IMG/VR virus record: IMGVR_UViG_3300034092_000507
Span: 1 to 39,668 of that record
Length of the DNA stretch: 39,668 nucleotides
Origin: a virus
Reading direction: 5' to 3' (one strand)
The position numbers and the translations under genes are program-made. Of the stretch, positions 1-39,668 are shown piece by piece. The stretch's first letter is position 1, and each line of letters begins with the position of its first letter. A model generated the notes under the pieces. The model did not search any database. It saw only the letters and a program-made list of their open reading frames with translations, and was not told the DNA's origin.

Positions 1-330
1 ACCTTCAATTCTTTGTTGAAATGTAAAAAATTCTGAAGTTCCCACAGTATATGCAGAATTTGATGTAAAGCCTAAATAATTAGTAAATCCTGTAGGCGGG
101 GTAACAGAACCAGCATTTTGTTGCCAAGTCCCTTTGGTTGTTAAACTAGCGTTAAATTGCCACCTATCTACTGTGTATGCACTAGCAGTTCCACTAGCAC
201 CAGCATTACGCTGGTCAATCCGACAGTCGCCATTAATTATACGATTCTTAAAGCTAGAAGCGTTTCCAGCACCTAACGAATATCCGTCAGATGTCGCTAA
301 CTTATCAGCATTTACTGTTCCGTACGGCAT
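1..330 (-). CDS. tail fibre protein, N-terminal part (runs off the window edge)
   Basis: Reads from ATG at 330 down to base 1 without a stop, so only the first 110 residues are present. It begins MPYGTVNADKLATSDGYSLG, identical to the complete fibre gene at 38631-39662. The last 125 bases of the window are identical to 212-336 here. Identity is broken from about base 211 down to base 1, where many third-position and some amino-acid differences appear (for example TVGTSEF versus SVPAGEL). The start overlaps the end of the homing endonuclease gene by 19 bases. It is either a second fibre gene or, more likely, a variant allele of the one at the other window end. Function by homology to that gene: virion surface fibre, probably receptor contact. 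Confidence 0.75.
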   Translation of the reverse strand, partial: MPYGTVNADKLATSDGYSLGAGNASSFKNRIINGDCRIDQRNAGASGTASAYTVDRWQFNASLTTKGTWQQNAGSVTPPTGFTNYLGFTSNSAYTVGTSEFFTFQQRIEG

Positions 331-336
331 AATTGC
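212..336. repeat. 125-base terminal repeat, left copy
   Basis: Bases 212-336 match 39544-39668 exactly and in the same orientation (offset 39332). The match ends at the last base of the window on one side and at a T/C mismatch (39543 versus 211) on the other. It covers the start and first codons of the MPYGTVNADKL fibre gene. An exact repeat that stops at a contig end usually means the assembly graph closes or branches there. Confidence 0.9.
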
Positions 337-842
337 TCCTTGCGTTTTTGATGCCACTTCTTAATTGCTTCACTACGCATCTGTTTTTCCTCGTTTGATT
401 GCTTTCTACCTAATCTTGCTTGAGACATCTTTTGTTTTGTTTCTTCTGAGGCTTTTCTGCCTTTACTTGGATGCACTGCTACAGTACTCCAATATTCTTT
501 CTGACTTGCAGACATCTTTGCTCGTGTTTCTAGAGATGCCTTTTTACCTAAGTTTGGTCTGTGATGTACTGTCTTGTAACGACGACCACCTTCTTCTAAG
601 TTATAACCATTAGGTTGTGTTGTTCCAAATACTTTAATCCAAAACTTCTCGCAGAAATCTAATGTTGCAGCATTGTTAATATTGCCGCAAACAGTTTCAT
701 AAGTAAATGCTTTACGACCATACTTCTTATAAGCAGCCTTTACAGCGTGTCCGTGTCCTTGCTTAGAATACTTAGTAATAGTTTGTCCCACATACTGTTT
801 ACCATTTACAGTATTTGTTACTAAATATACTCGTCCATTCAT
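312..842 (-). CDS. GIY-YIG homing endonuclease with NUMOD3-type repeats
   Basis: 176 residues. The N-terminal GIY-YIG nuclease core is visible: VYL at residues 5-7, YVG at 17-19, a conserved Glu in CEKFWIK (E65) and the GYNLEEGG segment at 79-86. The C-terminal half has basic NUMOD3-like motifs (NLGKKASLETRAKMS and SKGRKASEETKQKMS), which in this family bind DNA. Such enzymes cut an allele lacking the gene and so spread it. Here the ORF starts by an ATGA overlap with a 31-codon fibre-gene remnant upstream and ends 19 bases inside the next fibre gene. It therefore sits exactly inside a tail-fibre reading frame, and no intron is apparent. Start at 842 is chosen for the ATGA coupling. Confidence 0.9.
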   Translation of the reverse strand: MNGRVYLVTNTVNGKQYVGQTITKYSKQGHGHAVKAAYKKYGRKAFTYETVCGNINNAATLDFCEKFWIKVFGTTQPNGYNLEEGGRRYKTVHHRPNLGKKASLETRAKMSASQKEYWSTVAVHPSKGRKASEETKQKMSQARLGRKQSNEEKQMRSEAIKKWHQKRKEQLCRTEQ

Positions 843-934
843 TTGATGATTCTATTGCGAAATACAGACGAGTTTGGACTAAAGCTATTGACAGAGCCTT
901 GTATTAGATTTGCTTGTACTGTGCCGTAGCTCAT
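839..934 (-). pseudogene. tail fibre gene remnant cut off by the homing endonuclease
   Basis: A 31-codon ORF, ATG at 934, stop at 839: MSYGTVQANLIQGSV then NSFSPNSSVFRNRIIK. It aligns with the first 33-34 residues of the MPYGTVNADKL fibre genes, ending at the shared FxNRII. In the intact fibre the next residues are NGDCRIDQRN; here the frame stops and the endonuclease begins. Its start overlaps the stop of the upstream gene as TAATG, so it is probably still translated. Best read as the head of a fibre gene whose body was replaced by the endonuclease and the following fibre. Confidence 0.8.
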
Positions 935-1107
935 TATTGAATTCCTTCAAGCTGTTCTTGTGTTGGGCGGGGTAGGGTTGGATGATTCCACTCTTTAATG
1001 TAGTCGCCTTTTTCATCTAAATCATTTTGCAAAACAATGCCCAAAATTAAAAAATATTGTCCTTTTAATTCAGGGTATATTGAAATAATTTTTTCGTATA
1101 AATCCAT
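934..1107 (-). CDS. small tail-fibre companion protein
   Basis: 57 residues starting MDLYEKIISIYPEL and ending PRPTQEQLEGIQ. The start at 1107 overlaps the stop of the C1q-like gene (TAATG); seven more in-frame residues upstream are less likely. It occupies the place directly after a fibre gene, as does the 65-residue gene at 38437-38634, and both end in a Gln/Glu-rich helix. Small proteins encoded just after fibres often help fibre assembly, but no such role can be shown from this sequence. Confidence 0.7.
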   Translation of the reverse strand: MDLYEKIISIYPELKGQYFLILGIVLQNDLDEKGDYIKEWNHPTLPRPTQEQLEGIQ

Positions 1108-1667
1108 TATGCTGCCCTCACCAAGCAACCGCTAAAAGTTGTATAAAGTAAGCTAGTTCCTACAAAAAGCTGAGAACCACCACTTGCAACTACTAGACCA
1201 TACAATTCAACATAATCTGTTGAGCCGTTTAAATATACAATTTGCGTTATTGTAGGCTGTAAAAGCAAAAAAGATGAAGACCCATTTATTTGCGCTGCCG
1301 CCACAGTGCTTCCATTTTTTTGAATAATAGTAGCAGATGCTGTTAAGCTAGTTCCAGTAGAATACCCAGCTACTGAACCGTTTATTTGATAATACCCAGC
1401 AACATTAGGTGTAAAACGATAATTAGAGGTATTAAAACAATTTGCAGTGTCAAATACTTCTGTGTCAACAGCGCATTTTACAAGAGCATTGTTTGTTGGT
1501 GCTTGGTTAGCACTCATATAAGCACTAAACGCTGGTATATTACCGCTAACCATCGCTGTTCCTGTAGCGGCTGGTAAAGTAATAGTAAAGTCGCTATTGG
1601 TATTTGGGCTTTCTAATGTTACTGAGCCTGTGCCACTAGCATTTCCTTTGGTAATAAGAGAACTCAT
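1107..1667 (-). CDS. C1q/TNF-like jelly-roll tail or capsid decoration protein
   Basis: 186 residues. The first 45 or so (MSSLITKGNASGTGSVTLES, then FTITLPAATGTA) resemble the shaft segment common in phage fibres. The rest has the pattern of a C1q-like domain: FSAYMSANQ, VKCAVDTEVFDTANCFN, YRFTPNVAGYYQINGSV, and alternating hydrophobic strands ending LLYTTFSGCLVRAA. In bacteria and phages this fold forms trimeric tips that bind surface polysaccharide or protein. It follows the coiled-coil fibre gene and precedes the small companion gene by a TAATG overlap. A distal fibre tip is the likely role; the domain name rests on sequence pattern only. Confidence 0.7.
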   Translation of the reverse strand: MSSLITKGNASGTGSVTLESPNTNSDFTITLPAATGTAMVSGNIPAFSAYMSANQAPTNNALVKCAVDTEVFDTANCFNTSNYRFTPNVAGYYQINGSVAGYSTGTSLTASATIIQKNGSTVAAAQINGSSSFLLLQPTITQIVYLNGSTDYVELYGLVVASGGSQLFVGTSLLYTTFSGCLVRAA

Positions 1668-1676
1668 GTTAATCCT

Positions 1677-3344
1677 TTATAGTACAACCCAACGACTACC
1701 AGTAGGAACTGTTACAGTAACTCCGCTAGAGATTGTTACTGCTCCAACAGAACTAGCAGAATATCCGCTAGGAATTGTATAGCTTGTTCCGATTGTCATA
1801 TTGTTTAATACAAGACCATTCGTTGCTACGATTGCAGTAGCTTTTAACTCACCAGTGCTTGGTTTGTATAGTAACTTAGCATTGGATGTAAAGATACTTG
1901 CTGCTGTTCCAGTTGTAGCATTTAGGAAAGCAGGATAGACATCGGTAGAAGTAGAAGTATCGTTAGAGATTGCTGATCCACCAACAGAAGCCCAAGCAGT
2001 ACCGTTATAGCCTTCAAACTCATTCGTGGTGGAGTTAAATCGTAACTTACCAGCAACTCCTGCGGGTCTCTCGCCTGTCGTTCCAGCAGGAATCTTAATG
2101 GCTGATGTAGCAGTAAACGATGGGTTAGCATCGTCATACTTAACGGTGTCAGCATCATAGGCTTGTACCGTGCTGCCGATGTCAGAATCGACTACAACAT
2201 TACTACCACCATTCTGAAGTGTACCAGTAAAGTTAGCAGTTACATCGTCATACTTAGCAGTATCTGCATCATAGGCTTGAACATTAGTTCCAATAGCTAA
2301 ACCTAAAGCAGTTCTTGCATCAGATGCAGTCGTAGAACCAGTACCACCGTTAGCGATAGGCAGAGTACCAGTAATATCCGCAGTGTTGATCTCAATCGCA
2401 TCCCACGAAGTATTTGTACCGTCAGTTTTAAGATACTTTCCTGCGTTACCAGTTTGAGAAGGAGTGTAACTAGCAGCTAGTGTAGCAGATGCCGCAGCAG
2501 CAGTTGCTGAGTTTGCTGCGGAAGTAGCACTATTTGCAGCATTGGTAGCTGAGGTAGACGCAGAAGATGCAGAATTACTAGCGTTGGTCGCTGAAGTAGA
2601 TGCTGAAGATGCACTGTTCGCTGCATTAGTTTCTGAAGTAGCTGCATTGCTTGCAGAAGTGGACGCTGCAGATGCTGAGGAAGCCGCATTACTTGCTGAA
2701 GTACTGGCTGAAGAAGCTGAAGAAGCTGCGTTAGATGCTGAAGTTGATGCTGCAGATGCAGAAGCAGCAGCGTTTGTCTCAGCAGTCTCTGCGTTAGTTT
2801 CAGCAGTCTCTGCATTTGTCTCTGCTAACTCTGCAGCAGTCTGAGCTGTCTGAGCAGCAGTTGCAGAATTAGCAGCATTGGTTGCAGAAGTAGCTGCAGC
2901 ACTAGCTGAATTAGAAGCATTGGTAGCGGATGTAGCAGCGTTAGATGCGGAGGTAGACGCAGAAGAAGCACTATTCGATGCGTTTGTTGCAGCAGTCTCT
3001 GCGTTAGTTTCGGCTGTTTCAGCGTTGGTTTCAGCGGTTTCAGCAGCAAGTTGAGCAGCTTCAGCAGCAGCCTGTGCAGCCTCGGCAGCAGCTTGAGCAG
3101 TTTCAGCATTAGTCTCTGCTGTTTCCGCATTAGTTTCTGCAGTTTCAGCGTTAGTCTCTGCAGTCTCTGCGTTGGTCTCTGCTAACTCTGCTGCAGCTTG
3201 CGCTGTCTCAGCAGCAGCTTGAGCAGCCTCTGCAGCAATCTGAGCAGCAACGGCTGCGTCTTTAGCAGCTAGAGCTAATAGTACTTCACTTGCAGCATCC
3301 TGGGTAGCGTCTCCTGCACCACCTGCTCCACGATAAATTGCCAA
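1677..3344 (-). CDS. long tail fibre with alanine-rich coiled-coil shaft
   Basis: 555 residues, starting MAIYRGAGGAGDATQDAASE. Residues about 25-295 are almost wholly Ala/Glu/Asn/Ser/Thr repeats (AETNAETAETN, SAASTSASNAAT), typical of a trimeric coiled-coil shaft. Then comes a linker, GNAGKYLKTDGTNTSW, a repeated AYDADTxKYDD unit and a short beta-rich end (TGERPAGVAGKLRFN). The opening matches the N-terminal region of T7-group and cyanophage tail fibre proteins that attach to the tail. It lies directly downstream of the coat gene and its terminator. The repeats make the opposite strand look coding as well, which is a composition effect. Confidence 0.85.
   Translation of the reverse strand: MAIYRGAGGAGDATQDAASEVLLALAAKDAAVAAQIAAEAAQAAAETAQAAAELAETNAETAETNAETAETNAETAETNAETAQAAAEAAQAAAEAAQLAAETAETNAETAETNAETAATNASNSASSASTSASNAATSATNASNSASAAATSATNAANSATAAQTAQTAAELAETNAETAETNAETAETNAAASASAASTSASNAASSASSASTSASNAASSASAASTSASNAATSETNAANSASSASTSATNASNSASSASTSATNAANSATSAANSATAAAASATLAASYTPSQTGNAGKYLKTDGTNTSWDAIEINTADITGTLPIANGGTGSTTASDARTALGLAIGTNVQAYDADTAKYDDVTANFTGTLQNGGSNVVVDSDIGSTVQAYDADTVKYDDANPSFTATSAIKIPAGTTGERPAGVAGKLRFNSTTNEFEGYNGTAWASVGGSAISNDTSTSTDVYPAFLNATTGTAASIFTSNAKLLYKPSTGELKATAIVATNGLVLNNMTIGTSYTIPSGYSASSVGAVTISSGVTVTVPTGSRWVVL
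2470..3260. repeat. short in-frame tandem repeats coding the fibre shaft
   Basis: The plus strand shows many imperfect copies of units such as gttagtttcagcagtctctg and gaagtagatgctgaagatgc, spaced in multiples of three and encoding the AETN and SASN units of the fibre shaft. Unit number can change by slippage or unequal recombination, which would alter fibre length. The units are coding and have no CRISPR-like unique spacers. Confidence 0.8.
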
Positions 3345-3392
3345 GGTCTATCTCCTTATTTGTTTAAATACACTCAGTGAATGCACTTAAAC

Positions 3393-3418
3393 AAAACTCC
3401 CCAGCATACGCTGGAGAG
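3393..3418 (-). terminator. hairpin terminator after the coat gene
   Basis: Read on the minus strand, CTCTCCAGC, loop GTAT, GCTGGGGAG form a nine-pair stem with one T-G wobble, followed by TTTTG. It lies 16 bases beyond the coat protein stop and before the fibre gene. T7 has its main late terminator in the same place, right after the coat gene. It probably lowers fibre expression relative to coat by partial termination. Confidence 0.8.
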
Positions 3419-3433
3419 TCTTGAGAGTTACTA

Positions 3434-4399
3434 CTAAGCGTTAACAGCGAGTACGAAACCAGCCTCAGGACGTACAGTCTTAACACCGAAGAGGGTGTCA
3501 GCAGTGTACAGAGTAGACAAATACTCTTGTTTGTACTGAGTCTGTGAACGAACAGCCATCTGCTCAGCCAATACCATTGCATCTTTGTGCGCAAGGATAG
3601 CAGCTTTGATGTCACCACCAGCAGTTGCTGTGTTCTGAGCATCAGTTTCGATAACAGGGCAGTTGCTCGAAACATAGATGTCGATACCATAGAGGCTACC
3701 GATCTGACCATTCTGAACACCACGACCATCAACAAAATCAGAGCTGTTATAACGATCAATACCCATGATCGCAGAACGCAACGAAGGAGGAACAACAAAG
3801 AAACGGTTGTCCATTGGAACGTCAGCGTCGTCAACGAGCTTGATCAAAGCACGGAAACCAGCATCAGTGAACACGTCAGCAGGAACTACGGTGTCTTCTG
3901 CGTAAGCAGTTAAACCAGTAGAAGCGTCGATGTAATAGCTGTTGCTATGAGTCCAGTCAGAAGTACCATCACCAAAGGTTTGACCCAAAGTGAAGAGCTC
4001 ATCGTCAACTTTCTTAGCCAAAGCGTAACCAGCATCTTCGGTGTAGAAACGACGTAAAGAAGCCAAAGCTTGAACTTCGACGATGTCCTCGATGAAACGT
4101 GAGTATTCGAAGTGCTTGTTGATAACAACTTGAACTTCAGTCTCGGTATCAGCTTGGATGTTTACAACAGTGTTAGCTGACTTAGCAGAAGCAGCACCAC
4201 GAGTTGGCTTAGGAATATGGAGCGTGTCGCCCTTCTTACCACGCATCGTCATTTTGTTGACGAGGTTTGCCAAAACAAGGTTCTTCTTGTAAGCAGCGAT
4301 TACTTCGTCACTCCAGATCTCTGGAATGAATTTGTCAGCATTGGTCTTGTTGACAATGGTAGTAGAACTACCAGGATATGCAGCAGTTGTTAAAGCCAT
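3434..4399 (-). CDS. major capsid protein
   Basis: 321 residues (MALTTAAYPGSSTTIVNK). Features typical of podovirus coat proteins are seen: the N-terminal FIPEIWSDEVIAAYKKNLVLANLVN segment, GDTLHIPKP, a NKHFEYSRFIEDI helix and a C-terminal QYKQEYLSTLYTADTLFGVKTVRPEAGFVL. It follows the scaffold gene by 27 bases and is followed by a hairpin terminator, the usual order scaffold-coat-terminator. An HK97-type fold is expected for the family. It builds the icosahedral head. Confidence 0.93.
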   Translation of the reverse strand: MALTTAAYPGSSTTIVNKTNADKFIPEIWSDEVIAAYKKNLVLANLVNKMTMRGKKGDTLHIPKPTRGAASAKSANTVVNIQADTETEVQVVINKHFEYSRFIEDIVEVQALASLRRFYTEDAGYALAKKVDDELFTLGQTFGDGTSDWTHSNSYYIDASTGLTAYAEDTVVPADVFTDAGFRALIKLVDDADVPMDNRFFVVPPSLRSAIMGIDRYNSSDFVDGRGVQNGQIGSLYGIDIYVSSNCPVIETDAQNTATAGGDIKAAILAHKDAMVLAEQMAVRSQTQYKQEYLSTLYTADTLFGVKTVRPEAGFVLAVNA

Positions 4400-4426
4400 T
4401 TTTAAAATCTCCTAAATGAATTAAAG

Positions 4427-5260
4427 TTATTTAACCCTGCCCTCTGCGTAAGCTTGGAGAATTTCATCTGCCATGCTTTCGTATCGGTTTGGGTCTTGCA
4501 TTCTTAAGCGAATAAGATCTGCACGACGATAAACAGGTTTTGTTGACTCCCCAGTACCGCCTTGTTGAACGGCAGCAGTCTTAAGTGCTTTGCTTCGGTT
4601 CTCTTCATCGACTTTCTTCAGCGATTCGTCAGCAGCTTTAGTAGCTTCTATTTTTTGTTGTTTGACGTTGCGTAGAGACTTGTAAGTATCTAGCAGTTCT
4701 AACGCTGAATCTACATCGTAGTTGTTTGCCTTAGCAAATAATTCCATACGAACCTTAGAACCTTGAATCCATGAAGCAAAGTCCTCAGATTGTGCTACAC
4801 TTAAATAGTCAGGATGTGCTTTCTCAATCGTCTGCAATGCAACTACTTGGGCTTGTTGAGCTTGTTGTTCTTGCAATTGCTTTAGGATTGGGTTGTTTGC
4901 TACAGCCTGATTTACTGCCTTAGCAGGGTCTTCAAACCAATCAATCTCTTGTGCTTTACTTGGCTGTGAGTCGTGCTTCTGTTCGAGTTGTTGCTTTAGA
5001 AGCGTATCCGCTAACTTACGTACTTCTCCAACCTCCTGAGCTTGTCGTCCGATTAACTTCTCGGCTTCTTGATGCATCCTGATAATCTCATCAAGAGATT
5101 TACCACGATACTTCTCAGGTAATTCTGGTGCGGGAGCAGCCTCTTCAGGTTGTGCTGCCATTTGCTCAGCAGCGTCTGGGGTTGTACCCTCGTCTTTTGT
5201 TGGATCAGCGAAGTTCTCGTTAGATTCTTCTTCTTGCAGTTCGATAAAATTTGCAGCCAT
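4427..5260 (-). CDS. capsid scaffolding protein
   Basis: 277 residues, very acidic at the start (ELQEEESNENFADP) with an Ala/Pro/Glu-rich stretch, then long charged helices rich in Gln (QEQQAQQAQ) and a basic C-terminal region (YRRADLIRLRMQDPNRY). This composition, and the position just upstream of the coat gene, are those of scaffold proteins that guide head assembly and then leave. No protease domain is seen in it. Confidence 0.85.
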   Translation of the reverse strand: MAANFIELQEEESNENFADPTKDEGTTPDAAEQMAAQPEEAAPAPELPEKYRGKSLDEIIRMHQEAEKLIGRQAQEVGEVRKLADTLLKQQLEQKHDSQPSKAQEIDWFEDPAKAVNQAVANNPILKQLQEQQAQQAQVVALQTIEKAHPDYLSVAQSEDFASWIQGSKVRMELFAKANNYDVDSALELLDTYKSLRNVKQQKIEATKAADESLKKVDEENRSKALKTAAVQQGGTGESTKPVYRRADLIRLRMQDPNRYESMADEILQAYAEGRVK

Positions 5261-5339
5261 GTATATTCTCCTGTCGCAATGCGATTTTAGGACATTTAAA
5301 AAATAGCTCGGTGGTCAAGAGTCCATTTACGAGCCGTTG

Positions 5340-5573
5340 TTAGCTATTTGTTTTTCTTTCCAATGCCAGCTTCTCAGCTCTCATCTTTGCCCATCGTGCC
5401 GTAGCACTAGGGAAATCTCCACAGATAGGGTCTAAACCCAACCTAGGAGAGGAAAGAATGCGAGTAGCTACCTCGCCACACTCACCACACTGAACTTCTT
5501 TTGTGTCTATATCGACGAAGGACTCAGTGATGTGTGAATTCTTACAAGAAAACTCAAACATCCGTCTCGGCAT
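5340..5573 (-). CDS. small zinc-ribbon protein, FmdB-like
   Basis: 77 residues: MPRRMFEFSCKNSHITESF, then VQCGECGEVATRIL. One clear CxxC pair (QCGEC) plus Cys10 and His14 upstream suggest a one-domain zinc ribbon of the kind seen in FmdB-type regulators and in many phage structural operons. It overlaps the upstream gene by 20 bases and is followed by 79 bases before the scaffold start. Role unknown. Confidence 0.65.
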   Translation of the reverse strand: MPRRMFEFSCKNSHITESFVDIDTKEVQCGECGEVATRILSSPRLGLDPICGDFPSATARWAKMRAEKLALERKTNS

Positions 5574-5829
5574 TGTCTTCCTCTTTCTGAAGCTGCTCGT
5601 AGACTTCGGTGCTTGACTCTTTTAAATTCTTTAGCCAGGTCATGATAGAGACTTCTCCCTTTCTAAACCAGAGCTGCTGCTCAGTATCAACACCTTTAAT
5701 GGTATCTGTGCTACTGAGCATTAATTCTATATCTTCTACCAGATCCTTCCATCCTTTGGAAGCCATCATGGAGAAGCGTTCTTCATAATAATCCTGTAAT
5801 TCTCTGTTCATACTCTTTTTCCTTGACAA
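5554..5829 (-). CDS. hypothetical protein upstream of the scaffold gene
   Basis: 91 residues (MSRKKSMNRELQDYYEERFSMM), mostly charged helix, with DLVEDIELMLSSTDTIKGV and WFRKGEVSIMTWLKNLKE. Its 5' side holds a consensus late promoter (5860-5888), so it is the first gene of the scaffold-coat transcript. Genes of this size and sequence between portal and scaffold are common in T7-like environmental phages, and I do not know their function. Confidence 0.6.
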   Translation of the reverse strand: MSRKKSMNRELQDYYEERFSMMASKGWKDLVEDIELMLSSTDTIKGVDTEQQLWFRKGEVSIMTWLKNLKESSTEVYEQLQKEEDNAETDV

Positions 5830-5859
5830 GGAGAGTTGTTTGTGTTAGTATATGCTAAT

Positions 5860-5888
5860 ATTATACCATAAAATTTACAATTTGTCAA
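5860..5888 (-). promoter_or_regulatory. late promoter PL2, sigma70 consensus with extended -10
   Basis: On the minus strand: TTGACA (5888-5883), 17-base spacer, TATAAT (5865-5860), with TATGG just before the -10, giving the TGn extended -10. All twelve core positions match the consensus. It fires towards the 91-residue gene, zinc ribbon, scaffold and coat. It shares TATGGTATAATA with the promoters at 10817-10845 and 35948-35976. Confidence 0.88.
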
Positions 5889-5891
5889 GAG

Positions 5892-7844
5892 TTATTGCAT
5901 TTTTGTAGCAGTTTGTAACATAGCAATACGCTCGTTTGACATGATATCAGCCTCTTTAAGGGCTAAATTAGCGATTTTCTCCGCTTGTGTGAAGGGGTCA
6001 GTACCCATTGGCTTGTTTGCAGCCTCTACAGCCTTGATTTGGGTCTCTACAGGGATTGCCTGAGCCTGAGCTCCAGCCTTCTGAGCTTCTGCCATAGCCT
6101 TAGCAGCCTCAGCTTGAGTCTTCTGCAGGGTAGCCTGAGCAGTTGCTAGGGCTAATTGCTGCATTTGCTGCTGCATTGGGTCAGGTTGACTCATTTGTTG
6201 GAGTCCTGCTACGATTTCCTCACGATTAGAGATGCTTGAGCCCTGAATTACACCCTGTAACAGCAGAGGAACGATAGGAGATTCAGCTCCTAAGGTGGAC
6301 ATTAAGCCCATCATCTGCTGTTGTTCGTACTCACGAGCCACCATTCCTAGGGTAGAAACAGGCAAGAACACGAAGTCTTGTACTGGGTAACGATCTGGGT
6401 CAAACTGCATGAAGCGATAAGCAGCTTTGGTGATGAAGGGGATTAAGAAGTCCTCTTGGAAGTTAATCAGAGTACGCTTGTTCTTCTTCATCAAGCCTGA
6501 GAGAGCCATCGAAAGACCAGCACCCGAAGCTTCTCCAGCCGCGACTTGTCCAGGCATAGCAGTGCTATCGATTGTCCCAGTAGCTTGGAGCAGCATTGCT
6601 TGGAAGTTTTGAGCAGTCTGGAAGTTTTGTGGGTCAGTTGTGCCAAACTTGAATGGCATCATGATCTCGTTAGGATTACCGTTAACGAGTAGGTTCTTGC
6701 CAGGCTTCACATCATACTTAGCACCACGAGGCAGACGAGTAGCATCCATCGCCATCATCGGAGCAGTAGTCAAAGCAAGGGAATCTAAGTGGCTACGGAT
6801 CTGAGCATCAATTGCTTTCTGCATATTGTAGCCCTTCTCAGCAGTGCCACGACCCCAGAAACGACCAGGCATCGAGTCAGCTTGATAGGCGACAATAGGA
6901 CGATCCTTCATCATGTAAGGATTCTCTTCAGCTTTTAAGAGCCACTGGTCATCAGCAATCACCACGATAGCCTCGATCATGTCTTCGTAGTCTTCAGCCA
7001 TTGAGCCTTCAGGAAAGAGGTCTACTACTTCTTCTCCGTCCTTCTTTTGGAGTTCTTTGAGATACTCCTTAGGAACAAGACCATAGTAACGAATTACTCG
7101 TACCTTGTCGTCCTGCTTAGGAGACATCTCTTGGACAGGTTCTAAGTCCATGTCGTTGTAGCTAGGAGTGATTCCTACTTTACGGTATGTACCATCAACC
7201 ATGCCTTGGACGATTTTGTGGTAGGGCATGTACTCCTCAATGGCTACACCAAGGGAAGACTCTACATCACGAGCGTTAGGATCAATGAGGAAGTTACGAG
7301 GATTGATTGGATGTAGTTGAACCATGAACTTCTTCTGTTCTTGTACACCGATAGCTGCCATGCTTGTGCCTGGGATAGGCTGCGTAGCAGGAGACATAAC
7401 AGTCTTCTCTTCTACGGTAATCTCTCCGATACCTGTACCGTACAGTTCTCCTAAGAGAATGATATCATCTAAAGCTTTTTTAACCTTCGAGAACTTAAAG
7501 TCCTCATGCATCTGCTGACGTACTAACGCAACATCTGTTTTATCTGCATCAGTCCTATCGTCAACAATGTCAAAGAACTCGCCACGACCAAACACAGCTT
7601 CAGAAATCTCAGCCTGTTTGCTCTCAATCGCTTGTTGTAACGCAGGTGTAACAATACGAGATCTCTCGGACTCACGAGTCTTGTCGTATCCGTCCCAAAT
7701 CCCTCGCCATAGTCTTTCATACTCTTCCCATTTGTCTAGATAGTTTACATCTCGGTGATCTCTCCAGCGACGTGTATGGTCTACAACGAAAGCTACGAGC
7801 TCACGGTCATATTCGTTTACTGGATCTTCTTTAAATTCAGCCAT
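5892..7844 (-). CDS. portal (head-tail connector) protein
   Basis: 650 residues (MAEFKEDPVNEYDRELVAFV). It shows the RSRIVTPALQQAIESKQAEISEAVFGRGEFFDI segment and DKTDVALVRQQMHEDF found near the start of podovirus portals, a MPGRFWGRGTAEK core, and a long Gln/Ala-rich C-terminal helix (QPDPMQQQMQQLALATAQA). Twelve copies are expected at one head vertex, forming the channel for DNA entry and exit and the motor dock. It comes after terL and the metallopeptidase-like gene, only 3 bases downstream of the latter. Confidence 0.88.
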   Translation of the reverse strand: MAEFKEDPVNEYDRELVAFVVDHTRRWRDHRDVNYLDKWEEYERLWRGIWDGYDKTRESERSRIVTPALQQAIESKQAEISEAVFGRGEFFDIVDDRTDADKTDVALVRQQMHEDFKFSKVKKALDDIILLGELYGTGIGEITVEEKTVMSPATQPIPGTSMAAIGVQEQKKFMVQLHPINPRNFLIDPNARDVESSLGVAIEEYMPYHKIVQGMVDGTYRKVGITPSYNDMDLEPVQEMSPKQDDKVRVIRYYGLVPKEYLKELQKKDGEEVVDLFPEGSMAEDYEDMIEAIVVIADDQWLLKAEENPYMMKDRPIVAYQADSMPGRFWGRGTAEKGYNMQKAIDAQIRSHLDSLALTTAPMMAMDATRLPRGAKYDVKPGKNLLVNGNPNEIMMPFKFGTTDPQNFQTAQNFQAMLLQATGTIDSTAMPGQVAAGEASGAGLSMALSGLMKKNKRTLINFQEDFLIPFITKAAYRFMQFDPDRYPVQDFVFLPVSTLGMVAREYEQQQMMGLMSTLGAESPIVPLLLQGVIQGSSISNREEIVAGLQQMSQPDPMQQQMQQLALATAQATLQKTQAEAAKAMAEAQKAGAQAQAIPVETQIKAVEAANKPMGTDPFTQAEKIANLALKEADIMSNERIAMLQTATKMQ

Positions 7845-7847
7845 GTG

Positions 7848-8999
7848 TTAAATTCCTGGAATGGTTGATTGAGGGACTTGCATCTGAAACGGATCTGCAG
7901 TACGTGGAGCAGTCATGTTATCGATAGTAACACCTGCTATACGATTTTGAGGATCTGTCTCGATTGCTTGCATAGCAGGGTTTTGAACACGCTCTGCTAC
8001 GTTTAAACCACGACGCTGCTCAGTTTGACGAGCAAATACTTCACCAGCTACTTTCATATAATCCGCCACTGATTGTTGATAAGCTTGTGTGGAAATATTC
8101 TTAGCTTCGATTGCTGCACTGAGAGCAGGATACTTCTGAGCTTGAGTAATAAACTTCTCTGCTTTTTCTTTACTACCGAATGCTTGTTCTAAGTTCTTAC
8201 GAGCAGATAAACCATCTGGCTTTGTAAGTCCAGCGACTGCGTCAATCACTTCGTCTTTAGAAAAACCAAGTGTGTTAAACTTTTTAGCAAACTGTAAGGA
8301 CTCTGGTACAGATTGAGCTACTACTTGGCTTAGTGCTGCGGAGGAATCACGATAAAGTTGGTTCTCTTGAAGAACACCGTTAAAGCTCTCACCCTGTGTG
8401 AATAGCTCTTTACCTTGTACGTAATGTTGTATCTCGTGCAGTGCGACCTTCACTGGAGTATCAGACTTCTTCCAGTCAGGGTGTTGACGATTGAATAGAA
8501 TCATATTCTGCTCAGGAGCATAAGCTGCTAAGCGAGAAGAGACAGGATCATCGATAAAACTAACAGTAACATCACCGATGTCTGGATAAGCTTTCTTTAG
8601 CGTGTCTGCTTTGAAGACTTCGTCAAATGCTAAGACTTCGTTCTCAGGGATCTTATTTAAGTCTACACCACGACGTAGGTCAACATTCTTATCACTGATC
8701 TCTAGCATTGCCTTGTTTGCTACAGGATCAAACGCTATGCCTTGCTGAGGATACTTCTCCATCCACTCATCCGCAGGGAGTCTAAACCAATCACGCTGTG
8801 CATCTTCTAAGGTCTTAGTTGCAGCTCCAGCGTCAATGACTCCAGCTTCTCCTAAGTTACTAATACCTTCACGTCCGATAAACATCTCAGGGACAAGGCT
8901 TGGTGTTGCTCTGCTTGTGCCTCGAAAGAGTCCTTGTGCTTCTAAGTTATCTACTAACCCAGGAGCAACCATCCTAAATAAGCTACCAGTTATGCTCAT
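7848..8999 (-). CDS. virion-associated protein with zincin-like HEIQH motif
   Basis: 383 residues. Residues 188-192 are HEIQH in the context VKVALHEIQHYVQG, the HExxH zinc site of metallopeptidases, preceded by SSRLAAYAPEQNMILFNRQHPDW. This resembles the zincin-like domains of large polyvalent phage proteins. The rest (GLFRGTSRATPSLVPEMF; QRRGLNVAERVQNPAMQAIE) has no motif I know. It starts by a one-base overlap with the terL stop (TGATG-like) and ends 3 bases before the portal start, so it belongs to the packaging/head module. Possible roles: head-protein processing or an injected enzyme. Activity is inferred only from the motif. Confidence 0.7.
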   Translation of the reverse strand: MSITGSLFRMVAPGLVDNLEAQGLFRGTSRATPSLVPEMFIGREGISNLGEAGVIDAGAATKTLEDAQRDWFRLPADEWMEKYPQQGIAFDPVANKAMLEISDKNVDLRRGVDLNKIPENEVLAFDEVFKADTLKKAYPDIGDVTVSFIDDPVSSRLAAYAPEQNMILFNRQHPDWKKSDTPVKVALHEIQHYVQGKELFTQGESFNGVLQENQLYRDSSAALSQVVAQSVPESLQFAKKFNTLGFSKDEVIDAVAGLTKPDGLSARKNLEQAFGSKEKAEKFITQAQKYPALSAAIEAKNISTQAYQQSVADYMKVAGEVFARQTEQRRGLNVAERVQNPAMQAIETDPQNRIAGVTIDNMTAPRTADPFQMQVPQSTIPGI

Positions 9000-10252
9000 C
9001 AGTATCCCGATATAAAGTCAGAAGGTTCATATTCGCTTTCCATATCATCTGTAAAGTATGACGTTACAGCTAACTGGTCAACGTACGATAATGCATCCAC
9101 TAAGTCGTCATGCACCTGTGGGGTCGGGAACATCAGAAGCTGATCAGTGAATTCTCTCCAATCCTCTTCTTCGTTCAGTATTACTTTACCATGCTCGAAT
9201 CTTCCTTGTAATGCCCAGAGGATTCGCTCAGTCTTTTGCTTACCACCATGTGTTAAATCTTGGATGTGAGCGTACACGTTGTTTGCTCGCATTAAATCGC
9301 TAAGATAGGGTAATACAGCGTTACGCACCGTACCTCGCTCAATTCCCACACCCACTGGTTCAAACTGACGTATGTTCTTGAGTATCCTTGCTGCAGCCTC
9401 TTTAACATCCCAGCGACCATGTTCAATCTTTTTAACGAACCAATCTCCATCATCTGTTACCTTCACTACAGCTATCGCTGATTCGTCTAGTTTCTTTGCT
9501 CTTGCGGAGGAGTAGTTACTGTTAGTGAATCCTGCTAAGTCAATCGCTATGTGATAGACTCCATTGCTAGGTTCTTCTCCGTACTGAACCCACTCTTCTT
9601 TAAATAAATCTGTTCCTGCGTTATCAAAGCTTGCTTCGTATTCCTGCTTGAATGCAAACGATGATAAGGTTTTCTTAGCTCCCTCGATCTCTTTCGGATC
9701 AATGAGAGGGTTATCTTTGGTAGTGAAGTGCCAGCTCTTCCACTCTTCATCTTCCTCAGACGTACCAAGGTTGTACATATCGTAGAACCAATTACGTCCT
9801 TTAGGAGTACCGATGAACAGTGCTTTACCTTTTTTATCGGATAGAGCAGCACGTAGTACCTTCTCCCAAGTCTCTGGTTTGATGTCAGCTACTTCGTCGA
9901 GAACAAGAAAAGTAAGGCTAACACCACGTAGGGTATCAGGACGATCAGCACCACGCACATAAATCTTTGCTCCGTTTATCAGCGTGATATCCATGTTGTT
10001 CACATGGGAGCTCTGGATTACATCCCTACCCAGATCCATCAGTAAGTCCCAGATAATCTGTCTGGCTTGTCCTTGCGTAGGAGCTACATACATCACAGCA
10101 CTACCTTGAGGACACCTCAGCCCCTCTACCAAGAGGGCTACTGCTGAGAGTCTACTTTTACCACACCGACGACCTGCTACGATTACCTTGAACCGAGTGT
10201 CGTCACTGAATACTTTCTTTTGCCAGGGTAGGAGCTCGAAGTTAAGATTCAT
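8999..10252 (-). CDS. terL: terminase large subunit
   Basis: 417 residues. ATPase part: Walker A AGRRCGKS at residues 26-33, PTQGQARQIIWDLL, Walker B FLVLDEVAD with D120-E121, and the coupling motif FIGTPKGRNWFY. Nuclease part: HIAIDLAGF, GIERGTVRN and HDDLVDALSYVDQ, the RNase-H-like acidic positions. It cuts concatemeric DNA and drives it through the portal into the head. It overlaps terS by 11 bases. The length is a little below the usual 450-600 residues, but both domains are present. Confidence 0.95.
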   Translation of the reverse strand: MNLNFELLPWQKKVFSDDTRFKVIVAGRRCGKSRLSAVALLVEGLRCPQGSAVMYVAPTQGQARQIIWDLLMDLGRDVIQSSHVNNMDITLINGAKIYVRGADRPDTLRGVSLTFLVLDEVADIKPETWEKVLRAALSDKKGKALFIGTPKGRNWFYDMYNLGTSEEDEEWKSWHFTTKDNPLIDPKEIEGAKKTLSSFAFKQEYEASFDNAGTDLFKEEWVQYGEEPSNGVYHIAIDLAGFTNSNYSSARAKKLDESAIAVVKVTDDGDWFVKKIEHGRWDVKEAAARILKNIRQFEPVGVGIERGTVRNAVLPYLSDLMRANNVYAHIQDLTHGGKQKTERILWALQGRFEHGKVILNEEEDWREFTDQLLMFPTPQVHDDLVDALSYVDQLAVTSYFTDDMESEYEPSDFISGY

Positions 10253-10640
10253 CTTCGTACTCTTTTTCCATGTCGATGGTCTCTACAGCTTCCACCTTAG
10301 TCTCACCCAAGCCAGTAATGTTAATGGTTACAGCATTCCGCTGACCCTTCGCATCCTTTTCAAAGAGTGAGACAGGTAGAAGTCTGTCCATGCACATCTT
10401 AAGACATGCTACCTGATCCTTATCGTTGTCATCCAAGGCTTTTCTTAAGACAGTGTCTATAACCTTAGTTCCAGTAGTACTCAGGAGTCTAGCTTTGAAT
10501 TCAGCGATCCTTCCTGTGTCTCCCTGGGGACGACCTACTTTACCTCTTTTACGCTTCGCTTCTACGACAGCCTTAGGTGGACGACCCCTACGAGGGATAG
10601 ACACAACAACCTGATTGTCTTCTTTTTCTTCTAAGTCCAC
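10242..10640 (-). CDS. probable terminase small subunit
   Basis: 132 residues from a GTG start at 10640 (VDLEEKEDNQVVVSIP). Two AT-hook-like basic motifs lie near the start, RRGRPPK (17-23) and KVGRPQG (34-40), then a helical segment GRIAEFKARLLSTTGTKVID and an acidic end (MEKEYEDES). It sits just upstream of and overlaps terL, is the first gene behind late promoter PL1, and its leader carries repeated ACTTAGAAG sites. DNA recognition for packaging is the likely role. The alternative is a small DNA-binding regulator. Confidence 0.7.
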   Translation of the reverse strand: MDLEEKEDNQVVVSIPRRGRPPKAVVEAKRKRGKVGRPQGDTGRIAEFKARLLSTTGTKVIDTVLRKALDDNDKDQVACLKMCMDRLLPVSLFEKDAKGQRNAVTINITGLGETKVEAVETIDMEKEYEDES

Positions 10641-10728
10641 TCTAAGCCTTTTCCTACGTAAGTAGAGACTAACATTAATTAAACTATACTTCTAAGTTGT
10701 TTTTCTTCTTCTAAGTTAAACTTAGAAG
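10628..10728. repeat. repeated CTTCTAAGTT sites with a 21-base perfect palindrome
   Basis: CTTCTAAGTT occurs at 10689-10698 and 10708-10717, and with one change at 10628-10637 over the terS start. The copy at 10708 is joined through a single A to its own reverse complement, giving a perfect palindrome at 10708-10728. All lie in the leader of the leftward late transcript. This arrangement suits a dimeric DNA-binding protein, and the small terminase is a good candidate (pac or autoregulation). Confidence 0.75.
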
Positions 10729-10774
10729 TTATACTAAGTAGTTTTATATAGTTTAGTTTTTTATATCGTTATCA

Positions 10775-10801
10775 CTTAGCAGAACTGCTAAGCAGTTTTT
10801 T
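10775..10801. other. hairpin with T-run in the late leader
   Basis: CTTAGCAG (10775-10782), AA, CTGCTAAG (10785-10792) form a perfect stem. Read on the plus strand, CAG and six T follow, as in an intrinsic terminator. No gene or promoter is seen that would need stopping from that side. On the minus strand it lies at about base 10-35 of the predicted PL1 transcript and would form a 5' hairpin, which may protect late mRNA or act in early termination control. Confidence 0.5.
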
Positions 10802-10816
10802 CTCCTTAGTACAACT

Positions 10817-10845
10817 ATTATACCATACTTCTTAGGATTTGTCAA
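10817..10845 (-). promoter_or_regulatory. late promoter PL1 for the packaging genes
   Basis: On the minus strand: TTGACA (10845-10840), 17-base spacer, TATAAT (10822-10817) preceded by TATGG. It is a full sigma70 consensus with extended -10, pointing at terS about 170 bases away. The first eight -35 bases and the TATGGTATAATA block are the same as in PL2. Confidence 0.88.
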
Positions 10846-11225
10846 GTAATATTTTACTATGATGCTCACTATGTAGCACATTATGTACAATAACTAGTTT
10901 TTTTGTATACTATGAGAAACATTCTTATGCGGGTCTACCCAGTAAACTAGCACGTGTTCCGCAAGTGTAGCTAACTAGCCTTTATCATTCACTATCGTAG
11001 CTCATCTTCTGTTATCTTCTACGATTACTAAGTCATTGATTTATATAGTATTCCTTATCTGTTGTCTTCTGTCGTTAACTTCAGCTAATTTCTTTAATTT
11101 TTTAGTCTTCTTAATTTAACTTTTTAGGTGTTCCTATAGTCCTTTTTAGGTGTTTCAGAGGGTTATAACGTACTAATTTGTTTGCATAGCCCCCTCCCCC
11201 TAGCATACTTCTGAGATTCTGTCAA
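10846..11225. other. non-coding control region, left half, with 13-base direct repeats
   Basis: No supportable gene lies in 10846-11225. The stretch is AT-rich. CTTTTTAGGTGTT is repeated exactly at 11120-11132 and 11142-11154, a period of 22 bases (two helical turns). TTTATATAGTA-like words recur at about 10743 and 11040. At 11189-11202 there is a run of pyrimidines, CCCCCTCCCCC, which stands out in this AT-rich context. A protein-binding site or replication origin is possible; nothing here proves it. Confidence 0.5.
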
Positions 11226-11270
11226 TAGGTAGTTTCCCTAGTTGACTTCTGAGAGAAGTGGGAGTATAGT
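11226..11270 (+). promoter_or_regulatory. early promoter P1 with upstream box
   Basis: TTGACT (11242-11247), 17-base spacer, TATAGT (11265-11270). Directly upstream is TAGGTAGTTTCCCTA (11226-11240), an imperfect inverted repeat found in related form at P2, P3 and P4. It is the first rightward promoter of the early region. Confidence 0.75.
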
Positions 11271-11289
11271 AGTGACCCTCTAAAGCTAT

Positions 11290-11320
11290 CTCGATAGTTT
11301 CTAGCTATTAACTCGATAGT
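11290..11320 (+). repeat. CTCGATAGT direct repeat, 22-base period
   Basis: CTCGATAGT at 11290-11298 and 11312-11320, exactly 22 bases apart. The first copy also forms a small stem, CTATC-TC-GATAG. It lies between early promoters P1 and P2, where a regulator bound to one face of the helix could act on both. Confidence 0.55.
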
Positions 11321-11337
11321 AACAATCAATCAAAACC

Positions 11338-11380
11338 TAGGGTTTTCCCTATAGACAAATGCCTGAGAATTTGAGATACT
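11338..11380 (+). promoter_or_regulatory. early promoter P2 with TAGGGTTTTCCCTA box
   Basis: Box TAGGGTTTTCCCTA (11338-11351) abuts TAGACA (11352-11357), with a 17-base spacer and GATACT (11375-11380). The hexamers are weaker than those of P1. The 25 bases at 11333-11357 are nearly repeated at 12514-12539. A strong Shine-Dalgarno (AGGAGG) precedes the first early gene at 11413. Confidence 0.65.
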
Positions 11381-11412
11381 AACCATGTAGTCAATCAATA
11401 GGAGGTAATACC

Positions 11413-11607
11413 ATGCAAATTACTCAAGATGATGCAATGAACGTATATTTTGTGCTAGTAGAAGCTCAAGCTAACGCTGAATATGATCGTAATAAAAATT
11501 TAGAGTTAGGTATTGAGTTACAAGGTGATAAGCGTAGACTAGACCGTATTAACGATTTAGTAGGTAAATTTCAGATGAAGCTATTTGGTAGGGAATTATA
11601 TAAATAA
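11413..11607 (+). CDS. early hypothetical protein 1
   Basis: 64 residues (MQITQDDAMNVYFVLVEAQA), charged and helical, no Cys and no membrane segment. A textbook ribosome site (aggaggtaatacc) before the ATG and the first position behind P1/P2 suggest very early, strong expression. T7-like phages place host-takeover proteins here, but no family is recognised. Confidence 0.75.
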   Translation: MQITQDDAMNVYFVLVEAQANAEYDRNKNLELGIELQGDKRRLDRINDLVGKFQMKLFGRELYK

Positions 11608-11649
11608 GGGTTTGCCCTAGTTGACTAGTGAGATTGACTAGGGCATAAT
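11606..11649 (+). promoter_or_regulatory. early promoter P3 with box and overlapping inverted repeat
   Basis: Box AAGGGTTTGCCCTA (11606-11619), then TTGACT (11621-11626), a 17-base spacer and CATAAT (11644-11649). GCCCTAGT (11614-11621) and ACTAGGGC (11637-11644) form an eight-pair inverted repeat spanning the -35 and reaching the -10, and TTGACTAG is directly repeated at 11621 and 11634. A protein bound here would block the promoter. Confidence 0.75.
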
Positions 11650-11670
11650 CTAAACACTAACGGAGGATAT

Positions 11671-11865
11671 ATGGAATTCAAGATCACATTAAGCAGAGAA
11701 GAGCGTCTAATATTGCTCAAGGGTATTTGGGATCAACAATTTAAGATTAATTCAGATATTGCAGAGCTTGAAGCTTTAGGATCTGATTGGACGAAAGACG
11801 AAATTATAAAGCTTAAGGGTAAGTTTGGAGAGCTCTATACATTACAGATAAAATTGGAGGGTTAA
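11671..11865 (+). CDS. early hypothetical protein 2
   Basis: 64 residues (MEFKITLSREERLILLKGIW), two predicted amphipathic helices (EERLILLKGIWDQQFKINSD and KDEIIKLKGKFGELYTLQIK). It has its own promoter P3 about 20 bases upstream, and a good ribosome site (cggagg). It ends two bases before the next start. Function unknown. Confidence 0.75.
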   Translation: MEFKITLSREERLILLKGIWDQQFKINSDIAELEALGSDWTKDEIIKLKGKFGELYTLQIKLEG

Positions 11866-11867
11866 GG

Positions 11868-12515
11868 ATGATTAAGTTATCTAAAACAAGTAAACTGGAC
11901 GGTATTCTTTCATGGTCATTACAGGCATTAGACACTTGCCCAGGATCAAAGGATAGTACAGGTACTCTAGTACCAGCTTGTCAAGGCTGCTATGCAACTA
12001 CAGGTAACTATAGGTTTGCTAATGTTAAGAAACCTAGAGAATTTAATCGGGAAGACTGGAAACGTGACGATTGGATCGATGACATGGTACAGTCTTTAGA
12101 AAATTCTAGATACTTTCGATGGTTTGATAGTGGAGATATGTACGACGTAAGACTAGCATATAAGATTCTACAGATTATGGAATTAACCCCACATTGTAAA
12201 CACTGGTTACCCACTAGAATGTATAAATTTGACAAATTTAAACACGCTATAACACGTATGCAAAGCTTACCCAATGTAGTGGTACGATTCAGTAGTGATA
12301 GCGTTACTGGTGAGGTTATAGAGGGTTTAAACACTAGTACTATTATCAGTCACGAGTCCCAATTAAAGAATGTTGACGGTATCTGTCAAGCTTACAAGCA
12401 CGAGGGCAAATGCAATGGCTGTCGAGCATGTTGGGATAAAAGTGTTAAGGTCATTGGCTATCAAGCTCATGGGGTTAAAATGGCTAAGGTTATTAAGATT
12501 GTTGCAATGCAGTAA
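11868..12515 (+). CDS. GP88-family phage protein, Cys-rich
   Basis: 215 residues. It shows the pattern I associate with the Gene product 88 family: TCPGSKDSTGTLVPACQGCYATTGNYRF near residues 24-50, a W-rich DWKRDDWIDDMV, RWFDSGDMYD, LPTRMYKF, VVRFSSDSVTGE and a Cys cluster at the end (CQAYKHEGKCNGCRACWD). The Cys spacing would allow binding of zinc or an iron-sulphur cluster. Found in early regions of diverse phages, activity unknown. It starts 2 bases after the preceding stop, behind ggagggttaagg. Confidence 0.75.
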   Translation: MIKLSKTSKLDGILSWSLQALDTCPGSKDSTGTLVPACQGCYATTGNYRFANVKKPREFNREDWKRDDWIDDMVQSLENSRYFRWFDSGDMYDVRLAYKILQIMELTPHCKHWLPTRMYKFDKFKHAITRMQSLPNVVVRFSSDSVTGEVIEGLNTSTIISHESQLKNVDGICQAYKHEGKCNGCRACWDKSVKVIGYQAHGVKMAKVIKIVAMQ

Positions 12516-12518
12516 ACC

Positions 12519-12561
12519 TAGGGTTTATACCTATAGACAGATTGTAAAATTGTAGTATACT
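12519..12561 (+). promoter_or_regulatory. early promoter P4 with upstream box
   Basis: Box TAGGGTTTATACCTA (12519-12533) abuts TAGACA (12534-12539), 16-base spacer, TATACT (12556-12561). Bases 12514-12539 repeat the P2 sequence at 11333-11357 with few changes. The promoter feeds the gene at 12589. Confidence 0.68.
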
Positions 12562-12588
12562 TAACTTATCAAGACGGAGGAATTAAAA

Positions 12589-12828
12589 ATGAAAACTACT
12601 AATGAATTAAAGAAGGGTACTAGGATCAAATTAAAGAATGGCTGGTATGCTACACTAATGGATAATAAGAAGGGTAACATTAGATTAGCAGAGGTAGAGG
12701 GAATCTTTACAGAGATTGGTAGTATTTATGCTAGTGAGATTGAAGCATACGAGCTGGAAAGCGGGTACTGGGAGAAGCCAGTATTGACAGATAAACAAAA
12801 GCGTACTATTGTATTGGGAGGGTTTTAA
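12589..12828 (+). CDS. early hypothetical protein 3
   Basis: 79 residues (MKTTNELKKGTRIKLKNGWY), basic N-terminus followed by a short beta-rich segment (WYATLMDNKKGNIRLAEVEG), which looks like a small SH3-like barrel. Behind promoter P4 and a gacggagg ribosome site. Function unknown. Confidence 0.7.
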   Translation: MKTTNELKKGTRIKLKNGWYATLMDNKKGNIRLAEVEGIFTEIGSIYASEIEAYELESGYWEKPVLTDKQKRTIVLGGF

Positions 12829-12829
12829 C

Positions 12830-13120
12830 ATGAGCGTATGTAATCCGATTAAAGAGATTGTATTCGATGGTAAGAAACCTAGTTATGCCAGGGTAATGAG
12901 GGCAGTAGGTGAAGAGATTAGCAAAGGCCATACAGATATTACGGTACACTGGGGAGAGAATTGGATAGACTTATACTTTGATCATAGGGTTAAGCAGTGG
13001 TTTGGTAGTGGATGGATTCGTGATATTGATGGGTCATATATCGCCAATGAGTTAAACGATATCCGAGCAGAGGCACACGATTTTATTAAAGAACATTTTA
13101 TTTTTGTAAAGGTAAATTAA
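12830..13120 (+). CDS. early hypothetical protein 4
   Basis: 96 residues from ATG at 12830 (MSVCNPIKEIVFDGKKPSYA), one base after the upstream stop; the ribosome site gggagg lies inside that gene. An upstream in-frame ATG at 12809 would overlap more and lacks a site. Aromatic and charged (VHWGENWIDLYFDHRVKQWF); no motif recognised. Confidence 0.7.
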   Translation: MSVCNPIKEIVFDGKKPSYARVMRAVGEEISKGHTDITVHWGENWIDLYFDHRVKQWFGSGWIRDIDGSYIANELNDIRAEAHDFIKEHFIFVKVN

Positions 13121-13121
13121 C

Positions 13122-13295
13122 ATGGGAAAGCTTAAGAACAAATTGATTGATGAGCAGGACGCTAAGATTATTGAAGCAGAGAAGCAAGAGCAGCCTAAAC
13201 CAGTGCGAGACTGGGCAGAGATTGCAGCAGATGATGAAGCACGATACCAGGCTAGTCGTGGTTATACTAGTGGTGTGCGGTGGACTGGAGACTAA
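13122..13295 (+). CDS. small hypothetical protein 5
   Basis: 57 residues (MGKLKNKLIDEQDAKIIEAE), nearly all charged helix with a Tyr/Gly/Trp end (YTSGVRWTGD). It starts one base after the upstream stop and ends two bases before the next gene. The tight spacing and even codon use support a real gene. Confidence 0.65.
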   Translation: MGKLKNKLIDEQDAKIIEAEKQEQPKPVRDWAEIAADDEARYQASRGYTSGVRWTGD

Positions 13296-13297
13296 CC

Positions 13298-13420
13298 ATG
13301 TACGATGATGATAAATTTATTAAGTATACTTTATTGTTAGCACTTGCATACTTTGGTGGACATGTGCTATACTATATTGGGTTAGAATTATCTTGTTACT
13401 TATATGGGATACTACAATGA
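13298..13420 (+). CDS. small membrane protein 6
   Basis: 40 residues: MYDDDKFIKYTLLLALAYFG then GHVLYYIGLELSCYLYGILQ. After a short acidic start it is one or two hydrophobic helices, so an inner-membrane protein. The stop overlaps the next start (ATGA). Such small early membrane peptides can modify the host envelope or exclude other phages, but this is speculation here. Confidence 0.55.
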   Translation: MYDDDKFIKYTLLLALAYFGGHVLYYIGLELSCYLYGILQ

Positions 13421-13608
13421 GAAAGTTATATAAGGTTTTGGATGATGATGGTTCAGTCGTAAGAATCTTTGGTTATAAAGAAGAGGCAGAGAGGTTTAGT
13501 AGACTAGATAAATCCCTTAAGATTCAAATAGTTATGATGGAACGTAAGAAGAATGCTGAGAATAAATTTCAATGGGCTTATAAAATTTTAGGAGATGCAC
13601 TGCTATGA
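13417..13608 (+). CDS. small hypothetical protein 7
   Basis: 63 residues from ATG at 13417 (MRKLYKVLDDDGSVVRIFGY), chosen because it overlaps the upstream stop as ATGA; an in-frame TTG at 13393 is less likely. The DGSVVRIFGYKEEAERF pattern suggests a small alpha/beta fold. It overlaps the following gene by 4 bases. Confidence 0.65.
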   Translation: MRKLYKVLDDDGSVVRIFGYKEEAERFSRLDKSLKIQIVMMERKKNAENKFQWAYKILGDALL

Positions 13609-13847
13609 GATGTTACTGCTGCAATAAAATATTATCAGACTTCGAAGCCACTCGTAAGAGTGTACATACCAACGAATACTTAGACATGTGTAACCGATGC
13701 TACGCTACTGTTAGTGATGACTTACTTACCTATGAAAGGACAGACCTATATGATGAAGACGAAGATTACGAAGGAGACGAGGGATTGGATAGTAACGAGT
13801 ATGATTCATTTGGTCGTATGGATAATAGGGTTGACAATGATATTTAA
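13605..13847 (+). CDS. small zinc-finger-like protein
   Basis: 80 residues. MRCYCCNKIL and, 26 residues later, DMCNRCY give two CxxC pairs, consistent with a zinc ribbon, followed by a very acidic tail (YDEDEDYEGDEGLDS). The acidic tail could mimic DNA or bind a host protein. Its last bases contain promoter P5. Confidence 0.7.
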   Translation: MRCYCCNKILSDFEATRKSVHTNEYLDMCNRCYATVSDDLLTYERTDLYDEDEDYEGDEGLDSNEYDSFGRMDNRVDNDI

Positions 13848-13859
13848 ATATGCTATACT
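13831..13859 (+). promoter_or_regulatory. promoter P5
   Basis: TTGACA (13831-13836), 17-base spacer, TATACT (13854-13859) with TGC directly before it, an extended -10. TAGGG lies immediately upstream of the -35, half of the box seen at P1-P4. It overlaps the 3' end of the zinc-finger gene and precedes the modular-paralogue operon. Downstream, TTTATATAGTA is repeated at about 13876 and 13891. Confidence 0.78.
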
Positions 13860-13935
13860 ATCTACTTAAGAGTATTTATATAGTAAGTATTTTATATAGT
13901 ATGTACTTAGCAGTTAACTTAACTAAGGAGTAACT

Positions 13936-14100
13936 ATGGAAGATAACTACGAAGAAGAAATGCACTATCACTTTGTCGTGCAACATGCAGTTGATGCTGC
14001 TGGACGATATGGTATTGATATTGTCTTACAGGATATCATCGATGCATGGAATTTTAAACTAAAGGAACACGATACTACTGCGGAGTTTACCTATGAATAA
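13936..14100 (+). CDS. small hypothetical protein 8
   Basis: 54 residues (MEDNYEEEMHYHFVVQHAVD), acidic, helical (YGIDIVLQDIIDAWNFKL). Preceded by ctaaggag seven bases before the ATG and by promoter P5. The last 8 bases overlap the next gene. Confidence 0.65.
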   Translation: MEDNYEEEMHYHFVVQHAVDAAGRYGIDIVLQDIIDAWNFKLKEHDTTAEFTYE

Positions 14101-14332
14101 ACTTGTACAAGAAGCACCTTATCATCCAGGCTATGAAGATGCAGTCATTGAACCAGCATTCGCATACAAAGGAGTAGACCCTGCTAAGATGATCTGGAAA
14201 CCTAAGCCTTTAAGCAGTGATGATATAGATAATTTATTTGGTATTTGTGCACTAAATCCAACAGTAGTTTTAACTAATGAGCAGTGCCATGAAATTACAA
14301 GAGCAATTGAGCAAAGGCATGGTATCAAATGA
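14093..14332 (+). CDS. modular early protein, LSSDDI / AIEQRHGIK type
   Basis: 79 residues. The end, PLSSDDIDNLF followed by CHEITRAIEQRHGIK, is a variant of the module in the genes at 14546, 14803 and 15171. The start (EAPYHPGYEDAVIEPAFAYK) is unlike theirs. ATG at 14093 overlaps the upstream gene; the stop overlaps the next start (ATGA). Function of the module is unknown. Confidence 0.72.
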   Translation: MNKLVQEAPYHPGYEDAVIEPAFAYKGVDPAKMIWKPKPLSSDDIDNLFGICALNPTVVLTNEQCHEITRAIEQRHGIK

Positions 14333-14553
14333 ACGCACACGAATTAGCACTCCATCTGCAGGTCGAGTCTAGTCAAGCGGAATATGGCTATGTTGTCGAT
14401 GATTGGAAATTGCTAGACGATGCAGCCACTATGCTACGCCAACAAGCAGACCGAATAGCGGAGTTGGAAAAGCGAATAGTAGCTTTAACAATGAATTTAA
14501 ATACAAAAGCAATTAAGGTTTCTGAATTAGAAAGGCAATTAAAAAATGTATAA
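14329..14553 (+). CDS. coiled-coil protein in the modular cluster
   Basis: 74 residues (MNAHELALHLQVESSQAEYG). Residues 30-74 form a heptad-patterned coiled coil (LLDDAATMLRQQADRIAELE then KRIVALTMNLNTKAIKVSEL). AATMLRQQADRIAELE is a phrase common in small phage proteins of unknown role. It starts by ATGA overlap and overlaps the next gene by 8 bases. Confidence 0.7.
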   Translation: MNAHELALHLQVESSQAEYGYVVDDWKLLDDAATMLRQQADRIAELEKRIVALTMNLNTKAIKVSELERQLKNV

Positions 14554-14806
14554 AACATTTGCAGAATGGAAGAACGGAAATTGGCTTGAGGATGGTGAAC
14601 CAAGAAAAGAAGCCTATACAAAAGACGAGTTGTTGCTTGTTGAAATGGGCTGGAAGTATGGGTTTGATGCTGGTAAGGCACAAACAAAGCCATTAAGTGA
14701 TGAGGAAATAGGCAATCTTTGGATTGAGCATAGCTACGGAGTGCCACTATCTAATATTTCGTTTGAGTTTGCTAGAGCAATAGAAGAAAGGCATGGAATT
14801 AAATGA
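14546..14806 (+). CDS. modular early protein, LSDEEI / AIEERHGIK type
   Basis: 86 residues. Starts MYKTFAEWKNGNWLEDGEPR; residues about 50-86 are KPLSDEEIGNLWIEHSYG, then FEFARAIEERHGIK, the shared module. Ends by ATGA overlap with the next paralogue. At the DNA level its tail (tttgctagagcaata, aaaggcatgg) repeats those of the next two genes. Confidence 0.75.
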   Translation: MYKTFAEWKNGNWLEDGEPRKEAYTKDELLLVEMGWKYGFDAGKAQTKPLSDEEIGNLWIEHSYGVPLSNISFEFARAIEERHGIK

Positions 14807-14824
14807 ACAATGAACCAGTAGCGT
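14801..14824 (+). repeat. 24-base direct repeat, copy 1 (modular paralogues)
   Basis: Bases 14801-14824 are identical to 15169-15192, covering the ATGA junction and the MNNEPVA codons of two adjacent genes. Further shared words are ccactctatacccatccag (about 14908 and 15259), ctaacagatgaggaaata (15061 and 15282) and tttgctagagcaata (14769, 15136 and 15360). Confidence 0.85.
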
Positions 14825-15174
14825 GGATGGATGAAATAAATACTTTTGTGCTTGATGAAGATTACAAACAGTTTCCTAAATCTTTACAGAATGGAATGAT
14901 TCCACTCTATACCCATCCAGTAAATCCAAAGTATGACCCTGAAACTGGAGAGCCTTTGATTGATGGCTACCCATTGTTTTCAGGACTTCCCCATCCAGTA
15001 AAAGATAAGCCACATCCTAAATGCGATGAAGCGTGTATGTATTTATGTCAGATGCGTGAACTAACAGATGAGGAAATAACTGAAATATTTGATACAACTT
15101 TTGAGGTGCGTGATTATGAAGATTCGTTTATTAAGTTTGCTAGAGCAATACTAAGAAAGGCACAAGAGAAATGA
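14803..15174 (+). CDS. modular early protein, MNNEPVA / LYTHP / LTDEEI
   Basis: 123 residues with all four modules in order: MNNEPVAWM, IPLYTHPVNP, a unique insert (KYDPETGEPLIDGYPLFSGL, then HPKCDEACMYLCQMR with Cys-rich spacing), RELTDEEITEIF and FIKFARAILRKAQEK. The insert is absent from its neighbour at 15171. The protein family is frequent in phages and prophages of beta-proteobacteria as far as I recall; no function is known to me. ATGA overlaps on both sides. Confidence 0.78.
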   Translation: MNNEPVAWMDEINTFVLDEDYKQFPKSLQNGMIPLYTHPVNPKYDPETGEPLIDGYPLFSGLPHPVKDKPHPKCDEACMYLCQMRELTDEEITEIFDTTFEVRDYEDSFIKFARAILRKAQEK

Positions 15175-15192
15175 ACAATGAACCAGTAGCGT
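15169..15192 (+). repeat. 24-base direct repeat, copy 2
   Basis: Second exact copy of 14801-14824. The two copies bracket one complete paralogue, so recombination between them would delete or duplicate a whole gene without breaking a frame. Confidence 0.85.
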
Positions 15193-15395
15193 ATGTAAAC
15201 AGTATGTGCAATGACTACATTGATTGGAAGGCAGACCCTATGAGTATTGATGGTCAGCCACTCTATACCCATCCAGCAGAACTAACAGATGAGGAAATAG
15301 GACAAATATGGAAAGATTGTATGGAATCGCCATATATGCAAATAAGTAATCCAGTAGGTTTTGCTAGAGCAATACTAAGAAAGGCATGGGATTAA
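15171..15395 (+). CDS. modular early protein, short form with frame-switched end
   Basis: 74 residues: MNNEPVAYVNSMCNDYIDWK, QPLYTHPAELTDEEIGQIWK, then GFARAILRKAWD. LYTHP and LTDEEI are fused with no insert. The last bases (aaaggcatgggattaaataa) would encode RHGIK-type ending of the paralogues at 14332 and 14806 if read in another frame; in this frame they give KAWD and stop. This looks like a DNA crossover between two kinds of module end. Confidence 0.75.
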   Translation: MNNEPVAYVNSMCNDYIDWKADPMSIDGQPLYTHPAELTDEEIGQIWKDCMESPYMQISNPVGFARAILRKAWD

Positions 15396-15463
15396 ATAAA
15401 CCTATCGGGAAATACTGCTAAGAATGTAGGCAATATCAGTAGAAATTTACAGAACGGGAAAGA

Positions 15464-17101
15464 ATGAAAACAGATAGTAACTTTTTAAAGCACATACCAT
15501 GCACTAACTGTGGGTCTTCGGATGCTAACAGTTTATACGATGATGGGCATGAGTATTGCCACAAGTGTTGCACCTATAAGAAGGGCTCAGAGGCGATGGT
15601 TCAGGCTGTCCTAAGGGAAGGAGTCAACCAACCTACGAACTCTTCTCCTAAGCAGTTTAAAACAGTCCTAGAGGCATTGGCAAATGTAGAGGCTAATCCA
15701 GTTGTAGAGCGTGGTATTACTACACAGACTATGCACTTCTTTGGTGCAGGTTCTGATGGTACTAGTTACTACTTTCCATATTGTGATATCACTGGTAAGG
15801 TGGTGGCTGCTAAGACTCGCTCCATGACTGAGAAACAATTCAGTGTGGTGGGTGACTGGAAGGAAGCAGTGCTCTTTGGGCAGAACAAGTTCACTCCTGG
15901 TGGTAAAGCTATCACGATTACCGAGGGTGAGTTCGATGCACTGGCATGCTATCAGTTAACAGGTTCTCGCTACCCAGTGGTATCCATTCGTAACGGTGCT
16001 ACGTCAGCATTGAAGGATTGCCGAGCAAGCTTCGAGTACTTGGATTCCTTTGATAAGATTGTGATCTGCTTTGATAACGATGAACCAGGTCAACAGGCAG
16101 CAAACCAAGTAGCTGAGTTGTTTGGTAGTAAGGCACACATCTTTCGATTCCCTAAGAAGGAACTCAAGGATGCCAATGATTACCTGATTCAGGGATTGGT
16201 GAAGGAGTTTGTTGAGGAGTGGTGGAACGCAGAGAAGTATGTACCTGATGGTATCGTAGCAGGTTCTACCTTGTGGGAACTCGTTAACCAACCAGTCGAG
16301 AAGGCTGAGGTGCAGTATCCCTATTCAGGTATAAATGGGTTGACTTACGGTATCCGACAGGGTGAGCTCGTAACGATTACTGCTGGATCAGGACTAGGTA
16401 AGTCTCAGTTTATGCGAGAGATTGTGTGGCAGATTATCAACAAGACTGAGGATAACATTGGTCTCATGTTTTTGGAAGAGTCGGTCAAGAAAACTGCTAA
16501 GAGTTTGATGTCCCTTGCTGCGAATAAACCATTGCACTTACCTGATTGTGATGTTGATGAGGAGGAACTACGCTATGCATTTGATGCTACCCTTGGAACT
16601 GATCGTGTATTTTTGTTTGATCATTTTGGGTCTACCGCCATTGACAATATTATCAACCGAGTACGCTTTATGGCAAAAGGTCTTAATTGTCGTTATGTAT
16701 TCCTTGATCACGTATCGATTGTGGTCAGTGCTCAGGAGAACGGTGACGAAAGGAAAGCATTAGACGAGATCATGACTAAGCTGCGGACTATCGTGCAAGA
16801 GACTGGTATTGCTTTGTTTGTGGTGTCTCATCTCAAGCGTCCCGAATCGAAGGGGCATGAGGAAGGTGCTGCTACATCACTGGCACAGTTGCGTGGTTCA
16901 GGTTCGATTGCTCAGCTATCTGATATGGTCATTGGACTTGAGCGTAATGGTCAGCATGAGGACGAGCAGGAACGGAATACCACCTACGTCCGAGTATTGA
17001 AGAATCGTTTTAGTGGTTTAACTGGGTTAGCTTCTCGATTACTGTATAGTCGCTTGACTGGCAGGATGACAGAGCTCCCTCCTGAGGAGAATAAATTATA
17101 G
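15464..17101 (+). CDS. T7 gp4-like primase-helicase
   Basis: 545 residues with three parts. Zinc domain: Cys13, 16, 32 and 35, the same 3-16-3 spacing as T7 gp4. TOPRIM primase core: TITEGEFDAL with E154 and ICFDNDEPG with D204/D206. RecA-type helicase: Walker A GSGLGKS (308-314), LEES with E339, SHLKRPESKGHEEG, an AQLRGSGSIAQLSD segment and the arginine-finger region VLKNRFSGLTG. It unwinds DNA as a ring and makes primers for the polymerase downstream. The start follows gggaaagaatg. First large gene of the replication module. Confidence 0.95.
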   Translation: MKTDSNFLKHIPCTNCGSSDANSLYDDGHEYCHKCCTYKKGSEAMVQAVLREGVNQPTNSSPKQFKTVLEALANVEANPVVERGITTQTMHFFGAGSDGTSYYFPYCDITGKVVAAKTRSMTEKQFSVVGDWKEAVLFGQNKFTPGGKAITITEGEFDALACYQLTGSRYPVVSIRNGATSALKDCRASFEYLDSFDKIVICFDNDEPGQQAANQVAELFGSKAHIFRFPKKELKDANDYLIQGLVKEFVEEWWNAEKYVPDGIVAGSTLWELVNQPVEKAEVQYPYSGINGLTYGIRQGELVTITAGSGLGKSQFMREIVWQIINKTEDNIGLMFLEESVKKTAKSLMSLAANKPLHLPDCDVDEEELRYAFDATLGTDRVFLFDHFGSTAIDNIINRVRFMAKGLNCRYVFLDHVSIVVSAQENGDERKALDEIMTKLRTIVQETGIALFVVSHLKRPESKGHEEGAATSLAQLRGSGSIAQLSDMVIGLERNGQHEDEQERNTTYVRVLKNRFSGLTGLASRLLYSRLTGRMTELPPEENKL

Positions 17102-17289
17102 TGTATAGAAGAATAGACACAGTTCGTTTAGGAGAGATGTCAGAAGAAAAAGCATTAGAAATAGCTACAGAAATTGCTGCTTGGTATGGCATCTCAGTTG
17201 AAGATTATCGTCGAAGTATGGAATCCCCATTTATAAGGAAAATTTATGAAGAAAATTATACTTGCAATTGCAGCAATGATGGTGTATAA
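17101..17289 (+). CDS. small hypothetical protein after the primase-helicase
   Basis: 62 residues from GTG at 17101, overlapping the upstream stop (TAGTG). Sequence VYRRIDTVRLGEMSEEKALE, then AAWYGISVEDYRRSMESP, a mostly helical protein. An in-frame ATG at 17137 behind ggagag is an alternative start. It overlaps the next small gene by 44 bases. Unknown function. Confidence 0.55.
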   Translation: MYRRIDTVRLGEMSEEKALEIATEIAAWYGISVEDYRRSMESPFIRKIYEENYTCNCSNDGV

Positions 17290-17383
17290 TAGTAGCTGGG
17301 CTTGTACTACCACAACGGTGGTTACTCCCGATGGTAAGGTTACTAGCTGCACAGTCTGTGCTACGGTGGTGGTATGTCAATAA
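17246..17383 (+). CDS. tiny secreted Cys-rich protein
   Basis: 45 residues: MKKIILAIAAMMVYNSSWAC is a signal peptide with a likely cut after SSWA, leaving about 26 residues with four Cys (ACTTTTVV, SCTVCATVVVCQ). A good ribosome site (aaggaaaattt) precedes the ATG. It overlaps both neighbours. The mature peptide would be periplasmic and disulphide-bonded, or bind metal. I recall similar tiny proteins in environmental phages, function unknown. Confidence 0.65.
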   Translation: MKKIILAIAAMMVYNSSWACTTTTVVTPDGKVTSCTVCATVVVCQ

Positions 17384-17607
17384 TCAAATGGTCAGGAACT
17401 ATCCTATGTTTAATCGGAATAGCATTAACTAGCTTCAATGTATATCCCCTTAATATATTATTTGGATTGGTTGGATCAGGCTTGTGGGCTTATGCAGGTG
17501 TATTGCAGAACGATATACCTTTGATCCTGGTTGAAGCTGTAGCAGTTGCATTGTACTTAGCAGGGATAGCTTCTTATGTAACATATGAGTTACATAAATG
17601 GCTGTAA
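17374..17607 (+). CDS. small inner-membrane protein
   Basis: 77 residues, very hydrophobic, two to three helices: IKWSGTILCLIGIALTSF, LNILFGLVGSGLWAYAGVL and IPLILVEAVAVALYLAGIAS. No charged active site is seen. It overlaps the secreted peptide gene by 10 bases, suggesting co-translation. Function unknown; lysis genes lie elsewhere. Confidence 0.65.
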   Translation: MSIIKWSGTILCLIGIALTSFNVYPLNILFGLVGSGLWAYAGVLQNDIPLILVEAVAVALYLAGIASYVTYELHKWL

Positions 17608-17638
17608 GGTAACGTTTATATAACATTAAGGAATCAAG

Positions 17639-17809
17639 ATGAGTTTATTACAGATGCCGAAGGTAATCGAATCGGTCAATGAGTTAGGGCAGCGAGTTGC
17701 TAAGCTTGAACTAATGGTTAAAGAATTGCAGGATGCTTTCGTGATGGCTACTCAGCAGAACGTAGAGAATCAAATTAAAGAAAGCTTTAAAAAGAGTAAA
17801 CCAAAATGA
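17639..17809 (+). CDS. small coiled-coil protein
   Basis: 56 residues (MSLLQMPKVIESVNELGQRV), one long helix with heptad leucines and a basic end (KESFKKSKPK). Preceded by taaggaatcaag. Its stop overlaps the next ATG (ATGA). Confidence 0.6.
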   Translation: MSLLQMPKVIESVNELGQRVAKLELMVKELQDAFVMATQQNVENQIKESFKKSKPK

Positions 17810-18027
17810 AGGAATCTTTAATAGTGGTTGCTGCTTTAATGGGGATGGCTTTTGGCTTCTTAGTGAGTGAACATAAGCACAGGCTAGATAACATTCAATG
17901 CAGCAGTTACTCTACCAAGCACTCGAAGTGGGATGGTTATCTTGCACGAGATGAGTTCGGAGATCTGCGATGCTTCTGGTTAGAGCGTGAGTTTCCTAAT
18001 CGAGTAAAACAAGGAGTGCCTGTGTGA
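17806..18027 (+). CDS. small membrane-anchored protein
   Basis: 73 residues. KESLIVVAALMGMAFGFLVS is one membrane segment, followed by an exposed part with two Cys (NIQCSSYSTKHSKWDGYLAR, RCFWLEREF). An anchored periplasmic protein is likely. It lies between the helicase and polymerase genes, so it is expressed with replication genes. Not a recognisable spanin. Confidence 0.6.
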   Translation: MKESLIVVAALMGMAFGFLVSEHKHRLDNIQCSSYSTKHSKWDGYLARDEFGDLRCFWLEREFPNRVKQGVPV

Positions 18028-18083
18028 CATGGAGCTGTCCTCCACTTAATTTATTTAACTGGAGTAATTACTGGAAATGGAAA

Positions 18084-19733
18084 ATGAGAAAGATTATTCT
18101 CGATATAGAAACAAACAGTACGCACGATAAGATTTGGATGTGCGTTACAAGAGAAGTAGGAGGAGACGTAATAGTATGGAAGGAAGCAAACGAGTTACAA
18201 AAGTATTTGGACAGTTGCGATTTGATTATCATGCACAACGGAATATGCTTCGATGCCCCAGTACTGAGAAGGAACTGGAACATTACGATGAAGCAGAACC
18301 AGATGTGCGATACGCTCGTACTAAGTCGTCTTCTAAACCCAAGCCTAGAGGGAGGACATAGTTTAGAAGCGTGGGGTAATCGATTAGGTTTTCCTAAAGG
18401 AAACTTTAAAGATTGGGATGCTGGGTATTCTAAAGAGATGGAGGAGTACTGCGTTCAAGATACTCTGGTAACAGAGAAGTTGTATAAGCATTTAACTACT
18501 GAGTTAACACGATTAAACTTTGATGAGAGGAGTATTAAACTTGAGCACGATGTACAAGCGATCATTGCAACACAAGAAGAAAACGGATTCAAGCTCAACG
18601 AGAAGCAAGCTGTCATCCTTCTTGCAACGCTGCAAAATAAGTTGGATATTCTTGAAGCTAGCCTTCAAAACATTTTTCCAACGAAAACAACCTTACGAGT
18701 ATCAGACAAAACAGGAAAGCCCCTCAAGCCTAAAGTCGAAGTCTTCAACCCAGGCAGCAGGAAACAAATCGGAGAAAGGCTTATCGAGAAAGGCTGGAAG
18801 CCAGAGAAGTTCACAGAGAACGGTCAACCAATCGTCGACGAAGGGACGCTCGAAGGCTTAGAGTTTCCTGAAGCTAAGGCGATTGCTGAGTTCTTATTGT
18901 TGCAGAAACGAATTGCTCAGATCCAATCATGGTTAAAAGAATTAAAGCCTGATGGTAGAGTACATGGTAAGGTAATCACTAACGGTGCAGTGACAGGACG
19001 AATGACACATCACAGTCCTAACATGGCACAAGTACCTAGTTGTGGTAGCCCCTACGGAGAAGACTGTAGGGATCTTTGGATTGTAGAGAAAGGATATAAG
19101 TTAGTTGGTATCGATGCTTCAGGACTGGAGCTGAGGATGCTTGCTCACTATATGAAAGACGATGCGTATATTTATGAGGTCACACAAGGTGATATCCACA
19201 CAGCAAACCAGAAAGCTGCTGGACTCGAAACACGAGCTCAAGCGAAGACGTTTATATATGCATTCCTCTATGGTGCAGGGGCTGCCAAGATCGGGAAAGT
19301 TGTCGGTGCTGGGGCGAAAGAAGGACAACGACTTATTGATTCTTTTCTGGCGAACACCCCGAAACTGCGAGAGCTTAGGGAGAGAGTGGATAAAAACCGC
19401 AAGTCGTCGGGAACGCTACCAGGTCTTGATGGACGTAGACTACACGTTAGGTCTGACCATGCAGCACTCAACACTCTACTCCAAGGTGCGGGTGCTATTG
19501 TCATGAAGCAAGCTTTGGTGATCTTAGATGGTCGACTCAGTAAACTAGGTATTGATTATAAGTTCGTCGCTAATGTGCATGACGAATGGCAGATTGAAGT
19601 AGAAGAACCATACGCAGATATGGTAGGCAAGTTAGGAGTACAAGCTATTGAAGAAGCAGGTCGTGTACTAGAGATGCGATGCCCTCTCACTGGCGAGTAC
19701 AGAGTTGGAAATTCATGGAAGGAAACACACTGA
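18084..19733 (+). CDS. family A DNA polymerase, T7 gp5-like, no thioredoxin-binding loop
   Basis: 549 residues from ATG at 18084 (MRKIILDIETN, the exonuclease DxE motif right at the start); a GTG 60 bases upstream is less likely. Exonuclease: D7/E9, IIMHNGICFDAP and EEYCVQDTLVT. Polymerase: motif A VGIDASGLELR (D344), motif B KTFIYAFLYGAG with Tyr392 at the position of T7 Y526 / E. coli Pol I F762, and motif C NVHDEWQIE (D500). T7 gp5 is 704 residues; here NIFPTKTTLRVSDKTGKPLK runs directly into VEVFNPGSRKQIG, so the 76-residue loop that binds thioredoxin in T7 is missing. Replicates the phage genome. Confidence 0.95.
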   Translation: MRKIILDIETNSTHDKIWMCVTREVGGDVIVWKEANELQKYLDSCDLIIMHNGICFDAPVLRRNWNITMKQNQMCDTLVLSRLLNPSLEGGHSLEAWGNRLGFPKGNFKDWDAGYSKEMEEYCVQDTLVTEKLYKHLTTELTRLNFDERSIKLEHDVQAIIATQEENGFKLNEKQAVILLATLQNKLDILEASLQNIFPTKTTLRVSDKTGKPLKPKVEVFNPGSRKQIGERLIEKGWKPEKFTENGQPIVDEGTLEGLEFPEAKAIAEFLLLQKRIAQIQSWLKELKPDGRVHGKVITNGAVTGRMTHHSPNMAQVPSCGSPYGEDCRDLWIVEKGYKLVGIDASGLELRMLAHYMKDDAYIYEVTQGDIHTANQKAAGLETRAQAKTFIYAFLYGAGAAKIGKVVGAGAKEGQRLIDSFLANTPKLRELRERVDKNRKSSGTLPGLDGRRLHVRSDHAALNTLLQGAGAIVMKQALVILDGRLSKLGIDYKFVANVHDEWQIEVEEPYADMVGKLGVQAIEEAGRVLEMRCPLTGEYRVGNSWKETH

Positions 19734-19882
19734 TGGAAGAAATCAAACGAGCAGTATTGTCTCTCCTAAGACAAGGGAATGAAGTAGGACACATTCGTAT
19801 ATTGCTACGAGAAGCTGAGAAGGAATTAGGAGAAGCTCAGGAATATTTACAGGCGATTAAAGAAGCGGACTTCGCACCATGA
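19733..19882 (+). CDS. small helical protein after the polymerase
   Basis: 49 residues from ATG at 19733 (MEEIKRAVLSLLRQGNEVGH), chosen for the TGATG overlap with the polymerase stop. Charged helix throughout. The next gene starts inside its last codons (19879). Confidence 0.6.
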   Translation: MEEIKRAVLSLLRQGNEVGHIRILLREAEKELGEAQEYLQAIKEADFAP

Positions 19883-20055
19883 GTGTGATGCAGGAGTTGC
19901 CTGAGGATGTAAACGATTTAGTAATACTTGCTGAGAAGGATGGTTATTTAATGGTCTTTACTAGACTGCCCAACGGTGAGACGCTTGAGCTACTAGAACG
20001 TACCATTATGATCCTCGAAAGCGAGGGCTTAGAAGAACACTTGACTAAGCACTAA
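19879..20055 (+). CDS. small hypothetical protein upstream of SSB
   Basis: 58 residues (MSVMQELPEDVNDLVILAEK), with DGYLMVFTRLPNGETLELLE suggesting a short beta-sheet. ATGA overlap at the start. Its end contains the -35 of promoter P6. Confidence 0.6.
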   Translation: MSVMQELPEDVNDLVILAEKDGYLMVFTRLPNGETLELLERTIMILESEGLEEHLTKH

Positions 20056-20069
20056 AACTGTAGTATAAT
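20041..20069 (+). promoter_or_regulatory. promoter P6 upstream of the SSB gene
   Basis: TTGACT (20041-20046), 17-base spacer, TATAAT (20064-20069). Only one core base differs from consensus. It would give extra transcript for SSB, exonuclease and the genes that follow, products needed in quantity. Confidence 0.8.
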
Positions 20070-20101
20070 ATTATATGTAGTTATTTATTAAGGAGAAATT
20101 A

Positions 20102-20521
20102 ATGGATCAAGTTAAACCAGTACCAATCAAGGCAGATCTTTTTTGGGCTTCATTGAATGAGAAGAACAAGTACTCGGAGAAGTACCAAGTAGATCTTTGC
20201 AACCTATCCAAGGATGCTATCAAGACTTTGATGGACATGGGTATCAATGTAAAGAATGATTCGAACAAACCAGACCAAGGCTTCTTCGTCACTGCTAAGA
20301 GCAAGTTATATCCTATCCTTGCAGTGGATGAGAAGGGTAATCAGATCGGTGTAAAGATTGCTAACGGTTCTAAGGGTGTTGCTCTGATCAAACCGTATTC
20401 GTATAACATCGGTGGTAAGAAAGGTGTTGGAGTAGGTATCAGCAAGATCATCGTGAAAGATCTGATCGAGTATAAGCCTACTGGTGTGAACCTTGCGGAC
20501 ATCGAAGAAGAAGCTCTCTAA
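20102..20521 (+). CDS. single-stranded DNA-binding protein, T7 gp2.5-like
   Basis: 139 residues. Beta-rich core with LFWASLNEKNKYSEKYQVDL, GFFVTAKSKLYPILAVDEKG and NGSKGVALIKPYSYNIGGKK, ending in the acidic tail NLADIEEEAL with a near-terminal hydrophobic residue, the part that in gp2.5 contacts polymerase and helicase. T7 gp2.5 is 232 residues, so this is a short form. Own promoter P6 and a strong ribosome site (taaggag). Coats single strands at the fork. Confidence 0.82.
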   Translation: MDQVKPVPIKADLFWASLNEKNKYSEKYQVDLCNLSKDAIKTLMDMGINVKNDSNKPDQGFFVTAKSKLYPILAVDEKGNQIGVKIANGSKGVALIKPYSYNIGGKKGVGVGISKIIVKDLIEYKPTGVNLADIEEEAL

Positions 20522-21264
20522 TGCATTTTGCCCTGATTGATGGGGACATTCTAGTTTATCGCATTGGCTTTGCATCGGAGGAAGATGACCAGTCAATTGC
20601 GATGGCTAGGTGCGGTGAGTTTCTAGAGAACCTGATTCTCTTTAATGGCTTTGAAGATTACAAAGGATACTTAACAGGTGGTGGTAATTACAGGCATGAC
20701 ATAGCAGTAACTGCTCCATATAAAGGTAATCGCAAATCAGCTAAGCCTAAGCACTACGATATACTTCGAGAGTATATGCAGAAGAGCTGGGGCTTTGAGA
20801 TGATTGAAGGACAAGAAGCAGATGACGCTATCGGTATTGCAGCGTATGCGCTAGAACCTGGTGAGTATTGCATTTGTACGATTGATAAAGACTTGGATAT
20901 GATTCGAGGAGATCACTTTAATTTTACTAAGGATCTACGGTACTTCATAACTGAGGAAGAAGGAATCAGGAATTTTTATAAACAGATTTTAACTGGTGAT
21001 AGGGTAGACAATGTTGTTGGGATTAAAGGCATTGGAGCAGTTAAAGCAGAGAGAATACTTAAAGAATGCAAAGACGAAAACGAAATGTATCTTGCTATCC
21101 TGGAAGCTTACAAAGGGGACGAAGCAAGGGTGCTGGAGAACGGACAGTTGCTGTGGATAAGAAGGCAGCCAAACGAGATCTGGATTCCTCCAAGATTGTC
21201 TACGTCCAGTGGGTCGACGCAGTTGCCGACTCAGGCTGGGAAGACGAAATCAAAGCGGAAATAG
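20521..21264 (+). CDS. 5'-3' exonuclease, T7 gp6 / FEN-like
   Basis: 247 residues. Metal-binding acids of the PIN/FEN fold are seen: D7 and D9 (LIDGDILVYR), E99-D101-D102 (QEADDAIG), D122-D124 (TIDKDLDMIRG) and D159/D162 (LTGDRVDNVVG). A helix-hairpin-helix follows (VVGIKGIGAVKAERIL). It removes primers and degrades host or concatemer ends. The start overlaps the SSB stop by one base. The last 37 codons overlap the next gene. Confidence 0.9.
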   Translation: MHFALIDGDILVYRIGFASEEDDQSIAMARCGEFLENLILFNGFEDYKGYLTGGGNYRHDIAVTAPYKGNRKSAKPKHYDILREYMQKSWGFEMIEGQEADDAIGIAAYALEPGEYCICTIDKDLDMIRGDHFNFTKDLRYFITEEEGIRNFYKQILTGDRVDNVVGIKGIGAVKAERILKECKDENEMYLAILEAYKGDEARVLENGQLLWIRRQPNEIWIPPRLSTSSGSTQLPTQAGKTKSKRK

Positions 21265-21494
21265 ATCTCTGTCATACTGTCGGCTTCTTGATCAGTGAAA
21301 CAAAAGATGCTATCTGTATTGCGTCCACAGTGTCTAAGGATAATAGTAACGCTAGGATGCACATACCAAAAGCATGGATTAAGAAACGAAAGGTAATTAA
21401 ACTTGAAACCCCAGTCAGCAAAAGCAAAAGGAAGAAAGTTACAGCAGTGGGTGAGAGACCAGATACTCCAACGATTCCCTACGCTGAGCACTGA
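21153..21494 (+). CDS. phage protein of unknown function, overlaps exonuclease
   Basis: 113 residues from GTG at 21153, the only usable start before the conserved part KIVYVQWVDAVADSGWEDEI, CHTVGFLISETKDAICIAST and MHIPKAWIKKRKVIKLE. This small beta-barrel-like family is common in phage replication regions. It overlaps the exonuclease by 112 bases and the next nuclease by 92 bases, each in a different frame. Confidence 0.65.
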   Translation: MDKKAAKRDLDSSKIVYVQWVDAVADSGWEDEIKAEIDLCHTVGFLISETKDAICIASTVSKDNSNARMHIPKAWIKKRKVIKLETPVSKSKRKKVTAVGERPDTPTIPYAEH

Positions 21495-21741
21495 TGATGT
21501 CAGAAGCACAAGCATGGGAGCGAGTGGAGAAGATGTACAGCTTAGTTCGGCTGCTCGTAGTCTTTTTCCTTTTCAGATTGAGTGCAAGAATCGTAAGGCT
21601 ATTGCTGTCTTCAAAGATTATGAGCAAGCTCAGACGCATGGATTAGTCGAGCCATTAGTAATCCTGAAGCAAAATAATAGCAAACCACTTGTACTTGTGG
21701 ATGCTGAATACTTTTTTGATTTAGTTAAGCGTGGTAGTTAG
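21403..21741 (+). CDS. PD-(D/E)XK endonuclease, in the place of T7 endonuclease I
   Basis: 112 residues from TTG at 21403 (LKPQSAKAKGRKLQQWVRDQ). The nuclease core is D44 (MGASGEDVQL), E60 and K62 (FPFQIECKNRK), then a sheet VEPLVILKQNNSKPLVLVDA. T7 gene 3, between SSB and exonuclease functions, is also a PD-(D/E)XK enzyme and resolves branched DNA; this is the likely role, with nicking of host DNA as the other option. The TTG start and long overlap suggest low expression. Confidence 0.75.
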   Translation: MKPQSAKAKGRKLQQWVRDQILQRFPTLSTDDVRSTSMGASGEDVQLSSAARSLFPFQIECKNRKAIAVFKDYEQAQTHGLVEPLVILKQNNSKPLVLVDAEYFFDLVKRGS

Positions 21742-21791
21742 TTATAAGAAGTTTCTGCTGTATCGACTGCTACGCATTATTAGGAGAATAC

Positions 21792-21920
21792 ATGGCAACA
21801 AAAGCAGTCAAGATTGTGGAGTGGAAAGTTATCGGAGATAATACAAACTTCACAGTTCTTGGAATGGACGACAAAGGTTCAATCTATTATTGGAAGGATT
21901 CAAAATGGAACACGCTGTAG
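21792..21920 (+). CDS. tiny hypothetical protein
   Basis: 42 residues (MATKAVKIVEWKVIGDNTNF), a short beta-rich sequence ending YYWKDSKWNTL. Good ribosome site ttaggagaatac. Overlaps the next start by 16 bases. Confidence 0.6.
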   Translation: MATKAVKIVEWKVIGDNTNFTVLGMDDKGSIYYWKDSKWNTL

Positions 21921-22162
21921 ACCGTATTAATCGCTACACATTTGAGTTTATAGAAGGTGGAGAAGTGGATGCTAAGTATGGCTTTCCATTTAATAAGGAA
22001 CTTCGGCATGAGTTTCAAATCCCAGCGTCGCAGTCTTGGGATTATGTAGTTCGAGAGTTCCTCAGCTTTTTATCAAACATCTATGGCTATGATATTAAAA
22101 TAGAAGGATACAATGACGACCCACTTGATAATACCAGACTGTCAGATCAAACCTGGTCATGA
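21905..22162 (+). CDS. hypothetical protein upstream of the phosphoesterase
   Basis: 85 residues from ATG at 21905 (MEHAVDRINRYTFEFIEGGE), behind ggaaggattcaaa. Aromatic and acidic, ending IYGYDIKIEGYNDDPLD. Overlaps the metallophosphoesterase gene by 50 bases. Unknown function. Confidence 0.6.
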   Translation: MEHAVDRINRYTFEFIEGGEVDAKYGFPFNKELRHEFQIPASQSWDYVVREFLSFLSNIYGYDIKIEGYNDDPLDNTRLSDQTWS

Positions 22163-22877
22163 TTATAATTACCTAAGATCGATAGGAAACTACATTGTTA
22201 AGAAACGTCCTGATGTTATTATTAATATTGGCGACTTTGCGGACATGCCTTCATTATCAAGCTACGACAAAGGAAAGAAATCGTTTGAAGGACGACGATA
22301 TAAGCATGATGTCGCTGCTGTTCACCAAGCAATGGACATCTTATTAAAACCACTGCGTGACTTGCAAGCAAGACAGCGGAGGAATAAAGATAAGGTGTAC
22401 AAACCTAGGATGGTGTTAACCATTGGTAATCACGAGCATCGTATTAATCGTGCAGTTGAAAACGATTCGATGTTAGACGGTACAATTTCTATTGAGGATT
22501 TGAAGTATGCTGAAGCTGGTTGGGAAGTTATTCCGTTTGAGCAGCCTATCATTATTGATGGTGTTTTATATTCCCATTATGTTACTGCAGGAGCTCTTAA
22601 TCGTCCTGTCGGTTCAGCAGCAGCGATTATCTCCAAGAAACATCAGTCGTGTGTGGTGGGGCATCAGCAAGGTAGACAAGTTGCTTACGCTACTAGAGCA
22701 GATGGGAAAACGCTTACAGCGATAATTGCAGGGAGTTGCTATGAACATGACGAAGACTATCTCGGAGCACAAGGTAATAACTACTGGCGAGGTATTGTGG
22801 TCTTACATGAAGTTCGTGATGGTTGCTTCGATGAGATGTTTGTTTCCTTAGACTTTTTAAAGAAGAGATACTTATGA
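22113..22877 (+). CDS. calcineurin-like metallophosphoesterase
   Basis: 254 residues. Metal-site motifs in order: IPDCQ (D9, Q11), NIGDFAD (D41), TIGNHEHR (N106, H107), LYSHY (H155) and VVGHQQG (H184, Q186). Two positions that are usually His (DxH and GHxH) are Gln here, which I believe is usual for the phage branch but could change metal choice. Substrate unknown: nucleotides, 2',3'-cyclic ends or a phosphoprotein are possible. Set among replication genes, so a nucleic-acid role is plausible. Confidence 0.85.
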   Translation: MTTHLIIPDCQIKPGHDYNYLRSIGNYIVKKRPDVIINIGDFADMPSLSSYDKGKKSFEGRRYKHDVAAVHQAMDILLKPLRDLQARQRRNKDKVYKPRMVLTIGNHEHRINRAVENDSMLDGTISIEDLKYAEAGWEVIPFEQPIIIDGVLYSHYVTAGALNRPVGSAAAIISKKHQSCVVGHQQGRQVAYATRADGKTLTAIIAGSCYEHDEDYLGAQGNNYWRGIVVLHEVRDGCFDEMFVSLDFLKKRYL

Positions 22878-23221
22878 ACAATCCAGTTGCAATGCCTAAG
22901 CCCTACGGATATGTAGAATGCGAAGGTGAGATAACCTTAGAAGAATACTTTCGTAGGTTGCAGGTAGAAGAACCAGAGCTAGCCTCCTACATTCCTGAGA
23001 TAGATAAACCACGAGATAAACAAGTCGGTGGTAAACACTATCATCAGGGTAATGGAATCCAGCCTTGGGATATTATTGAAGCCTGGGAGCTTGACTTCTG
23101 GGAGGGAAATGTGGTAAAATATATACTGCGTTGGAAACACAAAGACGGAGTACAAGACTTAGAGAAAGCGAGGCATTATCTTGACTACATCATTAACAAA
23201 GCTACTACTAGAAGGAATTGA
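22874..23221 (+). CDS. DUF3310 protein
   Basis: 115 residues. The second half is the DUF3310 pattern: QVGGKHYHQGNGIQPWDIIE, LDFWEGNVVKYILRWKHKDG and LEKARHYLDYII. The first 45 residues are variable. The domain is common in phage nucleotide-metabolism regions and is sometimes called nucleotide-kinase-like; its activity is not settled. Starts by ATGA overlap. Confidence 0.85.
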   Translation: MNNPVAMPKPYGYVECEGEITLEEYFRRLQVEEPELASYIPEIDKPRDKQVGGKHYHQGNGIQPWDIIEAWELDFWEGNVVKYILRWKHKDGVQDLEKARHYLDYIINKATTRRN

Positions 23222-23225
23222 CGGA

Positions 23226-23525
23226 ATGAAGAAACCATCAAAGACAGTTAAGTTTAATAAGTTTTATCCTGAGGACAATGGCTTTATCAATGTCTCAGGT
23301 AGTTTTACTGAGAAGGACGACTGGCAAGTAAACCTTACCATCCAAGCAGACACCAAGAATGTAGTCGACTTCTGGGTTAGTGACTGGAATCACAAGGATG
23401 CAGTTGCTCAGTTGAAGGCAATTCAAGAAGCTGCTCAGAAAACTATTGACTTCGTACAGACATGCCTGGCACAACCTGCTAAGGCTGCTGCAGTGAATGC
23501 TGCTAAGCGAGCGAAGAAAAAGTAA
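23226..23525 (+). CDS. hypothetical basic-ended protein
   Basis: 99 residues from ATG at 23226 (MKKPSKTVKFNKFYPEDNGF), four bases after the upstream stop. Beta-rich start (FINVSGSFTEKDDWQVNLTI), then a helix and an Ala/Lys tail (AAVNAAKRAKKK). Possibly DNA-binding through its tail; no family recognised. Confidence 0.65.
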   Translation: MKKPSKTVKFNKFYPEDNGFINVSGSFTEKDDWQVNLTIQADTKNVVDFWVSDWNHKDAVAQLKAIQEAAQKTIDFVQTCLAQPAKAAAVNAAKRAKKK

Positions 23526-23526
23526 T

Positions 23527-23703
23527 ATGAATCGTACTCTTACACTGCCAGAGTTAAAAGAACGGTTGAAGAGTTTAGATGAAGTAATGCTTCTGGAGCT
23601 ACTCGACATAGCTTCAGAAGACTTAGTAGAAACCTTTAGCGACACTATCGAAAACAACTATAACAGACTTCTAAAAGAAGTAGATTGGGAAGAAACTGAA
23701 TGA
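23527..23703 (+). CDS. small acidic protein upstream of ribonucleotide reductase
   Basis: 58 residues from ATG at 23527 (MNRTLTLPELKERLKSLDEV), one base after the upstream stop. Three acidic helices. Stop overlaps the reductase start (ATGA). Confidence 0.65.
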   Translation: MNRTLTLPELKERLKSLDEVMLLELLDIASEDLVETFSDTIENNYNRLLKEVDWEETE

Positions 23704-25607
23704 CAGAATTTAACACACCGTTTAGTACCGTAGGATATATTACATACAAAAGGACATATGCTCGTCGATTGAATGAAGCAGATCCTGGTAGTCCTACAGA
23801 AGAGTTTGAGGACACAGTTAATCGTGTCGTCGCAGCAGCAAACAATCAGTTGAACTGTGATTTCACAGACGCTGAGAAGAAACGCTTGAAGAAGTACTTG
23901 ATGGAATTGAAAGGCACTGTAGCTGGACGATTCCTGTGGCAAATGGGAACTGAAACGGTAGGTCGTTTAGGTCTTGCTAGTCTACAGAACTGTGCGTTCA
24001 CTGTCGTAGATCAACCAGTTCGTCCGTTCACATGGGCAATGGATCTGTTGATGCTAGGTTCAGGAGTAGGCTACAACATCCAGCGTGAGCATGTGTCTAA
24101 GCTTCCTCCAGTTAACGAAAGCTTTAAGACTCCTACACGAATTGATACGAATGATGCAGACTTCATTGTGCCTGACTCTCGTGAAGGATGGGTTAAGCTC
24201 CTCGGTAAGACACTTAAGGCAGCCTTCTTAGCTAACACTGCTACGACCTTTACCTATTCAACGAAGCTAGTTCGTGGTAAGGGTTCTCCTATCAAGGGCT
24301 TTGGTGGTACTGCTTCGGGTGCTGAAGATTTATGTTGGGGTATTGAGAAGATCGGAGAGATCCTAGAGAAGCGAGCTGGTCGTCAGTTACGCTCTATCGA
24401 CTGCCTCGACATCATGAACATTATCGGTGCAATTGTAGTAGCAGGTAATGTAAGACGCTCTGCTCAGATTGCTATTGGTGATCCTGATGATGTTGAATAC
24501 TTACTGGCTAAACGGTGGGACATGGGTAACATTCCTTCGTGGAGAGCTATGTCTAATAACAGTGTAGTATGCAACGACTTCAAAGATCTCCATGAGTATT
24601 TCTGGGATGGGTATGAAGGCAAGGGCGAGCCTTATGGTTTAATTAACCTGAAGCTCAGCAGGAAGATTGGAAGACTGGGAGAGACTCAGTATCCAGATCC
24701 TAAGGTGATGGGTTACAATCCTTGTGCTGAGCAGTCCTTAGCTCCGTATGAGACTTGTTGTTTGGCTGAGATATATCTGCCTAATGTGTCGAGTAAGTCT
24801 GAGTTTATCGACATCTGTAAGCTGCTATATCGTATCAACAAACACAGTCTAGCTTTACCCTGCCATCTCGAAGAGACTGCAGATATTGTACATAGTAATA
24901 TGCGGATGGGCATCGGAGTTACTGGTGTCTTGCAAGCAAGTGAAGAACAACGTAGCTGGTTATCAGAAGCTTACACAGAATTACGAGCTTTCGATAAGGA
25001 ATACAGTGCTAAGCATGGCTTCCCAGAGTCAGTAAAACTTACCACTGTTAAACCTTCAGGTACATTGTCGTTACTTCCAGGTGTAACTTCTGGTTGCCAT
25101 CCTGCGTATTCTCGGTACATGATTCGTAGGATTCGTATTGCAGCAGACCACGCTCTCGTACAAGTCTGTCGTGATCACGGTTATCCTGTGGAGTATCAGC
25201 GTAACTTTGATGGTAGTGAAGATCACAGTACAATGGTAGTTAGCTTCCCATTCTGCTATCCAGAGGGAACAAAGTTAGCTGCTGAGATGACTGCGATTGA
25301 TCAGTTGGAAGTGGTGAAGTGGTTGCAAGCTCATTGGTCAGACAATAGTGTTTCCTGTACAGTGTATTATCGTAAGGAAGAACTACCTGAGATCAAGAAG
25401 TACCTTGCTAAGAACTATAAGAACAATCATAAGTCCTTGTCGTTCTTACTACACAATGAGCATGGATTCCACCAAGCACCCTTGGAGGAGATTACTAAAG
25501 AGCAGTATGAAGAACTAGTTGCTAAGACTCGTTTGATTACTAAGATTGATGAAGCAAGCTTTGACGGAGGGGACGAGTGCGCCAGTGGTGCATGTCCAGT
25601 TAAATGA
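23700..25607 (+). CDS. class II (B12-dependent) ribonucleotide triphosphate reductase
   Basis: 635 residues. All five cysteines of the Lactobacillus leichmannii-type monomeric enzyme are present with the right spacing: C98 (SLQNC), C342 in NPCAEQ with E344 (thiyl radical site), C353 eleven residues later, and C627/C632 in CASGACPVK at the end, five apart. Other family segments: GSGVGYNIQREHV, IVVAGNVRRSAQI and VKPSGTLSLLPGV. It makes deoxyribonucleotides using adenosylcobalamin, so no oxygen is needed. At about 100 residues shorter than the 739-residue bacterial enzyme, its insertions look trimmed. Likely feeds the polymerase in the same transcript. Confidence 0.93.
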   Translation: MTEFNTPFSTVGYITYKRTYARRLNEADPGSPTEEFEDTVNRVVAAANNQLNCDFTDAEKKRLKKYLMELKGTVAGRFLWQMGTETVGRLGLASLQNCAFTVVDQPVRPFTWAMDLLMLGSGVGYNIQREHVSKLPPVNESFKTPTRIDTNDADFIVPDSREGWVKLLGKTLKAAFLANTATTFTYSTKLVRGKGSPIKGFGGTASGAEDLCWGIEKIGEILEKRAGRQLRSIDCLDIMNIIGAIVVAGNVRRSAQIAIGDPDDVEYLLAKRWDMGNIPSWRAMSNNSVVCNDFKDLHEYFWDGYEGKGEPYGLINLKLSRKIGRLGETQYPDPKVMGYNPCAEQSLAPYETCCLAEIYLPNVSSKSEFIDICKLLYRINKHSLALPCHLEETADIVHSNMRMGIGVTGVLQASEEQRSWLSEAYTELRAFDKEYSAKHGFPESVKLTTVKPSGTLSLLPGVTSGCHPAYSRYMIRRIRIAADHALVQVCRDHGYPVEYQRNFDGSEDHSTMVVSFPFCYPEGTKLAAEMTAIDQLEVVKWLQAHWSDNSVSCTVYYRKEELPEIKKYLAKNYKNNHKSLSFLLHNEHGFHQAPLEEITKEQYEELVAKTRLITKIDEASFDGGDECASGACPVK

Positions 25608-25756
25608 AGATTGAACTGCTATGCTTGACTGAGAATGAGGATGGGTCTGCTGATATGGACGTAGAACTAGACGAAGAAGCTAAGACTCTTCTCATTCAGG
25701 TTGGCTTAGAAACCCTGCTCCTCAAAGCAATAGATAAATATAAGGAATCAGAATGA
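25604..25756 (+). CDS. small acidic protein after the reductase
   Basis: 50 residues (MKIELLCLTENEDGSADMDV), acidic, one helix at the end (LETLLLKAIDKYKESE). ATGA overlap with the reductase stop and again with the next gene, a coupled series. Confidence 0.6.
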   Translation: MKIELLCLTENEDGSADMDVELDEEAKTLLIQVGLETLLLKAIDKYKESE

Positions 25757-25881
25757 GTATTGAACTATCTTTTCTTACTGGGTTTATGGTAGGCTTTGAA
25801 TATATCGATGAATACGATGATTGTCGACATCTTATTCTAGACGTAGGAATATTCAGGCTACTGTTTTCCTTCGAGCGTTAA
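25753..25881 (+). CDS. tiny last gene of the rightward unit
   Basis: 42 residues (MSIELSFLTGFMVGFEYIDE), ending DVGIFRLLFSFER. It starts by ATGA overlap with the gene before, so it is probably translated. The terminator begins 6 bases after its stop. Confidence 0.55.
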   Translation: MSIELSFLTGFMVGFEYIDEYDDCRHLILDVGIFRLLFSFER

Positions 25882-25887
25882 CTTAAG

Positions 25888-25910
25888 AGCCCTCTTCGGA
25901 GGGCTTTTTT
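25888..25910 (+). terminator. intrinsic terminator between the converging units
   Basis: AGCCCTC (25888-25894), TTCG loop, GAGGGCT (25899-25905), then TTTTTT. A seven-pair stem with the very stable TTCG loop and a clean T-run on the plus strand. It closes the rightward unit. The endolysin gene on the other strand ends at 25909. Read leftward, no T-run follows, so it would stop leftward transcription less well. Confidence 0.92.
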
Positions 25911-26343
25911 ATTGGAACGAACGAGTGCCGTTACGGTCTATAATTAAGGCTTGTTTCTTGGGTGCTTCAGAAGGGGTGTTAGGAACGCTTATATGAGTCC
26001 AGGAAGCGAATTCTTCGATGATCTGATGGTAGGGTATATCCGCTTTAATGCAAGCCTCTACGACCTGTTTAGGGGTCATTCCAGAGACTTTAAAATCAGC
26101 AGCACAACCTAGGGGATGTTGAGATTTACTGGTAGAACCAATGGCTTTATTAACCTCAGGAGATCTATAGCCTGAAGTTACTATGATTGGCTTACCGATC
26201 ACTGCTCTAACCTGTTCAAGCAAGGCTGCTAAGCGAGTTAAGTTAGCTATCGCTGTAGCATTCGGGGTATTATCTAATCCTCTACGCTCAGCAGTCTGTG
26301 AAGCAGTCAGCTCTTCTAATGTGAAATTAGGGCTTAAGTTCAT
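25909..26343 (-). CDS. endolysin, peptidase M15 (D-Ala-D-Ala carboxypeptidase-like)
   Basis: 144 residues. Zinc motif SQHPLGCAAD (H76, D83) and WTHIS (H117), with VTSGYRSPEVNKAIG before them: the M15A pattern. It cuts peptide links in the cell wall at lysis. No signal peptide, so it depends on the holin just upstream, which it overlaps by 4 bases. Last gene of the leftward late unit. Confidence 0.92.
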   Translation of the reverse strand: MNLSPNFTLEELTASQTAERRGLDNTPNATAIANLTRLAALLEQVRAVIGKPIIVTSGYRSPEVNKAIGSTSKSQHPLGCAADFKVSGMTPKQVVEACIKADIPYHQIIEEFASWTHISVPNTPSEAPKKQALIIDRNGTRSFQ

Positions 26344-26801
26344 TTACTAATCAGTTTGTCAATAGAGTTAGTCTTAGCTGCACTACCTTGTGAGCTGCCG
26401 AAATAGTAGCTAATAATTTGAGTTGCTATTGCAGAAAGGACACCCATGACATAGATGAGGATGTCTTTCTTCGTAGGATCTACTACACCATCATCAAATA
26501 TAATAACACCAAATAATAAAAAGATCAGAGTAAGAACTCCTATTGCTAAGAGAGGAGTAACAATCTTATTTAAGAATGGAGCATGCTCTGAAGTAGCTAC
26601 CGTAGCTTCTCTTTCACGAGCTGATGCTAGATCAGCAGAGTAGACCTTAGCTAACTCGGTGTCGTTAGCCATCTTAGCCAGCTCTCCGTCTTGCTGCATC
26701 TTAAGCAGCTCCATCTGAGCTTTAGCTTTAGCTTCTGGGTCAGGAAAGAACTTATCAACAAGTCGCATTCCTACATCAAGCAGTGCTCCTAATGGTATCA
26801 T
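26340..26801 (-). CDS. holin, GTA_holin_3TM-like
   Basis: 153 residues. An amphipathic first part (MIPLGALLDVGMRLVDKFFP), a charged helix (KAKAQMELLKMQQDGELAKM), then two strong membrane helices (IVTPLLAIGVLTLIFLLFGV and KDILIYVMGVLSAIATQIIS) and a tail YYFGSSQGSAAKTNSIDKLI. This arrangement and the YYFGSSQGS end are those of the 3TM holin family of gene-transfer agents and phages. It opens the inner membrane for the endolysin. Overlaps both neighbours by 4 bases. Confidence 0.88.
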   Translation of the reverse strand: MIPLGALLDVGMRLVDKFFPDPEAKAKAQMELLKMQQDGELAKMANDTELAKVYSADLASAREREATVATSEHAPFLNKIVTPLLAIGVLTLIFLLFGVIIFDDGVVDPTKKDILIYVMGVLSAIATQIISYYFGSSQGSAAKTNSIDKLISK

Positions 26802-29800
26802 TCTTCTAACTCTATGCCTTTCTTGGATAATTTAGCACGAATAAAAGCTTCTCTGAATTCAGGGTCTCTCATCTTTTCCATGAGCATAATATTAGTAGCA
26901 ACCTTTCGACCACGCTTAAGAGCTTGCTCTAATAAATATTTCTGCATTGCAGGAGGAGCGTTCTGATATCCTGCTGTCTCAATAACACGAGACGCTTGTG
27001 CCTCAGCAAACTGACTAGACAATGCCTGGTATCTGCTAATGTCTTCACCTTCTAAGTCTACACCACGTAGTGTTTTATTAGGTAGGTTATAATCTACTTT
27101 AGTTCTAGCAAGTTCTTCTTGTAAGGGAGTACGCTCTGTAGGAAATGTTTGTAATCCAGTGTACGCTGCTAAACCATATGACGGATTAGGTCTTTCACCG
27201 CCAATTAACATAGATTGAACTGGTAACTCTTGACGAGATGGGATAGGTAGTCCTAAACCAAAGTCAGGAATACGAGCTTGAACAGCTTCTCCAAAGTTAG
27301 TCACTACACGAGAATAAGGATCAGCAGAACGAGCAGGAGCTGCTATAATAGACGGCACAAGTAAACCAGCAAAGCTGTTAACAAAACTACCACCGTAACG
27401 CTCTGGATCGTGTACTGCTTGTAGCAAACCAGAGATCCCTTCTAAGTAGGTCTTAGATACAATGTTTTTAGTTACACCTGCTACGACATCGACAACAAGA
27501 TCTTTCTCTTTATCTTTATCGTACGAAGGTTTAGATACATAGTCAGCCACTGCGTTAATACCGTCGACTGCAGATCCAACAATAGTCGCTAACGGTTCTA
27601 CACGAGCGTATGAATACCATTTATCCCCTATTTTAATACTATATTCAGGAGTTTGAGTAGCAATCATTCTGTTTCTTTTTGCAGGATCTTTCGGATACGA
27701 TCCAGTAATATTACCTTCAGCCACCTGCATTGCTAACGCACTTGTAATTCCTACTCCAATAGCAGTTCTAGCAAGTTTTACATCATTAGGTGCATTCTTT
27801 GGAAACATCCCTACTACAGGGACATACGACAAAGCATCCTTCATAATGTTGATAGGAGTCTTTACGAAGGGAATAACAGGGGCTACCCAAGGGTGAGCTG
27901 CTCGGAGAGCTAATAGTTTATTTCCAAAGCTTCCTAAGTCTGCTTGGAATGTAGCTTGTTTAGCAAAGTTACGTACATCGTCGATTAACTTAGTACGTAG
28001 GTTATCAGGTAGTCCCGCTAATTCAGGAGCTTTGAGGATATTATCTTTCCAGTCTGTTGACCTAGTATTTACAGTACGTAACGCATTGTATACAGTCTCT
28101 GGATCGCCATACTTACCAGTAGAAGCTAAGCGATAAGCTTGTGCATTGTACTCCATGCGACGGAAGATAGACTTGAAGAACTCATCAACACCCACGCTAA
28201 CACGACTAGGAGTACGGACTACTTCTCCTAAAATCTTCTCAGCTTTGCTTGCACCTTCCTGAGCACCAATAGCACCACGAATCTCAGGCATTGCTGCATC
28301 GAGTGGTGAACCACGCAAGAATCCTTCCTTAGCAAAAAAGGCAGACTCTAGCGTGCCGTCCATTAATCCTCTAAACGCAGGAAGAACTTCTCCAATCTTC
28401 ACAGCAGACATAGGGTTAATAGCCTGTAAGATACGCTCAGTACCTAGTAAGCCTACCTTAGCAATGCCAGAGAATGCGTTAACTGCAGTCGTAGCTAGAC
28501 CAGAGATGTAAGAGTTTACTACGAACTCACCGAACTTATCTGCCCAGCCTGGCTGCTTAACTGCTTGTGTGGTTAAATCAGCAAGCGATTTATTTTTATC
28601 GAAGCTAGTACCAGGAGCAGCTTTAACTGCTGCAACAGCATCTCTTAATGCAAAGATGTCGGTTAGTTCTTTACCGCCTTTTTGTGTCAATCCTTTTAGA
28701 ATCTCCTCAGTAGAACCTAAGACTTTCTTCTGAGCTTTAGCTGCTGCTAAGGCACGACCAATGTTAGATACGTTACCAATAGCGGAGAAGAGAATAGGTT
28801 TAACTTCGTCGAAGTCTTTCTTAAATACTGCAGCAATCTCTGCATCAGTCATACCAGCAGCACGACCATTCAAGAATAATTCATCGATGGAGTTAATAAG
28901 ATCGACACCACGCTGCAGAGCAGGGATGTACGCATTGATTAGATCACGACCACCTAGTTCCTGTACTTTACGATTAAGCAAGAAGTTCACTGCGGAATCA
29001 GCAGGAATATTAATTGGTGTGGTGTCTAGCTCAGTAGCAATAGCTCCTTTGTTAGCTGCTACGAGACGAGTTAATAACTTCTCTGGGTCTTCTGCTTTGT
29101 ATCCAGCCTTAAGGTATGCTTCTAAGTTCTGAGTACGAAGAGGATTGTCTGCACTGAACGCAGCAGTAAACCTAGACAGAGGAACATCAGTTAATCTGAA
29201 AGGAGCATCTGTGAATAAAGATCTGTAGTCACCTTGAGCAACCTCGTTGGTGAGTTTTGTAGCTAGTTCAGAATCTTCTAACTGCTGTAACAGAGGAACA
29301 ATACTGTCTTGTAGTTCTACATTCTTAGCAGTAGTTGTTTGAGCAATCTCCTCAGCCAAGGGACTTAAAGGTCTGCTTTCTTGTACAGCACCTGTAGTTA
29401 AGCCAGTCTTAGTAGCTTGCAGTTCTTTCCCTGCTTGTTCTACAGCTCCTCGTCCTACTCGATTAATGATAGCACCCAGCGTACCACCAACAGCACCTCC
29501 TAAGGCAACACCAGCAGCAGACGAAGCAACACGACCTAAATCATCTTCTGTATATACAGGCTGTAAAGCACCAGCTACTCCACCACCAGCAGCCCCTCCA
29601 GCGACTAATCCTTTAGCTCCTTTAAACAACAACGAACCAGGGATTAAAGTAGAAGGGTTTACTAAGCCGCCAACAAGTGTGCCTAAGACACCTGACACAG
29701 GATTCTCTGCAGTCATTTGACGTACACGAGACTCTTCTGCTACTTGCTCAGCAGTTGGTTCTTGTCCTAATAACTGAGCAGCCCCTGTAATTTCAGAGCC

Positions 29801-30001
29801 TACAGCTTGTCTAGCAGCAGCTTTGAAGGTTTCAAAAGGAGTAGCATTAGTACGATTGAGATACTCAACAATATCTTTATCTGATAAACCAGCTTTACGA
29901 GCACCTTCTAAGTCGTACTCAGTGCCTTGTGCTAAGTAGTCTGCAATATCAGTAAAAGATAAGCCAGCTTTTCTAGCTCCTACGACATCATAAATAGCCA
30001 T
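26798..30001 (-). CDS. large internal virion / DNA ejection protein
   Basis: 1067 residues, the longest gene. The start contains two tandem units, GARKAGLSFTDIADYLAQG and GARKAGLSDKDIVEYLNR. A Gly/Ala-rich hydrophobic stretch follows (LVAGGAAGGGVAGALQ; GVALGGAVGGTLGAIINR), then long helices. No lysozyme or transglycosylase motif is seen. Position and size match T7 gp16, which is injected and forms the channel across the envelope. The name is from position and composition. Confidence 0.72.
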   Translation of the reverse strand: MAIYDVVGARKAGLSFTDIADYLAQGTEYDLEGARKAGLSDKDIVEYLNRTNATPFETFKAAARQAVGSEITGAAQLLGQEPTAEQVAEESRVRQMTAENPVSGVLGTLVGGLVNPSTLIPGSLLFKGAKGLVAGGAAGGGVAGALQPVYTEDDLGRVASSAAGVALGGAVGGTLGAIINRVGRGAVEQAGKELQATKTGLTTGAVQESRPLSPLAEEIAQTTTAKNVELQDSIVPLLQQLEDSELATKLTNEVAQGDYRSLFTDAPFRLTDVPLSRFTAAFSADNPLRTQNLEAYLKAGYKAEDPEKLLTRLVAANKGAIATELDTTPINIPADSAVNFLLNRKVQELGGRDLINAYIPALQRGVDLINSIDELFLNGRAAGMTDAEIAAVFKKDFDEVKPILFSAIGNVSNIGRALAAAKAQKKVLGSTEEILKGLTQKGGKELTDIFALRDAVAAVKAAPGTSFDKNKSLADLTTQAVKQPGWADKFGEFVVNSYISGLATTAVNAFSGIAKVGLLGTERILQAINPMSAVKIGEVLPAFRGLMDGTLESAFFAKEGFLRGSPLDAAMPEIRGAIGAQEGASKAEKILGEVVRTPSRVSVGVDEFFKSIFRRMEYNAQAYRLASTGKYGDPETVYNALRTVNTRSTDWKDNILKAPELAGLPDNLRTKLIDDVRNFAKQATFQADLGSFGNKLLALRAAHPWVAPVIPFVKTPINIMKDALSYVPVVGMFPKNAPNDVKLARTAIGVGITSALAMQVAEGNITGSYPKDPAKRNRMIATQTPEYSIKIGDKWYSYARVEPLATIVGSAVDGINAVADYVSKPSYDKDKEKDLVVDVVAGVTKNIVSKTYLEGISGLLQAVHDPERYGGSFVNSFAGLLVPSIIAAPARSADPYSRVVTNFGEAVQARIPDFGLGLPIPSRQELPVQSMLIGGERPNPSYGLAAYTGLQTFPTERTPLQEELARTKVDYNLPNKTLRGVDLEGEDISRYQALSSQFAEAQASRVIETAGYQNAPPAMQKYLLEQALKRGRKVATNIMLMEKMRDPEFREAFIRAKLSKKGIELEE

Positions 30002-30008
30002 GTTACTC

Positions 30009-31124
30009 CTACTGAATAACTACCATGTTACCAAAGTTAGATCTTATTCTGTTTTGTAGATCAAGAATCCGTCGATTAATTTCTGCTTGATATGTAGGAT
30101 CAGTTTGTAATCTTTGTATATTTGCCTGAGCATCTGCTTGAATTTGTTGATAGACAGGGTCTAAAGCAATGCGATATGTTCCAGTATTCTGATCATACGG
30201 TGTTGCTGGAGCAGCAGCCATAGGAGCAGGTGCTGGAGCAGCCGTAGCAGCAGGTGTTGCAGGAGCTGCAGCAGGAGTATTGCGTTTATCAAACGTAGCA
30301 GCACTTGGTTTTTCACCTGAAGGTTTAGCTCCTGGTTTATTTGCTCCGATTTGACTTAGTAGATCGCTCGTTACTACGACACGCTCGACTTGTTTACCTG
30401 TTTTAGAATCTGTGTAGACAATAGTACCGCCACCTTGATTATCAGGAATAACGGTCTTATCAAGCTTACCTGCATCAGCCCTAGCATTAAGCTCACGTAC
30501 TCGTGCTTTTTCAGTATCTGTTTGAGCCAGAGTAAGTTCAATGCTAAGCAGATCTTTTTTACGCTTAGTATCAATATCCACTTGAATCTGACCACGCTGT
30601 TCAGCCAAACGATTAGCAAGTTCGTCATTGCCTGCAGAGCGAGCTTTAGCAATCTGCTCATCAAGAAGTCTAGGATTAGCTTTGTATACCTCAGTTTCCA
30701 AGGCAAGGTTTTTAAGTTCGTCGCCTTTAGCTTTAGTTGCTTCAGCCTGTACTCTACGTAGTTCCTGAGCAGCCATCATCGACTGCTGACCTAACCCAGC
30801 ATCTGCAAAGCGAGTCTGTAGTTCTTTATAGAAAGACAGTGGATCATTAGGATCAGCAGCTTGCATAGCTTGGTTATAGATACCTTGAATACTTGTAAGC
30901 TTTTGCAAGACTGGGTTAGTAACTTCAAAGAAGTTCTGACCAGTTGCTACGTTACCAAGACCACGACCAAATAGATTACCTAACTGAGCTGCTAAGGCTT
31001 GCTGAGGAGGAAGAGCTTGGATACGAGATTGTTCAGCTTGAACAAGTTGTTGACGATATAACTCAGGATCTGCTCCGAGCATCGTCTGAGAATTACCTAA
31101 TAGATAGTTTACATTCTGTCCCAT
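30009..31124 (-). CDS. internal virion protein
   Basis: 371 residues (MGQNVNYLLGNSQTMLGADP). Long helices rich in Gln, Ala and Lys, then a Pro/Ala-rich linker (AAAPATPAATAAPAPAPMAA) and a short end (RRILDLQNRIRSNFGNMVVI). It lies between two other putative internal proteins, as gp14-gp15-gp16 do in T7. Function inferred from this order. Confidence 0.65.
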   Translation of the reverse strand: MGQNVNYLLGNSQTMLGADPELYRQQLVQAEQSRIQALPPQQALAAQLGNLFGRGLGNVATGQNFFEVTNPVLQKLTSIQGIYNQAMQAADPNDPLSFYKELQTRFADAGLGQQSMMAAQELRRVQAEATKAKGDELKNLALETEVYKANPRLLDEQIAKARSAGNDELANRLAEQRGQIQVDIDTKRKKDLLSIELTLAQTDTEKARVRELNARADAGKLDKTVIPDNQGGGTIVYTDSKTGKQVERVVVTSDLLSQIGANKPGAKPSGEKPSAATFDKRNTPAAAPATPAATAAPAPAPMAAAPATPYDQNTGTYRIALDPVYQQIQADAQANIQRLQTDPTYQAEINRRILDLQNRIRSNFGNMVVIQ

Positions 31125-31133
31125 GCTTGTTCC

Positions 31134-32525
31134 TCAATCAAATGTATAAAGACCAGTTGAAGTTCTTCCTGGTATTCCAAAAGCTCTGCCAGCTGCTCCG
31201 AAGTTAAAACCACCTTGGCTTCCACCAAATAACCCCCCAGCACCGCCTAATGCACCTCCAGAGGCTGCCATTGCACCTGCTCCGATTAAGCTACTAAGGA
31301 ACTGAGATTGACGATTGAGTTCGTTCTGTCTACCAGCAAACTCTGTAGCTGCTGCTTGAGACATTCCTTGTCCGTATAGCTGAGCACCAGTAGTTTGACC
31401 AGGAACTTGAGCTTGTCCTAATTGTAATCCTAATTGGTATGGCATTTGACTTAGTTGTTCTACTTGACCAGACAGTCCTAAAGTAGTTTGTAGCGGAGAA
31501 TACGCACCACTAATTAAACCAGTTTGTTGACCGAGTAAACCGCCAGCCTGACCAAAGAGACCAGCCCCTAAGCCAACATCTTGCATATAACGCTGTCTTG
31601 CTAAATCTTCTGCACTTGCCGTAGTACCGTAAGCTTGTTGTTGTAAGCCTAATCCTTGTAGGATATTCTGACGAGCTAACTGTTCTGCCTGTGTCTGAGC
31701 TGTTAGAGCTTGTCCACCAAGTTGCGTACCTAAACCAATATCTTGAGCTAAACGAGCACGAGCTATGTCAGTAGACTGAGCAGCTAATTGAGCGTCTTGC
31801 TGGGCTAATGCATTGTAGTAAGCTTGCATTTCAGGAGACGCAGGAGCACCGCCTGTACCAGTTTGAACTCCTAAGCCACCACGACCAGTAGCAAATAAAC
31901 CTGATTGAATCCTAGAACGCTGAGCTTCTCTAGACGGTTGTAGTAGTGCTTGCTGTTGTTGTAGATATTGCTGAGCAGCAGCCGTAGGATCGTAAGATGT
32001 AGGAGTTACCTGAGCAGATAAATTACGCAATTGCTGAGCATATGCAGAAGCTTCAGGAGACGCTGTAGGTGTTAAACTAGGAGCAAAGCCAGCAGCAGCT
32101 TGACGATATTGTTGAGCTAGGTTTAAAGCCTCTGCTGAAGGAGCACGTTCAGTAGTGGTTGGAAGTAACCCTGCACCCAGACCAAATAATCGTTCTGCCC
32201 CAGCAGCTAGTGGAGCAGCTTGTAATTGTTGTTGTTCTGCTAAGCTTAAAGCTGTTCCAAAACGACCAAACAACCTATTCTGAAGATCTGATAGTTCTGC
32301 AGAAGGTGTATAAGACGCTGCTGAGATATATGGAATTCCAGTAGCAGGGTCGATCTCACGAGTAAACTGAGACGTACCAAACCTGGTAGTCATCCCCACT
32401 GGACGGAACGCTGCAGCAGCAGCCGACTCTCTAGCAGCTTGACGTTGCTGAGCAGCAGCTTCGCCAGCTCCTCCGTCGCCACCTCCACCGAATATGCTTC
32501 CTACTGCACTAACTACACTGCCCAT
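31134..32525 (-). CDS. internal virion protein, Gln/Ala/Gly-rich
   Basis: 463 residues. Gly-rich start (VSAVGSIFGGGGDGGAGEAA), a long Gln/Ala helix region (QQYLQQQQALLQPSREAQRS; QRYMQDVGLGAGLFGQAGGL) and a Gly-rich end (GAGAMAASGGALGGAGGLFG). Such composition is typical of gp14-like proteins that insert in the outer membrane. It overlaps the upstream gene by 13 bases. Confidence 0.65.
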   Translation of the reverse strand: MGSVVSAVGSIFGGGGDGGAGEAAAQQRQAARESAAAAAFRPVGMTTRFGTSQFTREIDPATGIPYISAASYTPSAELSDLQNRLFGRFGTALSLAEQQQLQAAPLAAGAERLFGLGAGLLPTTTERAPSAEALNLAQQYRQAAAGFAPSLTPTASPEASAYAQQLRNLSAQVTPTSYDPTAAAQQYLQQQQALLQPSREAQRSRIQSGLFATGRGGLGVQTGTGGAPASPEMQAYYNALAQQDAQLAAQSTDIARARLAQDIGLGTQLGGQALTAQTQAEQLARQNILQGLGLQQQAYGTTASAEDLARQRYMQDVGLGAGLFGQAGGLLGQQTGLISGAYSPLQTTLGLSGQVEQLSQMPYQLGLQLGQAQVPGQTTGAQLYGQGMSQAAATEFAGRQNELNRQSQFLSSLIGAGAMAASGGALGGAGGLFGGSQGGFNFGAAGRAFGIPGRTSTGLYTFD

Positions 32526-32812
32526 GTTTTGCTCCTAATAAATATAGTGTATTTCTTTCCGTTTGCTTCTATAGGTTTTAAAAGATTCCATCCTGTTACT
32601 TTTCCAAACTTAGCAAGCTTAGTGTTTTCTTCTTCGACTAATGCTAATAAAGGAACATTAGTTAAGTGCTGCAATAAATCTAAATCTTCTATAAACTTCT
32701 TCTTTATTTCCTGCGACCATCTATTAACATCGGTATGAAACCATAAAGCACCCTCGTGTAGTTCTAAATGCATTATGTAGTCGTCTCTTAAGACTACTGG
32801 GACTTTCATCAT
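32513..32812 (-). CDS. hypothetical protein in the tail operon
   Basis: 99 residues (MMKVPVVLRDDYIMHLELHE). The parts FHTDVNRWSQEIKKKFIEDL and NTKLAKFGKVTGWNLLKPIE recall a degenerate acetyltransferase-like fold common at this place in podoviruses; this is a weak resemblance. Overlaps the tail collar gene by 4 bases and the next gene by 13. Confidence 0.6.
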   Translation of the reverse strand: MMKVPVVLRDDYIMHLELHEGALWFHTDVNRWSQEIKKKFIEDLDLLQHLTNVPLLALVEEENTKLAKFGKVTGWNLLKPIEANGKKYTIFIRSKTWAV

Positions 32813-33660
32813 GTCTTCATAATAAATGCCAACGCATAATACGGAGGCAAGTTTGTAAACGAAGCACCGCTACCAGTTGATCCAGAAGTACCAGTAACTG
32901 TTACAGTATGTGTGTGATTAGCAGAAATACCTGAAGTTGTACCGCTGTATGTATGTGTGTGATCTGCATCAGCATTACCTATAGAAATACCAGTAGTGGC
33001 TGCGTTTGTACTTGTAATTGATGTAGATTGAAACGCATCAGTGCGCCCTTGAGCACCTGAGTTAGTTTGTCCTTGTACCGAAGTAATACCATGCGAGTGT
33101 CCAGGATCTGAAACAGCGTGGCTGTGTGTTGCACTTTGTCCTGAAGTTGTTCCACTAAATGTATGAGTATGTCCTGCACTTTCTGTACCAGTTGTTCCTG
33201 AAGCAGATAAACTATGTGTATGTGCAGGAAGTTCATTGGCAGTTAAAGTACTTGTAGCAGAACCACCAGTAGCAGCAACAGCATAGGTTGAACCAGCACC
33301 GATAATAAATCGATTGCGTAAGTCAGGTGTTCCACTACTACCATCGCATAAAACCCAGCCTGAAGGGATTGTAGCTACTGAACCTGACCACATAACAATC
33401 ACACCAGTTAAGGCTGTAGCAATCTGTGTCTGTACAAACGCAGTCGTAGCTAATTGTGTTGTGTTTGTACCTACTGTAGCTGTAGGAGCTGTAGGAGTCC
33501 CAGTTAAAGCAGGACTATTTAAGTCAGCTTTAGAAGAAATAGCAGAAGCTACCGCAGTTAATTCTGTATCAATCTCAGCACCTTTGATAATCTTACCCGA
33601 GTTACCAGAAGGTAGGCTGTCCTTAGCTGTAAAGTTAGTGGCTTTTACATAGTTACTCAT
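32809..33660 (-). CDS. tail collar domain protein
   Basis: 283 residues. Early shaft part TGTPTAPTATVGTNTTQLAT, then the Phage Tail Collar motif VIMWSGSVATIPSGWVLCDG, SGTPDLRNRFIIGAGSTYAV. The end is a set of His-containing repeats (AHTHSLSASGT, GHTHTFSGTTSG, ATHSHAVSDPGHSHGI), like the metal-binding needle of T4 gp12-type fibres, and the final FTNLPPYYALAFIMKT. A short tail fibre or spike is likely. Confidence 0.88.
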   Translation of the reverse strand: MSNYVKATNFTAKDSLPSGNSGKIIKGAEIDTELTAVASAISSKADLNSPALTGTPTAPTATVGTNTTQLATTAFVQTQIATALTGVIVMWSGSVATIPSGWVLCDGSSGTPDLRNRFIIGAGSTYAVAATGGSATSTLTANELPAHTHSLSASGTTGTESAGHTHTFSGTTSGQSATHSHAVSDPGHSHGITSVQGQTNSGAQGRTDAFQSTSITSTNAATTGISIGNADADHTHTYSGTTSGISANHTHTVTVTGTSGSTGSGASFTNLPPYYALAFIMKT

Positions 33661-35282
33661 ACTAATGTTTTCCCTTGTTTAATTCCTACGTCAATCTTTT
33701 GAATAGATAGAGGATTACCATTGATGTCAGCTTCTAAACCTAGCTGCATAACTGTTCCTTGTCCACCCGCATTAACACTAAAACGATCTAAAACAATTCC
33801 TGAGCTATACTCAGCAATGTTATATTCTCCAATACCATATTCATAGACAGTTGCAGTATCTAAATTATATGTAGTTGCTTGATAGCCTTCGCTATAATCA
33901 AAACCCCACTTTACCGCTACTGATTGATTTGTTCCTCCGATAAGAACCCAGCCAATCTTCTTTAATATTTTTAAAGACGTAGCAGCATCAAAATCAAAGT
34001 AATTTGTATAATACTGTAGACGATAAACTGTTCCGTTATCTGAGTGTCCAAAGTATTTACCAATATAACCTGGTTTACCAATCAATAAATTTTTATCTTG
34101 GGTGACTACAAATGCTTTAGGTTCTATGCTATCCCAAATTGTAACTCTCATAGAGTTATCTTGCAACGCAGCTCTAGTATCAAAACAGTACACAAACTTG
34201 CTAGTTGGTAGCGTTAATAAATATATGGCATCACGCTCGTAATAAATACTTTTAATTTTAGTTAAATCTGTTTCAGAAGCTACAGCAGACATTAAATCAT
34301 CACGAACATTCTTAGAGATATCTCTCATTGGTAGTGACTTCTCTTGGATTACTCGCTGTAAACTACGAACTCCTGCGTCTGATAAAAATAAAACATCTGT
34401 GCCTATGCTTTGAACTGAATCACGAGCAATACAACCTACATTAGTAATTACTTCTACTAGTGTTAAAGAAGCAGTATCTAGTGGATTAGCATAGATCGCT
34501 GTATTCCTCCGACCAAAGAATATAATATATCCGTTATGTGCTGCTGCAGCGACTACAGGATCTCCATTGGGGAGAACTTCTTGTAGGTTTAAATATCCAG
34601 CAGATCCGTTCTTAAAGTCTGTACCAGCTAATAAGTCACTGAAGTACACCGTCTGTGTATCTCCAGAGATTCCACCGCACCAAATTCTACCGTAAGCAGA
34701 CAAGACCCAGCTTGGTGCGAATGTAGAAGTGCTGTGATTTGAAGGTAGCTTAGCATCATCTCCTACACGCTGGAATCCAAATGTACCGCTATCGTGAGCA
34801 TCGAAAGCACCGCCAGATATAGGAAGCTCATGCCATACTAACATAGGATGACCAGTTTGTGCTAAGTAGACATGAGGCTGGAAATCACTTACATCGCCAT
34901 ACGACAGAGCAGCACCTTGCCAGTTATTAGCAGTGATAGTATATGTAGCGTTACCACTGTTATCTGCATTACGTACTGTCTTAGTAGTCATCGTAGTAGA
35001 TCCTACGAATAACTTATTATTACCAGCACTTAGTACTTCTGTCCCACCGCCAGTAACTACTTCAAATAAAAACTCTACTGGATTAGCAGCTCCTAGGTCA
35101 GTATTCACTGTAGTATTAAGAGCAGTCCATCCACGTCTCGCTCCAATACGACCATACTTATCAATCACACAGTTCTGAGCTTTTAATGCAAAGCCAGAAG
35201 ACAGAGTAATACTAGACTCTTGTGTGTTTAATCCGTAAAAGCCAGGAGCAGCAATCGATGCTGTCTGTAGTTGACTAGCCAT
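33657..35282 (-). CDS. tail tubular protein B-like (gp12-type nozzle)
   Basis: 541 residues. APGFYGLNTQESSITLSSGF and QNCVIDKYGRIGARRGWTAL near the start, and ADINGNPLSIQKIDVGIKQG at the end, are typical of podovirus nozzle proteins. Beta-rich throughout, probably a beta-propeller. It forms the tail tip below gp11-like protein, whose gene is directly upstream. Confidence 0.8.
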   Translation of the reverse strand: MASQLQTASIAAPGFYGLNTQESSITLSSGFALKAQNCVIDKYGRIGARRGWTALNTTVNTDLGAANPVEFLFEVVTGGGTEVLSAGNNKLFVGSTTMTTKTVRNADNSGNATYTITANNWQGAALSYGDVSDFQPHVYLAQTGHPMLVWHELPISGGAFDAHDSGTFGFQRVGDDAKLPSNHSTSTFAPSWVLSAYGRIWCGGISGDTQTVYFSDLLAGTDFKNGSAGYLNLQEVLPNGDPVVAAAAHNGYIIFFGRRNTAIYANPLDTASLTLVEVITNVGCIARDSVQSIGTDVLFLSDAGVRSLQRVIQEKSLPMRDISKNVRDDLMSAVASETDLTKIKSIYYERDAIYLLTLPTSKFVYCFDTRAALQDNSMRVTIWDSIEPKAFVVTQDKNLLIGKPGYIGKYFGHSDNGTVYRLQYYTNYFDFDAATSLKILKKIGWVLIGGTNQSVAVKWGFDYSEGYQATTYNLDTATVYEYGIGEYNIAEYSSGIVLDRFSVNAGGQGTVMQLGLEADINGNPLSIQKIDVGIKQGKTLV

Positions 35283-35939
35283 TTAAACAGCCAACCATTC
35301 TTGTTCTTCTAAGTAACGACCAGATTCCAAAGCAATAGCATCTGCTAAGCTCTGACGCATTAATTGGTATGTCTCTCCTGCTTGTACTCCACCGTCTTCA
35401 CCACGCTCTGCTTGAGCTCTTGCTAGTGCTCCTAAGATAACTGGTTCATGTGGGACTAATAACACATCAGCGTTCACTGCTAAGGGTTCTTGTGGTTTAA
35501 TAATGTTAAAGCGAATGTTATAAGAACCGTCAGGGATTGGGAATAAGTCTACTTGTGTATCTCCGTTGGAGTTAGTACCGTTAAAGTTGTAATACGCAGG
35601 AGATCCCTTCTGAGGAGTGGTCATTAAGAACTGCTGATCCATCCATTTTGTAGCAGCTAGTTCTACAAAGATATTCGAAGTATCGTTAATCACATCGATA
35701 ACTCTGAATCGCTGACCAGATCCTACTAAGACATAGTTAAATACATCGGCAGTAGTCGTAGCACTTAACGTCTCAGTTAAAGCATTCCAGTTATAAGCAT
35801 CTTCTACGACACGCTTAGAATCATTTACAAACCTAGCAATCAATTTTACATAGGCAGTATCAGAGACTGAGGAAGCCTCTGGTTCACGTAGCCTAATCAG
35901 TACGTCGTTTACGAGTTGGATATAGTTCATCGATGCCAT
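35283..35939 (-). CDS. tail tubular protein A-like (gp11-type adaptor)
   Basis: 218 residues. MNYIQLVNDVLIRLREPEAS, KLIARFVNDSKRVVEDAYNW and PVILGALARAQAERGEDGGV are the conserved parts of this head-tail adaptor family. It joins the portal to the nozzle. One base separates it from the nozzle gene. Late promoter PL3 lies only 9 bases before its start codon. Confidence 0.82.
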   Translation of the reverse strand: MASMNYIQLVNDVLIRLREPEASSVSDTAYVKLIARFVNDSKRVVEDAYNWNALTETLSATTTADVFNYVLVGSGQRFRVIDVINDTSNIFVELAATKWMDQQFLMTTPQKGSPAYYNFNGTNSNGDTQVDLFPIPDGSYNIRFNIIKPQEPLAVNADVLLVPHEPVILGALARAQAERGEDGGVQAGETYQLMRQSLADAIALESGRYLEEQEWLAV

Positions 35940-35947
35940 AGTTATAT

Positions 35948-35976
35948 ATTATACCATAAAATTGGTTAAAAGTCAA
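35948..35976 (-). promoter_or_regulatory. late promoter PL3 for tail and lysis genes
   Basis: On the minus strand: TTGACT (35976-35971), 17-base spacer, TATAAT (35953-35948), preceded by TATGG (extended -10). The block AATTTTATGGTATAATAT is shared with PL2. The start codon of the adaptor gene is so near that transcription starting at +1 (about 35941) would leave almost no leader, so the message may be nearly leaderless, or the promoter may chiefly serve the genes further on. Confidence 0.85.
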
Positions 35977-35980
35977 TACC

Positions 35981-36250
35981 CTACCACTTAACTTTATCTG
36001 CCCAGTACGCAGCAGATAGCTTACCTTTAGCGATATTCGCAGCATGGCGAGCTTTAAAGCTCTTCTGTCTAGCTTTCTCTCCTGGTGTCTTTGGATTTGC
36101 ACCTGCTCCGCTTACACCTTGTTGACCAAAACGAATTAACTTCTCCGTATCCCCAGACTTAGCCAATACAGCATGAGATTTAGTAGGGTGATTAGGAGTA
36201 CGCTTAGGTTTATTGTAACCTGAGAATGTTTCTTTACCCTTCTTAATCAT
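35981..36250 (-). CDS. small basic phage protein
   Basis: 89 residues (MIKKGKETFSGYNKPKRTPN), ending KSFKARHAANIAKGKLSAAY then WADKVKW. KLIRFGQQGVSGAG and the FKARHAANIAKGK block are well known from environmental phage genomes as a conserved small protein of unknown role. Net positive, so DNA- or membrane-binding in the virion is possible. Confidence 0.75.
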   Translation of the reverse strand: MIKKGKETFSGYNKPKRTPNHPTKSHAVLAKSGDTEKLIRFGQQGVSGAGANPKTPGEKARQKSFKARHAANIAKGKLSAAYWADKVKW

Positions 36251-36399
36251 TTCTTCTTAGCAGTTTTAGCTGCTTCCTTAAAATCTTTAGCCGTAGGAGC
36301 GCCTTTAGTACCGGGCTTACGCATCTTCTCGCCAGAACCAGCCTTGATCCTACGACGCTTTGCAGCGATATTGGCATAGAGTCCGGGCTTAGTAGCCAC
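36247..36399 (-). CDS. tiny basic protein, GLYANI family
   Basis: 50 residues from GTG at 36399: VATKPGLYANIAAKRRRIKA, then GSGEKMRKPGTKGAPTAKDF and a Lys-rich end. I know this highly conserved short sequence from many phages near tail genes. Its stop overlaps the next ATG (ATGA), and its start overlaps the end of the upstream gene by 11 bases. Confidence 0.75.
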   Translation of the reverse strand: MATKPGLYANIAAKRRRIKAGSGEKMRKPGTKGAPTAKDFKEAAKTAKKK

Positions 36400-36523
36400 G
36401 CTTTGCTCCCATCTTCTTAGCTGGCTTAGACACTACTTTAGCGCCAGTTTTAGCAGCATACTGCTTAGCTTGTTTCTTACCCTTCATTGTGTAGGGAAAC
36501 TTCTTGTCTTTGACCATTGGCAT
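36389..36523 (-). CDS. tiny basic protein
   Basis: 44 residues: MPMVKDKKFPYTMKGKKQAK, then QYAAKTGAKVVSKPAKKMGA, ending KRGY. About a third is Lys/Arg. One base from the upstream stop. Same kind of small positive virion-region protein as its neighbours. Confidence 0.7.
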   Translation of the reverse strand: MPMVKDKKFPYTMKGKKQAKQYAAKTGAKVVSKPAKKMGAKRGY

Positions 36524-36524
36524 A

Positions 36525-36665
36525 TTACTTTCCTTTCTTCTTGGGTTTAACTTTAGCAGTCTGTAAAGCGATTGCTACGGCTTGCTTCTGAGGACGACCT
36601 TCTTTGACTAGCTTAGAGATGTTCTTGCTAATCGTCTTCTGTGATTTACCTTTAGCGAGTGGCAT
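36525..36665 (-). CDS. tiny basic protein, DUF6496-like
   Basis: 46 residues from ATG at 36665 (MPLAKGKSQKTISKNISKLV, then KEGRPQKQAVAIAL). The KGKSQKTISKNISKLVKEG start and PQKQAVAIAL segment are the conserved core of this phage family. An upstream in-frame ATG at 36734 would overlap the neighbour and adds unrelated residues. Confidence 0.78.
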   Translation of the reverse strand: MPLAKGKSQKTISKNISKLVKEGRPQKQAVAIALQTAKVKPKKKGK

Positions 36666-36673
36666 AATAATCC

Positions 36674-37021
36674 TTATAGGTAGTTCTGTACTGTGCTGCG
36701 TTGCTCTAACTCTACAGTAATAATACAGGTACATGAAGACCCTGTCTCTGACTGTACTCTGATCTCATCACCTTCATCTAGGATTACTTCTGAGCCATCA
36801 AACTTTAAGAAGTTCTTAGCGGTGATAGCATATTCAAACACTACTTCAATCTCAGTGTTAGTGCTGGAGTCGTACCACCAGCAAGTAAACCACTTAGACG
36901 ACGCACTGTGATTAGCAGCAAAGAGTAAACTCCAACGAGCAATGTTCCTTGTTGGCACAGTAAACATAACAGTCTTAGTATTCGCTACTAAGGCTTTTCC
37001 TACTGAGTGTGGTCTACTCAT
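36674..37021 (-). CDS. hypothetical protein, beta-rich
   Basis: 115 residues (MSRPHSVGKALVANTKTVMF), alternating hydrophobic strands (WSLLFAANHSASSKWFTCWW; VILDEGDEIRVQSETGSSCT). Looks like a small structural beta-sandwich, possibly a decoration protein. Overlaps the upstream gene by 4 bases. No family recognised. Confidence 0.62.
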   Translation of the reverse strand: MSRPHSVGKALVANTKTVMFTVPTRNIARWSLLFAANHSASSKWFTCWWYDSSTNTEIEVVFEYAITAKNFLKFDGSEVILDEGDEIRVQSETGSSCTCIITVELEQRSTVQNYL

Positions 37022-37224
37022 TTCTTAAATACCAGTTCAGCCAACCAAGTGATAAAGCCACCAAACACTGAGGCAGCTCCCATGATAGCCCACAGACTAC
37101 CTTTGCTACGCTCTGCCATAGCAACTAACTTCTTGATGTCAGTCTCCATTGTGCTTACTTTGGATTCTAAGTTCTCTACTGCGTGAACTAGTTTACCGTA
37201 TTCGATTGGGTCAATGTCAGCCAT
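37018..37224 (-). CDS. small coiled-coil membrane protein, XhlA-like
   Basis: 68 residues. A coiled coil (LVHAVENLESKVSTMETDIK then KLVAMAERS) followed by one membrane helix (GSLWAIMGAASVFGGFITWL) and a basic end (AELVFKK). This layout is that of XhlA-type haemolysin/holin-helper proteins. It could be a second lysis factor, far from the main holin. Confidence 0.65.
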   Translation of the reverse strand: MADIDPIEYGKLVHAVENLESKVSTMETDIKKLVAMAERSKGSLWAIMGAASVFGGFITWLAELVFKK

Positions 37225-37236
37225 GATATATTATTA

Positions 37237-37406
37237 TTAAGGTAAGGTTGATACAAACTCTTTAGTCTGTTCAGCGGTCATCAGATTACCATCCGCATCT
37301 TCTAGCTGTGCTTCGTCAGCGTTAATCTGTGCTTTGAAGTTTGCGTAGTCGGTGTTGGCAGGGTCGAATGGGATATTCCGTTTGTGCCGTCTAGCGTGAT
37401 AGGCAT
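37237..37406 (-). pseudogene. recombination scar: fibre start fused out of frame to a companion-gene end
   Basis: ATG at 37406 (TAATG overlap with the fibre stop) reads MPITLDGTNG, a typical fibre start like MALILDGSNG of the gene just upstream, then drifts into nonsense and stops at 37302. In another frame, with no start codon, 37237-37368 or so reads NIPFDPANTDYANFKAQINA, DEAQLEDADGNLMTAEQ, clearly related to IPFDPANTDYQQFKKYVLAG of the gene at 38437-38634. The two homologous parts meet at about 37375 with a frame clash. A deletion joining a fibre start to a companion end explains it; a one-base sequencing error is the alternative. Confidence 0.75.
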
Positions 37407-38437
37407 TATTGCGCTCCCTTTAATGCTTCAACTTCTGCTTTAGTTGCGTCTAGTTCTGCTTTGAGTTCTTGGATTGCTTTTACTAATACTGGAATTAAAT
37501 CAGCATTTACAGACTTATAAGGTTCTTCTCCTTCAGGCGCAGGGTCTTTCCAAGTATCAATCATGTCAGGAAATACTTGTTCAAACTCTTGGGCAATCCA
37601 ACCCCTATCACCCTTTTTATCTTTGCCTTTACCGTCTTTCCAATCAAACTTGCGTGGTTTAAGAGCCATTACTTTATCAAGACCAACATCAATATCTTGG
37701 ATATTTTCTTTTAATCGAGCATCAGAAAGGGCTGTAATTGTTGTTGAAGTAGCATAAATAGTTCCAGCTAAACCAACATAAAAACGATATGCAGCAGCAC
37801 CAGTTGAATATAAATGATAGTTAGTATTACTGTTTGTTGAACCTTGTTGAACAATACCTATATAAGGGTCAGTTGCTGATGCAGCATATTTATAGCCAAT
37901 TCCTGTCGTTAAACTTACATCAGTAGTGCCAACCAACAAATTACCACCAGAGGTAATACGCATACGCTCTGTTGGAGTTACATCTGTTCCGTTAGCTGTT
38001 GTTACTGCTGCATCTGCGTAAAAAGTAATTCCACCAGCAACAGTTCCAAGAGATATTGCACTTTTTGCTATTGATGTTCCAACACTACTTGCAAATCCGC
38101 TTGCTGTGGCGGTGTACTTATACCCCATCGCAAGAACAAGAGCCGCACTAGATGATTGCCTAAACATATTTGCATAAGAAACACCAGAACCTTCAGCAAA
38201 AGATATGTTCTTGCTAACAGCAATGTTTATTCCATCTGCTCCTGTGCCAGTTGTGTTTACTAATACATTACCACTAGAGTCGATACGCATCCGTTCTGTA
38301 CCGCCTGTACTGACTGCAATCGTATCTGCTGCTGGAAAGAAAATACCAGTATTAGCGTCAGTTCCTCGGATCGCTGGAGTAGAGGCTGAACCGTCTACAT
38401 CGGATAGACCGTTGCTACCGTCAAGTATCAAAGCCAT
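37406..38437 (-). CDS. tail fibre with S74 intramolecular chaperone domain
   Basis: 343 residues. Start MALILDGSNGLSDVDGSAST. Repeated head-binding shaft units (GTERMRIDSSGNVLVNTTG and PTERMRITSGGNLLVGTTD). The C-terminal 105 residues are the Peptidase_S74 chaperone: ALSDARLKENIQDIDVGLDK with S238, D239 and K243, WIAQEFEQVFPDMI and a final coiled coil. The domain helps the trimer fold and then cuts itself off next to the Ser. Starts by a one-base overlap with the small companion gene. Confidence 0.92.
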   Translation of the reverse strand: MALILDGSNGLSDVDGSASTPAIRGTDANTGIFFPAADTIAVSTGGTERMRIDSSGNVLVNTTGTGADGINIAVSKNISFAEGSGVSYANMFRQSSSAALVLAMGYKYTATASGFASSVGTSIAKSAISLGTVAGGITFYADAAVTTANGTDVTPTERMRITSGGNLLVGTTDVSLTTGIGYKYAASATDPYIGIVQQGSTNSNTNYHLYSTGAAAYRFYVGLAGTIYATSTTITALSDARLKENIQDIDVGLDKVMALKPRKFDWKDGKGKDKKGDRGWIAQEFEQVFPDMIDTWKDPAPEGEEPYKSVNADLIPVLVKAIQELKAELDATKAEVEALKGAQ

Positions 38438-38634
38438 TATTGGAGTTCCTTAATAAATTGTTCTGCTTGTTCTTGTGTCATCACATTCCCATCGGCATCT
38501 TGCAGTTCTGCACCAGCTAAAACATACTTCTTAAACTGCTGATAGTCGGTGTTTGCGGGGTCAAATGGGATAAAAGCGTTATCTAATAAACGCTCAACTG
38601 TTTGTGGGTCTTTAGTTAATTTATACATAATCAT
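38437..38634 (-). CDS. small tail-fibre companion protein
   Basis: 65 residues (MIMYKLTKDPQTVERLLDNA), with AFIPFDPANTDYQQFKKYVL and ELQDADGNVMTQEQAEQF. Starts by ATGA overlap with the fibre upstream. The start could be the second Met (38628). A degraded homologue follows the next fibre (37237-37406). The repeated place after each fibre suggests a shared role with it. Confidence 0.72.
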   Translation of the reverse strand: MIMYKLTKDPQTVERLLDNAFIPFDPANTDYQQFKKYVLAGAELQDADGNVMTQEQAEQFIKELQ

Positions 38635-39662
38635 AACTCTATAGAAGCGGTCATAGTGCCTTGTCCAGTACCATATCCTGTACCGTTTGTGTCAAACGAA
38701 CCTACAAATCCTGCTGTTGTTATATTAGTTGACCCAATAGCACTTATATTTCCTGAAAAAGAAGTTGAAGCATAAGTAATAGTTGGAGCTGCTCGTTTTG
38801 AAACTAGAAATGTTTGAGAAAATTGGCATCCTTGATTTACATTCGTTGCACCGCCATATCTTATGATTTGTCCAGTTTCATAGTACCGTTGGCAAAGTTG
38901 CAGTTCTGTAGTGTACGGTCTGTAATCAAAGCTAGTAGCGGTAGAGCCTACCTCAAGCTGAACTCCTGTGATGTAGAAAGTTGCTCCGTTTGTGCCTACT
39001 ACGGATGTAGCTCCTGTGGCTGAAGTATAGTTTGTAGCTGCCCATAAGCCAGCAGTTCCGCTATAAGTTGTTCCTGTGCCTAAACTAAATATAACATTAA
39101 TACCAATACCGCTAGTAGTAAGCCATGTTCCTGATGTATCACCAGCAATAGTAATTGTTTCTAATTCCCAAGTGTTTGCGGAACTAATTGTATAAGTAAA
39201 TGGATAACTTCTATCACCAGCACTATTTCTTAATGAGCCACCAAAAGTACCTGTTAATGAACTACGCACCCAAAAAGATAATGTTACTGTTTTAGCATTA
39301 GCAGTCCCCCACCCCAAGTCAGCAATGTTATAACCTTCAATTCGTTGTTGAAAAGTAAACAATTCGCCAGCAGGGACTGAATAAGCCGAGTTTGAAGTAA
39401 AACCTAGATAGTTAGTAAATCCTACAGGCGGTGTTACAGAACCAGCGTTTTGTTGCCAAGTTCCTTTTGTTGTTAAACTTGCATTAAATTGCCATCTATC
39501 TACTGTGTATGCACTAGCAGTTCCACTAGCACCAGCGTTTCTTTGGTCAATCCGACAGTCGCCATTAATTATACGATTCTTAAAGCTAGAAGCGTTTCCA
39601 GCACCTAACGAATATCCGTCAGATGTCGCTAACTTATCAGCATTTACTGTTCCGTACGGCAT
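38631..39662 (-). CDS. tail fibre protein, complete MPYGTVNADKL type
   Basis: 343 residues. N-terminal MPYGTVNADKLATSDGYSLG, then FKNRIINGDCRIDQRNAGAS, a sandwich domain (VTLSFWVRSSLTGTFGGSLR; NTWELETITIAGDTSGTWLT) and QLEVGSTATSFDYRPYTTEL, a module common in phage and prophage fibre proteins and probably sugar-binding. The last 90 or so residues look like a tip. Near-identical start at 1-330. If the genome closes there, this gene directly follows the homing endonuclease. Confidence 0.85.
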   Translation of the reverse strand: MPYGTVNADKLATSDGYSLGAGNASSFKNRIINGDCRIDQRNAGASGTASAYTVDRWQFNASLTTKGTWQQNAGSVTPPVGFTNYLGFTSNSAYSVPAGELFTFQQRIEGYNIADLGWGTANAKTVTLSFWVRSSLTGTFGGSLRNSAGDRSYPFTYTISSANTWELETITIAGDTSGTWLTTSGIGINVIFSLGTGTTYSGTAGLWAATNYTSATGATSVVGTNGATFYITGVQLEVGSTATSFDYRPYTTELQLCQRYYETGQIIRYGGATNVNQGCQFSQTFLVSKRAAPTITYASTSFSGNISAIGSTNITTAGFVGSFDTNGTGYGTGQGTMTASIEL

Positions 39663-39668
39663 AATTGC
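39544..39668. repeat. 125-base terminal repeat, right copy
   Basis: Identical to 212-336. Joining at this repeat gives a circle of 39332 bp and makes the two leftward gene blocks one continuous late unit. Beyond the exact part, 39334-39543 aligns with 1-211 at clearly lower identity. Confidence 0.9.

Follow-up and report, generated by a model that had tools for sequence, protein, structure and literature searches.

Phage mosaicism is typically seen at the borders between genes. The locus studied here lies in a 39.7 kb virus record, the whole of which was analysed (hereafter the window), and it raises the question of how a row of small genes comes to share short stretches of protein and DNA in different combinations. 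We found that freshwater phages bear rows of small early genes assembled from swappable protein pieces. These pieces are joined by near-identical DNA linkers, which probably let otherwise divergent phages trade them into new combinations while the genes stay intact.

An early array of five module genes

The window belongs to a podovirus-like phage that encodes a primase-helicase, a family A polymerase and an exonuclease, together with a Gp2.5-like single-strand binding/annealing protein and a RusA-like resolvase. The array (14093-15395) consists of five short genes directly upstream of the primase (15464), and its neighbours overlap each other, most commonly as ATGA (Table 1). Elsewhere in the window we noted a GP88/DUF7227 protein gene upstream of the early region (11868-12515, +), a B12-dependent type ribonucleotide reductase (23700-25607, +), a GIY-YIG/NUMOD3 homing-endonuclease-like gene at the window edge (312-842, -) and a large protein with long AETNAETA/SASNAATSA repeats that is tail-fibre-like in appearance (1677-3344, -).

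The original prediction described four genes with common modules. The modules were indeed shared: MNNEPVA and LYTHP are present in genes 4 and 5, L(T/S)DEEI and FARAI in genes 3, 4 and 5, and the LSSDDI and ITRAI of gene 1 are degenerate versions of the latter two. The N motif of gene 1 recurs beside different C slots in contigs L008, L028 and L189. The count of four had to be raised to five; gene 2, which contains a coiled coil (NAHELA...ATMLRQQADRIAELE), is also a module gene. Contig L004 has this array too, but there a different N part stands in gene 2.

The 24-base repeat that had been proposed across two ATGA junctions was found as two exact copies, and we estimate that an exact 24-mer within 3.5 kb would not be expected by chance (about 1e-8). 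A further exact repeat of 27 nt links 15136-15162 with 15360-15386. The last gene had been described as keeping the DNA of the HGIK ending in another frame, and the two stretches concerned were identical at 23 of 25 bases. The frame change is due to a 1-nt offset upstream (ATAGAAG versus ATACTAAG), and the LRKA-type body of gene 5 joins the HGIK-type DNA at a common AAGAAAGGCA; the end of gene 5 looks like a recombinant formed at the junction. At this junction ATGA has become ATAA, and no module gene lies downstream.

Table 1. Genes, linkers and junctions of the early array (window positions)
Feature	Position	Strand	Description
Gene 1	14093-14332	+	EAPYHPGYEDAV-type N part, degenerate C slot (LSSDDI...ITRAIEQRHGIK)
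Gene 2	14329-14553	+	Module gene with a coiled coil (NAHELA...ATMLRQQADRIAELEKR); overlaps gene 1 by ATGA
Gene 3	14546-14806	+	Private N part, then PLSDEEI-core-FARAIEERHGIK
Gene 4	14803-15174	+	EPVA-core-PLYTHP, two linkers, LTDEEI-core-FARAILRKAQEK; multi-part mosaic
Gene 5	15171-15395	+	EPVA-core-PLYTHP, LTDEEI-core-FARAILRKA; end is HGIK-type DNA in a different frame
Start linker, copy 1	14801-14824	+	24-nt exact repeat: stop/start junction and MNNEPVA
Start linker, copy 2	15169-15192	+	24-nt exact repeat
PLYTHP block of gene 4	14902-14919	+	DNA near-invariant between phages
LTDEEI block of gene 4	15061-15078	+	Conserved at the DNA level
21-nt junction	15154-15174	+	AGAAAGGCACAAGAGAAATGA; RKAQEK* plus ATG of gene 5
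HGIK-type junction after gene 3	14784-14808	+	AAGAAAGGCATGGAATTAAATGAAC; reads EERHGIK*
HGIK-type junction DNA after gene 5	15377-15401	+	AAGAAAGGCATGGGATTAAATAAAC; different frame, reads RKAWD*

N and C slots pair almost freely

A scan with gene 4 gathered 29 viral contigs and two more scans many more; these contigs were collected by way of modules or junctions and are non-independent, some of them overlap, and one set of counts was made without deduplication. We defined the N slot as EPVA-core-PLYTHP and the C slot as LTDEEI-core-FARAI. The 193 distinct related proteins fell into 79 N-core and 94 C-core clusters, and the 127 proteins that carry both slots represented 118 combinations. Among N clusters with at least two two-slot proteins, 24 of 27 join two or more C clusters, and 17 of 19 C clusters join different N clusters. 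The N cluster was common to 140 protein pairs, the C cluster to 77 and both to only 11 (1.4 expected at random), so pairing is near-free with a slight excess of inherited pairs. The order of the slots, N then C, was fixed, an arrangement that the original prediction had named as speaking against shuffling, but the content of the slots varied.

Gene 4 illustrates this mosaic structure. Its segments recur at 88-100% in contig sets that largely differ: L006 and L008 have the identical N core, L005, L007, L022 and L025 the identical second linker, and L028 and L029 a C core that is 98% identical, in every case beside other partners. Across the proteins, 18 pairs combined near-identical N-core DNA (at least 97%) with unrelated C cores, and 14 pairs showed the reverse. 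These results bear out the proposal that modules were shuffled between phages with short DNA repeats at their borders. Matches were present in all 31 larger records, generally grouped at one location. Searching gene 4 against phage records by tblastn gave no match. In a genome collection, module genes were present in only two contigs, both from MAGs (L275 and L276, labelled cyanobacterium and Nitrosotalea), and these are probably viral contigs binned into MAGs.

The findings above were extended by a sister phage, L340, recovered through the 21-nt junction. Its replication genes are 74-79% identical to those of the window and it has counterparts of the two genes preceding the array site, where it carries two different module genes and one unrelated ORF. 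Exact matches between the two arrays are limited to linkers, 27-31 nt long. This replaced array, together with the DNA-identical cores next to unrelated partners, supports the suggestion of recent exchange. L004 matches the window at 98% over 1.2 kb from the interior of gene 2 to the primase start; the match breaks near 14422, and the N part of gene 2 and the upstream DNA differ. Assembly chimeras were also considered and set aside: L003, from a different dataset than L004, is 100% identical to the window over 5.5 kb, both contigs repeat window DNA, and a number of further combinations were likewise seen in more than one dataset.

Linker DNA is near-invariant within a gene pool

Four linker elements were near-invariant, silent positions included: PLYTHP, LTDEEI, the start block ATGAACAATGAACCAGTAGCG and the tail TTTGCTAGAGCAATACTAAGAAAGGCACAAGAGAAATGA. 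Within linkers of proteins with unrelated cores, identical residues used the identical codon in 83-91% of cases versus 37-41% expected from codon usage; for the other genes that the contigs share at less than 70% identity, codon agreement was 0.43-0.47. The other genes common to these contigs had a median amino-acid identity of 52%, and in 233 contig pairs whose other genes averaged below 60% identity the tail DNA was 98.3% identical. Short conserved DNA lay between unrelated segments, as is characteristic of boundary sequences.

A second pool, formed by relatives of L031, has the layout MTKDEALRLALEALE-EPVAW-LYTTPPQRKP-LTDEEI-FARAIEAAHGIKE. Its block peptides are the same as or close to those of pool 1 but are written in different codons, GAGCCTGTGGCGTGG in place of GAACCAGTAGCGTGG, and its linker DNA is homogenised within the pool. 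Because each pool spells the conserved peptides in linker codons of its own, there is no universal recombinase site. Cores are exchanged here too, with four same-N pairs, nine same-C pairs and none sharing both. One contig of this pool, L244, contains a gene of 300 aa with three consecutive EPVA-type segments.

Junctions between genes

The RKAQEK end is encoded by AGAAAGGCACAAGAGAAATGA, whose final bases hold the ATG of the next gene. A DNA search located the exact 21-nt junction in at least 120 viral stretches. The fetched contigs contained 255 junction sites with up to four mismatches, compared with 2 in a simple shuffle; 245 of the 255 opened a downstream ORF, and no ORF ended at 28. Mismatches were spread roughly evenly over the codon positions (68/54/72), and the reading frame was constant in 226 of 227, because the linker supplies the stop codon. 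The matches listed from a DNA-only search included 134 new contexts, of which 129 open an ORF; 68 followed a C module, 39 followed unrelated proteins and 17 followed none.

The pool-1 tail was expected to be a strong Shine-Dalgarno sequence, and this was ruled out. Pairing of the junction with the anti-Shine-Dalgarno was weak (-3.3 kcal/mol), 75% of synonymous encodings paired at least as strongly, and only 26% of the start regions of long genes were as weak or weaker. Because the pairing is weak, the role of pool-1 junctions as ribosome-binding sites, which we infer, draws on their position and substitution pattern. In pool 2, HGIKE is encoded by GGCATTAAGGAG ahead of the next start. A C-terminal end that encodes the Shine-Dalgarno sequence of the next gene is clear in pool 2 and in lambdoid Ea22; in the pool of the window the position fits and the Shine-Dalgarno is weak. 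We put this feature forward here; the published definition of the Ead/Ea22-like family does not include it. Judged from these patterns, RKAQEK and EERHGIK seem to arise incidentally from a junction that combines stop, start and ribosome binding, which would explain the frame-switched end of gene 5.

Selection, predicted structure and possible function

Homologous cores gave dN/dS values of 0.15 (N) and 0.21 (C), to be read with the caveat that identity-based clustering favours similar pairs. The cores are constrained, and diversification proceeds by swapping rather than by point mutation. Pfam and PHROGs profile searches returned no match for any of the four genes originally named, and NCBIfam none for gene 4; whole-protein family searches overlook proteins of such modular build. 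In the AlphaFold models of gene 5 (pLDDT 66, pTM 0.32) and gene 4 (pLDDT 71, pTM 0.34), strands adjoin PVA and PLYT, and a pair of helices lies close to LTDEEI and FARAI. This arrangement suggests that a framework may surround the cores, at a model confidence too low for claims about the fold. Foldseek found no significant PDB match and matched uncharacterised phage proteins only. The adjacency to replication genes and the lambdoid counterparts near abc2, erf and gam suggest early accessory, perhaps host-directed roles, and our guess is that the array products act early as accessory factors directed at the host, with the cores setting the target.

Proposed exchange at linkers and its alternatives

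We consider it likely that the locus is an early array of cassettes for small multi-slot proteins, and that homologous exchange at short conserved linkers reassorts it. Within genes, the EPVA, PLYTHP, LTDEEI and FARAI motifs would frame variable cores; since each gene pool has homogenised motif DNA, annealing there would replace a core in frame. Between genes, the linker would comprise the stop codon, the start codon and a presumed ribosome-binding site (AGAAAGGCACAAGAGAAATGA or HGIK type), so that whole genes could be swapped with coupled translation preserved, and RKAQEK or HGIK would be its translation.

Genes 3-5 stand in tandem with their common ends in order, as tandem duplication followed by normal divergence would have it, genes 4 and 5 being duplicates. 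We give this explanation, which the original prediction had set against its own, hardly any weight: genes 4 and 5 have unrelated cores, each of which occurs in other phages at about 91-100% DNA identity with other partners, and the scattered matches of the gene 4 parts are not those of a simple duplication. Short near-invariant DNA blocks on either side of variable segments might also point to a dedicated diversity system (a DGR, a shufflon or integron-like cassettes) working on a specific DNA site, yet linker DNA is pool-specific while the peptides persist. Furthermore, no reverse transcriptase, the hallmark of diversity-generating retroelements, was found in 20 possibly incomplete records, the window included, and the same 20 contained no tyrosine integrase or serine resolvase (shufflon and integron recombinases, PF00589 and PF00239). 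Such a system is very unlikely; with pool-specific codons and none of these enzymes, ordinary homologous exchange within gene pools fits better. Speaking against exchange by annealing or recombination, RecT had no match in the 20 records, RecA was present in one and a Gp2.5-like protein in three.

The C-terminal peptides could alternatively have been selected as protein tags (for stability, localisation or partner binding), their DNA simply being young. The peptide does terminate many unrelated small proteins, in a nearly constant frame and with a weak Shine-Dalgarno, but substitutions are roughly equal over the three codon positions and the junction DNA also stands ahead of start codons at sites without a terminating ORF (the 28 sites, and 17 in the DNA-only search), and we regard the tag explanation as improbable. 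It had also been suggested that the proteins act against defence systems or the host and evolve under diversifying positive selection. The early location adjoining replication genes, the fast turnover of modules and the lambdoid counterparts in the early region alongside abc2, erf or gam favour this, whereas the dN/dS values indicate purifying selection on the cores, contradicting diversifying pressure by point mutation, and profile searches gave no functional family match; we think it unlikely, while a host-directed role without positive selection is possible.

Returning to exchange at linkers, comparison of the sequences established combinatorial pairing, near-invariant linkers, a generally single array location, purifying selection on cores and replacement of the array in a sister phage. 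Annealing or recombination at the linkers presumably produced the mosaics, and the Gp2.5-like annealing and RusA-like proteins of the window phage are candidates to have taken part.

Relation to known systems and significance

The array had been put forward as an undescribed system, which is too strong, as it resembles lambdoid boundary-sequence mosaicism and the modular Ea22/EaA genes of lambda and P22. Conserved boundary sequences were proposed for lambdoid mosaic joints (Clark et al. 2001 on HK620; Susskind and Botstein 1978; both as cited in PMC3029335), where, as in the array, short conserved joint DNA is proposed to steer homologous exchange. Unlike the boundary sequences as presented in that source, the array linkers also lie within genes, where they build two-slot proteins, and more than 100 viral contigs carry one and the same junction. 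A survey of domain mosaicism in phage proteins reports ongoing fragment shuffling (PMC10684548); the parts of it available to us emphasise tail, lysis and replication proteins, expect more mosaicism in proteins of unknown function and, unlike our account of the array, describe no linker mechanism. Our literature text searches found neither the motif nor earlier accounts of coupled tails.

Ead/Ea22-like proteins (PF13935; lambda, P22 and Stx phages; PMC7093339) are, like those of the array, early, accessory and modular, with variable C parts and a common C-terminal end. None of the window array proteins matched PF13935 at E<=10, while lambda and P27 Ea22 matched strongly. The lambdoid Ea22 end AGIRIKGE is encoded by AAAGGAGAGTGA, which in several phages overlies the Shine-Dalgarno sequence of the next gene and is followed immediately by a start codon, with a ribosome-binding site annotated there in the P27 record; in lambda, no gene begins directly after the Ea22 end. 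The records with this overlap at the +GE C-terminus are L277 (348-896, -), L279, L282, L283 and L285. Lambda Ea22 favours lysogeny (PMC7093339). EaA-type proteins (phrog_60 and phrog_660, some with DUF551) share an EPVAYIFKHPAG...IPVYAAP segment with varied flanks in lambdoid, Klebsiella and phi92 phages, the EPVAY...IPVYAAP segment reaching even the large phage phi92. The phrog_60/660 profiles matched pool-2 relatives weakly (E 7e-4 and 1e-3), enterobacterial EaA down to 1e-60 and the window proteins not at all.

The array pattern is broader than originally described. As a tentative extension, which we hold as possible rather than favoured, linkers and stop/ribosome-binding/start junctions may serve as public adaptors through which phage lineages share one pool of short cores and continually assemble early host-directed proteins, with the same logic and other linker DNA in other pools, including lambdoid Ea22/EaA. 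The role of boundary sequences is an old open question because most joints lack them; the array linkers are dense, near-invariant, measurable and also intragenic, and the idea is therefore directly testable here. The common +GE end of Ea22, whose significance was reported as unknown (PMC7093339), gains a simple reading as an overlap with the Shine-Dalgarno sequence of the next gene.
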